Shown: positions 1 through 64,000 of the stretch, piece by piece
Layout of the letters: each line of letters begins with the position of its first letter
How positions within the stretch are numbered: position 1 is the stretch's first letter
DNA from: Haloplanus ruber
GTDB lineage: Archaea; Halobacteriota; Halobacteria; Halobacteriales; Haloferacaceae
Length of the DNA: 64,000 bases
Assembly: GCF_024494725.1 (NCBI RefSeq)
Contig: NZ_JANHDK010000004.1
Location: forward strand, 186,001-250,000
Direction of reading: 5' to 3'
Translations under genes and position numbers: made by a program
Notes under the pieces: generated by a model
Database searches by the model: none
Told to the model about the DNA's origin: nothing
Seen by the model: only the letters and a program-made list of their open reading frames with translations

Positions 1-1841
1 GCATGCTGTCGCGCGAGCTCCCGTACAGCAGGGTCAACTTCGACCGTGAACGACGATTTTTCCGAGGTATCCTCTTGTTCTTCGAGTTGGGTCACTGTTG
101 TCGCTTCCAATTCAGCTGTCCCGTGTTCAGTAGATTGCTCCTTGACGTCTTCTTCACTCGTTTTTTCACCTCCCGTTTCTGCGTCTGGCTCGGACTCCTC
201 CTCATTTGTTTTCTCGGTGTGAATCTCCCTGGCTGTTGATTGTAGCCGTGAGTCTTCGATTTCAGTCTGCCCAGGTGGCTGGATAGTGTCGATAAGTCCC
301 TCAACGGATGTTTTGAGGTCTGAATCACCGAGTCCTATTTCTGAGCTTCGTGTTATCGATTTCTCTGGAAGTTCTGGCCCTATCGTTGGATAGAGACGAT
401 TATGATTGGCCTCCACGTTCCTGTTCGTATCGGGGGAAGCAGCCTCCTGCCCAGCTGTGTTCGGTGACGATCCGATATGAAGACGTTCCTTGATAGCAGT
501 CGTCTTGACTCCCTCTTGACTAAGATCGATATCGTTCCGGCGGCCTATCTCTGGAATCTCCTCAACAGCGTCTAAGAGTGCAGCATCTGCACGGGACGTA
601 TCGACTTGTCCCTCACGATTCCGGACCTGCTGTTCGATATAGGTATTCACCCATGGTGGCGCGATGTACTGTCCATCCCGGTAGAGGGTCTCTTCACCCT
701 CCGAACCGGTCGCCCAAGAGAAAGAATTCCACTTGTCTTTGTATCGCTGGAGGCTGTCGCCCTGCTGATGCTCGATGACAGTATGAATTGGCGACACGGA
801 TTCGACAACATCGCTCAGAACCTCCTCCGGTGGGTGGTTCGAAAACTCGTGCGCCGAGACGGTGCCGGCGAAATCGCTCTGAGTCTTGGCTTCCGTAGCT
901 CCTCCCTGTATCTGAATGAGGGTCGCGCTGGCGTCGTCCTTGATAGACTCAAATAGTCGGCCACTGCTTCCATCTACTGGGACTTCGGGGCCAGCAATAG
1001 TGACTCCCCCGTGTTCGAAACACTCGGCTGTTGAGGTGAATTCGGGGACTGACGTGACATTCCCGTGGTCGTATCCGAGCGCATCGTACAGCTTGGCGAC
1101 GTGCCCGGCGAGAATGACGGGAATGGAAACATCAAGTTCGTCCTCGACGGCTGCAAATAGCGTTGCCAAGTGAACGCCGGTCAATCCGCTTGCGGTACAG
1201 AGTGTCTTGGACCCTGCATTCGTTCGTGCGGTAACTTCGCCGACGATCTCGGTCAGCTGGGCCTCCATCTCTTCGTTCGTGGCAGCAGTAAGAAAGAGGA
1301 TATCCACTTCTGGATACGCGTTTGGTTCCAACCCTGGATAGCCAGCGGCGTCACGTCCCGTGAAATCTCCCGTTGCAAGGATCCGTACTTGCTGTTCTCC
1401 GTCCGAAATATGGATCAAGAAGCCACAGGCTCCGGGGGCGTGGCCGGTGGACACTGGATGAACCTTTATGCTATCACCGAGGATATCGTGCCATTCAGAA
1501 ATAGGTTCGACGCGTCCGAGTAATTGGTCAGTATTTGAAAGATCGTATCTGCGTTCGCCTTCGGTGAACACATTGTTGAGAACAGCCGCCGTATCAGGGC
1601 TGGTAATAATCGGGGCACCGTGGCGATGAGCATCGTCGATTGATTTGTAGTGATCTAGATGTGCGTGGGTGAGGAGAATCGCCGATAGGTGCTCGTCCGC
1701 CCCGAGCAATGCGTCTAGGTCTACCCCGTCTCCGGCATCAACAAGAAGACAAGAGGTAGACTCCACATGGTTCTCGCTGATACGGATAACATATGACTCG
1801 TTACCTTTCCTTGGGTTGGCATGTTCATACGAGATATCCAC
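1..1841 (-). CDS. MBL-fold metallo-hydrolase with long acidic C-terminal region, 3' end outside window
   Basis: Open from a GTG at 1841 down to the left edge, about 613 residues, no stop reached. Near residue 50 the motif LLTHAHLDHYKSID gives the HxHxDH metal site of the metallo-beta-lactamase fold. HAPGACGFLI and ATGDFTG further on fit the later histidine and aspartate positions of hydrolases related to RNase J/CPSF-type nucleases. From about residue 400 the protein becomes acidic and low-complexity (many E, D, T, S) with no domain I can name. The frame has an in-frame TAG two codons upstream of the GTG, so the start can hardly lie further out. Substrate unknown; an RNA- or DNA-processing hydrolase is the best guess. 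MBL fold sure, role unsure. Confidence 0.8.
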   Translation of the reverse strand, partial: MDISYEHANPRKGNESYVIRISENHVESTSCLLVDAGDGVDLDALLGADEHLSAILLTHAHLDHYKSIDDAHRHGAPIITSPDTAAVLNNVFTEGERRYDLSNTDQLLGRVEPISEWHDILGDSIKVHPVSTGHAPGACGFLIHISDGEQQVRILATGDFTGRDAAGYPGLEPNAYPEVDILFLTAATNEEMEAQLTEIVGEVTARTNAGSKTLCTASGLTGVHLATLFAAVEDELDVSIPVILAGHVAKLYDALGYDHGNVTSVPEFTSTAECFEHGGVTIAGPEVPVDGSSGRLFESIKDDASATLIQIQGGATEAKTQSDFAGTVSAHEFSNHPPEEVLSDVVESVSPIHTVIEHQQGDSLQRYKDKWNSFSWATGSEGEETLYRDGQYIAPPWVNTYIEQQVRNREGQVDTSRADAALLDAVEEIPEIGRRNDIDLSQEGVKTTAIKERLHIGSSPNTAGQEAASPDTNRNVEANHNRLYPTIGPELPEKSITRSSEIGLGDSDLKTSVEGLIDTIQPPGQTEIEDSRLQSTAREIHTEKTNEEESEPDAETGGEKTSEEDVKEQSTEHGTAELEATTVTQLEEQEDTSEKSSFTVEVDPAVRELARQH

Positions 1842-1928
1842 GTGCTACATCACATTCTCAACTATCATTAAGTATATGATCATCAGGTTGACTAGAACCG
1901 GTCGACACAATTTATTATCTTGTTCTCA

Positions 1929-1948
1929 GGCTCTGTTGAAATTCTCAG
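1929..1948. repeat. Insertion-sequence terminal repeat remnant
   Basis: GGCTCTGTTGAAATTCTCAG matches, with one change, the terminal repeats at 9368-9387, 10159-10178 (inverted) and 21494-21513 (inverted). No transposase lies next to it, so this is a solo end of a haloarchaeal insertion sequence. The rest of 1842-2040 holds no gene I can support. Confidence 0.6.
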
Positions 1949-2040
1949 ATCTAATACTTCCCCGTGAGATGCTCTGTCGCAAATCGAATTTCATACTTGA
2001 ATGCGAAAGGCCAAATGTGGCTCTTCCGTATCTTCAATGA

Positions 2041-2241
2041 ATGAGTGAGTCAGAAGACACGGCCACGAGACGAAAAATATCAGTTGCAGTTGTGGATAAC
2101 TCGCATACGAACGAAATCCCTGACAATATCGACTCTGAATTATATACGACAACAAGACCAGAGTCATCGTTGGTTGAGTTTACAGCCGATCCTGACGGGG
2201 AGCTAGCAGAGGCACTCAGGCGGAATGGATTCGACGTGTGA
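2041..2241 (+). CDS. Small acidic hypothetical protein (66 aa)
   Basis: ATG at 2041, 66 residues, rich in D, E, S and T as expected for a haloarchaeal cytosolic protein. No domain, membrane segment or cysteine motif is visible. It is transcribed divergently from the MBL-fold gene. The C-terminal DPDGELAEALRRNGFDV looks like a genuine folded end and composition supports coding, but nothing indicates function. The following 2242-2786 shows no convincing gene or repeat. Confidence 0.45.
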   Translation: MSESEDTATRRKISVAVVDNSHTNEIPDNIDSELYTTTRPESSLVEFTADPDGELAEALRRNGFDV

Positions 2242-2786
2242 TCTAACCCCTGTTGATTACTTATTCTGTGAGTTGGACTTGTTGAATCCTTCAGTCGCTG
2301 ATAGCTTGTAGAGACTATGCTGAATACAGGGTCCGAGTCGGTCACCGGTGGAAATCGTTCATCGTCGGCAGTTCATCACTCTATGTACAGAATCGAATAA
2401 TACACAGGTGACTGAATTGGCCTGCTGATCTCATCCTTCGTATCCGTTAATATGCGTCACAATGTCCGGGCCCGATTTAATCACAGGTGAGTGAGATACG
2501 TGGTCAGTATCCGAGCTTAGCGACCCGGACTTGGATGCATTTTTGAGGATTATCGGCAGTAAACTCTTGATCGTCGCAAGAGCAACGTCACTCGCGCCCG
2601 AAAATTATCCGGGACTGTATGATGAATAAAATCCTGCTAATCCAACTTACCAAGAGGACGATTCTGGTATTTCGTATATTTGTGATCAAAATAGGTTCGC
2701 TGAAGTAGGCTGAAATCCCGATCTCGGCGGAAATCAGGTCGGTGTTCCCAGAGGTCCACCTGCGGAGCCAAGTGGCCTCTTAGGGC

Positions 2787-4466
2787 TCACCCGCAATCTC
2801 CCTGCGCCAACTGTTCTATTGTATTTTCCCGGTTCGCAGTCTTCCCAGAACTGTCTTCGCTGAACATCTTCTGTGCGATTGCATTCAGGCTCCCATCGGT
2901 AAACTCGGTCAGTCGGTCATAATTGTCCAGCCGATTCCGGCCCTCCAGCATCATTTGACCGAGCTTCTCAAGGCTCTGTCGAGAGTAGCGCGGCGACTGA
3001 ACAGCCTCGGTGAATGGCTCAGGATTGCGCTTCAGTTCCTGATACCACACGGTGTAGAGCAGCACCTTATGTGCGTGAGCTGTCCGCTCCGGGAACGTAA
3101 GCTCACAGTCATACGTCTCCGCCAGTTGCTGTAAGCCATCCCGATACGGCTCCAGCACGGCAGCGTAGTGATCCTCGACGAGACACGGATAGAGGAGGCT
3201 TTCGGCGATAATCGGCTGTGAACCGGATAGAGCTTTGAAGATGTCTTGGACGAAGTAGAACGGTGGAACACCGTCACCTCCGAACTCGGCATCCAGCGCA
3301 AGCACCAGCGCGGGGCGGGCGAACAAACACTCGAACGCCTGCCCTCCGTCCAGATACGAAGCGTGAGCTTCTGGGGCGATTCTCAGCGCCTCCATCAGGT
3401 AGTCGCTGACCGCTCCAAGAAGCCCTGCCGAATGAAGCTCACGGTAGTACTCCCTCGCTGTCGGGAGCAGTCCATCAGTATCGAGCCGAAGGCCGGTCCC
3501 GCTCGTTGCGGACAACTGATCAGTGATATGCGCGCGAACATACCCGGACTCGATACCAACCCAGTAGTTCTCAAGATGGTCGACAAGCTCCTGTGTCCGC
3601 CCCGAGTCGGGCGACTGTGCGACCAGATGTTCCAAGTTCGCTTTCGAGAGTTCGAGGCTGTCTTGCAGCTGTTTGTGCGGCGACCTCGCTGAACGCCCAC
3701 CACCGCGTCCAGTGCTGACGCTGCGTTTTCCCGGACTGCCGTCATCCGTCCCCTGCATCGCCCCGGCTTCGGATTCACCGATGAGTGCTTCGAGGTCTGT
3801 GGCCGCCTCCGAGAGCGAGTGCCCTGCGCGGGCATCCCCGTAGAAGATAAGATTCCAGATGAGCGTCTGGACTCCCTCCCGGCCGCCGGAACTCAGCATG
3901 TCGTGTGTCGACCGCGTGTACGGCGTCGGCTCGGACGTTACCTGCCGGTAAGTGGACCGGCGGTCGTCGGCCAGCGCCACCTGAACGATTGCCGCACGCC
4001 AGGTGGTCGGCACAGCTGCCGTCCCGTAGATTCCATCGGCGGGAACGTCGTCCGGAGTGTCAGCTGCGGACGCCCAGGTCACCGTGAACCGGCTTTCTTG
4101 GGTGAGTCCGCGGAGTTGCGCTTCCGTCCCGCGTAGTGACGTTTCCTCCGTGTCGGCAACAACGACGCCCAGTTGGGCGGTGTCATCGGTACTCGACTCG
4201 AGGTAGACGTCCTGGAGCTGTAGTTCAGTCCGCTCAGTGTCGGAAGACCGGTTGAGGTCCGCATATGAGCTGGTCGAAAGGGCGTCTGCCTCGATTGGGT
4301 TGCTCACTGTGATCGGGAAGTTGTCATTCTGGAGTAGGGGCGGCCCGTCGGCAAAATAACCGGGGTCGGATTCGATCCGGAGGATCCCGGCCTCGAGGTC
4401 GGCTTGGTCGATGAAGAGCGAGTTTCGGCCACACATACAGGGAAATTCGGGAGGAGGAATCTTCAA
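2787..4466 (-). CDS. Large hypothetical protein (559 aa) of unknown family
   Basis: ATG at 4466, 559 residues, acidic. I do not recognise a family. The first 170 residues are D/S/T-rich and may be beta-rich. Then comes a helical stretch around MLSSGGREGVQTLIWNLIFYG, a low-complexity linker near residues 240-275 (GRGGGRSARSPHK), and an all-helical C-terminal half from about residue 280 to the end. There is an N-terminal CMCG but no matching second cysteine pair, so a zinc site is not supported. No signal peptide or transmembrane segment. A 42-bp palindrome of the TTAACCAACA family sits 33 bp upstream of the start and probably regulates it. Confidence 0.75.
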   Translation of the reverse strand: MKIPPPEFPCMCGRNSLFIDQADLEAGILRIESDPGYFADGPPLLQNDNFPITVSNPIEADALSTSSYADLNRSSDTERTELQLQDVYLESSTDDTAQLGVVVADTEETSLRGTEAQLRGLTQESRFTVTWASAADTPDDVPADGIYGTAAVPTTWRAAIVQVALADDRRSTYRQVTSEPTPYTRSTHDMLSSGGREGVQTLIWNLIFYGDARAGHSLSEAATDLEALIGESEAGAMQGTDDGSPGKRSVSTGRGGGRSARSPHKQLQDSLELSKANLEHLVAQSPDSGRTQELVDHLENYWVGIESGYVRAHITDQLSATSGTGLRLDTDGLLPTAREYYRELHSAGLLGAVSDYLMEALRIAPEAHASYLDGGQAFECLFARPALVLALDAEFGGDGVPPFYFVQDIFKALSGSQPIIAESLLYPCLVEDHYAAVLEPYRDGLQQLAETYDCELTFPERTAHAHKVLLYTVWYQELKRNPEPFTEAVQSPRYSRQSLEKLGQMMLEGRNRLDNYDRLTEFTDGSLNAIAQKMFSEDSSGKTANRENTIEQLAQGDCG

Positions 4467-4498
4467 CGTGGTCGAGAGATCTCATCAGCCCGACCCTA

Positions 4499-4540
4499 TT
4501 AACCAACATATCCATCTATCGAACCCGGAGTGTTGGTTAA
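4499..4540. promoter_or_regulatory. Palindromic element, TTAACCAACA type (site A)
   Basis: Perfect 10-bp arms TTAACCAACA (4499-4508) and TGTTGGTTAA (4531-4540) with a 22-bp spacer, just upstream of the 559-residue protein. Same architecture as the sites at 9026, 17885 and 43762. Operator, or recombination/maintenance site. Confidence 0.8.
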
Positions 4541-4656
4541 TGATGGTTACGCAAGACAAATTTGATTCTGGAAACGCTCTCGGAAACCGATATACGTCCA
4601 CATAAAATCGCCGACCGAAGATCATTAAGCCTCTGTTTCGGGCCTTGCATGAAACG

Positions 4657-4686
4657 CGGAAGCGCCACGCCGCGGCTTATCGGGAA
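4657..4686 (+). promoter_or_regulatory. Conserved upstream element shared with polB copies
   Basis: The sequence CGGAAGCGCCACGCCGCGGC followed by TTATCGGGAA closely matches segments at 9160-9190 and 11883-11914. In each case it ends 20-31 bp before the start codon of a replication/recombination gene. Likely a shared promoter or operator. Confidence 0.55.
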
Positions 4687-4705
4687 CGTAGACAACTAGT
4701 CGAGT

Positions 4706-5650
4706 ATGAGAGAACGCTCAACGTCGAATCGATTGGCGGTGGACCAGCCGACGCGGGGGGCAGACCGCAATCGGCCCCTCGCTGACCAGGCCGATCCAAC
4801 CATGGACGAGATGCTGTTGCCGCAGCTCGAGGACGGCATCACGCTGCTCGACGTGGAAGGAGGCCGCGGCGTCCCGATCCTACAATCGCTCGTACTCGAC
4901 CATCTTCTCCTGCACGACGGGCCCGCCTTTTGGGTCGACGCAAACGGACACGCGACGACGACGACACTCGCCCAGATCGCACCCAGTCAACGGTTGCTCA
5001 ACCGAATCCACGTGGCACGCGGATTTACCGCATACCAGCACTACGGCGCCGTCTGTGATCTCCCGACAGCGGTGAACAAGTCGACCCGGACGTCCGCCGC
5101 CGATTGAGGGGCGGTCAATCGAAGAGCACCGAGTCACGACGAGGACACGTCGCCCCACACGCCCGCCCTCATCGTCGCACCGGCCGTCGACGCCCAGTAC
5201 CGTGCCGACGCTACTCTCAGTGAAACCCACGCGGAAACCCTTCAGGCCCGAACCCTCGCCCGGTTGTCGACCTACGCTGATGGATACGATATCCCGGTGC
5301 TCGTTACGCGAAACGAACGAAACGAATTCACCGAGCCGGTCACAACGGTCGCCGACCACCACCTGGAGTGCGAGCAGACCCGAATGGGGCCTCGGGTCGT
5401 CGGCGAGGACTTCGAGACACTTGTTTACCCCGTCGACGACGGCGCGTACTACCAGACGACGTTCGCGTACTGGCAGCAGCTGCTCGCGGCACGCGCAACG
5501 CAGGTCGGCGTGGAACCGACGACGCCGGCGCCGTCGACACCGACTCCGGAGGGTGTCTGGACGGGCGTCACCGCTGACGGTGAGACGGTGGCGGCCACCG
5601 CGGATCCCCTGCTCGATGCGTGGACCGCGACCGGAACAGGAGGGCGATAG
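4706..5650 (+). pseudogene. RecA/RadA-like plasmid protein interrupted by in-frame TGA
   Basis: The reading frame starts at ATG 4706, runs to TGA at 5105-5107, and continues open in the same frame to TAG at 5648-5650, about 314 codons in all. The first part (MLLPQLEDGITLLDV, LVLDHLLLHDGPAFWVDANG, IAPSQRLLNRIHVARGFTAYQH) resembles a reduced RecA-superfamily ATPase: the Walker A region is degenerate, but the LNRIHVAR-FTAYQH segment is RadA-like. The second part (YDIPVLVTRNERNEFTEPV, ADHHLECEQTRMGPRVVG) continues the fold, so one gene has been split by a nonsense mutation. A damaged copy at 30373 shares the first part. It probably formed an operon with the gene 2 bp downstream. Confidence 0.7.
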
Positions 5651-5652
5651 CG

Positions 5653-5967
5653 ATGGGGCGCACGAACCCAACCTACCGTGATGCACTGCGGGCCATCGAA
5701 GAGCGCTGGGCGGAGTTCCGGCGGGCACTGCGGCGTCGCGACCAGCCACGCTTCGACCGGCTGTTCGAGTACGCCCGCGAGCACGCTGACGCGAGCGGGC
5801 TGTTGAACCACCAGAATCCGCTCCTGCCGGCGCTGCTCAGCATCGATCTCGAACAGGAGGCCCGCCTCGACGACCACGAGGAACGTCTCGAGGAGCTCGA
5901 ACAAGCGCTTGAACAGCGTGAGATGGCCCACCAGAGGGAGTCCCACCAAGGCAGTCGTACTCAGTAA
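5653..5967 (+). CDS. Small helical partner protein (104 aa) downstream of the RadA-like gene
   Basis: ATG at 5653, two bases after the stop of the RadA-like gene, which argues for this start over an in-frame ATG at 5620 inside the upstream gene. The sequence begins MGRTNPTYRDALRAIEERWA, is highly charged, and ends in a coiled-coil-like repeat (DDHEERLEELEQALEQREM). No enzyme motif. The pairing suggests a recombination or replication accessory function, by context only. Confidence 0.7.
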   Translation: MGRTNPTYRDALRAIEERWAEFRRALRRRDQPRFDRLFEYAREHADASGLLNHQNPLLPALLSIDLEQEARLDDHEERLEELEQALEQREMAHQRESHQGSRTQ

Positions 5968-6064
5968 CGGCAGAACATTTTGATGTTTGTTCTGACCGCT
6001 AACCGTGGTAGCTAATGAAAAGAACTATACTGTTGCACATTTTTGTGTAACTATAACTACGACG

Positions 6065-6730
6065 ATGTATACGCCCTGTTCTGAAAAAGCACTCAAGACG
6101 TTGTTAGCGATCGATCCCGGCGATTCGATCTCTGGCGTTGCCCGTAAGATCGATGAAAACCGGGAGACGATTCGCCGCGTCGTCAACGCGCTTGAGGACG
6201 AGGGCTACGTGGAGTATGATCAAGGCCTCACCGTGGTCGACCCCGCGGTTCGCGAGGCTGGGCTCTCGTTTCTCGCTGCCTCAGCGGATGTTGTCCCCCC
6301 ATCAATATCAGAGGCATACGTGCTCCCGCAGTTCGGCGGTCTGGAATTTGCCTATACCTCTATTGACGCGGTCTACATCTGGACACGCGGCGGCTATCAA
6401 GTCGCGCGCAATCCCGAGGACTATCCACTCTTTATCGCAATCGATGAGACAGACCTCGAGCATTGGGAACAATTCTTCGGGAGCTTCAAGATTCCAGTCG
6501 CTCAAGAGCGCCAACCCGCTGAGGAGATCGACCAGTCAATTCAATTCGTCCTCAAGCCGTGTGCGACGGTTGAAGCAGACACCGTCGATGGTCGCCCAGT
6601 CATTCCCCTGCAGGAAACCGTCGAGTTCGCCCAGGACCACTATGCGACCTTCCAATCGGCGTTGGATATGCTGGGGCGGATGTACGAAGAGGTCGAAACT
6701 GACGCTGATTACCGGATGGAGCCAGCCTGA
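6065..6730 (+). CDS. Winged-helix antitoxin-like protein (AbiEi-like role)
   Basis: ATG at 6065 begins MYTPCSEKALKTLLAID. A GTG at 6005 would add 20 residues unlike the rest, and a TATA-like CTATACT lies near 6022. Residues 5-65 form a winged helix-turn-helix (ISGVARKIDENRETIRRVVNALEDEGYV). The rest resembles the effector part of nucleotidyltransferase-associated antitoxins. The stop precedes the nucleotidyltransferase start at 6733 by two bases. Predicted role: transcriptional repressor and neutraliser of the neighbouring toxin, as in type IV AbiE-like systems. Inferred from context and architecture. Confidence 0.7.
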   Translation: MYTPCSEKALKTLLAIDPGDSISGVARKIDENRETIRRVVNALEDEGYVEYDQGLTVVDPAVREAGLSFLAASADVVPPSISEAYVLPQFGGLEFAYTSIDAVYIWTRGGYQVARNPEDYPLFIAIDETDLEHWEQFFGSFKIPVAQERQPAEEIDQSIQFVLKPCATVEADTVDGRPVIPLQETVEFAQDHYATFQSALDMLGRMYEEVETDADYRMEPA

Positions 6731-6732
6731 TC

Positions 6733-7428
6733 ATGAGTCACGAAGAACGTAGTGAGGCGCTCATCGAAGTCCTCAACGACCTCGAACAGTCCGATATCCC
6801 CTTTGTCTTGGTCGGAGGCTACGCGATTAGCCAGTTTGAGACCCGGTTCTCGACCGATCTAGATCTCGTAATTGCGCCAGAGGACTACGAGGAACTCGTC
6901 GATTTTCTCGAAGAACATAATTTCGAACGGACTGACGAACTCGATGTACCACCCGAAGAGACGATCTATAATCGTGAAATCGAACTCTTCGAACGTACGG
7001 AAGGGCTGGTTCATCCGGTAGGAGTTGACGTTCTCGTGAACGGCTTGGGCTGTCGTCAGACAGAAGCTGAGTGGTCCTTCGGATACTTACGGGAACACAG
7101 TACGGAGACGACGGTCTCAGGAGGTTCACAATCAACGATAGCAAGGGCTGCTGAAGGTGAAATTCTGGTCGCCGCAAAACTCCATAGCGCCAGAGAAACG
7201 GACCTCGCAGACGTTCTGGCGATGACCCCAGACATCGACTTCGAGAAGGTAGAATCACATCTCCACCGAGGCGACGAAGAAGCGCTTCAATCACAGCTCA
7301 GAGAAGCAAAAGAGTTCGTCGAGGAAGGCGGACTTGATCATCGATTCAAGAGTCTGTTTGGTAAGTCAGCTGCGTCGCCAGAAGACATCGATACCCTCGT
7401 TTCGTTCCTTGAGCGGCAACTGGACTGA
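6733..7428 (+). CDS. Nucleotidyltransferase toxin-like protein (AbiEii/MenT-like)
   Basis: 231 residues. IPFVLVGGYAISQFETRFSTDLDLVI (residues 21-46) carries the GG-x(n)-S/T-DxD signature of the DNA polymerase beta-like nucleotidyltransferase fold; the two aspartates in TDLDLV would bind metal. The C-terminal half is helical (KLHSARETDLADVLAM, FKSLFGKSA). Coupled to the upstream winged-helix gene, it fits an AbiE-type toxin that modifies RNA or uses NTPs to halt growth. A housekeeping nucleotidyltransferase is possible but unlikely on this replicon. Its 3' end is 24 bp from the right end of a TnpB element. Confidence 0.75.
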   Translation: MSHEERSEALIEVLNDLEQSDIPFVLVGGYAISQFETRFSTDLDLVIAPEDYEELVDFLEEHNFERTDELDVPPEETIYNREIELFERTEGLVHPVGVDVLVNGLGCRQTEAEWSFGYLREHSTETTVSGGSQSTIARAAEGEILVAAKLHSARETDLADVLAMTPDIDFEKVESHLHRGDEEALQSQLREAKEFVEEGGLDHRFKSLFGKSAASPEDIDTLVSFLERQLD

Positions 7429-7452
7429 TCCACGGGATCCTGAGTTTCCAAA

Positions 7453-7521
7453 TTGACCTCCTCCTCCGCGTGAACACGGAGGAATCCCACCACGGGATTT
7501 CAGGCCGAGTGGAGTGGCCTG
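7453..7521 (-). ncRNA. Structured right end of TnpB element (putative reRNA/omega RNA scaffold)
   Basis: Reading on the minus strand after the tnpB stop there are three hairpins: CAGGCC/GGCCTG (7501-7521), AATCCC/GGGATT (7483-7499) and CCTCCG/CGGAGG (7463-7482). The end sequence GGAGGTCAA stops at 7453. IS200/IS605-type elements encode a guide RNA here whose 3' part reads into flanking DNA. Seen: the hairpins. Inferred: that they are a guide RNA. Confidence 0.6.
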
Positions 7522-7527
7522 TTGGTT

Positions 7528-8784
7528 TCAAGACGCATACGTTCCACGCGTCTCTTGCTGGATTTCAGCATCTGCGTGGCTGTCTTGTGGCTCGGTCAAA
7601 GAAGCCCCATCCGTAGCCGAGTCATCGTCACCGGCCTTCTGCCGGGAAGCCCGGTTGTTTCGGCGGTGACTCTCTCCACTACGATAGCGGTCTGCAATAT
7701 TTATCGCCCCGTTCACGTCGGCTTGGTACTCACCGACCCAACAGTCCTCGTTCGAGCACCGAAACGTCGCCTGTCGGGGTCGGTAGCCATGTTCACCGCA
7801 GGCGTGGCACGCCTTCGACGTGTTCCGGGGATTCACCGTCTTGACGGGAATCCCCTTCTCGGTAGCTTTGTAACGAATCTGTGCGTGGAGCTTGGCAAAG
7901 CCCCAGCCGTGCAACCGCCGATTCATGTACTCGCCATAGTCCATATTCTCGCGGATGTACGTCAAGTCTTCCAGCACCAGCACTGGGTTCTCGACGGACT
8001 CGGCATAGTTCACGACCTCGCGGGTCACACGGTGGAACACATCGTCAATCTGGTCCCACAGCGCGTCACCGAACGAGTCTACGATTCTCTCACTGCCACG
8101 CTGCTGAAGGCGTCGCTTGGCGGTGAAGTAGGTTTTGCGGAGCCGACGAACGGTCTTTCCATCGTCGGCCCACAGTCGGGGGCGAACAGGAGAACCGTGT
8201 TCGTCGCGGTGACACACCGTGACGAGACTCGCTTCTCCAATATCCACGCCGATGGGCGTCCGCTCATCGGCGGATGCCTCTGATTTGTCCTCCACGTCGC
8301 GGGTAGCGGTGACGTGGAGATACCACGTCCCGTCGCGCTCGAACAGCCGACTTTCACCCATCTCGGCGTCATCTGCGTACACCGCTTCGAGCCAATCCCG
8401 CTGTTCGGGATTGGCGCGGGCGGGCATCCAGAGGTGGTAATCTTCATGATGTGGAATTTTGACGTACCACTCGATAGCGTTCTCTGGTTTGTGGTCGAGT
8501 TGCAGACCCTCGTTGGTGAACTTCACTGGCTGGTCGTCGTGGAGCTCGTCGGCGTCGTAGCTGTTGTGGAGTTGTGGGACGTACTTCTTGAGGACGTTTT
8601 TCGCGTAGCCGCTCAAGTCGTACTCGACTACCACGTCGTTAGTCGCTGACTGTGTGTCACAGCCAGCGGCGAACGCGGCTTGAAGCGCCTGCTGGTAGGC
8701 GTCCCGGGTCTCACGAAGTTTCTGTCGCTTGTGGGTGTTTGGGTCCACAAGCTTCAGTTCGAGCGTTTTCGTGAGTTCTGCCAT
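7528..8784 (-). CDS. tnpB: TnpB RNA-guided nuclease (IS1341/IS605 type)
   Basis: 418 residues. RuvC residues are D181 (GVDIGEASL), E272 (LVLEDLTYI) and D356 (ADVNGAINIADR). A zinc ribbon has C326, C329, C343 and C348. The N-terminal half is the helical recognition region. All key residues are present, so it may be active as an RNA-guided nuclease that retains or homes the element. No TnpA transposase lies beside it, so movement would need one supplied in trans. The C-terminal tail after residue 370 is low-complexity and acidic, usual in haloarchaeal members. The structured right end lies directly downstream. Confidence 0.92.
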   Translation of the reverse strand: MAELTKTLELKLVDPNTHKRQKLRETRDAYQQALQAAFAAGCDTQSATNDVVVEYDLSGYAKNVLKKYVPQLHNSYDADELHDDQPVKFTNEGLQLDHKPENAIEWYVKIPHHEDYHLWMPARANPEQRDWLEAVYADDAEMGESRLFERDGTWYLHVTATRDVEDKSEASADERTPIGVDIGEASLVTVCHRDEHGSPVRPRLWADDGKTVRRLRKTYFTAKRRLQQRGSERIVDSFGDALWDQIDDVFHRVTREVVNYAESVENPVLVLEDLTYIRENMDYGEYMNRRLHGWGFAKLHAQIRYKATEKGIPVKTVNPRNTSKACHACGEHGYRPRQATFRCSNEDCWVGEYQADVNGAINIADRYRSGESHRRNNRASRQKAGDDDSATDGASLTEPQDSHADAEIQQETRGTYAS

Positions 8785-9025
8785 CGTCGCCGTAGTACTC
8801 CTCTCGGTTGTGATCGATAATATACCTCAGCCATCCAGAGCGGAAGTGAAATTGGGAGAAATCCAGCACTGCAATAGAGCGGTGGACAGTCTCACTCTGA
8901 TGTCCGCTTGCCCCCCGCCTGTTCGCTCCTCGGTTCCGACAGAGGTGTCGGAACACTCGTCACTCACGGGAAGACGGGGGTATGCGCTCGTATCTCTATC
9001 AGATATCGACATTCATTGGAGTGTA
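8785..9025. other. Intergenic region left of site B
   Basis: No supported gene. The left end of the TnpB element must lie here, but I cannot place it exactly. The stretch includes a pyrimidine-rich segment. Confidence 0.4.
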
Positions 9026-9067
9026 TTAACCAACAACTAGGCCGGTTGATCGGGAAGTGTTGGTTAA
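9026..9067. promoter_or_regulatory. Palindromic element, TTAACCAACA type (site B)
   Basis: Perfect arms TTAACCAACA (9026-9035) and TGTTGGTTAA (9058-9067), spacer 22 bp. It lies in front of the broken polB copy, without an intact gene immediately next to it. Confidence 0.8.
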
Positions 9068-9159
9068 CATAGAGTGAGGGATTCCGGAAATGGAGAAATT
9101 CGGTCAATCAGAGAGAATACGCTGTCGTTCGTGCTCTCACTCCTCTTCTTTGAAACACC

Positions 9160-9190
9160 TGGAAGCGACACAGCGTCGGTTATCGGATTC
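9160..9190 (+). promoter_or_regulatory. Conserved upstream element (polB copy 1)
   Basis: Second copy of the element seen at 4657 and 11883 (core GGAAGCGACACAGCGTCGG then TTATCGG), 31 bp before the ATG of the broken polB fragment. Preserved with the duplication. Confidence 0.5.
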
Positions 9191-9220
9191 TCGGATGTGC
9201 TCTAGATTGGTGTATGAGAG

Positions 9221-9320
9221 ATGCCGTTCACCATCGACTTTCTAAACAACGGTCGGATCCTGGAGTGGGAGGCAACTGCCGACGGTCCCGTTGCGACCGA
9301 GCGCGATGGCACGTAGCGAG
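9221..9320 (+). pseudogene. 5' fragment of a second polB, disrupted
   Basis: From ATG 9221 the frame reads MPFTIDFLNNGRILEWEAT, nearly identical to the first residues of the intact polymerase at 11938. Homology ends after ...TERD near 9306, and a TAG follows in unrelated sequence at 9318. The matching continuation (YTPRFYV...) resumes at 11745, after the TnpB element. Thus about 2.4 kb was inserted into codon 30 or so of a duplicated polB gene. Confidence 0.85.
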
Positions 9321-9367
9321 CGGAGCCAACATCTTCAGGGGTGGTCTGAGCGTCAATATGGCCTGAT

Positions 9368-10178
9368 GGCTCTGTTGAAATCCTCAGAGTGTGACAGGTG
9401 TGGCGAGACACATACAGAGGATGATTTCAGCATGAGGGCAAGGTGTGCTACTCGTTCAGATTGCGTCTCATCTCCCGGGCGCATCCACCAATTCATCTTT
9501 CCATCGTGGATGCTGCTTATGTGGAAGCACGCGAAAGATACGTTAATGCGTCGGCGGCACTTGCTCGCTCTGGCTGGTAGTGCAGGCCTGAGCGGGATTG
9601 CTGGATGTAGCGCTCTGGGGGGAGTTAGCGGGGGGTGCCCGGACAACCCAATTGCCGACACCAGCATCCCTCCCGACCGACGCACGATTGAGTTTCTCGC
9701 AGAGGAGAATCAACCGGTCAAACCGAGCGAAGACCCGATAATCGAGTTCGAACCCACGAACGCCCGCGTCGTGATTACAGGAGTCTTCTCAGGTGCTACC
9801 CCGAAGCGTATCCACGAGAAGGATATGATTCTCGTTACTCGCCTCCGATATGATGAGCAATCAGACACACTCCAAGTGCGTCTCGTCGAACGACAGTGTC
9901 GCTCGGGCGGGGGATCAGCAGGTGGAGAAGTTGCACCGTACGTGCTTCGGGTGCAGTTTACTGAGAGCCTCCCACAGCGTGTTTGCGTCGAGGAACGCGG
10001 AGGAATAGACAAAGACGTGTGTGTCTCCCGGTAGTTCGACGTGAGACATTCGGTACATATCTCCCTTGTATCGACCGCTCCAACCAGCCAGTTGCGACCA
10101 CTCGCTCATGACCGACTCGCGCTCTGTATTCAGCACGACCTCAATGAACTATCAATAGCTGAGGATTTCAACAGAGCC
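9368..10178. mobile_element. 811-bp unit with insertion-sequence ends carrying a lipoprotein gene
   Basis: Left end GGCTCTGTTGAAATCCTCAG (9368-9387) and right end CTGAGGATTTCAACAGAGCC (10159-10178) are perfect 20-bp inverted repeats. No transposase lies between them; instead there is a lipoprotein gene. The flanks GGCCTGAT (left) and GGCCTTGT (right) agree at 6 of 8 bases and may be a decayed target duplication. It looks like a non-autonomous element that picked up a passenger gene, inserted into the TnpB element. Confidence 0.65.
9546..10034 (+). CDS. Putative lipoprotein inside the IS-bounded unit
   Basis: ATG at 9546 gives MRRRHLLALAGSAGLSGIAGC, an arginine-containing leader with a lipobox (GIAGC), so it is probably exported and lipid-anchored; 162 residues. 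Upstream in-frame starts would add an unrelated extension that runs through the terminal repeat. The mature part has several cysteines (CPD, RQCRSGG, RVCVEE, DVCVSR), so disulfides are possible. No family recognised. Being cargo between two insertion-sequence ends is unusual. Confidence 0.65.
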   Translation: MRRRHLLALAGSAGLSGIAGCSALGGVSGGCPDNPIADTSIPPDRRTIEFLAEENQPVKPSEDPIIEFEPTNARVVITGVFSGATPKRIHEKDMILVTRLRYDEQSDTLQVRLVERQCRSGGGSAGGEVAPYVLRVQFTESLPQRVCVEERGGIDKDVCVSR

Positions 10179-10197
10179 GGCCTTGTCTACTCACTGA

Positions 10198-10344
10198 CTA
10201 CGATTCGTCTGGACGTTCCACCGCTTCCAACCCCGCTTCGATCACCTCTCGATACGCCTCACTCAAACTGTCCACGTCGGCAGCCTCCTTGTAGTCCTTC
10301 ACGCGTCCAGCCAGCGTGTGGCTGATGTCGATGTTTGGTCTCAT
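10198..10344 (-). CDS. Ribbon-helix-helix-like small protein (48 aa) paired with TnpB
   Basis: ATG at 10344, stop at 10198-10200. MRPNIDISHTLAGRVKDYKE followed by ADVDSLSEAYREVIEAGLEA fits the beta-helix-helix pattern of small CopG/Arc-type DNA-binding proteins. It is transcribed divergently from the TnpB gene that starts 45 bp away, so it may repress the element's promoter. Confidence 0.6.
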   Translation of the reverse strand: MRPNIDISHTLAGRVKDYKEAADVDSLSEAYREVIEAGLEAVERPDES

Positions 10345-10388
10345 CGTCCAAAAGACCTTTAGTCAGAAAATGATAAGAAACTGTTGTC

Positions 10389-11693
10389 GTGAGGCGAACC
10401 AACACCTTCGCGGTCAGACCGCTTACTGATGGCGACGAGCGGCTACTCCGCGAGTTGTTGGACGCCTCCGCCAGTCTCTGGAACGAACTCAACTACGAAC
10501 GTCGACAACAGTTCTTTGATGGCAAGTCAGTATGGGACACCGCCGACTACCGGAAGCAGTACGTCGGTGTCCTCGGCTCTGCCACCGCTCAACAAGTAAT
10601 CCGCAAGAATAAGTCGGCGTGGAAGTCGTTCTTCGCTGCCCGTGAAGACAGCGGGGATACCGCTCCGCCCGGTTACTGGGGTAGCGAAGACGCTGGACGT
10701 GAGCTGCGTACGTGTATCCGGAACGACCAGTACACGCTTGAGTTCGGCGAACGGAGTCGAGTCGAGATCCCCGTAGGGCAAGACTTGAAAGAGAAGTACG
10801 GACTTGGATACTACGAGCGACTCCGTCTGGAACTTGTTGGGAGCCCGAAGTGGGACGGCGAGAAGGGGCAGTTGGAAATACAGTACGACGAAGTGAGCGA
10901 CACGTTCAGAGCCTTTCAGCCCGTCACAGTACCAGATTCGCAACGGGATTCACCACTAGCCGATGAATCGGCTGCTTTGGACGTGGGCGCAAACAACTTC
11001 GTCGCCTGTACGACGACGACCGGCAAACGGTTCCTCTACGAGGGTCGCGAGTTGTTCGCTGACTTCCGTGAGACGACCGAAGAGATTGCCCGTCTACAAT
11101 CTAAACTCCGCGAGGGTCGGTACAGCAGTCAGCGAATTCGTCGACTGTACCGGAAGCGAACGCGTCGCCGTGACCACGCGCAGGAAGCACTCTGTCGTGA
11201 TCTGATCGAACGGCTGTATGATGAGGGCGTAGCAACGGTGTACGTGGGCGACCTCACTGACGTGCTCTCGACACACTGGCACCCAGAAGTCAACGAGAAG
11301 ACCCACCAGTTCTGGGCACATCGCTCGTTTGTCGACCGCCTCAAAGACACTGCCGAGGAGTACGGAATCTTTGTTGAAGAGCGGTCAGAGGCGTTCACGA
11401 CGGCAACCTGTGTCGAGTGTGGCGAGCAGATGGAAACAGAGCGTTATGGCGACGTGTTTCGGTGTTCGTGTGGACACGAGAGCCACGCTGATCTCGACGC
11501 CTCACGGACGTTTCTTGAACGGGAGACTGGCACTGAATTCGAGACAGGGTCGATGGCACGGCCCGTGCGCCTCACGTGGGACGACCACACTTGGTCGGAG
11601 TCACCACGCTCTCCCGAGAGGGCCAGTCCCAACGAGGAGCGCACAGACCGGAGTACCGGCGACGGGAAACTTGCCTCCGTGGGGACGGCATAG
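10389..11693 (+). CDS. tnpB: TnpB-family protein, second subgroup, with Asp at the middle RuvC position
   Basis: 434 residues from GTG 10389. RuvC D198 ([10 protein letters not shown]) and D368 ([11 protein letters not shown]) are clear. The middle acidic residue is D288 in VYVGDLTDV rather than the usual glutamate. The zinc ribbon has C341, C344, C359 and C361. It is only distantly similar to the TnpB at 7528 and belongs to the subgroup with the long [14 protein letters not shown] insertion. The tail after residue 385 is low-complexity. The right-end hairpin follows 10 bp downstream. Nuclease activity is plausible but the D/D/D set needs testing. Confidence 0.9.
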
Positions 11694-11699
11694 CCCACA

Positions 11700-11744
11700 G
11701 CCTCACCGGAGGAATCCCACGGTTCGGCCGTGGGAGGATGTCAA
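11700..11744 (+). ncRNA. Right end hairpin of second TnpB element (putative reRNA 3' part)
   Basis: Hairpin CCCACGG-TTCGG-CCGTGGG (11716-11734) followed by AGGATGTCAA ending at 11744, the usual right terminus of these haloarchaeal elements. The next bases resume the interrupted polB copy, which fixes the boundary. Confidence 0.65.
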
Positions 11745-11872
11745 TACACCCCACGCTTCTACGTCTTCCCTCACACCCCAGAGGCCGACCTCGACCTTAC
11801 GCTCCTCCAGTCAGTGTACGACCAGCATCCGTCGTCGCCACGACCGAGATGGTTGCGAGAGAGAGAACATCG
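11745..11872 (+). pseudogene. Continuation of disrupted polB copy
   Basis: TACACCCCACGCTTCTACGT begins a segment reading YTPRFYVFPHTPEADLDLTL then LQSVYDQHP, matching residues 31-60 of the intact polymerase. A small deletion then breaks the frame and the rest of the gene is absent. Together with 9221-9320 it forms one 5' polB relic. Confidence 0.8.
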
Positions 11873-11882
11873 TTCTCTGAAA

Positions 11883-11914
11883 TCCGGAAGTGACACGCCA
11901 TCGGTTATCCGGAA
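11883..11914 (+). promoter_or_regulatory. Conserved upstream element of intact polB
   Basis: Third copy of the element (TCCGGAAGTGACACGCCATC then GGTTATCCGGAA), ending 24 bp before the polB ATG. Confidence 0.55.
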
Positions 11915-11937
11915 TACCACCTATTGGTTCTACACGA

Positions 11938-14103
11938 ATGCCGTTCACAATCGACTTCCTGGACGACGGCCGCGTCCTAGAGTGGGAGGCGACCACCGAC
12001 GGTGCCGTCGTAACAGAACGAGACAAGTACACCCCGCGTTTCTACGTCGCCGCTCGCGACCCAGCGTCCAACCTCGACCTCACGACTCTCCAGTCGGTGT
12101 ACGACCAGCACCCGGACGTCGTCGCGACCGAAATAGTTGCGCGACGGCCCGGCTTTCGACGAGACGAGGAACCAGTCCTCGCCGTTGATGTCGCCCACAT
12201 CGACCGCGTCACCCCACTCGCCCGACAAGCACGCCAGCTGTCGGCCTATCCAGTCGGGGATCTCGCCTGCTTCAACGTCGACTTCTCGCGAGAGTTCCGG
12301 TACTGTCTGGAGACCGGCGTCGATCCGACGCCGGCGAGCGAGCTGTCGACGCTCGGGCTCAGCGTTCCGGTGACCGAAACGAGCAACGATGTCTATGGGG
12401 AGCTGTCCGTTGCCGGCGACACCGTCACCGGCTCGTCGACGGATCTCCTAACCGCCGTCCAGGGAGCGATTGACGCACACAATCCGGACGTCCTGGTCTG
12501 TTCAACGAGCGAGATCGTCCCGACCCTGTACGAGATGGCGACGGACGCCGGCGTCGCCGACTTCTCGCTGAGTCGGTGGCCGGACGTCGACTACCAGCAA
12601 CTCGCGAGCCGGTCGACGTACTCAAGCTACGGCCGCGTCGGTCACTCGCCGACGCGGTACAACGTGCCCGGCCGGGCGATCATCGACGAGTCGAACACGT
12701 TCTTCTATGGGGAAACGAACCTGGACGGCGTCCTCGACCTCGTGTCGCGCTCGAAAAAGCCCGTCCAGGAGCTTGCGTGGGCGTCGATCGGGAACGTGCT
12801 CACGGCGATCCAGATCTGCGAGGCCCACGACCGCGGCGTCCTCGTGCCATGGAACTCCTGGCGTCACGAGTTCTACAAGCCGATGGGGACGCTCCACGAC
12901 GCCGACCGCGGCGGCTTCATCTTCGCACCCGAAGTCGGGCTCCACGAGAACGTCCACGAACTCGACTTCTCCTCGTTGTATCCCAACATCATCTGTACCC
13001 GGAACGTGTCGCCGGACGTCATCCGGTGTAACTGTCACAGCGACCGCGACGACGTCCCCGGCCTCGGGTACTCGATCTGTGACGACCGGGGCTACCTCGT
13101 CGACGTCCTCCAGCCGATCATCGACGCCCGCGACGAGATCAAGGCAGCCATCCGTCGCGAGAAGAATCGGGACGACCTCGACGAGGACCGACTGGCGGAA
13201 CTCGAGGGGCGGTCGGGCGCGCTGAAGTGGATCCTCGTCGCCTGCTTCGGCTATCAAGGGTTCAGCAACGCGAAGTTCGGTCGCATCGAGTGCCACGAGG
13301 CAATCAACGCGTTCGCTCGCGAGATTCTGCTGATGGCGAAACAGCGGCTGGAAGCCGGCGGCTGGCGGGTCGTCCACGGCATCGTCGACTCCATCTGGGT
13401 GACCCCGGACCCCGACGTTGACGACGATGACCGCGAGGACCTCGAGACGCTCGCGACGGAGATCACGGAGCGCGTCGAGATTCGGCTTGAACACGAAGCC
13501 CACTACGACTGGGTCGCGTTCGTGCCGCAGCGCGAGAGCGACGCCGGCGCGTTGACGAAGTACTTCGGGAAGGTCGCCGGCGACGATGGCTTCAAGATCA
13601 GAGGTATCGAAGCCCGGCAGCGCTCGACCCCGCAGTTCATCGAGGACATCCAGCGGGACTGTCTCCAACGGCTTGACTCGACTCAATCTCCGGACGCTGT
13701 CCTCGACTGTCTCCAAGACGCGATCAAGCGCCTCCACGCTGGAACGGTGCCGGTCGAGCAGCTCGTCGAACGGAATCGTGTCTCGAAACCACTCGAGGGA
13801 TACACGCAGAACACCCAGAACGTGGCGGCGCTAAAGCGGGCTCGCGAGCAGGATCTCGCTGTCCACCCAGGACAGGACCTCGAGTACGTCGTCGTCGACG
13901 ACGAGAAGAGCTCGCGAGAGCGGGTCGCGTTGGCTCACGAGGAGATGGAGTCGTACGATGCGTCGTACTACGAGATACAACTCGTCAGAGCTGTCGAAAG
14001 TATCCTTTCTCCGCTCGATTGGGATAGAATAGATATAAAACGGGATCTAACGAGCAACCGCCAGTCCGACCTGAATAAATATAATTCGGCATGGAGTAAG
14101 TAA
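11938..14103 (+). CDS. polB: Plasmid-type family B DNA polymerase
   Basis: ATG 11938 (MPFTIDFLDDGR) is chosen over an in-frame ATG at 11890 because the broken copy starts at the same codon; 721 residues. Motif A is ELDFSSLYPNII near residue 343, motif B KWILVACFGYQGFSNAK near 430, motif C HGIVDSIWV near 480. In motif C the first aspartate of the canonical DTDS is replaced, but the metal-binding second one is kept. The proofreading region has NVDFSRE where an Exo I DIE would be expected, so exonuclease activity is probably lost. It likely serves plasmid replication or repair, next to orc1/cdc6. Confidence 0.88.
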   Translation: MPFTIDFLDDGRVLEWEATTDGAVVTERDKYTPRFYVAARDPASNLDLTTLQSVYDQHPDVVATEIVARRPGFRRDEEPVLAVDVAHIDRVTPLARQARQLSAYPVGDLACFNVDFSREFRYCLETGVDPTPASELSTLGLSVPVTETSNDVYGELSVAGDTVTGSSTDLLTAVQGAIDAHNPDVLVCSTSEIVPTLYEMATDAGVADFSLSRWPDVDYQQLASRSTYSSYGRVGHSPTRYNVPGRAIIDESNTFFYGETNLDGVLDLVSRSKKPVQELAWASIGNVLTAIQICEAHDRGVLVPWNSWRHEFYKPMGTLHDADRGGFIFAPEVGLHENVHELDFSSLYPNIICTRNVSPDVIRCNCHSDRDDVPGLGYSICDDRGYLVDVLQPIIDARDEIKAAIRREKNRDDLDEDRLAELEGRSGALKWILVACFGYQGFSNAKFGRIECHEAINAFAREILLMAKQRLEAGGWRVVHGIVDSIWVTPDPDVDDDDREDLETLATEITERVEIRLEHEAHYDWVAFVPQRESDAGALTKYFGKVAGDDGFKIRGIEARQRSTPQFIEDIQRDCLQRLDSTQSPDAVLDCLQDAIKRLHAGTVPVEQLVERNRVSKPLEGYTQNTQNVAALKRAREQDLAVHPGQDLEYVVVDDEKSSRERVALAHEEMESYDASYYEIQLVRAVESILSPLDWDRIDIKRDLTSNRQSDLNKYNSAWSK

Positions 14104-14218
14104 CTAATCCGTTGGCAATCATGATCGAAGAGGGCTGACTGAGTCCTTGCTGGCAAGAAGAATCCCCTGATACACTCGGGACGAGGGGAGATACATTCAA
14201 GATATCACAAAATAGAAT

Positions 14219-14259
14219 GTTACCCCACACTTGCATAACAATCTATTTTGTGGGGTAAC
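14219..14259. promoter_or_regulatory. Palindromic element, GTTACCCCACA type (site E)
   Basis: Perfect 11-bp arms GTTACCCCACA (14219-14229) and TGTGGGGTAAC (14249-14259), spacer 19 bp, between polB and the origin. A variant of the TTAACCAACA family with the same overall length. Confidence 0.8.
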
Positions 14260-14291
14260 TGCATAAATCATCATCCAAACAATATACGTCA

Positions 14292-14363
14292 CACACCAGG
14301 TTTCCGGTGAAGTGGATAACTAGCCAACTGGTTTCCTAATCGATTCACCGGAAACCCGGTGTG
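14292..14363. repeat. Inverted pair of ORB-like origin repeats, left cluster
   Basis: CACACCAGGTTTCCGGTGAA (14292-14311) and its near reverse complement TTCACCGGAAACCCGGTGTG (14344-14363) face each other across 32 bp beyond the 3' end of orc1/cdc6. They match the ORB-type repeats on the far side of the gene. Confidence 0.8.
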
Positions 14364-14423
14364 CGTCGGAGCCAGCAGCATACGTGACGGGGATCGGGAA
14401 CGGCATCGAGAGGCTTCTGTAGC

Positions 14424-15638
14424 TCACTCGATCGTATCGGCCAATACGTCTTTGACGACAGCGGGGTCTTCGAGCAACGTGTGTTCCGTATAACTCCCTT
14501 CAGCACTCCCACCGCTATGGCGCGATTGCTCGACGATATCCAGAAACGCGTGTTCTTTCAAGAGATCGCGAACCCGACGAAGCGAAAGCGAGTCGGTGCC
14601 TTCCTGTCGGCAGATTTGCTCGTAGAGATCGTAGATTCGGGTCGTTCGGAATCCCTGATTGTCGGGCGTAGTCTCATCTTCACGGGCATTGATCGAAAGC
14701 ATCGTCAGCGCCTGCAGCACGTATCGTGAGTGCGGCGTCGAGCCACGAATTAGCTCCCTGAAACGGTCGGTTTCGGCGCGTTCGCGAGCCTGTGTCACGA
14801 ACTCTTCGCGAACGGTCTCGGCCTCGATCGACTGAGCTATCTCACCGGCATAACGCAGGATGTCGATGGCCTTACGCGCGTCACCATGTTCGCGAGCGGC
14901 GAGCGCCGCGGCCCGTGGAATGACACCATCATCGAGTACGCCATCACGGAACGCATCGCTTCGAGCGACCATGATCTCGTTGAGTTGAGAGGCGTCGTAG
15001 GGTGGGAAGACGAACTCGCGTTCACAGAGGCTCGATTTGACCCGTTCGTCCATTCGATCCTTGTACTTGATCTTGTTACTGACACCGATCACGCCGATCT
15101 TACAGGACTCGAGTTTCCCAGCCTCACCGGCTCGTGAGAGTTGCATCAAAATATCGTCGTCCTCCAGTTTATCGATCTCGTCAAGGATGATCAACACGAC
15201 ATCGTATTCGGCATCGAGAATCTTCCACAGCCGCTTGTAGTAGGTGGCAGTGCTGATTCCCTTGTCGGGGATATAGATATCCGTCTCGTCAGTGTTAACA
15301 CTGCTCGCGATCGTCTGTACTGCCTGCGTTTCGGTTCCATCCTGCGCACAGTCCACGTAAGCATGGGTCGCGCTGACACCTTCCTCATCGGCAGTCTGGA
15401 CGAGTCGACGGGACACGTATTTGGCACAGAGCGATTTTCCAGTGCCAGTCTTGCCGTAGATGAGGACATTACTGGGGGATTGACCGAAAATACCGGGATT
15501 GACGGCGTTTGCGAGCTGACCGATCTCCTCATCCCGGCCGACGATCCGTCCCTCCTCGGGGAGATGATTGATTTCAAGTAGCTCTTTATTCACGAAGATT
15601 GGATCCTCCCGAATGAATAGATCGTCAGACTCGGACAT
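14424..15638 (-). CDS. orc1/cdc6: Orc1/Cdc6 replication initiator
   Basis: 404 residues, normal length. Walker A YGKTGTGKS (61-69), Walker B LIILDEIDKL (DE at 153-154), sensor 1 near IGVIGVSNK, sensor 2 GDARKAIDIL. The C-terminal winged helix (RIYDLYEQICRQEG, LSLRRVRDLLKEH) binds origin repeats. It recognises ORB sequences, melts the origin and loads MCM. The gene is flanked by ORB-like repeats on both sides, so it most likely drives its own origin, the usual arrangement in haloarchaeal replicons. Its start lies 8 bp from the first upstream repeat, so autoregulation by binding is plausible. Confidence 0.95.
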   Translation of the reverse strand: MSESDDLFIREDPIFVNKELLEINHLPEEGRIVGRDEEIGQLANAVNPGIFGQSPSNVLIYGKTGTGKSLCAKYVSRRLVQTADEEGVSATHAYVDCAQDGTETQAVQTIASSVNTDETDIYIPDKGISTATYYKRLWKILDAEYDVVLIILDEIDKLEDDDILMQLSRAGEAGKLESCKIGVIGVSNKIKYKDRMDERVKSSLCEREFVFPPYDASQLNEIMVARSDAFRDGVLDDGVIPRAAALAAREHGDARKAIDILRYAGEIAQSIEAETVREEFVTQARERAETDRFRELIRGSTPHSRYVLQALTMLSINAREDETTPDNQGFRTTRIYDLYEQICRQEGTDSLSLRRVRDLLKEHAFLDIVEQSRHSGGSAEGSYTEHTLLEDPAVVKDVLADTIE

Positions 15639-15645
15639 TCCTTGG

Positions 15646-15711
15646 ACACCACGTTTCTGGTGAAATGGCTTGAGGTTTTCCCCGACACACGCACACCACG
15701 TTTCCGGTGAA
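15646..15711. repeat. ORB-like repeats, upstream of orc1/cdc6 (forward pair)
   Basis: ACACCACGTTTCTGGTGAA (15646-15664) and CACACCACGTTTCCGGTGAA (15692-15711) are direct repeats. Shorter similar sequences (CCACGTGAAAC near 15736, CCACGGGAAACGAGG near 15758) may be half sites. Confidence 0.8.
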
Positions 15712-16019
15712 ACTGTATGAGAGCGAGTCTACAATCCACGTGAAACAGGGGATATCGTCCACGGGAAACGAGGTCAAAATAAGAAAGATACGCACGCGCA
15801 GCCTCACGAGAGCAAACCTGACGAGAACCAGATCACGAAAATCCGCCCACGATAGGGACGGTTCGACTGAATCAAGTAGAACACCGAAGCGACGAATGTC
15901 GCTTCATTTCTTGATCAGCGATGGAGTCGCTGGCAGGTAAACGTGGATAGGTAATAAAGCCCCGTCAGACACATGATGAATATCTGAATAATCCCGTTCC
16001 AGTATCTCTCGGTGCTGAT
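15712..16019. other. Replication origin core (candidate unwinding region)
   Basis: About 300 bp between oppositely oriented ORB clusters with no credible gene. It contains A/T-rich stretches (AAAATAAGAAAGATA around 15775, GTAATAAAG near 15951, AATATCTGAATAATCC near 15980) suited to duplex unwinding. Position and flanks are the evidence; the exact melting site is inferred. Confidence 0.6.
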
Positions 16020-16303
16020 TTCATCGGAAACCCGGTGTGTTCTTAACGAGCTCCGTCATCAGCATTCCGTGGATTCCCGTGACTCATCGGCTGCATCCGG
16101 CGTTCGTGGTCCACTAGTCCCTCGGTAGAGCCGTGAGCTGTGCTGCGACTCATATCCTCGTTGTTTACTGGAGTTACGTTTCACCGGAAACACGGTGTGT
16201 CTGTGCGGAGTTTTTCACCGCCAGCATCTCGTTTCGTTCTCTCTGCGAGTTGACTCCAGCAATCAGTCCACGGCCGGTCCAGGTTCATCGGAAACCCGGA
16301 GTG
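16020..16303. repeat. ORB-like repeats, distal cluster (reverse orientation)
   Basis: TTCATCGGAAACCCGGTGTG (16020-16039), TTCACCGGAAACACGGTGTG (16180-16199) and TTCATCGGAAACCCGGAGTG (16284-16303) face back toward the orc1-proximal pair, giving the inverted layout typical of archaeal origins. Confidence 0.8.
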
Positions 16304-16676
16304 TATTCGCGAGGCTACACTGAGGTCTCTCTCGTGGATTGACTGGCGCGATATACTCGTTCTTCCAAGAATCGCCCTCTAGCCACTGCCAGTAGAAGTA
16401 CCGGTACGATTTATCGCCGGTCTCCTTCGTCGTTTTCACCGTGATATACGCGCCACTCGTCGCGATGTCTTCGTAGTTCTCTGGATCCGTCGAGATCTCG
16501 CGCTCCTCCAGCTCCTCGAGTTTTTCCTCATCGACTTCTTCCTCGGCTCGTCGGCGTTCGAGTTCTTCCTGCCGCTGTCGACGTTTCCACTCCGCCAGAT
16601 CAGCCGCGTACGCCGCGACTGCTTCCAGCCGTTCTGGGGATTGTTTCTTGAGTGGCTCGCGAAGATACTTCGGCAA
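16263..16676 (-). CDS. Small coiled-coil protein with YFYWQW motif; start unclear, 3' end runs through an ORB repeat
   Basis: A charged coiled-coil (WKRRQRQEELERRRAEEEV) is followed by YITVKTTKETGDKSYRYFYW and QWLEG. The paralogue at 17547 shares the layout (YYYWQWREGEKVKSKYKAPV), and short proteins with this aromatic WREG-type motif recur on haloarchaeal plasmids. Similarity to the paralogue extends upstream of the TTG at 16676 (LEKPPAPQLP), but no standard start codon is found between there and the palindrome at 16717, so the true start may be mutated. The last 20 residues are translated from the ORB repeat at 16284-16303, suggesting the original stop was lost. Function unknown. Confidence 0.6.
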   Translation of the reverse strand: MPKYLREPLKKQSPERLEAVAAYAADLAEWKRRQRQEELERRRAEEEVDEEKLEELEEREISTDPENYEDIATSGAYITVKTTKETGDKSYRYFYWQWLEGDSWKNEYIAPVNPRERPQCSLANTLRVSDEPGPAVD

Positions 16677-16716
16677 CTGCGGCGCGGGCGGTTTCTCCAG
16701 ACCGTCCTCAGCTATA

Positions 16717-16758
16717 GTTACCCCACGAACGGCGTATCATATCAATTTGTGGGGTAAA
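16717..16758. promoter_or_regulatory. Palindromic element, GTTACCCCAC type (site F)
   Basis: GTTACCCCAC (16717-16726) pairs with GTGGGGTAA (16749-16757). It lies immediately upstream of the small coiled-coil gene, as site C does for its paralogue. Confidence 0.75.
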
Positions 16759-16894
16759 TTTGAGGTTTGACGGCGTTCTCCCTCCGTTATCGATGTGTAA
16801 ACTATCTCTTTACTCCGTGTTCCGGCTGATCCCTCGACTTTCGATCTTCGACAAACGTGGCTGAATTCCAGAAGCGCCAATGAAACTCGTTGAT

Positions 16895-17546
16895 TTATCC
16901 AACGATATTGCTCGGCATGAACAACGAGAGGTCATCTCGTTCGGCAGCGGTACTACGGAGCCTGTCGGAGAATCCCGAGCGACAGAAACAGCAGTAATGG
17001 TACGTCGGCTCTTCACCGCCCTCCGGCGACCACTGGATCTCCTGTGCCGTCCGCTCGAGATCGGTGAGATCACCTTCAGTCATCTCCCGTGTTGTGTATT
17101 TGCACTCGCCGGCGACGAGCGTCCCGTCGCTTCCGAGTCCGACGACGTCGAGTTCGTGGTTGCGATGCCACCAGTAGCCGATCCCCTGGTACGTCTTCGG
17201 GAGTAACGACGGGAGGGTGTTCTGACAGACAATCTCGAACATCGGCCCCATGTAGTCCGTGAACGTCGGTGCGACGAGTTTCTCGAAGCCTGCGTCGCCG
17301 AGTTGAACGAGCTTTCCTGTCTGTCGATAGACGTAGCGGAACCAGAATCGGAAGAGCGGTTCCTTCAATCGATACCGGCTCTTGCGTGTTGCATTCGGAT
17401 TCGCCGTGACTGGAATGTCTCGCTCCACGAGCCGCAATCGGCGGAGTTTCGAGAGGTACGACCCGATGCTGTTCGAGTCGACGCCGGCACCGAATTCATT
17501 TCGCACACGGGGGATGTGGTCCTGCGAGATGTCGACAGTTGTGGGC
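16895..17546 (-). pseudogene. C-terminal part of an archaeal AAA ATPase (DUF234 domain), N-terminus lost
   Basis: The frame gives SYLSKLRRLRLVERDIPVT, RYRLKEPLFRFWFRYVYRQ then ...ELDVVGLGSDGTLVAGECKY, the winged-helix and DUF234 nuclease-like tail of the archaeal ATPase family; the C-terminus is intact at 16895. The P-loop domain is missing: the homologous frame begins right after the stop of the small gene at 17547, which appears to have replaced it. A relic with no expected activity. Confidence 0.75.
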
Positions 17547-17870
17547 TTACTCGTCGGGGTTGACTGGCGCTTTATATTTTGACTTGACCTTCTCTCCTTC
17601 TCTCCACTGCCAGTAGTAGTAGCGATTGTCGTTGATCTCCTTGATCGTGATCGTCGCTTTGGTAGGGACATCGTCCGGAAGATCGTCTGGTCGCTCTTCG
17701 ACCTCCTCTTGATCTGCCGACTCCTCGAGACGGGCCTCACGTTCCTTGTGCTCGGCGAGCGCTTCAGCGTACGAAGCAACGTCTCGGAGCCGCTCCGGGC
17801 CTGACTCGTTGAGCGTGTTGACTATCTCCGTCGGGAGGTTCGCCGGTGGGGTCGGGGGTTCGTAGGACAT
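17547..17870 (-). CDS. Small coiled-coil protein with YYYWQWREG motif (107 aa)
   Basis: ATG 17870 (MSYEPPTPPANLPTEIV) is preferred over the ATG at 17897, which falls inside the palindrome. After an N-terminal proline-rich lead and a helical charged segment (AEALAEHKEREARLEE) comes a C-terminal module ending YYYWQWREGEKVKSKYKAPV, probably a small beta structure with nucleic-acid-binding character (inference). Intact paralogue of the gene at 16263. The palindrome at 17885-17925 ends 15 bp before the start, the natural place for an autoregulatory operator. Confidence 0.75.
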   Translation of the reverse strand: MSYEPPTPPANLPTEIVNTLNESGPERLRDVASYAEALAEHKEREARLEESADQEEVEERPDDLPDDVPTKATITIKEINDNRYYYWQWREGEKVKSKYKAPVNPDE

Positions 17871-17884
17871 CGGCTGCTCTCGTG

Positions 17885-17925
17885 TTAACCAACACAACCC
17901 GCGACTCCATAGTTTTGTTGGTTAA
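17885..17925. promoter_or_regulatory. Palindromic element, TTAACCAACA type (site C)
   Basis: Perfect arms TTAACCAACA (17885-17894) and TGTTGGTTAA (17916-17925), spacer 21 bp, between two divergent genes (17547 minus and 18009 plus). Confidence 0.8.
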
Positions 17926-17975
17926 GTCGGTGGAAACGGTTCTACCACCTGCTGGTTGTAACACTACTCGAAACT

Positions 17976-17988
17976 TCTTTATATAGTA
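17976..17988 (+). promoter_or_regulatory. TATA box for the winged-helix gene at 18009
   Basis: TTTATATAG lies about 26 bp upstream of the GTG at 18009, the spacing expected for a leaderless haloarchaeal transcript. Confidence 0.6.
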
Positions 17989-18008
17989 GTTTCGTACTAT
18001 GTTACACA

Positions 18009-19025
18009 GTGCTCCGGCGCATCGAACTCGAGGTTCTCGCCACGGTCGACCGCGGCGACACGATCTCCGACCTCGCGACGAAGCTCGACCACAGCGAGAG
18101 CTACCTCTCTCGTGCCGTCGGTGACCTCGTCGAGAGGGGGCTCGTCTACACGGAACGCGACGGGCGACGAAAACGAGTCGTCCCGTCGGATGCTCGCGCC
18201 GTCGAACGCTATCGGGACCTCGTCCGCCAGCACTCCCACATCGAGTTTCCCGAGCTGCTGACCGGGAAGGCACTCGAGGTGCTGTACTACCTCGACCAGC
18301 CGCGAACCGTCTCCGAGATCGCCGACCGGAGCGACAACTACCGCAACACGGTCAACCGCGTCCTCAAGCGGTTTCGCGACCGCGGGCTCGTCGGGACGAC
18401 CGACGGCTGCTATGAGTTCAACGCTGACTTCGACCGCCTCCACGAGTTCGCCCGGGAACTCGCACACCATCTCCATCGTCAACGTCTCGAAGCCGTTGCC
18501 CCGAAGGGGACGATTCTCTGGGAGGACTACGACGAATTTCTGGCCCAAGCCGAAATGGAGATTGACGCCGAGGGATTCCACGAAACCGGGCTCGCTCGAT
18601 TCGTGGCCTTCGACCTCCAGTTCCTGCTCACCGGCCACCGCTACTACCTCTACTCCGAGGAGATCGACGCCGTCTCGCCGGCGGAGCTGTGTTGTCACAC
18701 GCTGTTGATCGACGACGGAAGCCGGCACCGCTCGTACTGTCTCCTTCTACTTAGCCACATCGACGTCGACGAGGCAGACCTCCGAGAGCAGGCGGCGAAG
18801 TACGGCCTTGAAGACGAAATCGACGCCTTGCTCCGCTACCTCGAGACGCACGGCGAGGTCGACGATGCCCGACTCCCAGAGTGGGACGACGACATCGGCG
18901 GCGACCACGTCGGCGGTGGGTTCCGGATCGACCTCGACCAAGACGGCGAAGTCGTGACCATCGAGTCATCCGACGGGAAACCTAGCGACGAAGAAGGCGA
19001 CGACACCACCTCATCTGAGCAGTAA
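18009..19025 (+). CDS. Double winged-helix regulator, orphan nucleotidyltransferase-type antitoxin or repeat-binding protein
   Basis: 338 residues from GTG 18009. Two winged helix-turn-helix units are seen: residues 5-55 (DTISDLATKLDHSESYLSRA) and about 85-135 (RTVSEIADRSDNYRNTVNRV). A middle domain with LCCHTLLIDDGSRHRSYCLL recalls haloarchaeal regulators encoded next to nucleotidyltransferases, and an acidic tail follows. No toxin partner follows, so if it is an antitoxin it is an orphan. The array of repeats 660 bp downstream raises the alternative that it binds those repeats. Only the DNA-binding architecture is well supported. Confidence 0.7.
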   Translation: MLRRIELEVLATVDRGDTISDLATKLDHSESYLSRAVGDLVERGLVYTERDGRRKRVVPSDARAVERYRDLVRQHSHIEFPELLTGKALEVLYYLDQPRTVSEIADRSDNYRNTVNRVLKRFRDRGLVGTTDGCYEFNADFDRLHEFARELAHHLHRQRLEAVAPKGTILWEDYDEFLAQAEMEIDAEGFHETGLARFVAFDLQFLLTGHRYYLYSEEIDAVSPAELCCHTLLIDDGSRHRSYCLLLLSHIDVDEADLREQAAKYGLEDEIDALLRYLETHGEVDDARLPEWDDDIGGDHVGGGFRIDLDQDGEVVTIESSDGKPSDEEGDDTTSSEQ

Positions 19026-19690
19026 CCACCAGCAGACCATCCTCCAGTCAGCACCGCTTGTCGCCAGCGCACCAGCCGACTCCACACTCTATTCTCCACA
19101 CGCGCAGGCCGTCACCGACGCCAGTCCCTTACGAATCCTCCAGCGCACACAGACGACGACAAGACGCGCAAGACATCGATCCCACAGCCACTCCAAACGA
19201 ACGCCTCCAGTATGGCCAGTCACTCTCTACACGACTGCTGTGCGAGACACGACGCGATCCTCACACGAGAGAGTTGAATCCATGCTCCAGTAGTCACCGC
19301 CAAGTGTTCAGAGCCACGCGACCGACGTATGCTGGTCGTCTTCGGTGGGGGCAACGCCGCTGGGCCAGAGCTCTCCTTTGAACCGCCAGTTTCGGCCGTA
19401 TACCGCTTCCACAACGCTCCCGCACGAACGACAACCGAACACAGTAACCAATCCTCAACGACAACGGACGTGAGAAACCTCAACGAACCCCCGATCCCAC
19501 AACCAGGACGTTTCTGACGACGATCGTCCCCGAACACGCTCAGTCCCGGCTACGAGTTCCCGCTAGTCCGTCCCCAGAACTCGACCACCATCATCTCTGC
19601 CTCCGTCACCCGTGGTCAGCGGTGCTGTGTGTCCACCACTATCGCCCTACCTATCACAATCGATATGATTCAAGCGACTGTTTTCAACAT
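19026..19690. other. C- and A-rich, G-poor region without genes
   Basis: Around 660 bp in which C outnumbers G about two to one or more on the plus strand (27 C to 9 G in 19081-19140; 25 to 11 in 19381-19440). All open frames look like composition artefacts. It forms the left arm of the skew reversal centred on the repeat array. Confidence 0.6.
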
Positions 19691-20143
19691 TAATTACAAG
19701 ACGGCGTCGGGATTCCGGGGGTGTTGTAATGAAAACTGTAATTACAAGACGGCGGCGGATTCTCGGGGGTATACAATGAAGTGCTGGTCAGCAACTCGCT
19801 CACCACACGAAACCTTGTAATGACAAGACGGCGTGCGAATCTGGGGGGTGTTATAATGAAGACTGTAATTACAAGACGGCGGCGGATTCTCGGGGGCATA
19901 TAATGAAGTACTGATCGGCATTTCGCTCACTACATGGAATCCTATAATTACAAGACGGCGTCGGGATTTCGGGGTGTTGTAATGAAGACTGTAATTACAA
20001 GACGGCGTCGAGATACAGGGTGTGCTTAATGAAGTAGAATTTCGGCCTCGGATCTGCCTTAATTACAAGACGGCGGCATGATTCGACGCCCCTATATTTA
20101 ATAATCATTCTAATCTGTCATTTCCTGTAATGACAAGACGGCG
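19691..20143 (+). repeat. Eight iteron-like direct repeats, core TAATTACAAGACGGCG
   Basis: The 16-bp core starts at 19691, 19739, 19818 (TAATGACAAG), 19866, 19945, 19992, 20060 and 20128 (TAATGACAAG). Spacings are 48, 79, 48, 79, 47, 68 and 68 bp, so there is a higher-order unit of about 127 bp with two cores. Each core is usually followed by a G-rich segment (CGGGATTYCGGGG) and TAATGAAG. Junctions form small dyads such as TGTAATTACA and CTTGTAATGACAAG. Plausible roles: initiator-binding iterons or a centromere. Confidence 0.85.
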
Positions 20144-20279
20144 GCGGGATTTGCGGGGGTTGTAATTAATTCAGCACCCCCGAAACCAGCCTCTCACGTT
20201 CAGCCACGACACCAGATTGCTTTAGAGATGCTATGCATGATCCTCGTCTTGTCTAACATAACCAGCCGAATTTACACAA

Positions 20280-21440
20280 ATAGGGTTCAGGGAGGATGAA
20301 GTTCAGTAGATAGTCGCGTGGCGGACGTTCCAGGGCGAAGCCGAGCAACAGGCATGGCAGGAACAGGGAATCAGGGGGCGGACAACGAGAGGACTATCAG
20401 AATAGTGATAGAGATTGGAACCCTGGCCGGGGGCGCACACAGAGCGGAAACAGAACGGCTCGAGACGGCGGACACAGAGGGACATCGAACAGCGGACAGA
20501 CCACGCTGGCACGAGAAGCACCAGAGCCGACTCCCGACAGAGCAACGAAGCACCACCGACCCGACGAGCAGGAGACGAACACGAGACAAGCACCCGAAAG
20601 AGCCAGTCGACCAGCCAAGGCGAGATCAGGGACGCCGGCAGACGGGAGACGAGCGGGACGAGACGAGAAGGCGAGAGGACGAGGAGCACTACAGGCAAGC
20701 GACGAAGAACACTGACCGACGACCGACGACCGACACCGGCAGTTGACTGGGGCACGACAGCGACGGGAGACAGCCGGCGGCGCGCGGCGGCAACAGCGAA
20801 CAGGCAGTGGGCGAAGCGAAGCGGCGACCCGACATCGCGACGCGAGAGTGCGGAGTGAGGATGCAGCGTCGAGAGCGCGGGGGTCGGTGTGGGCGCGGCA
20901 GCGGAGACTGCAGTGTGCGGGGCGGCGGTGAGAGACGAGGGGGTCAGTGTGGAGAGACGGAAGTGCAGGGGTGGGCAAGGCGATGCGACGATGGAACAGA
21001 AGCCGACGTCGACGACACGGCACTGGGGAGAGCGAGAGCGACAACGACGACGTCGACGGCGATGGTGATGGCGACGGCGATGGCGATGGCGACAGCGACG
21101 GCGACGGGAAGCGACAGCACCAAGACGACGACGCGGCCCCCGACGGCACGACACCGACAGCGATCGACGACTACCGCAACGGCTGGGAGGGCCGGATAGG
21201 TTCGGGGGGAGAAGAGGAGTGGGTGTGGGGGATGGAGGAGGCAGAGAAACAGCCTCCCCGATGTTGCCGCCGGCGGGCTTTCCAGGGCGGAGCCGACACT
21301 AGGTGGTTTCCAGGGCGGGGCCAATAACTTCCAGTGGGGCCAGATGAAGGCCGCGGGAGCGAGGAGAAGCCAAGGTTGGCAGGCGAGGCGCGAGTAGTAC
21401 TTGGACCGACACTGAGAATGGTAGAACATCGCGACTCAGC
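20280..21440. other. T-depleted, purine-rich region without supported genes
   Basis: Plus-strand T falls to a few percent (2 of 60 bases in 20461-20520; 1 of 60 in 20521-20580) and G exceeds C about two to one (27 to 12 in 20641-20700). Long frames are open only because stop codons need T; their products are low-complexity R/T/D/E or S/P/L strings with no fold. Short repeats TTCCAGGGCGAAGCC (20329) and TTCCAGGGCGGAGCC (21279), again near 21307, mark its two ends. Confidence 0.6.
21057..21113. repeat. Hexanucleotide microsatellite (GATGGC/GACGGC)
   Basis: GACGGCGATGGTGATGGCGA and following bases form about nine imperfect copies of GAYGGC within the T-depleted region. Confidence 0.75.
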
Positions 21441-21493
21441 CAATGGGTCGTCAGTCTGACTCTCTGTATCTTGCACGCCGTTCCTATCAATTT

Positions 21494-21513
21494 CTGAGGA
21501 TTTCAACAGAGCC
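21494..21513. repeat. Insertion-sequence terminal repeat, solo right end
   Basis: CTGAGGATTTCAACAGAGCC is identical to the right end at 10159-10178, and the inner flank (CTGTATCTTGCACG...CTATCAAT) also resembles that end. No matching left end lies nearby. Confidence 0.65.
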
Positions 21514-21677
21514 ACTCTGTTGGAAATCACCGCAGGTCGATACAAGCGGCGTGCTGAATAGAGAGGGTGAATTCAGCAGATGTTCAACGGGACAGTCTCG
21601 GTCAGGAGATCTACCGGACTGGTTCGATGATCACAACAGGCAGCTCGCCTCGAGCCTCGTTTAAATGATCTTAGTAG

Positions 21678-22493
21678 ATGGAACAAGACGCACGAGTATG
21701 GACACACGACAACCGAACAGCCATCGCTTCCAGCCCCCCAATAGTAAACGTCGCGATCTCATTGGCGCAGGTTGTTGTTGCACTGGTTCTCGTGGTACTC
21801 AACGGCTTCTTTGTCGCTGCGGAGTTCGCTTTCGTCCGGGTACGCGGGACCTCAGTCGAACAACTTGCTGAAGAGGGGCGCCCCGGTTCGGGGACGCTCC
21901 AAGAAGTGATGGAGAAGCTCGACGACTATCTCGCGACGACGCAACTCGGTATCACCATCGCCTCGCTCGGATTGGGATGGGTCGGCGAACCCGCAGTGGC
22001 GGCGCTCATCGAGTCCGTCCTGGAACCGACTCTCCCAGTGAGTCTCATCCATCTCGTCGCGTTCGCCATTGGCTTCAGTACCATCACGTTTCTCCACGTC
22101 GTCTTCGGTGAACTCGCACCGAAGACACTCGCAATCGCTCAGACCGAGCGCCTCTCACTGTTCCTCGCCCCGCCGATGAAGATCTTCTATTACCTCCTCT
22201 ATCCGGGTATTGTCGTGTTCAATGGGGCCGCCAACGCATTCACGCGAGCACTCGGCGTCCCACCCGCTTCCGAAACGGACGAGACGCTCGGTGAGCGGGA
22301 ACTTCTTCGGGTACTGACTCGCTCCGGCGAGGAAGGAGACATCGACGTTGCGGAAGTGACGATGATCGAGCGCGTCTTCGATCTCGACGACATCGTCGTG
22401 CGGGAGGTTATGATTCCACGATTGGCTTCGATGTGCGAGTACCGCTCTCGCACCATCTCCTCTGAATTGAAAAATATATTAAATACAACATGA
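21678..22493 (+). pseudogene. DUF21/CNNM-type membrane protein (HlyC/CorC family), truncated
   Basis: Residues 25-190 form a DUF21 membrane domain (ISLAQVVVALVLVVLNGFFV, TTQLGITIASLGLGWVGEP, FLHVVFGELAPKTLAI) with several transmembrane helices. After VREVMIPRLASM, where the CBS pair should begin, the sequence becomes unrelated and stops. The family normally has two CBS domains and a CorC_HlyC domain, so roughly the C-terminal half is missing. Intact members are linked to magnesium/cobalt or sodium transport. Probably non-functional. Confidence 0.8.
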
Positions 22494-22602
22494 GATCTGT
22501 GCAATCGCGGGAGCGGAGCGTTCAGCACGAGGTAACAGATCGTAAACCAGCAAATATTCCACCTACGGACGAGTCAACGTGCCGTTTTCCCCGAGGAGGG
22601 TG

Positions 22603-22776
22603 TCACTTAGACCCTGTGAACGTGTGCATGACACTGCCTGTGATTCCGTCTTTAGAGAACGCCGTAATGAGGTCGCCAGCATGTATCGTAGTGTCCCCGC
22701 GTGGCGTGATGACTTCGTCACCGCGTTCAATTGCAACGACCAAAACGTCGTCCCCGAGCAGCCCTTCGTTGTCCGC
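22603..22776 (-). pseudogene. TrkA-C-like C-terminal fragment
   Basis: Minus-strand frame reads LLGDDVLVVAIERGDEVITP then RGDTTIHAGDLITAFSKDGI and ends at TGA 22603. This is the RCK/TrkA-C ligand-binding domain found at the end of potassium-uptake and chloride-channel proteins. No channel or NAD-binding part precedes it, so it is a decayed 3' end. Confidence 0.65.
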
Positions 22777-22911
22777 CTACACGCTTGTCCGAACCGTCGA
22801 GCGGGTCGGCAGAATCGGCAGCTAAACGTCGCTGGGAGGCAACTGTAGGCCGCTACCATCCACCATGGTACGTTTCACCTTCCGTCACGGGGTCGTATGT
22901 TCGGACTGTGG

Positions 22912-23877
22912 TCACGAACAGACAGCCGCCGGCGCTCGCACCCGCGGACGGGAGTCCTGGTAGGATTCGAAGCCGTTGTACTGAAGATCAACCCAGTAGA
23001 GTCGCCCCTTGTATCGAGTGATCCACGACCCAGATGCGGTGTTCGCTGAAACCGCCGTGCTGCTGTGGAACGTCTCAATCAGAGATCGAAACGCCGTGTC
23101 GCTGGTGTTCTCCGCACGATACGTTCCGTTGGCTGCCTCGTTCACAGCCTCTCGCGTGTTCGGATCGAGCCCCGACAGCGCAAACACATACTCGTCCTGC
23201 AGACATGTGGCGTAGGCGTCAGTAGTCGTCGCAACGGACCTCGGTCGGTACCGATAGACGGTCAGAGAGCGTGGTTCGCTTGACGCGACGTCGACTTCGA
23301 CCAACGTTCCGTCGTATCTGATCGCATCGTACTGCTGGTCGGCGATAACCGACTGGTTGAGTTCGGCTGGACTGTACGTTCGCCTCTCCTCGATACTGGA
23401 CCGACTGCCTTCCTCTGCCGTTATCACCGACAGGAGAGTACGAAGCATCGCCCTGTCGACCGGCGGCAAGTCGTCGTACGCGACGGTCGCCCACCCGTTC
23501 CGATCTGCCTCGTCCGTAGTCGCGTTTCTGTCGAATCTGTAGGTCACTTCTCGCCCGCTCGTTGTGCCTACAATGGTGTACGAAAGAGTGTAGAACCGGT
23601 CGCCCGTCCGGTACACCGTCGAATTGTTCTTGTGTGGCGGGTCCGTCGCAGCGACCGTCGCGGATTCGTTCTGGACGGCCCGACTGAGAACTTGTGGTTG
23701 CGGGCCCCGTTCGTGTGCCTCCGCTAGTTCATCCTCGGAGACTTTCGTGCTGGCGTGGTCGGCCAGTTCCGTGTCGTTGACCGGCTCCATCGAGAGCGAC
23801 CCGGCGGGCTGTGAACAGCCGGCGAGTGCAACGAGACAGACCGCTGCGGCTGTGGCAACGAGCAGTCGGGTTTGCAT
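22912..23877 (-). CDS. Putative lipoprotein (321 aa)
   Basis: Leader MQTRLLVATAAAVCLVALAGC carries a lipobox (LAGC). The mature part is acidic with many N, T and Y residues and no catalytic motif I know. SVITAEEGSRSSIEERRTYS may form a helical segment. Likely anchored to the outer face of the membrane. The TrkA-C relic lies beyond its 3' end. Hypothetical surface protein. Confidence 0.75.
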   Translation of the reverse strand: MQTRLLVATAAAVCLVALAGCSQPAGSLSMEPVNDTELADHASTKVSEDELAEAHERGPQPQVLSRAVQNESATVAATDPPHKNNSTVYRTGDRFYTLSYTIVGTTSGREVTYRFDRNATTDEADRNGWATVAYDDLPPVDRAMLRTLLSVITAEEGSRSSIEERRTYSPAELNQSVIADQQYDAIRYDGTLVEVDVASSEPRSLTVYRYRPRSVATTTDAYATCLQDEYVFALSGLDPNTREAVNEAANGTYRAENTSDTAFRSLIETFHSSTAVSANTASGSWITRYKGRLYWVDLQYNGFESYQDSRPRVRAPAAVCS

Positions 23878-24209
23878 ATCGACACGACTCGTTCACTGGC
23901 TATTGAATGCTCAAATAGTATTTCACAGTCAGCAACGGGGCTGGCTGTGACGTACTTCGGGGAAGCGACGGGACGCCGCTGGTAGTCCCCAGCCGTGATT
24001 TGACATATTTAGCGATCATCGCAGTCACGACCGCTTCCAGAGTAACGACGGGCGGACAGGACTCACCAGCCGGTAAACCCGTACACTACTGACGATTTCG
24101 GCAAGTTGCTCGCGTTCTTGCTCCTGTCGGCGACCGCCGCTCACCGGGGGTCCTAAGTCCCGCCGTTCGGATGGCTGTTCAATTCTCTGAGACGACGGCT
24201 CGGAACGTC
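23878..24209. other. Intergenic region, part of a segmental duplication
   Basis: No gene supported. The stretch from about 24060 (ACTGACGATTTCGGCAAGTT, CCTGTCGGCGACCGCCGCTC) is similar to 33110-33180, so the duplication that includes the DUF3592 gene begins here. Confidence 0.5.
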
Positions 24210-25193
24210 TCAGCCCGCCGTATAGAGGAGTTGCACGAGGATGGTGGTCATCCCTGCCGCGATCAGGAATGCCCAGCCGGTCACCCGGACGCGCCGTCCA
24301 TACTCGGGTAACTCGTCGCCCTCCGTCCCGAGTATCGTGACGAGTCGACTCGGGTGTCTGAACGGACTCGGCGGTTTCGGCTCGCGGAGCCGTCGCCGGA
24401 GCCGTCGGTACCGACTGAACGACTGGATGCCGTACAGACACAGCGAGAGGATCATGCCGACCCAGAAGCCGGCCGCCGCGAGCAGCGGGAGTCCGACCGG
24501 TCCGAGGAGGTCGGCCTCAACCGGTCGTGTCGACCCCTCGCTCAGACTCAGGATGCCGAGCGCCAACCCGACCATCGAGAGCCAGAACGCCACGAAGCAG
24601 ACGAGGAGTGCCCATTTCGACAGCCGGCGGAGCCTCTCGTCATTACGTTCGACCCACGTTTGGGATGGCGGCGACCGCACCTCGCTCGCCGGACGGAGTT
24701 CGTGCTGTCCCGAATGCTTCGGTCCTAGTCCAGCGAGTACGGCGATACACAGCAGAACGCCCCCGATGGCAGACGCTCGCGACGGCCACGGGGTCCGTTC
24801 CCTGATCAGGAACGCGTTGCCCGGAGCCGATGGCCGCACGTACGCTTGGACCGTCGTCCCCGGCTCGTACGATTGAACGATGGACTGCGCGTTCGACCGA
24901 TCCGAGTAAGTGCGAATCGTTGGCCCCGGGAATACCTGCTCGCTCGTGTACGTCTCTCCCTGATACTCGTACGTGTACTCGATCTCCGGTTCGTAATCGA
25001 TGCTTCGCCGGCTATCTATCCGCTCCACTTGTGCGCTGTCGACCGTTGCTTGGACGGTGACGGCGTTGTTGATCGCCTGTCCCTGCTGGACGTAGCTGTA
25101 CCCGCCGACCCCGATGAGGGCGACTGCGAGGACCAGCAGGTAGACGCTCTTTCGTGAGAAGTGGAGGGTGGTGATTCCCACAGGGAGTTTCAT
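24210..25193 (-). CDS. DUF3592 membrane protein
   Basis: Start ATG 25193 (MKLPVGITTLHFSRKSVYLL) is preferred because the duplicate copy is conserved exactly from this codon; 327 residues. First transmembrane helix at residues 15-35, then the extracellular DUF3592 beta domain (ATVDSAQVERIDSRRS, IEYTYEYQGETYTSEQVFPG, GTTVQAYVRPSAPGNAFL), then further helices at WPSRASAIGGVLLCIAVLAG, ALLVCFVAFWLSMVGLALGI, LPLLAAAGFWVGMILSLCLY and at the C-terminus. Function of the family unknown. A pseudogene copy lies at 33252-34226. Confidence 0.85.
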   Translation of the reverse strand: MKLPVGITTLHFSRKSVYLLVLAVALIGVGGYSYVQQGQAINNAVTVQATVDSAQVERIDSRRSIDYEPEIEYTYEYQGETYTSEQVFPGPTIRTYSDRSNAQSIVQSYEPGTTVQAYVRPSAPGNAFLIRERTPWPSRASAIGGVLLCIAVLAGLGPKHSGQHELRPASEVRSPPSQTWVERNDERLRRLSKWALLVCFVAFWLSMVGLALGILSLSEGSTRPVEADLLGPVGLPLLAAAGFWVGMILSLCLYGIQSFSRYRRLRRRLREPKPPSPFRHPSRLVTILGTEGDELPEYGRRVRVTGWAFLIAAGMTTILVQLLYTAG

Positions 25194-25258
25194 TTCGGAC
25201 GCAAGTATGACAATCCAACAGTATGAGAGTGCTGTCTGCCGCACGCGCTCCCCAATCC

Positions 25259-25432
25259 TCAATCTAACGTGCGAGCGGCAGCCTCGACCACGAGTGCGGT
25301 CAGGGTAAACGTCACTGCAGCGCCAAGAATACCTCCGGTCCATCCGGAGACGACAGTCAATGACACAGTCTCGGTACTGACGATTTCTTCCGCACTCCGC
25401 ACAATCTGTTTAGCAGGTACCGACCAACTCAA
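25259..25432 (-). CDS. Small membrane protein (57 aa), translationally coupled
   Basis: A TTG at 25432 overlaps the TGA of the upstream membrane-protein gene (TTGA). The product contains one hydrophobic helix (GGILGAAVTFTLTALVVEAA). It could be a separate small protein or the end of the upstream protein after a frameshift. Start uncertain. Confidence 0.45.
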   Translation of the reverse strand: MSWSVPAKQIVRSAEEIVSTETVSLTVVSGWTGGILGAAVTFTLTALVVEAAARTLD

Positions 25433-25965
25433 GCGAAAAAACGCCACCCTTGAGCGATACGGAACCACACACCAGACCACAATGAGACCAGTGCCGGGGC
25501 CCCGGGTAGGTTGCTGTCGCGGACCGCCAGATATCGGACCGTCACGACTCCAGTACACAGGAGTGCCGCGAATTCGACCGACCCGAACACCAGTTCCTCG
25601 AACGTCTCACCCCCGTAGGCCTGTACTATTGGGACAGCGAAGTATGCGATCTGGGTACTACCCCCCAACAGGACCAATCTCGATGGGACCCAAGCCGCGT
25701 CGGTCGCTCGCACACGTCGTCGATCCAGCGCCAGTCCCACAACGTAGATGGGTGTGTAGAGGTAGGCTAATCCGAGGAACACAAGCATCAGCCCTCCGGG
25801 AAACAACGGAATAAACTTCGGTAGGTCGAAGGCTGTCGTTGCGGTGCTGGTGAGGCCAAACAGGAGCGCGCCGGCCAGTACTCCAGTTGTCAGAACCGGG
25901 TGGACGGCAAGCACAGCGGCCCACCGCCACGATGCGTTCACTCTGTCGGTGGTCAATGTGTGCAA
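25429..25965 (-). CDS. Integral membrane protein (178 aa), unknown family
   Basis: Four to five predicted transmembrane helices: AAVLAVHPVLTTGVLAGALL, FIPLFPGGLMLVFLGLAYLY, LVLLGGSTQIAYFAVPIVQA and VEFAALLCTGVVTVRYLAV. No signature residues. It lies upstream of the DUF3592 gene on the same strand and could share its transcript. Confidence 0.65.
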   Translation of the reverse strand: MHTLTTDRVNASWRWAAVLAVHPVLTTGVLAGALLFGLTSTATTAFDLPKFIPLFPGGLMLVFLGLAYLYTPIYVVGLALDRRRVRATDAAWVPSRLVLLGGSTQIAYFAVPIVQAYGGETFEELVFGSVEFAALLCTGVVTVRYLAVRDSNLPGAPALVSLWSGVWFRIAQGWRFFA

Positions 25966-26250
25966 CTCTCCAGTTCGCGAGATGGTTAATTCGGCGTATC
26001 AGTATGTCGTTTCGACAGGAGGTACACGACTCCCGACGCGGCGGCCCGTGGCAGCCAGCCCAAGCACTGACGCCGCGCGTTCGGCAAGCACTGTCGATAC
26101 GAGTCCGGCCCGTTCGGTCCGTCGCGTACCCGTTTCATCAGGGCGTACTCGTCTCCGAAGACGCCACGACCACTCATAATACACGGGCCGGTGTTTCGGG
26201 TACTGCAACGCGCCGGTCAATCTACCCCGCCTCAGACAGGTGGTCCGTGC

Positions 26251-26334
26251 GTGACGAGCCCGATCGTGTACTACGGTATCCCTCTCGTACAGGCAGCGGT
26301 CATCGTGGCGCTCGCACTCATCGTGCCGACCTAG
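26251..26334 (+). CDS. Possible 27-residue single-helix peptide or C-terminal relic
   Basis: GTG 26251 gives MTSPIVYYGIPLVQAAVIVA then LALIVPT, a single membrane helix before a stop. It may be a micro-protein or the last helix of a decayed membrane protein; the surrounding 25985-26250 has no intact gene. Confidence 0.25.
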   Translation: MTSPIVYYGIPLVQAAVIVALALIVPT

Positions 26335-26381
26335 ACGAGCAAATCGATAGCTCGCCAAATCGAATAAAGGTATGACACGTT

Positions 26382-26735
26382 CTAGAGAAGTTGCGGGACG
26401 ACCGGATATTTCCACGCGTGGCCTCGATAGGCTTTCACACCTGCAATAAGCGAGAAACAGACGGTTGCAATCGCGATGCTCACTCCCATGGCCAGACCAG
26501 CGGGCTCGCTCACCCAAACACCCAGCATAACGACGACTATCGCGACCACGGACATAGGGAGGTGCCAATTTAGTGCGTTTGCGGCATTCTTCTTCGTGAA
26601 ATCGTCGTTCGATGCAAGATACACGAAGACAAGGGCAAAAAATCCGAAAAATAGACCAGCGATATGAACAAGCATCGAACTAGCGGTGCTTCGCGGCTGA
26701 CTGCCTCGTCCATTGTCGACGGTCGTTCGTGCCAT
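26382..26735 (-). CDS. DUF4870-type membrane protein
   Basis: ATG 26735 (MARTTVDNGRGSQPR), 117 residues. Three transmembrane helices and the family pattern HIAGLFFGFFALVFVYLASN, DDFTKKNAANALNWHL, then GVSIAIATVCFSLIAGVKAY and GHAWKYPVVPQLL. Longer in-frame starts would give a cysteine-rich N-terminus unlike the family. Function unknown. Divergent from the winged-helix gene at 26878. Confidence 0.85.
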   Translation of the reverse strand: MARTTVDNGRGSQPRSTASSMLVHIAGLFFGFFALVFVYLASNDDFTKKNAANALNWHLPMSVVAIVVVMLGVWVSEPAGLAMGVSIAIATVCFSLIAGVKAYRGHAWKYPVVPQLL

Positions 26736-26877
26736 CGCGTTCCATATTCGGGGACGATACCAAAGAAGGGGCCCACACAATTCCAGACCGTGGAACCGTG
26801 TATCACCGTTTATTGGCTGATCGCATGTACTGATAGGTGAGAACAAGTCGAATGCGCCTGACGAACACCTAGAGACG

Positions 26878-27225
26878 ATGCCAGACGAGGAGCAACAGCA
26901 CCTCCTGAACATATTGAGCGATGAGCACGCCAGGACGATCCTTCAAGAAACGATGAACCGACCGATGTCAGCTGACGAACTGAGTGACGCCTGTGGAATC
27001 TCACCGCAATCTGTCTACAGACGGACGGAGACACTCACGAAACACGGCCTTCTGGACACGGAGATGGAATACGACACAGAGGGACATCATTATCGGACGT
27101 TTACGGCCGATTCAACCCAGATCGTAGTCGACATCACCGCAGACGACGTCGCCGTAACAGTAACCCAGCAAGAACCGATGGCAGATCGTCTCGCCGAGTT
27201 CGTGGACCACGTGAGAGACCAATGA
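26878..27225 (+). CDS. ArsR-like winged-helix regulator
   Basis: 115 residues. LLNILSDEHARTILQETMNR, PMSADELSDACGISPQSVYR and RTETLTKHGLLDTE form a winged helix. The C-terminus (VVDITADDVAVTVTQQ) is the beta tail common in haloarchaeal members. Its stop overlaps the start of the membrane gene at 27222, so the pair is one operon; the same pairing is found at 47534-46852. Probably a local transcription factor, with the membrane partner possibly controlling its activity. Confidence 0.8.
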   Translation: MPDEEQQHLLNILSDEHARTILQETMNRPMSADELSDACGISPQSVYRRTETLTKHGLLDTEMEYDTEGHHYRTFTADSTQIVVDITADDVAVTVTQQEPMADRLAEFVDHVRDQ

Positions 27226-27542
27226 TAGTCGCGGCTTCGTGGCACCCGGTCGCGCTCGTCGGGGTCGCGTTCGCTCTCGTCTCCGTGGCGCTCGGACTCG
27301 GTGTAACGTATCTGGCTGTGCGCGGCTATCGGCGGAGCGGCCAGCGACCGATGTTGTTCATTGCCGTCGGATTTGCTCTCGTACTCTGGATTCCACTGCT
27401 CGTGGTGTTGGTAATCGCGATTCCATCAGTCGACGAAGTCCTGTTCGGTAGTATCGCCGCTATCAGCCAGACGCTCGGCCTATTGTCGATTTTCTATGGG
27501 CTCTGGATGCCACGTGCTTCGGATGCTTCCGACATAGTCTAA
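27222..27542 (+). CDS. DUF7521-like membrane protein paired with winged-helix regulator
   Basis: ATG overlaps the previous stop (ATGA). 106 residues, three to four helices (LVGVAFALVSVALGLGVTYL, LFIAVGFALVLWIPLLVVLV, SIAAISQTLGLLSIFYGLW) with a conserved-looking RGYRRSGQRPM loop. The equivalent protein at 46852 has YRGLRRNDERSM at the same place. Family name tentative. Likely a membrane partner of the regulator. Confidence 0.75.
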   Translation: MIVAASWHPVALVGVAFALVSVALGLGVTYLAVRGYRRSGQRPMLFIAVGFALVLWIPLLVVLVIAIPSVDEVLFGSIAAISQTLGLLSIFYGLWMPRASDASDIV

Positions 27543-27663
27543 CTGGCACGACACTGCCCGCGCTACCCACCGTTCGTTGCATGTTGCATGGGCACAGAAA
27601 GGTGTACAGAGGGTTCTGTGACACGCTCACACCGAAAAATCGCGACCCTGCACAAAGTCACCG

Positions 27664-27771
27664 CTATTCAACAGAGCAGTAAAACGCATCGTGGAAGCTC
27701 ACGACTGGGAGTTGTCAGTTACTGGGGGAACAGATAGTGGAGCACGGTTCGATTTCGAGATAGCGGAATAG
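27664..27771 (+). pseudogene. C-terminal relic of a histidine kinase ATPase domain
   Basis: Frame reads LFNRAVKRIVEAHDWELSVT then GGTDSGARFDFEIAE and a TAG. This matches the last G2-box strand region of haloarchaeal HATPase_c domains (IVEAHGW-x-GARF-F). Nothing of the rest of the kinase remains. Confidence 0.6.
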
Positions 27772-27826
27772 GAGGAACTAGTTTGGGTGGTCAGACAAAC
27801 TCTGCTACCGATGTATTGAGAGTTCC

Positions 27827-27862
27827 AGTCTCAACTACTGCTGTGTCCCCGAAGTTGAGACT
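27827..27862. repeat. Perfect 10-bp inverted repeat
   Basis: AGTCTCAACT (27827-27836) and AGTTGAGACT (27853-27862) with a 16-bp loop in a gene-free stretch (27772-28055). Could be a terminator-like hairpin or an operator. Confidence 0.5.
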
Positions 27863-28055
27863 ACACCGGGGTTGGCAGGGCTGTAATGCGCGGTTTCGGC
27901 CGAACTTCGTAACGGGATCCGGAACCCAACGTGGCTTATCTGCTCAGTAACCGTCTCGGCCCGCGCTAATACCGCCTGGCACTCAGGATCCGATTCTTCG
28001 CCGGTTCGAGTATTCGTCCAACCGTACAGTACAGATCGCTAACTGAGACCTTTAG

Positions 28056-28451
28056 CTATGAGTTCCGACTCGCGCGCCGGAAGAACGCGATCGCTGCGCC
28101 GAGAAGTGTGAGGTTCTGCAGGAACGAGGTCAGTTCCTCGTCGAATGCCTCGTCGTCGTCGGCCCAGAAGTCGTGCATGACGGGTGTAACACCGATGAAA
28201 AACGCTGCGACGCTACTCGCCGAGAGTTTGGGGAACTTCCAAGCTCCGATGCCGAGGCCCCCACCGAGGAGGAGGCCACTGGCTGCGGGAACCAGTCTTT
28301 CTGCGAACGGGACCCCCTTGGCGTCCGCATACGCGATACGGCCATCGAGGTTTGTGAGATTCCGCAGCGCCAGTGCTGCGAGCCCACCCCCAAAGAGGAG
28401 GCGACCAACCAGTGACGGTGCACTTCCGTCTTCGGTCTTCGTTTCAGACAT
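28056..28451 (-). CDS. DoxX-like membrane protein
   Basis: ATG 28451 (MSETKTEDGSAPSLVGRLL), 131 residues. Helices at LLFGGGLAALALRNLTNLD, LVPAASGLLLGGGLGIGAW, VAAFFIGVTPVMHDFW and LTSFLQNLTLLGAAIAFF. The MHDFW-(x)n-LQNLTLLGA pattern is that of DoxX/SURF4-type proteins. Longer starts exist but a double ATG here is most plausible. Possibly linked to redox or thiol homeostasis in other organisms; role here unknown. Confidence 0.75.
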   Translation of the reverse strand: MSETKTEDGSAPSLVGRLLFGGGLAALALRNLTNLDGRIAYADAKGVPFAERLVPAASGLLLGGGLGIGAWKFPKLSASSVAAFFIGVTPVMHDFWADDDEAFDEELTSFLQNLTLLGAAIAFFRRASRNS

Positions 28452-28670
28452 CATGCTCACAACGGGACTCAGTGATTTAATCTCGGCGTTTCGTGGAATC
28501 TCCATCGCAGGCACTCGCAGGGGTCATCTCGCACGACGTGTCGTGTGGCTTGCTCACCGAAACGTAGACGGGTTCTAGACCGGTACTCGTATTCTCAGAG
28601 GTCTTATTCGATAAGCATCCGAGGAGAAGTTCCCACTAGGAAGTGGTCCAAGACCGTATGCATCAAGAGG

Positions 28671-28775
28671 TCATTCGTCGCCGAGTTCTGAAAGGCGGGC
28701 CTGGATTTCCTCAGCACCCGCCTCAGCGAACGCCTCAACACCGAACTGCACGAGTAGCGGGTAGGAACGAGATGT
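28671..28775 (-). pseudogene. Short C-terminal gene relic
   Basis: Frame reads RSYPLLVQFGVEAFAEAGAE then EIQARLSELGDE and a TGA. It looks like a genuine protein end, but no upstream coding part is found. Family not recognised. Confidence 0.35.
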
Positions 28776-29117
28776 GAATCCGCTCTCAAATTATCCTTGT
28801 TGACTGCTTTGGCCTTCACGGTATAAAGGTATAACAATTGTATTTTTGATATATTTGCGGTCGCCAGCGACGCGGAGGGCGGCAGCGGCGAGTGGGGTGG
28901 GCCGTGACGTACACACCTGTCCAGTCGGCCGCGACGATCAGCGACCCAGCTACCGTCCTAGCGGACTCAGAAAGGGCGAGGCCGCCTCGGACCGGGAGAC
29001 TACGTCTCCCGAGCACACGGCGCGAAGCGAGTCTTTAGCGGCGAGCGGGAGCAAGCGAGACACAGTCTCGCGTGGTCGCGGGATGCCGAGTGGCCGAGGG
29101 CTTTCAGAAACTGTCTG
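28776..29117. other. GC-rich gene-free stretch
   Basis: Contains palindromic-looking G/C runs (GAGGCCGCCTCGG, GGGAGACTACGTCTCCCG near 28999) but no coding or RNA feature I can support. Confidence 0.35.
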
Positions 29118-29440
29118 TCAATCGTGGTGCTGCGCGTTCAATTCTGTAAGGAACTGGCCGCCTGCTGTCCCGATACGACTACCGTCGGCGTTGCGCAACT
29201 CAATACCGTGCGTGGCAGTCTGAAAAGGGGAGTGGTCGACAAGGACGCGATGGATAACGGTTCTGACAGGCTCTCTTCCGTACCGATCGACGACAATCGC
29301 CATCAGCTCGTCGAGATGCACGTCCCGGTCCGCGGATGCTGTGCGCGTTTGAGGACGGGTTCAACCACGTCGTCAACTGATGCGTGCTCAGGATTCTTAG
29401 TTCGCTCTCGAACGTCGTAGAGAGCGTCGATACGTGGCAT
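29118..29440 (-). pseudogene. Frameshifted small gene of unknown family
   Basis: ATG 29440 gives MPRIDALYDVRERTKNPEHA, VDDVVEPVLKRAQ. A frame change near 29345 is then needed to continue as DRDVHLDELMAIVVDRYGRE then PVRTVIHRVLVDHSPFQTAT to the TGA at 29118. Both halves look coding and join well, so one gene with a single frameshift is likely. It lies downstream of vapBC on the same strand. Confidence 0.5.
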
Positions 29441-29470
29441 TCCTGTACACTCCGAAGTATCCTCCTCGTG

Positions 29471-29983
29471 TCAGGACTCCTCAAACAATGATCGGGCCCG
29501 TTGCACGTAACTGTTCGCGCCCCAGCTACGGGCATCGCTGATTTCATCGAGGAGTACCCGCGCATCAGCAGCAGACAGTTGCCCAGTTCGAACGAAAGCC
29601 GAGAACAGTGTCGGTGTCGTGACGAGTCGGGTATCAACGAGTGAGGCGTGGATCAAGCCAAGTTGGTTGAACTCGTCACAGAGAAAGAGCGCAGCCTCAA
29701 GATCGTTCGCGAGCGTGACCGCCGCGTTCTCACCGTCATCGAGCGGAAACTCGGCATCGAGATCAGCAGACTGTGTCGTGAATAACTCCGCTTGATCGAG
29801 GACGGTTGACGCAGCGTGTCCATGGACGTCATCGTAGGAGGCAATCTCTCGGAGTTCATCGATGACCGCCGTTGGGACGACGACCTCATATATGGATAGA
29901 CAGAGCGCGAGTGGATCGGGGTCGTCGTCAGTAACGATCCCGAGACTCACGAGGGCAGAGGCGTCTGCGATGAGCCGCGACAT
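29471..29983 (-). CDS. VapC-like PIN-domain toxin
   Basis: 170 residues. PIN-fold acids are visible at D7 (LIADASALVSL), the middle E/D region (IDELREIASYDD), and GENAAVTLANDLEAALFLCD, where the later acidic residues of the RNase site sit. PIN toxins cleave tRNA or rRNA when freed from the antitoxin. Its ATG directly follows the antitoxin stop (TAGATG), as in a vapBC operon. Confidence 0.85.
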   Translation of the reverse strand: MSRLIADASALVSLGIVTDDDPDPLALCLSIYEVVVPTAVIDELREIASYDDVHGHAASTVLDQAELFTTQSADLDAEFPLDDGENAAVTLANDLEAALFLCDEFNQLGLIHASLVDTRLVTTPTLFSAFVRTGQLSAADARVLLDEISDARSWGANSYVQRARSLFEES

Positions 29984-30286
29984 CTATACGTCGGCGACCT
30001 CGTCGATGAAGTCCTCGTCCAACTGCTGTTTCAACACTCGGAGGTTTGCTGCCTCTTCGGCGCCAACAAGCGCTTTGAGCTGCTCGAAACTGATCTCGTC
30101 GTCGTAATAGGCGGCGGCAATCTCCTGGGTGAGTGTGTCGTCGTGAGCGGCGTCTTGGAGGTATTCCCGAAGCGCGGTCACGAGGACGTCTGTTCGGTCT
30201 TCCCCGAGGACGGCGGCTAGTGCGTCGGCCCGGTCGATGAGCCGATTGGGGGCCCGAAACTGCACGCGCTTCTTATCGGTACTCAT
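29984..30286 (-). CDS. VapB-like antitoxin
   Basis: ATG 30286 (MSTDKKRVQFRAPNRLIDRA), 100 residues. The N-terminal RVQFRAPNRLIDRADALAAV and TDVLVTALREYL form a ribbon-helix-helix DNA-binding domain. The C-terminus (DEISFEQLKALVGAEEAANL) would bind the toxin. The stop touches the toxin start. Autoregulation is expected from the family. Confidence 0.85.
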   Translation of the reverse strand: MSTDKKRVQFRAPNRLIDRADALAAVLGEDRTDVLVTALREYLQDAAHDDTLTQEIAAAYYDDEISFEQLKALVGAEEAANLRVLKQQLDEDFIDEVADV

Positions 30287-30372
30287 GATGTGTACATTGT
30301 GAGCCAACGTACTTAGCCGTTTTCGTGTGTACGATGTGAGCCAAATACGACCGAGCGGCACTCGTCCACGAG

Positions 30373-30801
30373 ATGCTGTTGCCGCAGCTCGACGACGGCA
30401 TCACGCTGCTCGACGTGGAGAGACCGCAGCGTCCCGATCTTGCAGTCGCTTGTGCTCGATCACCTCCTCCTACACGACGGGCCCGCCTTCTGGGTCGACG
30501 CAAACGGACACGCAACGACGACACTCGCCCAGATCGCGCCCAGTCAACGGTTGCTCAATCGAATCCACGTCGCACGTGAGTTCACCCCCTACCAGCACGA
30601 CGGCGCCGTCTGTGATCTCCCGACAGCGGTGAACAAGTCGGTCCGACGCCGGCAAACGAGCTGTCGACGCTCCGGCTCAGCGTCCCGGTGACCGAAACGA
30701 GCAACGATATTTATGGAGAGCTGTCCGTCGCCGACGACACCGTCACCGGCTCGCCGATGGACGTCGTCGGTGATCGGGCGGCGGCCACGGGTTCGGTGTG
30801 A
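30373..30801 (+). pseudogene. Chimeric relic: RadA-like 5' part fused to internal polB segment
   Basis: From ATG 30373 the sequence repeats the start of the RadA-like gene (MLLPQLDDGITLLDV...), shifts frame near 30420, continues LVLDHLLLHDGPAFWVDANG to CDLPTAVNKS, then jumps near 30640 into PTPANELSTLRLSVPVTETS, which matches residues near 125-165 of PolB. It ends at TGA 30799. A deletion joined two genes that are kept apart elsewhere in the window; non-functional. Confidence 0.8.
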
Positions 30802-31009
30802 CGTCTCCGGTGCCAATATTTCGCCAATCTATCTACGCACCCTACGGGAGCTTCCTTGGCGGCTACGACAGGTCATACGCTGCCGTCAACTGCGTCTTTC
30901 GTGAAGTAGAACGGTGGAAACCAGTTCTCAGATACGGTTAGCCACGCCGAGCATTGCTTGAAATTGGTTACGAACGTTTCTCTTCGTACGGAATCAGCGT
31001 ATCTACACG

Positions 31010-31768
31010 CTATCTGAATCTGAGGTAATATACTGGAAACCCAATAACAACAGCTCCAGCGATGATCAGACGAGACCAGGCAACAGTGAGTACGTCCCAC
31101 ATATGAAGATACGGAGCAGCTAAAGCTACCACCCCGATAAAGACGGCGAGGGCAATATCGATGGAGGCAACCTCGTTACTATCGGTTTCTGAGGGTCTGA
31201 TCGTATTATGAACGAGAACCCCGGAGACTGCTAGCACGAGCAAAGATTCACCGATCACGGACAGGGCCGCACCCAGACCGAAGCTATCTCCGTGTCCCAG
31301 AGCCCCCGTCTGGAGAACATATGCTTCGTCCTCATATTCGATCACGGTATACAGTTCGCTTCTGTCGACATTATGTCCGACAGCACCGTACTGAAACTCC
31401 TCAGGGGTCTCAGATTCATGATATGCATCGCAGGTAAGCACCCAGTCCTGGCAGATCCGTATTGTGAAGGAGTTCGTCTCGGCCGCTCTCGTTTTGTCGA
31501 AGACTTCCTGCGCAACAGGAGAGAGTTCTGTGTACTGGTATACAGGCGTCTCCTCCGTGACTCTTTCATGTTTGATTGATTTAACATCGCTTGCCTGCTC
31601 TACGATTCGATTGTCGTAGTATCCCTCAAGCCCTGTATCCTCATACGGCGATGCCATCGCTCCTGGATAGTAGGCTATCAGACCGATCAGAACGACCGCC
31701 AGAACAACTCGGACACTCCTACGGTCAACCAAGCGATCTAACTGCCTAATGGAGGGCGGGAGGACCAT
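31010..31768 (-). CDS. Membrane protein with extracellular domain (252 aa)
   Basis: Helix 1 at residues 18-36 (VRVVLAVVLIGLIAYYPGA), an outside domain of about 130 residues with two cysteines (RICQDWVLTCDAYH), then three helices (LSVIGESLLVLAVSGVLVH, IDIALAVFIGVVALAAPYL, LIIAGAVVIGFPVYYLRF). Similar layouts occur in haloarchaeal DUF7979-like proteins (tentative). No partner genes. The following 31769-32165 has no supported gene. Confidence 0.75.
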   Translation of the reverse strand: MVLPPSIRQLDRLVDRRSVRVVLAVVLIGLIAYYPGAMASPYEDTGLEGYYDNRIVEQASDVKSIKHERVTEETPVYQYTELSPVAQEVFDKTRAAETNSFTIRICQDWVLTCDAYHESETPEEFQYGAVGHNVDRSELYTVIEYEDEAYVLQTGALGHGDSFGLGAALSVIGESLLVLAVSGVLVHNTIRPSETDSNEVASIDIALAVFIGVVALAAPYLHMWDVLTVAWSRLIIAGAVVIGFPVYYLRFR

Positions 31769-32165
31769 GTCTGCCTGCTCATACCCAGATATTGAAAAAT
31801 TTACGCGTGGTTCGTACGCACCGCGAAGTTAGATGAGCGTTCTAAAGCCACGCGAGCGGCCGAGGCCAGTCGTTCGGAATATCGACATCGTAGGCAGTAA
31901 CGAGGCGTAGAGCGCTTCTATCTGGATCTTCATCTCTTAGATCCGGTGTTCGATGCGGCTGCTAACGCTATCATGCTGGATGGGCGATACAGTTGTATGC
32001 AAATCTCTTGAAGCAATCCAGATAGATGAGCGCTGTCTCATACATTCAACAGGTGGTTCAGCCACTCATCGGATATCCATCATAATCGATGTGACAAGTA
32101 CAGAGGGTACGCCCCTTGGTTTGGGTTAGAAAGGCTAGTTAGCTTAGAGGTCGTCAACACCCAGT

Positions 32166-32990
32166 ATGAAGCGTCGTCGAGTCCTCGCGACGCTTGGCAC
32201 CGCCGCCTTTGGGTCTATAGCCGGTTGTGCTGGGGAACCCGACCGGGGCAGTGACGAGAGTACACGCACCGACGAGACGACCACGCCCACGCGGACGGAT
32301 CCCGGGCCACAGCGACTCGCCACGGGCGAGTCCACAACGGTCGCTGATGGGGTGTCGGTTACGGTCGCGGACCCGAGGGTGCAGAGTTCCATCGTCGCGT
32401 ACAGCTCGCAGTTTCTCGCCGTTCAACGGGAGGACGGAATCCAGTTCGTCGTCGTCGCCGTGAACGGAGACATCGACTTCGAGCCGTCGTCGTTTGTCTT
32501 GGAACGTAACGGGGTGGTCCGGTCGCCGCCGCAGACCCAACAGTACGTTCGGAGCGTCACACGGGAGTGTGGCGGGACGTGTATCGGGGTGCCCGTCAAG
32601 GCCGAAGCCGCGGAGTCCGCTGCCATCGCGTACCGGCCGGACGGCGAAGTTCGCGCGGTATGGGAACTCGACGATCCGACCGTCGCCGCGTTCCCGCACG
32701 TGCCCGATCTGCGCCTCCAGAACGCGATCATCACGGAGCAGAACGGCGATGTCGGGGTCGAATTCTCGGTCGACAACGTCGGGGAGAGAAACGGGATCTT
32801 CTTGGGGCTCATCGCCCCTGCGTGGCTGGCCGATGCCGGAGAACCGGTCGGCTTCATCGTTCCTCGAGGCGAGACCGTGACAGAGACCGTCGTCCCGAGC
32901 GGGATTCAGCGACTCAGCCCCGACGAAGCCGGCTTCGCGACTGAGCCGACAGCCGACACTCGGTACTTCGAGATCGGGGCGGACTCCTAA
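32166..32990 (+). CDS. Tat-type lipoprotein (274 aa)
   Basis: Leader MKRRRVLATLGTAAFGSIAG followed by C: twin-arginine-type N-terminus with lipobox IAGC, then a T/D/E-rich linker usual for haloarchaeal lipoproteins. The mature part is beta-rich (VTVADPRVQSSIVAYSSQFL, QFVVVAVNGDIDF). A cysteine pair (ECGGTC) may form a disulfide. Family not recognised; probably a surface binding protein. Confidence 0.8.
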   Translation: MKRRRVLATLGTAAFGSIAGCAGEPDRGSDESTRTDETTTPTRTDPGPQRLATGESTTVADGVSVTVADPRVQSSIVAYSSQFLAVQREDGIQFVVVAVNGDIDFEPSSFVLERNGVVRSPPQTQQYVRSVTRECGGTCIGVPVKAEAAESAAIAYRPDGEVRAVWELDDPTVAAFPHVPDLRLQNAIITEQNGDVGVEFSVDNVGERNGIFLGLIAPAWLADAGEPVGFIVPRGETVTETVVPSGIQRLSPDEAGFATEPTADTRYFEIGADS

Positions 32991-33251
32991 CCGATGTCTT
33001 CGGTATCCAACGAGCGCTCGGGTGAACTCCCGCCGTCGATTCAGTTGGCCCCGATAAGCGGACACTCAGCCGACCGCAGACACCACCTGTACCGGCCGCG
33101 CCGTTCACTACTGACGGATTCAAGTAGTTCGGTGTACGCTCGCTGCTGTCGACGACCGCTGCTTACCGGTGATCCTGAAGCAGCGGTCTCTCGCTGGTTG
33201 GCTGGTGGGTTCGATCCACCGAGCCCACACGCGACGGTTACCAGGTACGCC

Positions 33252-34226
33252 TCAGCTAGCCGTATAGCGGAGGTGGACGGCGACGACCGTCATCCCTGCG
33301 GCGATTACGAACGCCTATCCGGTCAATCGGACGCGTCGGCCGTACTCGGGCAACCCGTCGCGGCTCGTCCCGAGTATCGTGACGAGCCGACTCGGATGCG
33401 TGAACGGGCTCGGCGGCGTCGGATCGGGGAGCCGCCGTCGTAGCCGCCGGTACTGGCTGAACGACCAGATGCCGTACAGACACAGCGAGAGGATCATCCC
33501 GACTCAGAAGCCGGCTCCCGCGAGCAGTGGGAGTCCGACCGGGCCAACCAGGTCGGTCTGCACCGAGCTGTCGGGGAGGCTCAGGATACCGAAAAACAGC
33601 CCGATCATCGAGAGCCAGAACGCCACGAAGCAGACGGCCCATAACCGTTTCGACAACCAATAGAGGGTCTCGCCGTGTCGTTCGACCCACGTTCGGGACG
33701 GCGGCGACCGCACTTCGCTCGCCGGGCGGAGTTCGTGCTGTCCCGGGTGCTTCGGTCCCAGTCCGGCGAGTACGACGATACACAGCAGAACGCCCCCGAC
33801 GGCAAACGCTCGCGACGGCCACGGGGTCCGCTCCCTGATCAGGTACGCGTCGCCCGGGGCGGACGGCCGGACGTACGCTTGGACGGTCGTTCCCGGCCCA
33901 TACGACCGAACGATGGACTGCGCTTGCGACCGCTTCGAGTAGGCGCGAACGGTCGGACCCGGGAACACCTGATCGCTCGTGTATGTCTCGGCCTAGTAGT
34001 CGTACGTGTACTCGATCTCCGGTTCGTAATCGATGCCTCGGCCGGCGTCAAGTCGCTCCACCTGCGCACTGTCGACCGTTGCTTGGACCGTGACAGCGTT
34101 GTCGATCGCCTGTCCCTGCTGGACGTAACTGTACCCACCGGCTCCAACGAGGGCAGCGGCGAGGACCAGCAGGTACACGCTCTTTCGTGAGAGGTGGAGA
34201 GTCGTGATTCTCACGGGGAGCTTCAT
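33252..34226 (-). pseudogene. DUF3592 membrane protein copy with three nonsense codons
   Basis: The sequence aligns along its whole length with the gene at 24210-25193 and keeps one frame, but has stop codons where the intact gene has Gln (Y-Q-GETYT), Trp (GF-W-VGM) and Trp (TG-W-AF). No frameshift is seen apart from small in-frame length changes. The duplication also includes flanking DNA on both sides. Inactive unless the stops are read through, for which there is no evidence. Confidence 0.85.
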
Positions 34227-34557
34227 TTCGAGCGCTGGTATGGCAACCGAGCAGTATGAGAGTGGTGTCTGCCGCACACGTATCCGAGGGATAGAGTGCG
34301 AGCGACAGCCTCGTTCTTCGGCGTGACAGAGCGTAACGAGATTCCACAGCGATACCTCGGATTCGGTGGCTATCCCGATTTGGGTGACTCCAGACTGCCG
34401 GTCGTAGCCCCGCCGTTGCCGCACTCGCTACACTCCCCGTTGCCAGCCTTGGTACCGACGTTCGTGTGACCGCTGAGACACCGGCGAAGAGTCTAGCACT
34501 GTTGCCGTTGGAGATATCCGACAGCAGTATTCTTGTGGACTGCCTCGATACACCATA

Positions 34558-34764
34558 GTGGTGCCATCGCACGTGCCCTCCGAAACGCGCCAAGTGGACT
34601 GGACACCGGAGTACGTCGCGACCGTCGTCGGCGTTCTCGCCGTCGGCGCACTCGTGTTTTTCGCTGCGCTCACCCGATCCAGTCCCTCGGTCGACGACGT
34701 GACATTCGTCACGTTGGGTATCACCGTTCCGGCAACCCTCGCCTACGAACTCGCCCGTCGGTAG
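34558..34764 (+). CDS. Small membrane protein (68 aa)
   Basis: GTG start at 34558 (another GTG follows at once). Two hydrophobic segments (VATVVGVLAVGALVFFAAL and TFVTLGITVPATLAYEL). It precedes the DUF6498 gene by about 70 bp on the same strand. Function unknown. Confidence 0.6.
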   Translation: MVPSHVPSETRQVDWTPEYVATVVGVLAVGALVFFAALTRSSPSVDDVTFVTLGITVPATLAYELARR

Positions 34765-34832
34765 CGATGAGTACCGTCCGCGGCGCCGTCATGAAGCCGA
34801 GCAGGATCTCGCGTTCGCGACTCGATTGATAT

Positions 34833-36221
34833 ATGCGCGTCCGTCCGCCGACGAGGTGGGAAAGACATCGCGTTGGCAGCGTCGCGGCCGTCGCTAACTT
34901 CGTTCCGCTGGTCGGCGTCCTGACCCTCGGCTGGGATGTCTACTCGCTCTTGCTCCTGTATTGGATCGAGGGACTGGTGACGGTGCTACTGGCTGCAGCG
35001 AAGGCACTGTTCGCCGAACGCGGCTCGCCGGGAGTTCCAGATATCGAGCCGCTCCACGAACTTCGTGAGAAGCGTGGCGGCTGGCGTCCCACCTCCTGGC
35101 TGCCTGCGATCTATCCACGGAACATTCCGTTCGCGGCGTCGATACTCGGGGTGTGGGCCGGCGCCGTCCTCCCGGTGAGTGTCCTCTTCTGGCTGGTGGT
35201 GGCCCCGGTGATACGACCGTCGCTTTCCCTGTTCGTCAGCGGTGCCGGACTGGTGGTCACGCAGGGCTACGAGTTTCGGTCAGACTATCTCGCCGAACGG
35301 GAGTACACCGAAGTCTCCGCACAAGAGATCCTGCGTGAACCCGTACAGCTCGGTGTCGTGATCCTCACGTTGGGTCTGGTTGCCAGCGCCGGTACGCGCC
35401 CCGGTGGCCTGTTCCTCCTTACTGGCATCGTCGTCGTCAAAACGACGACTTCGGTATACCGAGTCGTCACGGATCACACGGAACTCCCGGTGCCAGCCAT
35501 CTTCGAACAGACCTTCCACGAGGACAACGGCGAACCGCTTCCGGATATCGACGCTCCGGACGGACCCGTTCGCGGACGGGTGTCCGTCGACGCGACGCCG
35601 GTTCTCCTCGGCAGCCTCCCGATGGTCGCGTTCGGGTTTGCCCATCGGTCCACGTTCGTCGCCCTAATCGGGCTGACGTTCGCCGTACTCACCGGTGGTT
35701 CCGTCTGGCTTGTTCCGTGGCTAGTGTTCGTCTTCGTCGTCGCCGGCGCGCGTATCGGCAGCTACTATCTGCGGTACGGAACGATCGAGTACCGCCGGTA
35801 CGCAGAGGAGCTCGTAGCCTACGATACCGCACTCGGAGCCGTTCAGTGGACCGCCCCGGTGGACTCGGCGACGTTTTCGATCCGCAACGCGATTCCGAAC
35901 CGACTGCTCGACACCGGCACGCTGGACATTTCGGGGGTCGATCCCGACGGCCGTAACGCCCAACTCGGCCCGGTTGCCGACCTCGACGCCACGATCGAGA
36001 CGCTCGAACTCCCGGTAGCGGACCCAACTCGCCCCGAACGAGATTCGGCAGTCATCGCGTCCGGCCTGGTGCTTGCACTCTGCTTTCTCGCCGTTCCCGT
36101 CGGTCTCGCCTTCAGCCCGAAAGTCGGCACCGCACAGCTAATCGGACTCTCTATCGGCGTTGGACCGATCTTTCTGCTGCCGGTCGTACTTATGATCTGG
36201 GTGGCGCTCAGGCGCATATAA
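34833..36221 (+). CDS. DUF6498-like polytopic membrane protein
   Basis: 462 residues, about ten transmembrane helices. The N-terminal VANFVPLVGVLTLGWDVYSL then LLLYWIEGLVTVLLAAAKAL is typical of the DUF6498 family (helix plus YWIE motif). A soluble segment at about 325-400 (YDTALGAVQWTAPVDSATFS) separates the last helices. ATG 34833 is the first good start. Function unknown. High GC and codon use match the neighbours upstream but not the next gene. Confidence 0.8.
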   Translation: MRVRPPTRWERHRVGSVAAVANFVPLVGVLTLGWDVYSLLLLYWIEGLVTVLLAAAKALFAERGSPGVPDIEPLHELREKRGGWRPTSWLPAIYPRNIPFAASILGVWAGAVLPVSVLFWLVVAPVIRPSLSLFVSGAGLVVTQGYEFRSDYLAEREYTEVSAQEILREPVQLGVVILTLGLVASAGTRPGGLFLLTGIVVVKTTTSVYRVVTDHTELPVPAIFEQTFHEDNGEPLPDIDAPDGPVRGRVSVDATPVLLGSLPMVAFGFAHRSTFVALIGLTFAVLTGGSVWLVPWLVFVFVVAGARIGSYYLRYGTIEYRRYAEELVAYDTALGAVQWTAPVDSATFSIRNAIPNRLLDTGTLDISGVDPDGRNAQLGPVADLDATIETLELPVADPTRPERDSAVIASGLVLALCFLAVPVGLAFSPKVGTAQLIGLSIGVGPIFLLPVVLMIWVALRRI

Positions 36222-36493
36222 CTGACTGCCTGTCGTGTCTACGCACATCCGGACAGATCGTCGGTAGCTCGCGCTATATTGGAGCTGCCTCGTGAGCCAC
36301 GTTCAGTGATTCTACCCCAACGACTCCAGCGTAGAATTCTATTTTGGAACAGCGTAATCACCCGGCCACTACGCCTGCGTAGATATCACCCCGTTGGGAA
36401 GTGCGGTTTTAACTATCCCTGTGGAAGTGGGATCAACTCTTGAGTGGCAGTTCCGTGCGTAGTTTTTTCGTATTAACTTCGAACAGCTATTGT

Positions 36494-37543
36494 GTGAGCA
36501 CCCAGCAGAGCGAGCAGAAGGAGGAACAGAGCAGCCCAACTCTTTGGCTCGACGGACTTGCCACTGGGCTTGGATTCGGGTGGCTCACAAATCGGCTTTC
36601 GTGGAGCGTGCCACCCTCGTATCTATACGTGGTTGTTACCGTCATTCCCCTCTCCATTTGGAGTGCGGCCTACAAAATATATATTGGTGCTCCTACAGTT
36701 TATTCCATCAATCCGTATTTTGTCCTTCAGCCGATTCTCTTGCTGGGTGCGGCTTGGGGGAGTCACACCCTCAAGCGTGATTATGACCAGGTTGTCGCTG
36801 ATATGAAGATTCCCGACAGAGCAAGTAATCCGAAACCGTTCATCAATATTATCCCTACACGACTCCCTTGGATTTTGTTTGTGATCGCTGCTGGTATCCA
36901 ATTTCTCCCGGGTGCAAAGGTCACTGATGGTTGGGTGCTGGCAGATTATGTATTCAATTATTTTGTATTTCCATTCGTCTATACTCCAATATTGATCCAG
37001 TTTTTCACCGTCTATCTCTCGATACAACTTCTCGCACCGTGGCGTCTCGCCAAGTCGGATGTCGGAATCCACTTCCTTGATCCACAGGGGGTCGGAGGTC
37101 TTCGGCCGCTAGGGGAACTCATCAAGAAAGCTTACTACTTTATTGTCGCCGGTCTCGTCGGATACTCGCTCATCACGTATGCACCATTCGTTGACACGTG
37201 GGCGGGTCCTCCAGCGACGATAACCAATATTGTGTTCACTAGCGTTTGGCTGATTTCAATCGGAACCGTGGCTTTTGCGGTGTTCGTGCTACACCGATTT
37301 ATGCATCGAGAAAAGCGCGAAGAGATCCGGCACTTGGAGGAAGAATACCGCTCTCATATAGAGGAGCCGTGGGACGTGAAGCAATACGAGATCCCCGAGG
37401 AACATGAAGAGACGGTGACCGATATTGAGGACCGAATCGCGCGAGTAAACGCCACGAGCGAGTATCCAGCTACATTTAGCATCTGGTCACAGTTACTTCT
37501 CAGTGTCGCCATCCCAAAGACTTTGCAACTGCTTCTTAGCTGA
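36494..37543 (+). CDS. Polytopic membrane protein (about 349 aa), lower-GC gene
   Basis: GTG 36494 (VSTQQSEQKEEQ) is taken as the start; an upstream start at 36440 would add 18 unlikely residues. About six helices (SYLYVVVTVIPLSIWSAAY, FVLQPILLLGAAWG, LPWILFVIAAGIQFLPG, FPFVYTPILIQFFTVYLSI, and more), then a cytosolic charged tail (HREKREEIRHLEEEYRSHIE) and a final hydrophobic segment. AT content is clearly higher than in the flanking genes, suggesting separate acquisition. Family not recognised. Confidence 0.75.
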   Translation: MSTQQSEQKEEQSSPTLWLDGLATGLGFGWLTNRLSWSVPPSYLYVVVTVIPLSIWSAAYKIYIGAPTVYSINPYFVLQPILLLGAAWGSHTLKRDYDQVVADMKIPDRASNPKPFINIIPTRLPWILFVIAAGIQFLPGAKVTDGWVLADYVFNYFVFPFVYTPILIQFFTVYLSIQLLAPWRLAKSDVGIHFLDPQGVGGLRPLGELIKKAYYFIVAGLVGYSLITYAPFVDTWAGPPATITNIVFTSVWLISIGTVAFAVFVLHRFMHREKREEIRHLEEEYRSHIEEPWDVKQYEIPEEHEETVTDIEDRIARVNATSEYPATFSIWSQLLLSVAIPKTLQLLLS

Positions 37544-37576
37544 GATATTCTCATTTACACAAATAATGATTCAGAC

Positions 37577-37791
37577 CTATCCGATCACCTCTTGCGCTTT
37601 CACGGTCTCGTAGTCGATTGGAAAGTCAGGATCAGCGAATGCTGTTTGAAGAAGCTTCGACAGGGTATCTACATCACTCTGTGTCTCGTGTCTCGACCCG
37701 ATATAGAGTCCAAGTGTTCCGCTTCCGGCTTGTCAGCGGCTTTCTCTCTTTGACGCTCTTGGTCTGGATTGGGTTCCTCCTGAGGAGGCAT
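37577..37791 (-). pseudogene. Small frameshifted gene (about 71 codons)
   Basis: ATG 37791 gives MPPQEEPNPDQERQREKAAD then KPEA. With one frame change near 37715 the sequence continues GSGTLGLYIGSRHETQSDVD then TLSKLLQTAFADPDFPIDYE to TAG 37577. Both parts look coding and join smoothly, so one frameshift (mutation or sequencing error) is likely. Function unknown. Confidence 0.45.
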
Positions 37792-37886
37792 TGCCGCGAC
37801 GTATCCCCAAGCAGCGAGTTAATCTATGTGACTGAAATATAGCTAGTAAGATCAGGACTACTGCAAATCAGGATTGAACTGTCTCG

Positions 37887-38489
37887 TCACCACCGACTGA
37901 GACGGGTCGCGAGAACGAACAGGAGACCTACGACGAAGACCAGTACGCCGGGTTCAACGATAGTGAGAGCAGTCTCGACGAGGCCGGCTGGTGGTGTCCC
38001 CGTACCGGGACTTGACGCCACCAGCGGATCCACGGCCGGCGACAGAACGGAACGCGCGGCGGTCACCCCACCGTGGACGACAACTGTTGCCAGTGCGAGA
38101 ACGGCAAGCGTTCCGAGGTCACTAGCGAGCGAATCGCGGCTCGACTCCTCGTCGGGTCCGAGGACGACGCAGCTGTCTGTGGCACCCCAAACGGTCATCT
38201 CCCGTCCTTTCTCGGAGTAGCGCATTCCAACGGGTTCGATGAGTCCGGCGTCTTCGAGATTCGAGACGTGGTGTGCGACGTTCTGGACGGACGTTTCCAC
38301 GTCGCTAGTGATGGCCGAAGACGTCGCCGGATCCTCGAGGATACGCCGATAAATGCGACGGCTGGTTCCCGACCCGAGCGCGTCGAGGACATCGTCGCTC
38401 TCGTCGCTTCCGAGTGCAACGAACCGCGGAGTCTGATCATCATCTGTGCGAGTAACCGTCCGTGTGATGCGGGTGAGTGGACTTGACAT
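37887..38489 (-). CDS. Membrane-anchored winged-helix regulator
   Basis: 200 residues. An N-terminal winged helix at about 30-100 (DDVLDALGSGTSRRIYRRIL, ATSSAITSDVETSVQNVAHH, VSNLEDAGLIEPVGMRYS) is followed by a linker and two helices (LGTLAVLALATVVVHGGVTA and IVEPGVLVFVVGLLFVLATR). It would bind DNA from the membrane. It begins two bases after the stop of the subtilisin gene, so the two are one operon. Possibly a sensor or regulator tied to the protease and the upstream binding protein. Confidence 0.8.
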   Translation of the reverse strand: MSSPLTRITRTVTRTDDDQTPRFVALGSDESDDVLDALGSGTSRRIYRRILEDPATSSAITSDVETSVQNVAHHVSNLEDAGLIEPVGMRYSEKGREMTVWGATDSCVVLGPDEESSRDSLASDLGTLAVLALATVVVHGGVTAARSVLSPAVDPLVASSPGTGTPPAGLVETALTIVEPGVLVFVVGLLFVLATRLSRW

Positions 38490-38491
38490 CG

Positions 38492-39964
38492 TTAGGGAGG
38501 GGTGTGATTCACGACAGCGGCGGATACCGTTCCCCGGGGGGTGGTCGGATCCGCCGATCGGTCCGTCGGACGCGGCGCCGGGATAGACGCAGTTTCGGGA
38601 GCTTCGGACGACCCTGGTTCGTCACCGAAGACGGCGGCCACCGGCGAGACGCGCCCGTACCCGGTGACGGTGTCGGGACCGTGTTGGCCACGGTCATCCG
38701 CCGTTGACGTGAGTCGACGTTCGACCGCTACAGCCGAACGTGATGGGTCAGCGCTCTTGATGAGTGCAGCCGTCGCACCGACGTAGGCCGCCGCCGATGA
38801 AGTCCCGGGGGCGTTGAGGCCGTCGACGGCCGAGAGCGAATCGGTCGGCGCGACGATGTCAACACCACGCCGACCGGTCGAAGTCGGTCCCCGCGAACTG
38901 TACTCGCTCACATCACCGTCAGGAGTGATAGCACCGACGGCGACGACGCTGGGAGCAGTGGCTGGAGCCGTAAGGCTTCCTCCGGGACGAGTCTGATCGA
39001 ACACGACTCCGGAGGCTATCACCTCGACCCGTGGCCGGTGTTCGTCGACGTGGGGCATCGTCCGTTCGGGCACGTCGAGAACGAAGTAGTACTCGCCGGA
39101 GGAGAGGGTCGCGCCGAGGTACTCGCTTCGATCCCGGTCAGTGCTGATCCGCCGCGACGTTGCGACGAGTTCGGGACCGTCTCGAGTGAATCGATACAGT
39201 TCGAGGTTCAGGTCGTGCGGGAAACGTGACCCGTTCCACGTCAGCCACAGTCCGGCGTCGGTGGGCCATCGCGGTTCGTTCGGAACGGGGAACACCCGGT
39301 TTCTGACGCCGGCACGGAATCGGTGGCGGCCATCGTCGGTCGGCGCGAGGTTCCCTTGCCAGTGGCTCTGTCCGAAGTTCCCGGCCGAGGCAACGACGAC
39401 GACGCCGGCTTCACGGAGACGTGAGAGGGCGACCGACACGCGTGCCGTCCCGTCGGCTGATGTCCCCGGTGAGTTGAACGGAGCAACAACGACATCCACA
39501 TCGTGTTCGATGAACCACGCCGTCGCATCCTCGACGTCGGCCGACGAGTGGGCGACAGCGAGATAGAGCGAGGCATCCGGAGCGAGTTCGGCAAGCGAGA
39601 GGGCGACGGCAGTGCCGTGTCTGTTCGCTCCGCCGTTCGCCACACCCACCGAGTCGTCGAACGAGCGTGCGGCAACGACGTGGCCCGCAAGCGCCGGATG
39701 GTCGATTCCGAAGCCCGTCACGTCAAGGACGCCGACGGTGACACCCGAACCGGTAACGCCGCGATCGTGGACGGCGGCGATACCCGGCGGGACGGTCACG
39801 TTCTCGGCGTCGACGTCCGAATCCTGGCCGCTCCAGACATCCACGATCGTCCCCGACCAAGGCGCCGGCCCGCCGAGGGGCGACGGCCAGACGAGGAGGA
39901 CGCAGAGACCGAGGACGAGACCGCCCACGAGTGCCCGGTGAGTGAGTCGTCGCAGTCGTGCCAT
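38492..39964 (-). CDS. Subtilisin-like serine protease (S8 family), membrane-anchored or secreted
   Basis: About 490 residues, ATG 39964 (GTG 39970 also possible). N-terminal hydrophobic helix (ALVGGLVLGLCVLLVWP) as signal or anchor. Catalytic Asp in VTVGVLDVTGFGIDHP, His in NRHGTAVAL, oxyanion Asn in VVASAGNFGQ, Ser in NAPGTSSAAAYVGA; all four are present. The Ser motif differs from the usual GTSMAAPHVAG. An insertion between Asn and Ser (about 150 residues) contains a beta domain. It lies in an operon between a solute-binding lipoprotein and a membrane winged-helix protein. Confidence 0.88.
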   Translation of the reverse strand: MARLRRLTHRALVGGLVLGLCVLLVWPSPLGGPAPWSGTIVDVWSGQDSDVDAENVTVPPGIAAVHDRGVTGSGVTVGVLDVTGFGIDHPALAGHVVAARSFDDSVGVANGGANRHGTAVALSLAELAPDASLYLAVAHSSADVEDATAWFIEHDVDVVVAPFNSPGTSADGTARVSVALSRLREAGVVVVASAGNFGQSHWQGNLAPTDDGRHRFRAGVRNRVFPVPNEPRWPTDAGLWLTWNGSRFPHDLNLELYRFTRDGPELVATSRRISTDRDRSEYLGATLSSGEYYFVLDVPERTMPHVDEHRPRVEVIASGVVFDQTRPGGSLTAPATAPSVVAVGAITPDGDVSEYSSRGPTSTGRRGVDIVAPTDSLSAVDGLNAPGTSSAAAYVGATAALIKSADPSRSAVAVERRLTSTADDRGQHGPDTVTGYGRVSPVAAVFGDEPGSSEAPETASIPAPRPTDRSADPTTPRGTVSAAVVNHTPP

Positions 39965-39994
39965 CGTCACGCTCTCCTCCGAGCGAGATGGGAC

Positions 39995-41215
39995 TCAGAA
40001 CACATCCCGCATGATCTCCCCGTATCGTATGCTCAGGTCATCCGAGAGCGGAAACGTCCTGTACAGCGTCCAGCTGTCGTCCCACCGGATGTACGAGGCA
40101 ACGTCGTGGCTGAGTTCGTCACCGACGCCCGCCGCCGGGACGGCGCGTTCACGTTCAAACAGTTCGGCCGCTGCCTCCGGACGGGACAGCCAGTTCAGGA
40201 GCCGGAGCGCCGCCATCGGGTTCGGCGCGTCGGTCGGGACCAGCTGATAATAGCACTTGTAGACGCTCCCCTCCCGGGGGACGGTGTAGTCGACGGCCAG
40301 ACCGTGGTCGAACCGTGCACGGTACGCCATCGACTGCCCCATCGTACCCACGACAGCCTCGTCCGACTGAAACTTCTCGATGACTTCATCCCGATACGCC
40401 ATCGTGACGTCCTGCGCTTTGAGCCGTTCCAACGCGTCGCGGATGGCTTCGAAGTCATCCGGACTCTTCGGATCCTGTCCGGTGTAGAGTGCGACGATGA
40501 GCGGGAGGTCCCAGTAGCCGCCGCCGAGGACGACCTCCCCGTCGAACCGGTCATCCCAGAGCACGTCCCACGAATCCGGGCACTCGTCGAAGGCATCGGT
40601 GTCATAGGTGAGCGTCGTGAGGACTGCTTCGGTGGGCACGCCGTACGTCTCGCCGTCCTGCCGGTGGACACCGTCACGGAACCGTTCGGGGATGTTCTCC
40701 CAAGCTGGCATCATCTCGACGGGAAGCGGTTCGACGAAGCCGTTCTCGACGCCCGCCTCGAGCCATCCCGGCCTAACGTCGACGATATCGATAGCCCGCG
40801 TCGGACCGTGAGTCGAATTCAGTGGATTTCCGAGTCGATCCGACACCGGGTCAAGGACGTGGTGGTGGATGGGATTTAATACCGGACTCAGCGCGTCCGT
40901 CTCCGCCGGGTGGTAGTCCCAGAGGACAGGATCCTCCCAGTTCCGAAAGGAGATGCCGTACGCGTCCTCGAATCGGCCTTCCGCCCAGTCGAGCCACCGA
41001 CTGTAGACCGAACGGAGAACGACCCCGTCGGTGTCCGTCTGCGGCGGCCACGAGGAGAGCGATGACGGGGAGGCCGAGTCGCCGCTCCCCAGACAGCCAG
41101 ACAGGGCCGAGACGGTTCCTGCGCCAATCGTACCGAGGAACGCGCGACGAGAGAGGGCGGGCGTGTCACTCACCTCGGGAGCTGAGCCGCGAGGTGGAGG
41201 GCTTCGCGGGGACAT
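39995..41215 (-). CDS. Extracellular solute-binding lipoprotein (polyamine/iron-type periplasmic fold)
   Basis: 406 residues. Twin-arginine leader LSRRAFLGTIGAGTVSALSG followed by the lipobox cysteine. The mature part has DIVDVRPGWLEAGVENGFVE, the alternating-domain pattern with YGVPTEAVLTTLTYDTDAF and DSWDVLWDDRFDGEVVLGGG seen in type 2 binding proteins for spermidine/putrescine or iron. No permease or ATPase genes follow; instead a protease and a regulator do, so it may be a receptor rather than a transporter subunit. Confidence 0.85.
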   Translation of the reverse strand: MSPRSPPPRGSAPEVSDTPALSRRAFLGTIGAGTVSALSGCLGSGDSASPSSLSSWPPQTDTDGVVLRSVYSRWLDWAEGRFEDAYGISFRNWEDPVLWDYHPAETDALSPVLNPIHHHVLDPVSDRLGNPLNSTHGPTRAIDIVDVRPGWLEAGVENGFVEPLPVEMMPAWENIPERFRDGVHRQDGETYGVPTEAVLTTLTYDTDAFDECPDSWDVLWDDRFDGEVVLGGGYWDLPLIVALYTGQDPKSPDDFEAIRDALERLKAQDVTMAYRDEVIEKFQSDEAVVGTMGQSMAYRARFDHGLAVDYTVPREGSVYKCYYQLVPTDAPNPMAALRLLNWLSRPEAAAELFERERAVPAAGVGDELSHDVASYIRWDDSWTLYRTFPLSDDLSIRYGEIMRDVF

Positions 41216-41779
41216 ACACCTCGAACGTATCAGGATAGGTAATTAACGGCTGGCTATTGTAAGTGCTGATTTTACCACCAAAGCAATCAAATACCTTCTT
41301 TCACCCACCGCGAGGGACCTCGTCTGACCAGGATTCACCCCGATTTCCTACCCTTTTCAACACGGTAATCCGGACAGCGACTGAATCAGGCGACTGATTC
41401 TCGAGGTATTCCGACCATTACGTGTTAGCAACTCATCTATTTTGCCAGAGCAGACAACCAGCGAGTGTGAACAGACGGTCCCGGACCTCGGGGTGGCCAA
41501 CGGCGGTGGAACTGTCAGTCTACGCCGCGACTCACGTCCTGACCACCCTCCTGTGGCGCCCCCACGACGTCGGCGTGGCGGTGCCCGGGCTGGACGGCCC
41601 GGGTTCAGCCGGGGTCGCTGATCGCCGGACTTGACACTCACGCATCTGAATACTCTAACCCCGAGGTAAGGGCGGTTGTACACCGGGTGTGGAGACTGAA
41701 TTGTTGCGTCGATGCATCGGACAGACCACGTGGGTCGATCCGAAGTAGATGTGCGCCGCGGAGTGGAGGGTTTCTCCGC
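41216..41779. other. Gene-free stretch of about 560 bp
   Basis: Open frames are G/C-rich artefacts. GAATACTCTAACCCCGAGG near 41646 reads EYSNPEVRAVVHRVWRLN and might be a relic, but I cannot assign it. Confidence 0.3.
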
Positions 41780-42187
41780 TCACACCTCGTCGCCGTATGT
41801 GGCGATTTCCAGAACCCCCGCGTCGGCGGCGTCAACATGGTCTGAATCCCGAGAAACGAGTGTGGCCCCGTGTTCGACGGTGCACCCGGCAACGAACGCG
41901 TCGACACCATCAAGACGGACGCCTCTCTCTTGGGCCGCGCTCGCGACCTCTGCCGCCCGAAGCATGGTCGTGTCGATTACCGGGAGGATTTCAGCCCACT
42001 CAAGACCCTGTTGAACCTCGGTAATCCGCGCTCCTCCGAGCGCCGCGCCGAGGAGGACCTCGCCGTACACGACTGACGGTATAAAATACGTCGCGTCGGG
42101 GTGGCTCTCCAGAAATCGCCGGGCGGCGTCCTCCCCCCGTTCGTAATCAATCAAAAACGATGAATCGAGGACAAACCGATTGGTCAT
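41780..42187 (-). CDS. vapC: VapC PIN-domain toxin
   Basis: 135 residues. RFVLDSSFLIDYERGEDAAR has the first PIN aspartates, VVYGEVLLGAALG the glutamate, and GVDAFVAGCTVEHGATLVSR then DSDH the later acidic residues: a complete ribonuclease site. Its ATG overlaps the antitoxin stop (ATGA), the standard vapBC arrangement. Confidence 0.92.
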   Translation of the reverse strand: MTNRFVLDSSFLIDYERGEDAARRFLESHPDATYFIPSVVYGEVLLGAALGGARITEVQQGLEWAEILPVIDTTMLRAAEVASAAQERGVRLDGVDAFVAGCTVEHGATLVSRDSDHVDAADAGVLEIATYGDEV

Positions 42188-42432
42188 TCAGCGCCGTCCC
42201 CGCCGAACGTCTCAACAGCCCGCTCAACATCCTCGTCGACCGACTCCGCGACCCGCTCCAGTTCCTCGCCGGCATCGGTTCCGGCAAGGTTTCCGAACCC
42301 GGCAAGCAGGTCTCGGTCCTCGTCGATCAATCGCCCCACAACATCATCGAAACTCTCCCCGCCTCGCTTCCGTGCCTCCAGCGCTCGGTAATTTGATTCC
42401 GATACTCGGATGTGATGGTCCTCGTCGCTCAT
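42184..42432 (-). CDS. vapB: VapB-type antitoxin (82 aa)
   Basis: MSDEDHHIRVSESNYRALEA, RKRGGESFDDVVGRLIDEDR is the pattern of short archaeal antitoxins that pair with PIN toxins: an N-terminal DNA-binding strand and helices, and an acidic C-terminus. Overlaps the toxin gene by four bases. GTTAACAAGTTAGTTAAC just upstream (42433-42450) is an imperfect palindrome that could be its operator. Confidence 0.88.
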   Translation of the reverse strand: MSDEDHHIRVSESNYRALEARKRGGESFDDVVGRLIDEDRDLLAGFGNLAGTDAGEELERVAESVDEDVERAVETFGGDGAE

Positions 42433-42515
42433 GTTAACAAGTTAGTTAACAAGACGGATATACTTATTGGAGATATGGAGAGACCGCCCCGTCGCCGCCT
42501 CAGTCGCCCAGGAGC

Positions 42516-42773
42516 TCACTCCTCACGGCTATCTTCATCACTCCGCCGTACCGTCGACATACCGAACGCCTCGGCGACGGGGTCGATTCGGAATTCGTAA
42601 TTGGCGTATGCCTTTTCGAGGTGGTTCGGCCCGACGCCTTCGATACACTCCCGGCAAAGCGGGGCCTCCTCCTCGACAGCGCCGACGCCGTCGGCCGCCT
42701 CGTATCGCTCGTACACCCAAAACACGGCGTCGTTATCGGAACAGGATTCACACGAAAACGGGTTCTCGACCAT
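42516..42773 (-). CDS. Zinc-ribbon-like small protein (85 aa)
   Basis: ATG 42773 (MVENPFSCESCSDNDAVFW). CESC and, 40 residues on, CREC form a four-cysteine zinc site. The rest is acidic. It lies 55 bp downstream of the integrase gene on the same strand, a usual companion position for such small proteins in haloarchaeal integrated elements. Role unknown. Confidence 0.7.
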   Translation of the reverse strand: MVENPFSCESCSDNDAVFWVYERYEAADGVGAVEEEAPLCRECIEGVGPNHLEKAYANYEFRIDPVAEAFGMSTVRRSDEDSREE

Positions 42774-42828
42774 ACCCGAGGCGGACGCGGGGGTGCTACT
42801 TAGAGCCGCCTCCCTCTCGCCCAAGCGG

Positions 42829-43446
42829 TCACACCTCGATAAGGTGGTCGTACACCCGTTCGGTGGTTTGAATCGAGCGGTGGCGGAGCCGCGAGCGGAC
42901 GTCGTATAGCGTATTCCCCTCCTCGACGTTCATCATCCGATAGGCGACCGAGTGGCGGAGCGCGTGGGGCGTCACGTCGCTGGGGTCGCCCCTGGAGCCG
43001 TCGTGACGGAACGGCTCGACGCCGGCTGTCTCGGCGACACGGCGGAACATTTGTCGAACGCCCTCGGTCGTAATCCGGTCGCTCGACCGCGAGGGGAATA
43101 GGGCGGGCGTCTCCTTCCACCGTCGCGCGAGGTAGGAGGTGAGCGTTCGCGTCGTATCGCTCGCGAGCCCGATCCGGGCGGCGCCTGGGGAGTTGTCTGT
43201 CGGGTAATCCTTCTGGATATGACCGGGGAGATACAGCGTCGTGTTCTCCTCCCGGAGGTGGTCGACATCGATCGCGACGAGCTCGCCGACGCGGACGCCG
43301 GTGTCGTACATGAGCGCGATTATCGCGTCGTCGCGTTCTTGGAGATAATCGGGGCGGGTTTGATACACCGCGGTTCGGAGCGCCTCGACCTGATCGGGCT
43401 TGAGCCAGACGCTCGCTTGAATTTGGGAATTCTCGTTTTGTGCCAT
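42829..43446 (-). CDS. Tyrosine recombinase, catalytic-domain form (205 aa)
   Basis: Active-site residues R52 (TGVRVGEL), H161 and R164 (PHALRHSVAYRM), H189 (RLRHRSIQ) and Y199 (ERVYDHL) are all present. The protein lacks a separate N-terminal arm-binding domain, like other short haloarchaeal integrases. It may integrate or resolve the element. Site D (palindrome at 43762) lies 316 bp upstream and could be related. No tRNA-derived attachment site recognised. Confidence 0.88.
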   Translation of the reverse strand: MAQNENSQIQASVWLKPDQVEALRTAVYQTRPDYLQERDDAIIALMYDTGVRVGELVAIDVDHLREENTTLYLPGHIQKDYPTDNSPGAARIGLASDTTRTLTSYLARRWKETPALFPSRSSDRITTEGVRQMFRRVAETAGVEPFRHDGSRGDPSDVTPHALRHSVAYRMMNVEEGNTLYDVRSRLRHRSIQTTERVYDHLIEV

Positions 43447-43542
43447 GTTGCTGGAGCCTCTTTATATACGATAACGGGTTGTGGGCACTTGAGTTTTGGA
43501 GTCTATAGAATGAATCCCAAACTCCCCTGAAAAAGCCACACA

Positions 43543-43608
43543 CTAGTAGACGACATCTCCCGGCTGAAAGATCGGGTGTGATTCATCCTCGCCCTCAGTA
43601 TCCGTCAT
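43543..43608 (-). CDS. Possible 21-residue peptide or 5' gene relic
   Basis: ATG 43608 gives MTDTEGEDESHPIFQPGDVV and Y, then stop. The acidic haloarchaeal start suggests a truncated gene rather than a free peptide. 43447-44068 otherwise holds only palindrome D. Confidence 0.25.
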   Translation of the reverse strand: MTDTEGEDESHPIFQPGDVVY

Positions 43609-43761
43609 TCCACGTCCTCCGCTTCAGAATGCGAGTTCTCCTTCGTGAAACCGGCACCTCCAGGTGTTTTGTACTTTCCCCAAGTATTCTCTCTCTTCGG
43701 CCATCTCTCCGATTTTACATCACACGGGATGTGGGGGAATTCGCCATCATATGAGCCGAAG

Positions 43762-43803
43762 TTAACCAACATATCTACCTCAACCGACCCCTGTGTTGGT
43801 TAA
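43762..43803. promoter_or_regulatory. Palindromic element, TTAACCAACA type (site D)
   Basis: Perfect arms TTAACCAACA (43762-43771) and TGTTGGTTAA (43794-43803), spacer 22 bp, identical architecture to sites A and B. No intact gene starts immediately next to it. Confidence 0.8.
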
Positions 43804-44068
43804 TAATATTTAATGCTCGCGAACGCCCTCAACTCCGGCACCCGCGTCTCCGCGAGTTCTCGCCGAATCTATAATGCATGGATTGGAAGAGTCGGTCTCA
43901 ACTATTGGGATACTTCGTCGGAGTTCTTGTTCGGTGAGAGGTTTCAGTCGTCGTGCTGAATACACAGCGCAAGTCTTGCGCGTAATACTATCTATCAGAG
44001 CAAGCACCTTATGTCAAACAATCTAACTTACAGGAAAATTTATCTGATTGGGAATTACAACTGATAGT

Positions 44069-44431
44069 ATGCATAGGCGAACATATATTTGTTCAATAGC
44101 AGGAGTGTCAGTAGTTTCAACACTCGCCGGTTGTACACAAGGAGAAGCGGTATTGCATAAAAAACGGCTCTCTACCACTTCTCCAACTAAAGAGTGGGAA
44201 GTGGAATTACAAGAAGGTAATCAAATGCGGCTTGAGGTAGAGAAAACGAATGATCAGTCGGGGCGAATCCATGGCTTTGTCCATCGTCGTGATAACGGAG
44301 AGGAGATTGCCAAGACCAGTAGCGATGATCCCGACGATACATTTGAAGTTCCCATCACGGGTACGTATATTATTTCAGTTGACCCACAAAGAACCTCTGA
44401 GGGAGAAATAATACTTCGTGATCTAAATTGA
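44069..44431 (+). CDS. Small lipoprotein (120 aa)
   Basis: ATG 44069 (MHRRTYICSIAGVSVVSTLA) then GC: an arginine pair and lipobox LAGC. The mature 98 residues are charged with beta-like segments (MRLEVEKTNDQSGRIHGFVH, GTYIISVDPQ), resembling small surface binding domains. AT-rich compared with neighbours. An upstream GTG at 44048 is possible but spoils the leader. Confidence 0.65.
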   Translation: MHRRTYICSIAGVSVVSTLAGCTQGEAVLHKKRLSTTSPTKEWEVELQEGNQMRLEVEKTNDQSGRIHGFVHRRDNGEEIAKTSSDDPDDTFEVPITGTYIISVDPQRTSEGEIILRDLN

Positions 44432-44670
44432 ATGATTACATATCTTCTTAATCCTAATTTGTTTTTCATAAGGTATTTGAGTTAATGGATTGAACCTATA
44501 CATCTTGCAGTCGTTCGAATCTCATATCTAAAACCCGACACAGTGGTGGGTGATGAATAGAGGGCGAAAGTCCTGCACGATGGCCTGCTCACATGGCGGG
44601 CGGAGAGAATTGTTCGATAAATGAATATAGAGAACACGCTTGTCGACTACTCGTTACAGACCTAGCTATA

Positions 44671-45426
44671 TCAGAGGGGTATCATCTGTAAGCCGATGTC
44701 AGAAAATTCTAGTTGCCCGAGCAATACGAGCGCCAAGATACCACCCACCGCGAGTGCGGCCAGACCGAGTATCAAAGACGAGAGGCCACCGCCAATGTAC
44801 CGCACGATCGTCCGGGTCTCTGTCGTATCGGAGATCGAAAACGTGTCCGTCTCACCACCGTCACCGATGTAGCACCGTTCACTGCCAAGACCGTCTCCCT
44901 GGGCGTCACGCTTCTGGCCGAAGACGTGTACGTGTTCTCCGGGCGGCAGTAGTCCTTCGTACCGCTTGCTCGTCGAGGCATCCACTGGTCCGATATCTAT
45001 CTCGGAGCCTCCCGAGACCTTCTCCACGTCCAGCGAGACGGTCGCCCCGTCCGGATCGACGGCCACACTCCCAGTCTCGTCAGTCACGTAGAACGGTTGC
45101 GCTTCTGTGCCGCTATCGACGGTCTCCCATTCGGTTCCTTGGTCGCCGGTCCGGTTTTCCTCATGCACCTGGAGTTTGTACTCGTGGACCACCGCCGGCG
45201 TGTCGGTGTATTTTGTGGTGAGCAACTCGTCTTCGAGTTGTTCGACTTCCCCCTGAACCTCAACAATACCGTTCTCGTACTCGACGTCACCTGCATTGAT
45301 CGGGTCGCTCTGCCAGATGATCCACCCTCTCTGTAGCTTCCCCAGCGCTTTGTAGGTGATGTACGCACCGATGACAACGAGGGCGAGCGCTGCGGCACCG
45401 ACGACGGGTTGTGGGATTTCAGCCAT
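44671..45426 (-). CDS. GIDE-domain-like membrane protein
   Basis: ATG 45426 (MAEIPQPVVGAAALALVVIG), 251 residues. N-terminal helix, then a domain with VEVQGEVEQLEDELLTTKYT, TPAVVHEYKLQVHEENR, GSVAVDPDGATVSLDVEKVS and LPPGEHVHVFGQ, and a C-terminal helix (LILGLAALAVGGILALVL). This helix-domain-helix layout matches proteins related to the MULAN/GIDE membrane domain. A diverged relative is at 58917. Role unknown. Confidence 0.7.
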   Translation of the reverse strand: MAEIPQPVVGAAALALVVIGAYITYKALGKLQRGWIIWQSDPINAGDVEYENGIVEVQGEVEQLEDELLTTKYTDTPAVVHEYKLQVHEENRTGDQGTEWETVDSGTEAQPFYVTDETGSVAVDPDGATVSLDVEKVSGGSEIDIGPVDASTSKRYEGLLPPGEHVHVFGQKRDAQGDGLGSERCYIGDGGETDTFSISDTTETRTIVRYIGGGLSSLILGLAALAVGGILALVLLGQLEFSDIGLQMIPL

Positions 45427-45937
45427 TGTGACCACTGACTTGTTTGATCCGATAATTACGCAATAAAAATATAACATCTTTTTGTTTAAAACTTTGGACA
45501 AGGTAATGCCTTCTCTATGTGGTTGAACACCTGCTAGAGGAGGCCGTTTGATCGACTTTTTAAGCGAGCAGCGCGGGATGCGCCCAGCCTCGTGGGCCGA
45601 ACGGACGACTTGCGCGTCGCTCGTTTAACGAAGCGAGTGCTGCAAAAAAAGTCGTAATGTGCGCGTAATTTGCCTAAAGTCCAATCTAATTGGCTTATTG
45701 TGGCAAACAGCGATCCTGCGTGCTGAATAGTTCCTCTAGGCCTTGTTTAGACGCGGTGTAGACCATCCGCTATGCCCATTGCCTCAAGGACAGGTTCGAG
45801 GTAAGAAGCACTCAGTGACGGATTGTATTCTCCCAATAGTACTACCGACCGGCGTCTTCAAGAGCGTCTAAACAATGCTGATCCTCTATATTCAGCAAGG
45901 GCGTCGTCTCAGTTGCCGAGAATTTCGACAAGACTCC
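45427..45937. other. Gene-free stretch left of a segmental duplication
   Basis: No gene supported. Repeated GCGAG/CTCGC motifs around 45560-45650 suggest secondary structure, but no known RNA was recognised. The duplicated segment starts near 45889. Confidence 0.35.
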
Positions 45938-46090
45938 CTACTCAGGAATCTCGTAGTAACAGAAGTCTGTTGCACTCCACGCTGGGTACGAGTCAATATC
46001 CAGAGAGACAGTCAGTCCACAGTAGCGACACTCAACGATGACTGTTGACTCGGTCTCAAAGAGTACTCAAGTTACCGTCCAGAGACCCAT
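45938..46090 (-). pseudogene. Decayed zinc-ribbon mini-gene (copy 1)
   Basis: Homologous to the intact gene at 50062-50217. Here a codon deletion and a TGA follow the first seven codons, and the second zinc cysteine pair is lost (CPAC becomes YPAW). It clearly derives from the duplication and cannot make the protein. Confidence 0.75.
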
Positions 46091-46247
46091 CATCTGAAAC
46101 TTAGCCCCAAGTGAATTACTTTTAGCGGCTAAGCGGAATCCACCGATAGTAGTGCGTCGTCAATACGGTTCCACACAAGGCTTACACCGGATCATTATCC
46201 TACGTCCGATTGGAAGGGACTTGTCACATGCTCTCTTCCCTCCCCTG

Positions 46248-46394
46248 ATGACCGATGATCCAACGCTTGGAAGCTGTCCGAAGTGTGGTGAGGGACTCGC
46301 TGCCGCACACGTCTTGGTCGAATACGTGAAAGACGGGGCGACTGTTCTCTGGGCAGAGTACCCGATTTGTGACAAGGTCGTGAATCCTCAGTAA
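46248..46394 (+). CDS. DUF7837-like zinc-binding mini-protein (copy 1, one Cys lost)
   Basis: 48 residues, MTDDPTLGSCPKCGEGLAAA. First knuckle CPKC is intact; the second is YPIC instead of CPIC, so zinc binding may be impaired. Same position relative to palindrome G as copy 2 has to palindrome H. Family name tentative. Confidence 0.6.
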   Translation: MTDDPTLGSCPKCGEGLAAAHVLVEYVKDGATVLWAEYPICDKVVNPQ

Positions 46395-46424
46395 CGACTC
46401 ACAGTGACAGCGATAATGTCCGTA

Positions 46425-46467
46425 GTTACCCCACGTATCCAGACTATAGTTCGATTTGTGGGTTAAC
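46425..46467. promoter_or_regulatory. Palindromic element, hybrid type (site G)
   Basis: GTTACCCCAC (46425-46434) faces GTGGGTTAAC (46458-46467), which runs on into CAACG, so one arm combines the GTTACCCCAC and TTAACCAAC forms. 30 bp downstream of the zinc-ribbon gene. Confidence 0.7.
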
Positions 46468-46671
46468 CAACGAGGGCAAGTTGGACTGAAATCAATAGGC
46501 CGACGATAGACGTCCATCTGACTGAGATATGTACCACCGATGAGAAAGCACCCTCTACGATGTCCGGAACCGCCTACGGCACCGGAGCATCCAGACGACG
46601 GAGCGGGTCTACGATCATTTCCTAGGTCTGACCTTGCGAAAACATCGATCCACTGGATAGCACCGATAAAT

Positions 46672-46716
46672 CGTATATCGGTATACAAAATCAGATATGT
46701 GACTCTGTTGAAATCC
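46672..46716. repeat. Relic of a parA operator joined to an insertion-sequence end
   Basis: CGTATATCGGTATACAAAAT then CAGATATGTG resembles the sequence before parA at 50661-50694. It runs directly into ACTCTGTTGAAATCCT, a terminal-repeat-like end. Where parA stands in copy 2, here only an insertion-sequence scar is found. Confidence 0.5.
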
Positions 46717-46851
46717 TATTCTTCAGACAGATATGTACCTGAAACAGCCGATCGATGAGAACTGCGAACTGATTGCTAGGTCTGGCACGGATGCGAGTGA
46801 GATATCTCTCATCAAAAGCAGTGGCGGTCTCAGTTCTCCGCAGACGCCGAA

Positions 46852-47190
46852 CTACCGATTCGTCGCAATCTGCAAGGAGTAGGCGATACACACTAGCCCG
46901 GCGAGTTGGGTCAGCCTGACGAGGAGGCGAACGACGTTCTGGAGGTGGATTGGGATGACGCGAAAGGCGAGTAGTCCCTGTCCGCCGATCGCGAGCGTGT
47001 ACGTGAGTCCGAACAGCAGTATCATGCCGACCGAGAGCCAGCGCATCGACCGCTCGTCGTTGCGTCGAAGTCCGCGATACGCATGATAGCCGATGTACAG
47101 CCCGAGTATTGCCGAGGCCGTCGCCGCAATCCCCGCAAGCAGGCCAACGGGGGACCCAAGTCCGACGACCGACATCAGAACTTCCCCCAC
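46852..47190 (-). CDS. DUF7521-like membrane protein (second pair)
   Basis: 112 residues with three to four helices (GLLAGIAATASAILGLYIGY, WLSVGMILLFGLTYTLAIGG, LVRLTQLAGLVCIAYSL) and the YRGLRRNDERSM loop like that of the protein at 27222. It overlaps the end of the winged-helix gene. Function probably as for the first pair. Confidence 0.75.
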   Translation of the reverse strand: MGEVLMSVVGLGSPVGLLAGIAATASAILGLYIGYHAYRGLRRNDERSMRWLSVGMILLFGLTYTLAIGGQGLLAFRVIPIHLQNVVRLLVRLTQLAGLVCIAYSLQIATNR

Positions 47191-47534
47191 AGGCGCGTCA
47201 GTTGGTCGGCGACGTCGTCGCTATCGCGGTCGAGCGTCCAGTGTAGCTCGCCGTCGCGGACCGTGAGTTCGAATCGGTCGAGCCGGGAGACGTACACCGT
47301 CTCGTGGTGGCCGTCTGACCGCGGTCGCATCCGCTCGCCGACGAGGTCGGCATCGGTCAGCCGGTCGAGTCGCCGGTATATCGGCGACGTAGAGACGCCA
47401 CAGCGCTCGCTGAGTTCGTTGGCCGACAGCGGCGTGTCACTGGTCGCGGCCAGAATCGCTCGCACGTGCTCGTCGTCGAGCAGTTCGACGACGGTCGCGA
47501 GGTCCACGTCGGCCATCTTTCCCTCAGACGTCAT
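47175..47534 (-). CDS. ArsR-like winged-helix regulator (second pair)
   Basis: ATG 47534 (MTSEGKMADVDLATVVELLD), 119 residues. LDDEHVRAILAATSDTPLSA, NELSERCGVSTSPIYRRLDR form the winged helix; VYVSRLDRFELTVRDGELHW is the beta tail. Longer in-frame starts (to 47660) would overlap the lipoprotein gene. Coupled to the DUF7521-like gene, like the pair at 26878. Confidence 0.78.
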   Translation of the reverse strand: MTSEGKMADVDLATVVELLDDEHVRAILAATSDTPLSANELSERCGVSTSPIYRRLDRLTDADLVGERMRPRSDGHHETVYVSRLDRFELTVRDGELHWTLDRDSDDVADQLTRLWGKF

Positions 47535-47620
47535 CCGAGTCGTACAAACATTCTGGATTTCATGCGCAATACCCTGCGAGAGCCACCGCCGGCCCCCGAG
47601 CGACCGCGTCGCGAGGTCAG

Positions 47621-48856
47621 TCATCGCTCTCCCTCCAAGTCGAAATCGAAGAGCGTCCAAAAGTGAGAGCCACCAATAGAGTAAACGAGCGTCAAGCCCT
47701 CCGCGTTTGGATGCTCAGTGAGGTCGACGACGGTTTCCGACCCCGGCGAAACGGTGTCCGCGTCCGTCCAGAGCGGCAGTTTCTCGACTTCGCCCGCGTC
47801 GTCGGGGCTGTCGACGTCGTAGTAGAGCTGACTCGCACGGACCGACTCGCCCGCTTCGTGGCGGAACGTGAGAGTCGCCGCGTCCGCGTCGTGGACGCCG
47901 CCCCACGTCACTTGCGGCAGGTCGTACTCGGGCGGAATATCGCCACCCGACCCGAGTGGGACGCGGGTTTCGGCCGTCGCGAGCGACCCGTCTATTTGAA
48001 CGTCGAACGTGTCAGCCTCCGCCGTGAACCGATAGCTGTGTTCTTGGATCCCGGTCTTCAGTGCCGATTCCGTCGGCGCGGAGCCGTCATCATAGTGGTA
48101 GTAAAGCACCTGATACGCCGTGTCGTCGTCGAATCTGAACGCATCGGCGAGCATGGCCGGTCGGCCTGTCGGATCGTGGATGTCCGTGTTCACGATGAGA
48201 TGTGCGTTCCCACCGGCCGCCGTGGTCAGCCGGTCGAATCTGGGACTTTCCTCGTGATATCGGGGTCGGTCGCCCTCACCGGCGTCGACGAGCGCTTCCA
48301 AATGCGGGCTCTCGTGTCTGTTCACGCTCGTCCACACGATAGCGGAGTCGCCGACAGCGACGCGTCGCGGAACGTCGGACCGAGAAAGAACGGTGTAGCC
48401 GCGATACTCACCACGGGGTTCGTAGCCGCTGTCGACGAGGGCCCGTGTAACGCTCTGGCGGTCGAACGACGCCTCGATGACGGCCCCGAGGCTGGAGTCG
48501 AGAAGTCGGTCGTAGTTCTCGAAGCCGATGCCAAAGTAGTCGACGTCGGCCTTGCTGTACGCTCGCCGCGCGATGAACTCCTCGGGGGCACCGGGTTGGG
48601 GACTGATCGGCTGCAAGGCGACGAAGGCGTACGGCTCGACTGACCCCTCGATGCTCGTCGGGGCGGGGAGCCACCGGCGGTACGCGGGGTCGTCGCCGGC
48701 CGGAACTCCGAGACGCCCGTAGCGCTGATTGTTGCCGAGCGGCGGAAGACTGGACAAACAGCCGGCCGACAGGGACGTTACGAGTGCCGCACCACCCATG
48801 GAGAGTATCCGGCGGCGCGTTCGATTAGTGGAGGACCGATGTCGTTGCGGGGGCAT
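47621..48856 (-). CDS. Tat-type lipoprotein (411 aa)
   Basis: N-terminus has RRRILSMGGAALVTSLSAGC: twin-arginine-type leader with lipobox SAGC. Large mature domain, D/E-rich, beta-rich, without catalytic motif (DVDYFGIGFENYDRLLDSSL, HLIVNTDIHDPTGRPAMLAD). C-terminal SIGGSHFWTLFDFDL. It leads the winged-helix/membrane pair by 86 bp on the same strand, so the three may be co-transcribed, suggesting regulation of a surface protein. Confidence 0.78.
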   Translation of the reverse strand: MPPQRHRSSTNRTRRRILSMGGAALVTSLSAGCLSSLPPLGNNQRYGRLGVPAGDDPAYRRWLPAPTSIEGSVEPYAFVALQPISPQPGAPEEFIARRAYSKADVDYFGIGFENYDRLLDSSLGAVIEASFDRQSVTRALVDSGYEPRGEYRGYTVLSRSDVPRRVAVGDSAIVWTSVNRHESPHLEALVDAGEGDRPRYHEESPRFDRLTTAAGGNAHLIVNTDIHDPTGRPAMLADAFRFDDDTAYQVLYYHYDDGSAPTESALKTGIQEHSYRFTAEADTFDVQIDGSLATAETRVPLGSGGDIPPEYDLPQVTWGGVHDADAATLTFRHEAGESVRASQLYYDVDSPDDAGEVEKLPLWTDADTVSPGSETVVDLTEHPNAEGLTLVYSIGGSHFWTLFDFDLEGER

Positions 48857-49090
48857 GCTGCAGTTCGACTCTCGATGCCGACCGTGGTATAAACCACCCT
48901 TCGACCGCGGGGACGTGCAGGCCGTCGCCGGATTTTTATATCAGACCGGGTCGATATCGGGTTACTTCTCCAGCGCCAATCGCACGTTCAGCTCTCTGAA
49001 CAGTACGAAACGGTCGGTTAGTCTGTCGATTCGTGTTGCCACCGTGCTTCGTAGCTGCGACTGGGACCGTCGTCGATGCCATCTCCGCCG

Positions 49091-49104
49091 AACGCTTATA
49101 CGAC
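49091..49104 (+). promoter_or_regulatory. TATA region of hicBA
   Basis: CGCTTATACGACC places a TATA-like TTATA about 28 bp before the ATG at 49127, consistent with leaderless transcription. Confidence 0.5.
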
Positions 49105-49126
49105 CAGTCGCACAATACTGAGTACG

Positions 49127-49396
49127 ATGGCCAGTTCGACTCAAGACGGCAACGGTCACGACGGCGAGATCCGTCTCTGGCAGGAGGGCGACTGGTGGAT
49201 CGCAAAGGACGTGGAAACGGGCGTCACGACACAGGGCGAGTCCAGGGCGGCAGCGCTAGAGAACCTCGACGACGCAGTGGCGCTGGACGACGGTCAGCAT
49301 GGCCGTTCACCGACCGACGAGGAACTCCGCGCGGCGGGAATTGATCCTGCCGACAACACTACGGGTGAGCGGGAACCGCCGGACGTCCTCGACTAA
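49127..49396 (+). CDS. hicB: HicB-like antitoxin
   Basis: ATG 49127 (MASSTQDGNGHDGEIRLWQE), 89 residues. EIRLWQEGDWWIAKDVETGV then TTQGESRAAALENLDDAVAL is the partial RNase H-like HicB fold (strand, W-x-A-x-D, then G-x-T-x-x-E-A-x-x-N-L). The C-terminus is acidic, with no DNA-binding domain seen. Three bases separate it from hicA. Confidence 0.9.
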   Translation: MASSTQDGNGHDGEIRLWQEGDWWIAKDVETGVTTQGESRAAALENLDDAVALDDGQHGRSPTDEELRAAGIDPADNTTGEREPPDVLD

Positions 49397-49399
49397 TCG

Positions 49400-49651
49400 A
49401 TGGACCGGCGAACGTTCTCTGGGATGGAGGTGGTGAAGGTGCTGGTGAACACGGGCGGGTTCGAGTGGCGTCGAACAACCGGCGACCACGCTCAGCTGTA
49501 CTACGAACACCCAACGAATGAGACCGATCGCCGACAGGTGACTATCCCACTACATGACGAACTCCGGACTGGGACGCTTCGCGACATCGCCGAGAGTGCC
49601 GGAGCAGACGATTTTGATGCGTTCTGCGAGTGGATCGACCGGAACGCCTAA
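49400..49651 (+). CDS. hicA: HicA-like mRNA interferase toxin
   Basis: 83 residues of the small double-stranded-RNA-binding-like fold: SGMEVVKVLVNTGGFEWRRT, GDHAQLYYEHP, VTIPLHDELRTGTLRDIAES. The catalytic histidine is expected in the GDH-A segment. Together with hicB it is a complete type II system in antitoxin-first order. Confidence 0.9.
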   Translation: MDRRTFSGMEVVKVLVNTGGFEWRRTTGDHAQLYYEHPTNETDRRQVTIPLHDELRTGTLRDIAESAGADDFDAFCEWIDRNA

Positions 49652-49801
49652 GGGACAAATATCAGTGGAATCGTTGTCTCGGTGCCGAGTATCGAACAGA
49701 TTTCGGGGCGCGTCTTGATACACGGCGCGCATCGGTCACAACCCGTTCAAATGTAGGCGAGACACACTACTCTTATTGAATCCACAATCGGAGAAGTGGA
49801 T

Positions 49802-49996
49802 ATGAACTCCACCGTACTAATGTTCCTCTCCATCTTGGTGGCACTCTTTCTCGGATTCACCGTTTCTTTTGTCATTACCCCCGACCCAACAGGTGTTTTC
49901 CCAGCTGTCGTGGGAATTGTTCTAACTGGTATACTGAGTCTCGTCTTCTACTTTGGAATCCAGCGGATACTCGCTCTAAACAAGAGTTCGGCGTGA
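49802..49996 (+). CDS. Small membrane protein (64 aa)
   Basis: ATG 49802 (MNSTVLMFLSILVALFLGFT), two helices (positions 4-26 and 35-57). No motif. It lies just before the second copy of the duplicated segment. A GTG at 49796 would add two residues. Confidence 0.6.
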   Translation: MNSTVLMFLSILVALFLGFTVSFVITPDPTGVFPAVVGIVLTGILSLVFYFGIQRILALNKSSA

Positions 49997-50061
49997 ACGA
50001 CGTATCCTTTCTATTCAGCAGAAACGTCGTCTCAGTTGCCAAGAATTTCGAGAGGCCCTCC

Positions 50062-50217
50062 CTATTCTGGAATCTCGTAGCAACAGAAGTCTGTCGCCCC
50101 GCACGCTGGACACGAGTCGATGTCCGGAGAGACGGTCAGCCCACAGTGACGGCACTCAACGATGACTGTTGAGTCGGATCCAAAAAGTACTCGAGTGAGT
50201 ACTCTTCGGAGACTCAT
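50062..50217 (-). CDS. Zinc-ribbon mini-protein (51 aa, copy 2, intact)
   Basis: ATG 50217 gives MSLRRVLTRVLFGSDSTVIV, then ECRHCGLTVSPDIDSCPACG: CxxC-(n)-CxxC zinc ribbon, followed by ATDFCCYEIPE. An amphipathic basic N-terminus precedes the ribbon. The copy at 45938 is destroyed. Divergent from the next zinc protein; role unknown. Confidence 0.75.
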   Translation of the reverse strand: MSLRRVLTRVLFGSDSTVIVECRHCGLTVSPDIDSCPACGATDFCCYEIPE

Positions 50218-50372
50218 CGTCTGAAAGTCAGCCGCAAGTGAATTAGTTGTGGCGACTGAGCGAATCCACCGACAGCGGTGCATCGTCAATACGATTCCAC
50301 ACAAGGCTTACACCCAATCATTATTTTACGTTCGATTGGAAGGGATACGTCACACGCTCCCTTCCCTCCCTA

Positions 50373-50522
50373 ATGACCGGCGATCCACCACTCGGAAGCT
50401 GTCCGAAATGTGGTGAGGGGCTCTCTGGCGGACACGTCTTGGTCGAATACGAGAAAGACGACGGGACGACTGGAATCTGGGCAGAGTGCCCGATCTGTGA
50501 CGAAGTCGTGAGTCCTCAGTAA
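50373..50522 (+). CDS. DUF7837-like zinc-binding mini-protein (copy 2, intact)
   Basis: 49 residues, MTGDPPLGSCPKCGEGLSGG ... IWAECPICDEVVSPQ with both CxxC knuckles. Such 45-50 residue proteins are frequent in haloarchaea; function unknown. It sits upstream of palindrome H and parA. Confidence 0.75.
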   Translation: MTGDPPLGSCPKCGEGLSGGHVLVEYEKDDGTTGIWAECPICDEVVSPQ

Positions 50523-50552
50523 CGACTCACAGCGACAGCGGCAATATCCGCA

Positions 50553-50595
50553 GTTACCCCACGTATTCAGACTATAGTTCGATCTGTGGGTTAAC
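50553..50595. promoter_or_regulatory. Palindromic element, hybrid type (site H)
   Basis: GTTACCCCAC (50553-50562) faces GTGGGTTAAC (50586-50595), continuing into CAACG, identical in form to site G. It lies 96 bp before parA. Confidence 0.7.
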
Positions 50596-50660
50596 CAACG
50601 AGGACAAGTTGGACTGAAATCAATAGGCCGACGACAGACGTCCGTCTGACTGAGATACAT

Positions 50661-50694
50661 GTATCACCGATATGTATACAATATCTGTATATGG
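50661..50694. promoter_or_regulatory. Candidate parA operator
   Basis: GTATCACCGATATGTATACA followed by ATATCTGTATATG overlaps the parA start. GTATACAATATC recurs at 52023-52034 downstream of the operon, so a partition protein may bind both sides. Confidence 0.55.
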
Positions 50695-51542
50695 CATCAG
50701 TGAAACGGGGAGCAACCTACGTCGAGAAGGGCGGGGTCGGGAAGACCACCAGTGCCGCCCATATCGCCGTAGCCGCCCACAACATGGGTCACGAGGTCTT
50801 GCTGATCGACCTCGCTGGCACACAGAACGACCTTGCGACACACTTCGGTATCACGATCAGTGAAGATGGAGAGACAAACGGCGTCTCTATCGATGCCCCC
50901 ATCTCAGCTGTCTTCGGTGATGATTGGGCCTTCCTCCGGGACAACATTGACGACTTGTTGGATCGGATGACGTTCTCCACCGACGAGGGGCCAGATCTTA
51001 TTCCAGCGGATCCAGGTCTTGGTGGAGCCGACAACAATCTCGCGAATGTTCCACTTGAGGAGCGCTATCAGAAACTCGATGGGTTCGTTGAGGACTTGGT
51101 CGCAGACGCATACGATCTCGTGATATTCGACCTGCCCGGTAAGGAGGACAACATCGCACTCAACGGTCTCTTCGCCGCCCGGAGTGTCGTGGCACCGTTG
51201 AAACCAGGGGCCTTCGAGCGCGACCAACTACAGAAGCTTGATGCGACGCTGGCGGAGATTAGTGCCGACCTCAATATCGACCTCGGCCTGACGCTAGTCA
51301 TTCCGACGATCATCAGTAGCCGTGAGACACTTTCGGAGTCGTTTGTCGATCACGTGAACAGCGAGTATCCAGAGATCGTCGGTGAGCCCGTAACGAAGAC
51401 TGCAGATATCGGCCAAAACCAGAATGCTGGACGGACACTCTATGCAGTCCCTGACGACGAACTCTACGCGACCGGGAAGCGGGCACGCGAGGCGTACAGC
51501 GCAAACACCGAACAGCTACTCACGCAACTCACAGATCGATGA
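50691..51542 (+). CDS. parA: ParA-type partition ATPase
   Basis: 283 residues. Deviant Walker A EKGGVGKTTSAAHIA near residue 13, switch I-like LLIDLAGTQNDLATHFG, Walker B-like DLVIFDLPGKEDN: a complete ParA/Soj/MinD-family ATPase. It moves plasmid copies in ATP-dependent cycles with a centromere-binding partner. Its stop overlaps the next start (ATGA at 51539), so the partner is co-translated. Repeat-rich flanks on both sides support an autoregulated partition locus. Confidence 0.92.
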   Translation: MASVKRGATYVEKGGVGKTTSAAHIAVAAHNMGHEVLLIDLAGTQNDLATHFGITISEDGETNGVSIDAPISAVFGDDWAFLRDNIDDLLDRMTFSTDEGPDLIPADPGLGGADNNLANVPLEERYQKLDGFVEDLVADAYDLVIFDLPGKEDNIALNGLFAARSVVAPLKPGAFERDQLQKLDATLAEISADLNIDLGLTLVIPTIISSRETLSESFVDHVNSEYPEIVGEPVTKTADIGQNQNAGRTLYAVPDDELYATGKRAREAYSANTEQLLTQLTDR

Positions 51543-51955
51543 CCGACAATACAGAAGAGCGCGACCCTGAAGCACTGCTTGAGCAGTCGAAAGAACAGAA
51601 ACGCCACCTGAGCGAGGCGCAAGAACAAGTGACTGATGACGATGAGCCACCATTAGAGGAGTACATCGCAGAGGTCTATGAGGAACTCGAAGCCGGCGAG
51701 GTACCGACGAACCTCACAATGCGGGACCAGAATCTCGCAGCGCTAATTCGCGGCCTTGACGAGGCAGGCCAACTCGATCCAGTTGGCGCTGATATTCGAG
51801 ACCATCTCGACCGAGATGAGGCCGACTCAGAAAGCCGCGGTTCACTGCTTGGGCTGCTCGTTCGTGCTGGCTTAGCAGAAGTCCGTCCGGATCTTATTGA
51901 GGCCGGCGAGTCAGGCTATGAAACATATACTGAGCGGCAAGAAACGCAGTTTTAG
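51539..51955 (+). CDS. ParA partner, probable centromere-binding protein
   Basis: 138 residues, acidic. Helical N-terminus (LLEQSKEQKRHLSEAQEQVT) and a C-terminal helical domain (LTMRDQNLAALIRGLDEAGQ, SLLGLLVRAGLAEVRPDLIE) that may be a DNA-binding fold. No ParB or ribbon-helix-helix signature is seen; role is inferred from coupling to parA and from the repeats that follow. Confidence 0.7.
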   Translation: MTDNTEERDPEALLEQSKEQKRHLSEAQEQVTDDDEPPLEEYIAEVYEELEAGEVPTNLTMRDQNLAALIRGLDEAGQLDPVGADIRDHLDRDEADSESRGSLLGLLVRAGLAEVRPDLIEAGESGYETYTERQETQF

Positions 51956-51970
51956 CTGTCTACTATTTCC

Positions 51971-52037
51971 GTATCTCATATCTAGATGACGTATCTGGAT
52001 CCAGTATCTGTATCTAGTATCTGTATACAATATCCAG
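51971..52037. repeat. Candidate centromere: clustered GTATCTN repeats
   Basis: GTATCT/GTATAC units begin at 51971, 51991, 52004, 52010, 52017 and 52023, the last four only 6-7 bp apart. The cluster follows the parA partner by 15 bp. GTATACAATATC also occurs upstream of parA. Confidence 0.65.
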
Positions 52038-52123
52038 ATTCATGATCGGCGATTCGACTAAGAGCAAAAACAAAGAGACTGCGATAATTCGAACCCAGAG
52101 CCGAAGCGGGCGGTAAGGAACCG

Positions 52124-52501
52124 ATGGAGAGAAATCGGCACTACCGTGCGCTTGTCCTCTCACTCGGATTGGAGCAGGTCCAAGAAATGGGTGCCGATGA
52201 CATCCTCAGCGACGTGCCTATCTCCGAGGCCCGGAAGCGGGTGGCACTAGAGCGTACCCAGAACAACGGCGTCCCGATCTTCGCACACACCGAGGAGTGC
52301 AATATGGAATCCGTTACCTCAAACTGCGGCTCTGTAGTAGACGAGCACGGCTATTCTTTTTCGGCGGGCCAGACTTTCTCTGCAGTGGCGAAAATTCGGT
52401 GTGGAGCACTCAAATTATCTGTCTCACTAGTTGGAATGGCCACTTCGAATTCAACACAGGGTTCCTCTTCATCCTCAATTTGCTCGCTCAGTATCCGATA
52501 G
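52124..52501 (+). CDS. Doubtful open frame; only N-terminal part looks coding
   Basis: ATG 52124, MERNRHYRALVLSLGLEQVQ, MGADDILSDVPISEARKRVA looks protein-like for about 60 residues. The rest overlaps antisense to the gene at 52351-52880 and becomes serine-rich. Probably a truncated gene. Confidence 0.25.
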   Translation: MERNRHYRALVLSLGLEQVQEMGADDILSDVPISEARKRVALERTQNNGVPIFAHTEECNMESVTSNCGSVVDEHGYSFSAGQTFSAVAKIRCGALKLSVSLVGMATSNSTQGSSSSSICSLSIR

Positions 52502-52880
52502 CCGACGTCACGAAAAGACAAATCAGAACTCAAGAAGGCTCGTGCAGATGCTTTGATCCTCTCTTCATTTGGACCATGTGCCGTGTATATCGCGTGATAT
52601 CTAAATCGTTTTCTGGATCGGGAGATGTTTCTGCCCGTTCTTTAGCAACTGCCCGTGTTATCTTAGCGTCTGGAACGGTGTATCCGTCCTGTGTTTTCAT
52701 ACTAAGCCCAACCCCGAGGTCGCTCTTTGTCACCGCAGCAGCTTCTGATAATCGGATTTTAGCGGCTTGATCTAATAGATCCACGCTTCTGATATTATCG
52801 TCCAATTCGTCGAGGAACTCATCCAAGTCAAAAAATGGATCTCCCTCTCTTTCATAAGGTATCCACAGTTCAATCTCCAT
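52351..52880 (-). pseudogene. Frameshifted gene of unknown family beside the PEP-swivel protein
   Basis: ATG 52880 gives MEIELWIPYEREGDPFFDLD, ... AKERAETSPDPENDL. A one-base frame change near 52608 lets it continue RYHAIYTAHGPNEERIKASA, RAFLSSDLSFRDVGYRILSE to a stop at 52351, about 175 residues. Without the shift the frame ends in an unrelated tail at 52530. Both parts are acidic and coding-like. It starts 31 bp after the end of the swivel-domain gene, so one operon. Function unknown; mutation, sequencing error or recoding cannot be told apart here. Confidence 0.55.
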
Positions 52881-52911
52881 GATCTAGCCACTCCCGACGT
52901 GCAGTTATGAT

Positions 52912-53337
52912 TTAGCTGGTTTCTTGATCATGTATTAGAACCCATTGGGCATTACAATCAACAGTAAGCACATCTCCGGTGCTGACCTTTGATTGGATAT
53001 CCGGGCAATCAATCACAGCAGGAATCTCTAGCTGCCGGGCATAGGTAGAACCACGGCCTGTAAGACGTTCCTCGCCATAGACCACGAATCCATCAGCATC
53101 GTCTACCCATTCACACATAGCAGGCAGTAGATCTGGCATCACGACGATATCTCCCTCTTGGATATTCTCAACTCCGTGAATATGCTCGAAACGTAGTCGG
53201 TCACCTTCCGGTAGATCTACCTCGACACAGTGGGCGTATCCGGTTGCTCGTCCTGTACTGGCGCTAGTCCCATTGATGATGGATGCACCTGTATAATGGA
53301 ACCCTTCAGCCATCTTACGAGGTTTGTCTCCTACCAT
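52912..53337 (-). CDS. Stand-alone PEP-utilizing (swivel) domain protein lacking the catalytic His
   Basis: ATG 53337, 141 residues. NGTSASTGRATGYAHCVEVD, GDIVVMPDLLPAMCEWVDDA, DGFVVYGEERLTGRGSTYAR, QLEIPAVIDCPDIQSKVSTG, DVLTVDCNAQWVLI follow the PEP-utilizer mobile domain from end to end. Where the family has GG-TSHAA with a phosphorylated histidine, this protein has GRGSTYAR, so phosphotransfer by the usual route is unlikely. No PEP- or ATP-binding domain is nearby. It may be a repurposed swivel domain paired with the downstream unknown protein. Confidence 0.75.
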   Translation of the reverse strand: MVGDKPRKMAEGFHYTGASIINGTSASTGRATGYAHCVEVDLPEGDRLRFEHIHGVENIQEGDIVVMPDLLPAMCEWVDDADGFVVYGEERLTGRGSTYARQLEIPAVIDCPDIQSKVSTGDVLTVDCNAQWVLIHDQETS

Positions 53338-54002
53338 TGTCAATCTTAATCAGAAGTTGGAATACTGAGTTTGCCTGCCGCGACGCGACCGACACGCGTG
53401 TTCGAGCTGCAACCCAGCTCGAGCTTGGCCGACGGGATTGAATTCCCGCAGTCTAGGTGAGACCGCCGCTCCAAATTTGTATATCGATATGTAATTCATC
53501 CCCGTCGTGGCTGTCGCTATCGACTGCCGTCTGCAGGGTGGTTTCGTGGGCGTGGCCCCCACAGAGAGACCACGGAGACAGGGCCGAAAAGGAGTATTTC
53601 GGGGTTGCGCAGCGAATCAGAGCGTTAGACCACGGATTCGATTTTGGGTCCAGATTCGAAAATAAGCCTACTAATCATCGAATCTGTACCCACTAATTCA
53701 GAACAGAAATCAGCAGACACTGTCGGGCCCAATACTAATCTGTGAGTCTGCTTCCACAGTCTAGCAAAAATCACCGCTTTTTCCTCTCGGAAAATGTGAT
53801 AGGTTATACCCAGAGGCTGTCTCATCGGGGCCGAAGTTCAACAGAGTTCCAACCCCAACAGACGAATCCACACACCGATTTTCCGGGAGTTCGAGTCGTT
53901 CAGTTCGGACTCTGTCTTCTCAACGATTACCCGTTGTTCCCCAGGATCCATACTCTATCACTTCCAAGCCTTGCGTATGCCGAGTCCCGAATTCTCGAAC
54001 GA
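53338..54002. other. Stretch without convincing genes
   Basis: Direct G/C-rich and A/T-rich patches alternate. Possible insertion-sequence scars, e.g. GGGATTGAATTCCCG at 53434-53448 (inverted repeat). No gene supported. Confidence 0.3.
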
Positions 54003-54128
54003 ATGGAAGAACTTCTTGAGGAGAGTTCGTCCGGCGACACGACTTCTCTCGACGGAGTAGATCCAGTCGCTCGACATCATCGCGATGTTATCCGTAGAGC
54101 GGCAGAAGAGAACGACACCGACTCCTAA
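54003..54128 (+). CDS. Possible 41-residue acidic protein or 3' gene relic
   Basis: ATG 54003 gives MEELLEESSSGDTTSLDGVD then PVARHHRDVIRRAAEENDTD and S. Composition is haloarchaeal, and the helical frame is also open upstream (YAESRILERMEELL), so it may be the end of a lost gene. Confidence 0.35.
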   Translation: MEELLEESSSGDTTSLDGVDPVARHHRDVIRRAAEENDTDS

Positions 54129-54196
54129 TCAGAGAGCACTCAGTCCTCTCTGAGTTTCTTCGACGACGCTTCACTGTTTGTTTCTTTTTCGTGTTG

Positions 54197-55456
54197 TCAC
54201 TGGTCGGCAGAACGGGAGTCCACCGACAAGCCCACCGCTTCAGCAGTGGGTAGCTGACTTCCTGTGGTTGTACGGGATGCTGACAGAGACATTTCAATGG
54301 CGAGCCAGTACGTGGCGATCATTAGTGCTACCAACGATTGTCTGCTCACCTGATACGTACTTGACCACGGGTCGATGACGAAACCGTTTGACCGCAATGC
54401 AAGGCCAAACCAAGCTAGGAGCAGTGTTCCGAAGACGAAGAAAGAGAATGCTGCGACAGGTTTTGAGCGTTTCAGCACATCTGAAGGATAGATTCCAATC
54501 CTGCTATCCCACCATTTTGCGATTGGTGTTGAGAGTCTCTCCACAATCCCGTCAACAGCCGTTGACCAGGCAATCCACAACGGTTTGACGACGTTCAGAG
54601 TTGCTTTGTGCCGAGTCGCGTCGTCATCACAATAACGGGTGATTTTCTCCTGGAGCCATTCCTCGTCATCTCGGTATCGGGGGTGTTTGTTGACCCGCGT
54701 CTGTGGTGTCCACGTATCAACAGTGATCAATGCCGACTGAGCATCTGGGCGCAGCCCGGTGTAGCCCGGTGGATTCTCTCGAAGTTCAAACTCGTCTTTT
54801 GGGGCGGTACCACGAACCCTTGCCAGCTCTCTTGAGGCGCGGCATGCTGTTTTTTTTACGTAGTGCTCTTTCGTTTTCTCGTCCAACCACCCGAATATGG
54901 TATCAAGTGCTGGCCCGCGTACGCCTGCCCAAGCATAGTGCGTGGCTGCTGTCGCCCTCAGCATGTGTGGGTACGTCGACGAAGCATCAACTCCGTCGGT
55001 CAACTCTGCCACCTTTTTTAATCGCCTCAACACCGTTGAGTACGAAATGGTCGTGTAGGGTACTATTCTAAAGTACAGTTCTATTATCTGCCGAGCCCGC
55101 TCTGTCTGGATTGGTACATGCCGGTGGCCGCCTTTCGGCCTCCAATATTCGTCAAGCGCCTCCTCGGAGGTCATATCCTCGTTGTTCTCAGCTAACTTAT
55201 CGGCGTAGTGCCGACACAGACCGCATTCGCAATCCAGATGCTCAGGTATGATTATCACGGAACGATCAGCGTGATACCAGTCTTCGGTCATGTGGATAAC
55301 CTCCCCCACACGCAGCCCGACGCGACCGAGCATCAGGAGAAGAAAAAATATCGTGAGACTTTCCTCACGATTCTCGATCTTGGCGGCTGTTTTGAGAAGG
55401 TCCCGGTATCGTTTCAACGTGATAACATCAGAGAGACTCGTCCGGCGCTCGCCCAT
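54197..55456 (-). CDS. Tyrosine recombinase with predicted C-terminal membrane segments
   Basis: 419 residues. Active-site R49 (GLRVGEVIHM), K108 candidate (RPKGGHRHVPI), H164 and R167 (PHMLRATAATHYAWAG), W190 and Y199 (FGWLDEKTKEHYVK). A CECGLCRHY cluster at 76-84 may bind zinc. After about residue 285 the chain has two strongly hydrophobic segments (333-353, PVAAFSFFVFGTLLLAWFGL; 373-390, SLVALMIATYWLAIEM), not part of the catalytic fold. Either a membrane-tethered recombinase or a fusion. No N-terminal core-binding domain is seen. No attachment site recognised. Confidence 0.82.
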   Translation of the reverse strand: MGERRTSLSDVITLKRYRDLLKTAAKIENREESLTIFFLLLMLGRVGLRVGEVIHMTEDWYHADRSVIIIPEHLDCECGLCRHYADKLAENNEDMTSEEALDEYWRPKGGHRHVPIQTERARQIIELYFRIVPYTTISYSTVLRRLKKVAELTDGVDASSTYPHMLRATAATHYAWAGVRGPALDTIFGWLDEKTKEHYVKKTACRASRELARVRGTAPKDEFELRENPPGYTGLRPDAQSALITVDTWTPQTRVNKHPRYRDDEEWLQEKITRYCDDDATRHKATLNVVKPLWIAWSTAVDGIVERLSTPIAKWWDSRIGIYPSDVLKRSKPVAAFSFFVFGTLLLAWFGLALRSNGFVIDPWSSTYQVSRQSLVALMIATYWLAIEMSLSASRTTTGSQLPTAEAVGLSVDSRSADQ

Positions 55457-55691
55457 GGAGTGCTAGACCTACCAGTAATATGTAAATATGAGGGCCAAAG
55501 TGGAAGTAAAACCGGAGTCTGAACTCTACTTTGCACCCGTAATTTGGATATGACCAGTACGTGGTGTAATCAGTACTAGTATTTGTGACAATTCAGAGAA
55601 AATACAAAATAGTGTCATCTTAATGACAAAAAGTCAATGAAAAGGCCCACGACTTCAGCCGTCGAATAAGTCCGACGACTGAGAATCTATC
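55457..55691. other. Gene-free stretch upstream of the recombinase
   Basis: A/T-rich, with a small hairpin CGAC-TTCAGC-CGTCG near 55650 like those at TnpB element ends. No gene. Confidence 0.35.
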
Positions 55692-55805
55692 AACTTTCAG
55701 AAAGAGCCTGAGGTAGCCGTATCGGAAGTCGAGAACCGAAACGTTCTCGACGTCGATTTCAACGTTGACGACCATCTAGCAGTCACCAGTACTGGCGCGT
55801 CCTAG
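55692..55805 (+). pseudogene. TnpB fragment around the first RuvC motif
   Basis: Frame reads NFQKEPEVAVSEVENRNVLD then VDFNVDDHLAVTSTGAS and TAG: the VLDVDxNVD..AVTSTG motif is the RuvC-I region of a TnpB, different from both copies in this window. The rest of the gene is gone. Confidence 0.65.
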
Positions 55806-56266
55806 GGGGCCTTCTTGCATCGGAGCTGCGAGACCGCTTCCAGAACCGTGGCGGTGTCGAGCAGCCCGCTGACACAGCGTGTATTCGCCGACTCATTACC
55901 GGCGAGGAAGACTGCCCCTGTGCAGACACACGCTCGTGGGTCGACCGTGAGCGAGAGCAGATCGGTGCTCGAAACGACCCACCACACCAGCCGCCGCATT
56001 CCGATCATGCCACCCTCTGGCTCGATGGAGACGGTGAGCCAGCCGTCTACTCAACGCACCTCTATCCCGGCAACGTACTCAACTACAGCCCATCGACGAC
56101 TGCCGATCCCGATCAGCACCAGCGCAACGGCTGGTTCGATATCGTCAACTGGGCCGAACACTGGGGCCTTGAGGTCGACATTGCGCCCGTCTCGTGGTAC
56201 AATGCTTTCCGTACCGTCACCGTTCTATTGTATCCGCCCGAACGGGACCGCCAACCCAACGAATGA
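55790..56266 (+). pseudogene. 5'-truncated hypothetical gene coupled to a DUF8139-like gene
   Basis: Open frame YWRVLGGLLASELRDRFQNR ... EEDCPCADTRSWVDREREQI ... WLDGDGEPAVYSTHLYPGNV ... GWFDIVNWAEHWGLEVDIAP ... to TGA 56264-56266. It has no start codon of its own and overlaps the TnpB fragment at its 5' end, so its beginning was probably removed by that insertion. A CPC motif is present. The stop overlaps the next start (ATGA), so it was an operon partner. Family not recognised. Confidence 0.6.
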
Positions 56267-56496
56267 TGCAGGAATTCACCACCGGCGACCGCATCCGCGT
56301 CGATATTCCCGACGAAACCGACCCCAATCAAGAGCAGTATGACGGTCGCCATGGGACCATCACTGACGTTATCGAAGACCGCGCTGCGGCGGCGACAGGC
56401 GACGAGCGTGATAATCACATCTATCGTGTCGGGTTCGAGGACGGGACTACAGCTGACTTTCGGTGGCGTGATCTCCGGCCGCCGCTCAAAGAGTGA
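56263..56496 (+). CDS. DUF8139-like small protein (77 aa)
   Basis: MMQEFTTGDRIRVDIPDETD, GRHGTITDVIEDRAAAATGD, IYRVGFEDGTTADFRWRDLR: an SH3-like small beta-barrel pattern (GDRVRI...HG-V...Y-V-F-DG...FRW-DLRP), frequent on haloarchaeal replicons. Family number tentative. Overlaps the upstream truncated gene by four bases. Role unknown. Confidence 0.65.
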   Translation: MMQEFTTGDRIRVDIPDETDPNQEQYDGRHGTITDVIEDRAAAATGDERDNHIYRVGFEDGTTADFRWRDLRPPLKE

Positions 56497-56675
56497 CTGG
56501 ATAGTCTGACTCCTTACAGGGCCATACAGCTATTCTCACGGACACATATTGAGAATCGGGCCTGCCAGAGATAATTCGATTTCATTGGTTCATCGCATGA
56601 CTGGAGTAGGGTGAAATCGATCGAGCGGCTCAAATCTCAATGGGGGATACCCCCTTCCACCCATTTGGAGTGAGT

Positions 56676-57897
56676 TCACATCTCGAAAGAAGGGGGATGA
56701 AATAGAATTCGCGCCCTCAGCGTTGATTGGGTTTCGTCAGCTCCGGGGGGAAGTGGTCCGATCTGAACGCTCGCTGGTCTGGACGATTCCGTTGCTTCTA
56801 CAGCATCAAAATGTGCGCGGACAATTGGGGCCATTCGGTCATCCCGTCTTGTCGATGCCTGGGACTGAGCTGTCGGTGCTGCGTTAGCCGGATCATCGTC
56901 AAGATCCTCTCGGATCGAAACCAGAGCCTCCTCAGTAGTATCAGGGGTTCCTGGCGTCGGAACGGGCGTCGAAAAGGGAGACCACCACGGGATCAGTTGA
57001 GATATCCAGAGCCCCTCGTCGTCTTGATCAAGGAAGCCAATCGCGGTGAGGAGTTCACGATGCCGGTCGTAGGAGCGCTGGGATACGCCGGCTTCGTCGA
57101 CGAGTTGGCTCGTGGAAAGCGGGTCGCTCGCCGCGAGAATCGTCTGGAGGAGACGACGAGCTGATGGCGGGAGCGTCGGGATGAGACGGTCCGCTGGCAG
57201 TTGTGCGAGGCCGTGTTCTAGGTCCGCAACCGCAACGGTATCGCCGTCGTGAGTGGCTGCCGCGAGGTGGAGACAGACAGTCGCGACATCGTAGGGGCTC
57301 GCCCCTCGATCGTCGGTCGCCAGTACGGACTGGAGCACGTGGGTGAGCTCTCGGAACTCCGAACTCGCCTGGAAGCCCGTTCAAAATGGGCCTCAAGAAC
57401 GGCCCGAATGCCGGCGTAGGTGTTCGACACATGGACTGGGACCGAAAGTCCGAACGTTTCCTCGTTCCCCTGGGCAACCGATTCGCGGACGTCGTCGTCT
57501 GCAGCCTCGAGCGCACCGTGAAGATCGGGCTGGAGCGTCGACGCGTCAGGGCCGACGATTATCCAGTCGGCGACCAGATCGGCAAGCGGTTCGGTGGGAT
57601 CGAACTCCACGCTCATCCGACGCTTGAGTTTGGGTTCGCGATCTTCGATCAGGTTTCGATAGGCGTTGTGAGTACCGTACCCGTCCGATTTCGGGATCGT
57701 ATGCCGGAAGAACTGCGTGAAGTCGCGGAGTCGGATCGAGTCACGCCGAAGCTGATCGACGTCCGGAAGCCGCATAGTGATCTGGAGGTCAAGGCCGGCG
57801 GCAGCGTAGAGATGCGTCGCCGTCGCGAACAGGCCGTGGACATCACGAAACAGTTCGCGTCTGGTCTCTGTATCCCCATCTTCGACCTCACTCAATA
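56676..57897 (-). pseudogene. Frameshifted winged-helix plasmid protein, N-terminus truncated
   Basis: From about 57897 the frame reads LSEVEDGDTETRRELFRDVH, GLDLQITMRLPDVDQLRRDS, KPKLKRR-like basic stretch, ... AVLEAHFERAS. A one-base shift near 57365 then continues ASSEFRELTHVLQSVLATDD, ... SQLVDEAGVSQRSYDRHREL (winged helix), IGFLDQDDEGLWIS, to a stop at 56676. Joined length is about 400 residues. The 5' end abuts the IclR gene without a proper start. Possibly a plasmid replication or regulatory protein; family uncertain. Confidence 0.6.
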
Positions 57898-57902
57898 CAC
57901 AA

Positions 57903-58676
57903 ATGAGTGACGTTGCCGACCAACGCGGTTCGGATTCTACTCTTCTGGAGATCATCTCATTGCTCGATAAACACGGTACCGTCGGTGTCACCGAGGTCGC
58001 CGATCACCTCGATATCGCGAAGAGTACGGCACATTACCACCTGAACACGCTGTTGCGAAACGATTTCGTGATAAAAGAAGGCTTGAAGTACAAACTTGAC
58101 ACGAAACTGCTGGGGATCGGCATCCAGGCCCGTCGACGTATTCCCCTTTTTAGAGCCGCGAAAGAAGAGATCGGTAAACTGGGTAGCAAGACGAACGAAT
58201 TGGTGATACTGTCCATCGAGGAACGAGGGCTCGGCGTCTACCTTCATAAGTCAAGTAATGGGAGTGCACTCGATATCGACGCACCGATTGGTCGCACCGC
58301 CACACTCCACAATCGAGCCCTCGGAAAGGCGATGCTAGCGTACTTGCCTGAGAAACGAGTCGACGAAATAATCGAACGCCATGGCCTTCCGGAGACGACA
58401 GACCGGACGATAACGACCAGAGAACAACTAGACGAGGAACTGGAGCAGGTTCGCGCGGAGGGAGTAGCGTTCAACCGCGAAGAGCATATCGAAGGCATAA
58501 ATGGCGTCGCTGTGCCGATTCTCAACACCGATGGAAACGTCCTCGGAGCATTGAACATAGCCGGACCAGCCAATCGGCTCCAGGGATCGACATTTACCGA
58601 GGATTATCCGTATCTCCTCTCAAAGGCACGAAACACGATCGAATTGGGGATAGAACACAGCGACGACAGCTCCTGA
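57903..58676 (+). CDS. IclR-family transcriptional regulator
   Basis: 257 residues. N-terminal winged helix (IISLLDKHGTVGVTEVADHL, DIAKSTAHYHLNTLLRNDFV) and C-terminal IclR effector domain (GKLGSKTNELVILSIEERGL, GRTATLHNRALGKAMLAYLP, REEHIEGINGVAVPILNTDG, GALNIAGPANRLQG). Complete and normal length. IclR proteins control catabolic genes in response to small aromatic or sugar-acid ligands; no catabolic operon lies alongside here. Confidence 0.92.
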   Translation: MSDVADQRGSDSTLLEIISLLDKHGTVGVTEVADHLDIAKSTAHYHLNTLLRNDFVIKEGLKYKLDTKLLGIGIQARRRIPLFRAAKEEIGKLGSKTNELVILSIEERGLGVYLHKSSNGSALDIDAPIGRTATLHNRALGKAMLAYLPEKRVDEIIERHGLPETTDRTITTREQLDEELEQVRAEGVAFNREEHIEGINGVAVPILNTDGNVLGALNIAGPANRLQGSTFTEDYPYLLSKARNTIELGIEHSDDSS

Positions 58677-58916
58677 GCGATGGGGCCACAGACGACGGGT
58701 CCGAGCGTCGCTTCACGATGGCGACCCGAAGCGCTCGGCCAAACTTCCTTCCGAGATCGTAGGAGCCGCACGCAGCTGCGCACCCAATCCAAACCCGCCA
58801 GGCTCCGAGTGGAGGCCATCACGTCGACGATGTCACCGGGAACCGGCAGGTGGTCGGTCGGGTAGAACGTACGGAGGCGGGGGCACGCTTCTCGCGAGGG
58901 GACGCTTTTCGGTCGA

Positions 58917-59747
58917 TCACGTCCTCCCGACGAAGTGTAATATCTCCACTACACTGCCGATATTGGCCACGAGAGCGCCCAGGCCCATAATACTGAGTCC
59001 GATGCCAAGAACCAACAGGAAGAGTCCTCGAGCGCCCGTTCGCAACGCGGCACTTCGCGGCTCATCGTTCGCCACGATCAGGTGTCTCCCCTCCGATGTC
59101 ATGACCGCATCTGCACCTCCGGCTGCGCGCTGTGGCGCTGTGCTCGCTTCCCCGACGACGTGTACCTGTTCCCCGACACCGAGTGTTCCCTCTACCAGCT
59201 CGATGCGACTCGTGAGCAATCCGGAGTCCGTATGATCTGACGACTCCAGATCGAGTCTCGCTTCGTCCACCCGCTCCAGTAGGTCATCGCCCGTGACTGT
59301 ATCCGTCTCGTGGTCTAGTGAGAGACTCTCCTCGGTGGGGTCGACGTATATCTCCGTCGTCCCATCGGCGACGATGAACGGACTGTATCGGATGCCAGCA
59401 TCGATAGAAGGGTCCCCGGTCCCCTGGATCTGGTGGTAGATATTATACTCGTATGCCACACACTCCTCTCCCCGGATCGGTGAGACGAGGGTGTCCCCCG
59501 ACCGAGGCGGGCGAACGGTTCCGTCGACCCGAACTAACCCGTCGGTCGCGACAGATTCACCGAGTGATACTGAGTCGATAGTCGACAATCTCCACCAGTC
59601 GCTCATATCTCTAGCCCCGCGGATCGTCGCGGTCGCCCCTATCACCGTTGCGAAGAGCCCCCCGGCCACCCCCGGCAGAACGCTGTAGACGCTCAGTATG
59701 AGAACCCCAAACAGAACAGTGCCGACAAACGTTCTGTCTACAGACAC
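58917..59747 (-). CDS. GIDE-domain-like membrane protein (second)
   Basis: 276 residues. Two N-terminal helices (TVLFGVLILSVYSVLPGVAG, LFATVIGATATIRGARDM), then VRVDGTVRPPRSGDTLVSPI, GEECVAYEYNIYHQIQG, GTTEIYVDPTEESLSLDHET, GTLGVGEQVHVVGEASTAP, and a C-terminal helix (LFLLVLGIGLSIMGLGALVA). Same layout as 44671-45426 at low identity. Role unknown. Confidence 0.7.
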   Translation of the reverse strand: MSVDRTFVGTVLFGVLILSVYSVLPGVAGGLFATVIGATATIRGARDMSDWWRLSTIDSVSLGESVATDGLVRVDGTVRPPRSGDTLVSPIRGEECVAYEYNIYHQIQGTGDPSIDAGIRYSPFIVADGTTEIYVDPTEESLSLDHETDTVTGDDLLERVDEARLDLESSDHTDSGLLTSRIELVEGTLGVGEQVHVVGEASTAPQRAAGGADAVMTSEGRHLIVANDEPRSAALRTGARGLFLLVLGIGLSIMGLGALVANIGSVVEILHFVGRT

Positions 59748-59984
59748 ATCCTACGCTTCTGCACTCTCGATATTGGACGTTTCGCTAACGGTGGGCTTCG
59801 TGAGGGTCACCCTCCGCCGAGCGGTCAAGATATTTTTGCGCGGCGTTCGTGGCGTAGCACTCGGCTCAGCGAGTTCGGTGTACGGGATCGGTGACCGAAC
59901 CTCGGGGCGGCTAGTCGAAGCGGTGGCGACGACGCCTGCGGGAGTCAGGGCTGATACGTGTCGGCCGCCCTCACCTCGAGGCAG

Positions 59985-61091
59985 TCAATCGTCGCCAGGG
60001 ATCTCGGCGTCGCTAAGCGAGGCGTCGGGCTCGAAGACGATACTCGGGTCCAGATCGTCGAGCGGTTCACCCGCCCGAACACGGTTGGGCCAGTCGTGAT
60101 TGGCGAGCGCCCCGGTCCCGAGCGTTATCAGGTCGGAGCCGTCCGCGAGTGCCGCCCGCGCGTTCTCTGGGTCGCCGAGACTTCCGTTGGCGATTACGGC
60201 GACATCGTCGTCGACGTGCTCGGTCGCAAGTTCCGCCAGAGTGTGATCGGTGTCTGGGACCTCCGCGGCGGTTGCATCGCCGCCGGTGACGTGGACGTAG
60301 TCGGCCCCGGCGTTTGAGAGCGCGCTGAAGAGTGCGGCGGCGGTCGCCTCACCGTCCGGCCAGACCCGCTCCTCGTCGGTGACGGCCGCCTGCGAGGTGC
60401 GCACGCCGACGACGAACGAATCCGGCGTCGCCTCGTCGATAGCCGCCGTCACCTCGGCGGGGAATCGCGCCCGGTTCGCCGGCGAGCCGCCGTACTCGTC
60501 GTCACGGTCGTTGACCAGCGGGTCGACGAACTCGTGGAGGAGATAGCCGTTGGCCGCGTGGACCTCGATGCCATCGAAGCTGGCGTCAGCCGCGCGTTCA
60601 GCGGCAGCCACGAAGTCCTCTTTCACGTCTGCGAGACCGTCAGCATCGAGCGCGTCGGCCTCCGGGAATGCGCCGGACCCGCCGTACAACTCGGACATCT
60701 CGCCCGGCGGGCGGTAGGCCGAGGGGGCGACCGGATCGTAGCCGTAGCGATTGCCCTGCGCTTGCGCGCCGGCGTGCATGAGTTGCGCGAAGATCGGGCT
60801 CCCCTCCTCGTGGACAGCGTCGACGACGCGTTCCCAGGCCGCCGCCTGCTCGTCAGTAGCGAGGCCGGGTTGGTTTAGGTAGCCCTGGCTGTGGGTTGCG
60901 TCCGGGTGGATGCCCTCGGTGACCAGAAACGAGAAGCCTCCGCGGGCAAAGGAGGCGTAATAGCGGGCCATCCGGTCGGTCGCACGGCCTTCATCGGTCG
61001 CACTCGTGCGCGTCATCGGTGCGAGGCCGATGCGATTGTCGAGGGTGTGACCCTTCAGTTCGAATGTATCGAAGAGTGGATCGTCAGCCAT
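59985..61091 (-). CDS. Old-yellow-enzyme-type NADH:flavin oxidoreductase
   Basis: 368 residues, TIM-barrel FMN enzyme. LFDTFELKGHTLDNRIGLAP, MTRTSATDEG, GIFAQLMHAGAQ-like segment (SPIFAQLMHAGAQAQG), FDGIEVHAANGYLLHEFVDP, NDRDDEYGGSPANRARFPAE, and the C-terminal phosphate-binding VAVIANGSLGDPENARAAL, DLITLGTGALANHDWPNRV are all family motifs. The usual HAGR arginine is Ala-Gln here and the HGANGYL motif is HAANGYL. Reduces activated C=C bonds with NAD(P)H; natural substrate unknown. Stands alone. Confidence 0.92.
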   Translation of the reverse strand: MADDPLFDTFELKGHTLDNRIGLAPMTRTSATDEGRATDRMARYYASFARGGFSFLVTEGIHPDATHSQGYLNQPGLATDEQAAAWERVVDAVHEEGSPIFAQLMHAGAQAQGNRYGYDPVAPSAYRPPGEMSELYGGSGAFPEADALDADGLADVKEDFVAAAERAADASFDGIEVHAANGYLLHEFVDPLVNDRDDEYGGSPANRARFPAEVTAAIDEATPDSFVVGVRTSQAAVTDEERVWPDGEATAAALFSALSNAGADYVHVTGGDATAAEVPDTDHTLAELATEHVDDDVAVIANGSLGDPENARAALADGSDLITLGTGALANHDWPNRVRAGEPLDDLDPSIVFEPDASLSDAEIPGDD

Positions 61092-61410
61092 CGTGTGCTT
61101 TTACTCCGACTAGGAATATAAGCGGACGGCGATTGCGTGTCCCCTCGCACAACAGGTGTGATATCACGGCCCACCACGCAATCGCAACGCTGAAGCCCGT
61201 CGTTTCGAGCGGCAATCCACGACAGTCGTCGACCCCCAAATAGGCTCAGGGTTCGATGTCGGTCGCGGTGTCGACCACCGTCGCCATCGGAGGCATCGAT
61301 GTCGTCGGGAGTCGCCTAGAACCGGTCGCGGTGCGCGACGAGGCTGTGTTCGACGAGGCGCATCAACGGGGGAGTGGCCCCAATAATCGAGTGCGGGACG
61401 CACGACCGAC

Positions 61411-61575
61411 ATGGCAGAACCGGCGACGGCCCCCGGTGACGGTGACCAAGCTGAGACCAGTCGAGAGCCGCGCCTCGCCGACGGCCCCGGCGGGGCGCGT
61501 GTGATTCCGAATGAAGGAATCTCGTCTGTCACCGGAGTGGAAAACCCCACCGGACGGGAACCGTTTTTGCGATAG
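61411..61575 (+). CDS. Possible 54-residue protein before the photolyase gene
   Basis: ATG 61411 gives MAEPATAPGDGDQAETSREP ... GVENPTGREPFLR, stop 18 bp before the photolyase start. No motif; GC-rich composition alone could keep the frame open. Confidence 0.25.
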   Translation: MAEPATAPGDGDQAETSREPRLADGPGGARVIPNEGISSVTGVENPTGREPFLR

Positions 61576-61592
61576 CGGCACTACGAACTATC

Positions 61593-63179
61593 GTGTCCAC
61601 ACCGGCGATACCGACCGTTCCAGCGTCCGCGGCCGCTACCGCCCCGCCCGGCGGAACGGGGTGTGTGCTCTGGCACCGCCGCAACCTGAGGGTGACCGAC
61701 CACCCCGCGCTCGCCTACGCCGCCCGAGAGTACGACACGGTGTTGCCGGTGTTCATCTTCGACCCCGCTTTCTACGGTCCCAATGGGCTTGCGTGTGACG
61801 CCCGAATCCAGGTTCTACACGAGTCTCTCGAAAGCCTCCGGCGTCTCTACGAGGCGATCGGGGGGACTCTCAGCTTCGCCCACGGCGACGCGGTTGAGGT
61901 CCTCGCCGGGCTCCACGATTCCGGGTGGGACGTCGTCGCGACCGCCGACCCCACAGCGTCCTACGGCGCGGAACGCGACGACCGTGCCGCAGCGCGGTGT
62001 GATACGGTGTTCGTCGACGGCGACGGACTCGTCAGGAATCAGACGTGGACCCGCGAGGACTGGAGTGACCACGTCGAGACGTGGTTCGAGGCCGAGCCGC
62101 CGACATGGGACCCCGAGACAGTCGCCTTTCGGTCGCTCGAGGAGCAGGTTACGATCGAGGCGATTGAGGACGGGTACGATATCGAGCCGACAAAGTCGAA
62201 CGTCCCCGACGGCGGGCGGGGCCCCGGCGTTCGGAAGCTCCGGGAGTTCGTCGAGAAAATTGGCGCCTATCCCGGAAACATTTCCGCGCCGACCGACGCC
62301 CGGACCGGAACGAGCCAGCTCTCGCCGTTCCTGCGGTTCGGGTCGCTCTCGGTCCGAGAGGTGTATCAGTACGTTCAGGAAAACGCGCCCGACGGTGCCG
62401 GTAAAGAGATGTTCGTCTCGCGGCTGTTCTGGAACAAACATTACCACCAGAAACTCGAGGACTGGAGCGGGTGGATGACTGAGGCGGTCAACCCGGTGAT
62501 GCAGGGGACCCGCGAACAGAGTCACGACCCCGAACTGGTCACAGCGTGGAAACGCGGAGAGACGGGCTTCCCGATGGTGGACGCCTCAATGCGGTGTCTC
62601 ACCGAGACCGGGTGGCTCAATTTCCGGATGCGCGCGATGTGTGCGAGCGTCTTCGCCGACCTCTTCCAGCAACCCTGGCGCATCGGTGCGGACTTCTACC
62701 ACTACCATCTCATCGACTCGGACCCGGCGATCAACTACACGCAGTGGCAGTCACAGGCGGGCACTGTCGGGACGAATCTGATGCGGGTCTACAACCCGAT
62801 CAAGCAGGTCCGGGACAACGGCCACGAAGGGGAGTATATCAAACGGTACGTCCCCGAGCTCCGCCCGCTACCCATCGAGCACCTCGACCGGCCCGAGAAG
62901 ACGCCGATCCACATCCAAGAGGAGTCCGGCGTCGTCATCGGCGAAGACTACCCGTACCCGGTCGTCGAGTACGAGGCCGCCCGCGAGCGCGCCATGGCGA
63001 AATACGAGCGGCTCAAACCGGATGCGCTCGCCGCGCTAGAGAACCCAGAGATCGCTCGCCGGGCGTCGCTGTCCTCGCGGTCACAACCCCTAGAGAAACG
63101 CGAGCAGTCCTCCAGGACAGATGTCAACGAACAGGCGTCGTTGGCATCGTTTTCGGCGTCCGACGTGGACTCCGACTGA
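61593..63179 (+). CDS. phr: DNA photolyase / cryptochrome family protein
   Basis: 528 residues from GTG 61593. N-terminal antenna domain (GCVLWHRRNLRVTDHPALAY, PVFIFDPAFYGPNGLACDAR). FAD-binding C-terminal domain: GTSQLSPFLRFGSLSVREVY, RLFWNKHYHQKLEDWSG, GFPMVDASMRCLTETGWLNF, RMRAMCASVFADLFQQPWRI, DSDPAINYTQWQSQAG, NPIKQVRDNGHEGEYIKRYV. These include the flavin pocket and active-site Trp. Probably repairs UV-induced pyrimidine dimers using light; a cryptochrome role cannot be excluded. The C-terminal 60 residues are an unstructured S/E/D tail. A UvsE gene lies nearby on the other strand. Confidence 0.93.
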   Translation: MSTPAIPTVPASAAATAPPGGTGCVLWHRRNLRVTDHPALAYAAREYDTVLPVFIFDPAFYGPNGLACDARIQVLHESLESLRRLYEAIGGTLSFAHGDAVEVLAGLHDSGWDVVATADPTASYGAERDDRAAARCDTVFVDGDGLVRNQTWTREDWSDHVETWFEAEPPTWDPETVAFRSLEEQVTIEAIEDGYDIEPTKSNVPDGGRGPGVRKLREFVEKIGAYPGNISAPTDARTGTSQLSPFLRFGSLSVREVYQYVQENAPDGAGKEMFVSRLFWNKHYHQKLEDWSGWMTEAVNPVMQGTREQSHDPELVTAWKRGETGFPMVDASMRCLTETGWLNFRMRAMCASVFADLFQQPWRIGADFYHYHLIDSDPAINYTQWQSQAGTVGTNLMRVYNPIKQVRDNGHEGEYIKRYVPELRPLPIEHLDRPEKTPIHIQEESGVVIGEDYPYPVVEYEAARERAMAKYERLKPDALAALENPEIARRASLSSRSQPLEKREQSSRTDVNEQASLASFSASDVDSD

Positions 63180-63267
63180 GTGACGGGGCGTTGCGATTTT
63201 CCCCACAGTGAGTCGACCAAACAGAGTGGGTTCAACTGTTACTCGTAGTTACATCCCCAAAGAAGGT

Positions 63268-63375
63268 ATGCAGTTGTTCATGTATCAACGCGACTTACGG
63301 ACCCCTCATACCATCGAAATCGCAGTCCCGGCAGCCCTCGACGGCGTCGCCGGGTGGACAGAACTGTTGTTGTAG
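63268..63375 (+). pseudogene. N-terminal relic of a second photolyase
   Basis: ATG 63268 gives MQLFMYQRDLRTPHTIEIAV then PAALDGVAGW, matching the first strand and helix of a photolyase antenna domain (MQLFWxxRDLRTxDN). Frame ends 35 codons in. Only this start remains, placed between phr and uvsE. Confidence 0.55.
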
Positions 63376-63421
63376 GTGCGACGAGAACTCAACCCATTCT
63401 GCCCATGTGCCACTCTGCTGT

Positions 63422-64000
63422 TTAGTAGTTGTCCCGCACGCCGAACACCGCCTGTTCCTTGCCGTCGGCCTCGATCATCACATCGGAGCGCTCGCGGAGC
63501 CACGTCGGCACGCGCCCCGGGAACTCGGCGTGGGCCTGCGGGCGCGCGTCAGCGCCGTGGAGACGCGCCGACTCGGAGTAGTGCGTCGCTGGGCGGACGT
63601 CGCCCCACGTCTCAGTGGCGAGGTCGAATGCCTCGCGGTAGGTCAGCCCCCGATCGGTGAACGCGTGATGGTGATAGTCGAAGAGCACAGGTACGCCGGT
63701 TCCGCTGAGAGCGTCAACGAGTTCGGGGACGCTCCAGAGGCTCTCCTTGTCGTCGTTCTCAACAGTTAGCCGGGCGCGTGCGCCGGGTGAGAGTGTATCG
63801 ACGGCGTCGCGGAACCGCTCGGCTGTGGCGGCCTTGTCCCCGTAGGTCGCGCCGATGTGGACGTTGATCCCGTAGTATGGAGAGCGGTCGAGCCCTATCA
63901 AGTCGAGCCAGTCGGCGTGGTACTCAACCGCCTCGACCGAGTTCGCGCGGGTATCGGCGCTGTCGCTCGCGAGCCGACACCAGTAGTCCGGGTGGAATGT
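63422..64000 (-). CDS. uvsE: UV damage endonuclease UvsE/UvdE, 5' end outside window
   Basis: 193 codons seen. FHPDYWCRLASDSADTRANS, INVHIGATYGDKAATAERFR, ARLTVENDDKESLWSVPELV, VPVLFDYHHHAFTDRG, RPATHYSESARLHGADARPQ are the TIM-barrel metal-binding motifs (Glu in VEND, His cluster in DYHHH, His in HYSES). It nicks DNA 5' of UV photoproducts for light-independent repair. With the photolyase it forms a UV-repair pair. Confidence 0.92.
   Translation of the reverse strand, partial: TFHPDYWCRLASDSADTRANSVEAVEYHADWLDLIGLDRSPYYGINVHIGATYGDKAATAERFRDAVDTLSPGARARLTVENDDKESLWSVPELVDALSGTGVPVLFDYHHHAFTDRGLTYREAFDLATETWGDVRPATHYSESARLHGADARPQAHAEFPGRVPTWLRERSDVMIEADGKEQAVFGVRDNY

Follow-up and report, generated by a model that had tools for sequence, protein, structure and literature searches.

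The swivel domains known from metabolic enzymes move and carry phosphate; in enzyme I (PtsI) and PEP synthase (PpsA), the phosphohistidine belongs to a TSH motif. The C-terminal PEPut/ECTD swivel of pyruvate kinase has the same fold and is regulatory rather than phosphotransferring. It autoinhibits the enzyme and acts independently of the histidine in B. subtilis growth tests, an H539A substitution being harmless, and the corresponding swivel of S. aureus pyruvate kinase is naturally without the histidine (PMC11834443). A different study reports TSH-dependent effects of the pyruvate kinase swivel on replication (PMC9009071). The N-terminal swivel of actinobacterial SteA also lacks the histidine and is part of a two-protein regulator of a cell-wall hydrolase (PMC12977500). 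In aconitase X (AcnX), the swivel is a stand-alone archaeal small subunit, and its partner, the large catalytic subunit, is encoded separately.

The protein described here, encoded in a 64,000-nucleotide stretch of a Haloplanus ruber contig (the window), can be compared with each of these systems. It is nearest by sequence to the enzyme I and PEP synthase swivels, which belong to the same PF00391 family, but it and its accessory relatives have Arg, Val, or Ala in place of the His and no PEP-binding or ATP-grasp domain. Its best structural match is the pyruvate kinase swivel (2e28, 3t05; Z 17.4), of which the haloarchaeal version is also His-less (TSY, L033). That swivel is fused to its enzyme, whereas the Haloplanus swivel is free and shares its accessory DNA with a partner gene. 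The SteA domain (9hmz, 9hmy) is a more distant structural match (Z 9.4), and a sequence relationship to it was not found. SteA additionally has a dimerization domain, a membrane helix, and a SteB partner, none of which was recognized here, the 143 residues holding one swivel and the partner matching no family. The AcnX swivel (7cnr, 2hi6) likewise stands alone but belongs to a different sequence family. A swivel that is free, His-less, and kept by selection on accessory DNA would neatly exemplify the conversion of a catalytic domain into a protein-binding module. Being small and expressible, the protein also lends itself to tests of the disputed role of His-less swivels in pyruvate kinase and SteA.

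A free swivel domain without its phosphohistidine

The swivel gene (Table 1), whose open frame extends to a TTG at 53343, encodes 141-143 residues that form a single PF00391 domain (E = 4.9e-12; 45.7 bits against a Pfam cut-off of 23.1). No other Pfam domain scores above its own cut-off in this protein, and the same search places no PEP-binding or nucleotide-binding domain within the 143 residues. These results bear out the sequence-only reading of a complete swivel domain that stands as a free protein of ~143 residues. Its relatives match PF00391 at 33-43 bits, and a profile of the family recovers PEP synthases and enzyme I from the PDB (best E = 3.6e-9).

Table 1 Features of the swivel locus, in window coordinates
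Feature	Position	Strand	Basis or remark
His-less stand-alone PEP-swivel protein	52912..53337	-	start ATG at 53337; PF00391
Arg97 codon, at the phosphohistidine position of enzyme I / PEP synthase (TSH -> TGR)	53053..53055	-	alignments
Partner ORF1, 116 aa	52530..52880	-	residues 1-99 coding-like (acidic), last 17 not
Conserved C-terminal part of partner, -1 frame (ARAFLSSDL...VAIPTSETDNLSAPHRIFATAEK)	52351..52581	-	matches L011, L012
Interval of the -1 reading-frame switch	52575..52610	-	charge and frame profile; heptamer scan
TTGA overlap: ORF1 stop TGA and possible TTG start of the conserved frame	52530..52533	-	
Short repeat of many Haloplanus genomes	54203..54262	+	repeated matches; ~0.85 kb upstream of the swivel gene

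An AF2 model computed from an alignment of 30 swivels (pLDDT 80.9) adopts the swivelling beta/beta/alpha fold, with Z scores of 13-17 against enzyme I, PPDK, RPH, and Pyk swivels. The best matches (Z 16-17) are the swivels of pyruvate kinase, rifampin phosphotransferase, and enzyme I, with that of Bacillus pyruvate kinase at the top. The model supports the swivel fold but also depends on it, because most rows of the alignment are canonical enzymes, including enzyme I and PEP synthase, that steer the prediction. It supersedes an earlier, poor model from the five accessory sequences (pLDDT 58), for which S. aureus pyruvate kinase, rifampin phosphotransferase, and enzyme I were among the best, non-significant, matches.

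Where canonical swivels read GG-x-T-S-H-A-A-I-V-S-R-E-L-G-I-P, the window protein has E-R-L-T-G-R-G-S-T-Y-A-R-Q-L-E-I-P, and HMMER aligns 'deerltgrGavyARqleiP' with 'deGGrTSHaAivsRelgiP'. Within T95-G96-R97-G98 (numbered from the TTG at 53343), Thr is unchanged, Ser has become Gly, and His has become Arg. The sequence-only reading had correctly recognized the loss of the phosphohistidine but had put Tyr in its place, an assignment that is ruled out by three alignments: these set Arg97 at the His position and Tyr101 opposite the canonical Ile/Val, four residues beyond. Nor is Tyr the replacement in the relatives, none of which has the normal His. Arg occupies the position in three of the five accessory proteins (window, L011, and L012), Val in L013, and Ala in L014. 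In the 30-sequence alignment, the Ser-His pair is accordingly Gly-Arg, Gly-Val, or Asp-Ala in all five, while the GxxxSxG motif, the Thr of TSH, and the RxxxIP segment are retained. Ordinary TSH swivels also occur in Haloplanus, in PtsI. A haloarchaeal pyruvate kinase (L033:2519-4309, minus strand) has a C-terminal swivel in which the catalytic His is Tyr (TSYAA), as does a second Haloplanus genome (L035). This independent His-less swivel in the genus means that, among haloarchaea, the accessory family is not alone in having lost the His.

The retained Thr raises the question of whether phosphorylation on Thr95 might serve as a regulated switch. All 30 aligned swivels have this residue, the His-less ones included, and in PEP synthase and PPDK it is the site on which DUF299 kinases act (PMC9009071). 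A gene for DUF299 (PF03618) is absent from the genome, however, in a search whose control finds those of E. coli, B. subtilis, and others, so a kinase of this type acting on Thr95 was rejected. Since the known kinase family is missing and the Thr may be structural, such a switch is distinctly unlikely.

Distribution and selection

Accessory swivels were found in five of 12 Haloplanus genomes and nowhere else in a search that covered 170 genomes from the family, 392 from the order, and 391 from the class, and in which at most 10 candidates per genome were scored by profile. The four relatives of the window swivel comprise two close (L011 and L012, each 64% identical in protein) and two distant (L013 and L014) ones. 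Searches of GTDB contigs, IMG/VR, and phage and plasmid records with short peptide patterns, which may miss relatives, recognized no stand-alone relative except a copy on the Haloplanus rubicundus plasmid NZ_CP031147, annotated as 'PEP-utilizing enzyme'. The other plasmid matches, among the matches listed, are mostly annotated as PEP synthase or PEP-utilising genes.

The His-less swivel domain is under purifying selection. Between L011 and L012, dN is 0.079 and dS 0.668, and the resulting ratio of 0.117 makes the swivel the most constrained of the three genes in the operon (the partner has a ratio of 0.222 and a winged-helix-like gene one of 0.317). In comparisons of the window swivel with either relative, 64% of the protein is identical and synonymous sites are saturated. 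The ratio of 0.117 indicates a maintained protein and not debris. A decaying PEP-enzyme fragment or chance remnant on mobile DNA would suit the low-GC accessory region beside repeat/IS ends and an integrase, as well as the broken partner, but is very unlikely in light of this ratio, the 64% identity retained at synonymous saturation, and an open frame that is intact in five genomes with the His gone from every one.

The partner gene and its frame switch

The neighboring partner matches no Pfam or NCBIfam family, and its homology is limited to the last ~75 residues, which lie in the -1 frame relative to the 116-residue ORF1. This C-terminal stretch is 36% identical to the L011 partner over 75 residues (E = 4e-12) and 40% identical to that of L012 over 58; a whole-genome search with it gave a match at E = 1.4e-6. 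The 99 plausible residues of ORF1 have no relatives in our searches. An apparent similarity of ORF1 to the partner N-terminus in L012 and an apparent internal repeat of the partner, both seen by eye, were rejected when shuffled sequences scored equally high. Both frames of the 175-residue partner described from sequence alone are therefore present, but because the 99 residues match nothing, the frames need not ever have formed a single gene.

Haloarchaeal proteins are acidic, and charge marks where the coding frame changes. ORF1 contains 24 D/E and 11 K/R up to residue 99, then one acidic residue and seven K/R/H in its last 17; it is acidic through the codon at 52586-52584 and basic beyond. 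In the -1 frame the residues are basic as far as about 52605 and acidic from there on. These opposite changes locate the switch at ~52610-52575, confirming a two-frame partner and shifting the break, formerly put near 52608, closer to 52585.

Mutation and recoding had both been proposed for this break. Programmed frameshifting that joins the two frames is extremely improbable, even though the charge profiles of the frames change over sharply at a single point and the downstream frame shows conservation. The site contains neither a slippery heptamer, by a heptamer scan, nor a long homopolymer; the full-length L012 gene passes the corresponding place in one uninterrupted frame; and, with the unique part of ORF1 lacking a homologue, even an ancestral joined product is hypothetical. 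The unbroken L012 gene and the missing slippery site make mutation, assembly error, or separate frames likelier than recoding, and a one-base mutation or assembly error is the simplest account. ORF1 and the conserved frame may instead be two adjacent or recombined genes, since the unique part of ORF1 has no relatives and the shuffling test leaves no similarity to L012. The TTGA overlap could permit re-initiation into the conserved C-terminal frame, and short overlaps occur in the L011 and L012 operons as well; by itself the overlap is weak evidence, because three of four random TGA stops show such an NTGA.

In L011 and L012, the partner, the swivel, and a gene of ~95-100 residues follow one another in a tight operon (overlaps of 7 and 4 bases). 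Judged by eye, the third gene looks like a winged-helix protein; its Pfam match, to DUF3116, is weak. It is linked to the swivel at these two loci and absent from the window over the 46-60 kb compared, where the order is inverted, with the swivel followed after 31 bases by the partner. The partner C-terminal domain occurs at three of the five loci, all in Haloplanus; L013 and L014 have other neighbors. Given these neighbors and the inverted order, a broadly conserved pair is not supported. In L011, moreover, the 5' part of the partner has been replaced by a TnpB-like remnant, as read from the frames. With one partner disrupted in the window and another truncated beside this remnant, the swivel may not need its partner. 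A different two-gene arrangement is seen at L014:4652-6512 (+), where the gene for a 293-residue protein overlaps that for a 328-residue fusion of an N-terminal part (~200 residues) to the His-less (Ala) swivel.

The possibility that swivel and partner together make a two-subunit enzyme in which the swivel is the small subunit, as in aconitase X / phosphomevalonate dehydratase, gains some interest from the match of stand-alone archaeal swivel subunits to the AF2 model (7cnr_D, Z 11.9; 2hi6, Z 10.8). We regard it as decidedly improbable: the conserved part of the partner spans only ~75-130 residues and matches no enzyme family, the partner is damaged at two of three loci, and the swivel sequence resembles PF00391, not the aconitase X swivel family.

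Proposed role of the swivel protein

On balance, the non-phosphorylatable swivel is probably a protein-binding regulatory module carried on Haloplanus accessory DNA and kept by selection. A binding role rather than chemistry is probable because the phosphate-carrying histidine is lost: without it phosphate would not be relayed, and a swivel with no domains attached would make no conventional enzyme. The swivel might instead dock on its partner, a host protein, or both, and control them, in the manner of the His-less swivels of SteA and pyruvate kinase, with the partner, the host PEP enzymes, and functions of the element as candidate targets. This docking reading draws on five sequences from one genus, with the partner linked at three loci. 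The original suggestion of an altered swivel that stands free beside a partner and may be a structural or signalling module thus holds, given four of four relatives without the His and the partner domain at three of five loci. In the window, where the partner frame is broken, the swivel-partner complex is probably lost for that reason, or would be made only via re-initiation at the TTGA overlap.

The targets could also lie wholly in the host, the swivel acting as a decoy or inhibitor that imitates the mobile domain found in PEP synthase, enzyme I, or pyruvate kinase, docks on the catalytic or HPr-binding domains of these enzymes, and blocks them, thereby tuning host carbon metabolism. The host genome encodes all three enzymes, each with a swivel, the accessory family is closest to those of enzyme I and PEP synthase, and the Thr of the motif is retained. 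Such a decoy is nevertheless unlikely: identity to the host swivels is ~30%, the contact is purely putative, and the dedicated partner and winged-helix genes are left unexplained. An extension of the preferred binding role, which we consider rather doubtful, is that a free pseudo-phosphohistidine protein, a dedicated partner, and a winged-helix regulator make up a haloarchaeal mobile-element operon for a new regulatory complex that reads or interferes with host PEP/pyruvate metabolism or element replication.

Genomic setting

The swivel segment lies in an accessory region of low GC content (about 0.48-0.55, versus 0.61-0.65 outside) that carries a ParA gene, an integrase, and repeat/IS ends. 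The short repeat upstream of the swivel gene is one we presume to be the end of an IS200/IS605-type element. Among the relatives, L013 is on a plasmid, L012 beside an integrase, and L011 near a TnpB gene. The low-GC, integrase, IS, and plasmid context suggests that the swivel DNA is mobile. For the G070 element, integration at tRNA-Val was considered, and no duplicated tRNA end was present in the stretch read. The defence role suggested earlier found no backing in PADLOC, which returned no match for the swivel, the partner, or the tested neighbors.

Several other features of the region are recorded here. At 49076-49651 (+), a DUF7387 gene immediately precedes a gene of the HicA toxin family (PF07927, E = 4.5e-12); the two probably form a toxin-antitoxin pair of HicAB type. 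A ParA ATPase gene and a small overlapping downstream gene (50691-51955) have GTATCTGTATC-like direct repeats on both sides (50663-50701 and 51977-52050), and the whole looks like a plasmid partition cassette with centromere/operator repeats. A DUF7837 zinc-ribbon-like ORF segment at 50005-50672 is found at 84-87% identity in several Haloplanus genomes and has a second copy in the window at 45881-46541. Finally, the plausible part of an ORF at 52124-52310 (+; MERNRHYRALVLSLGLEQ...) seems to stop where the swivel/partner segment starts, and this ORF may have been cut by insertion of that segment.
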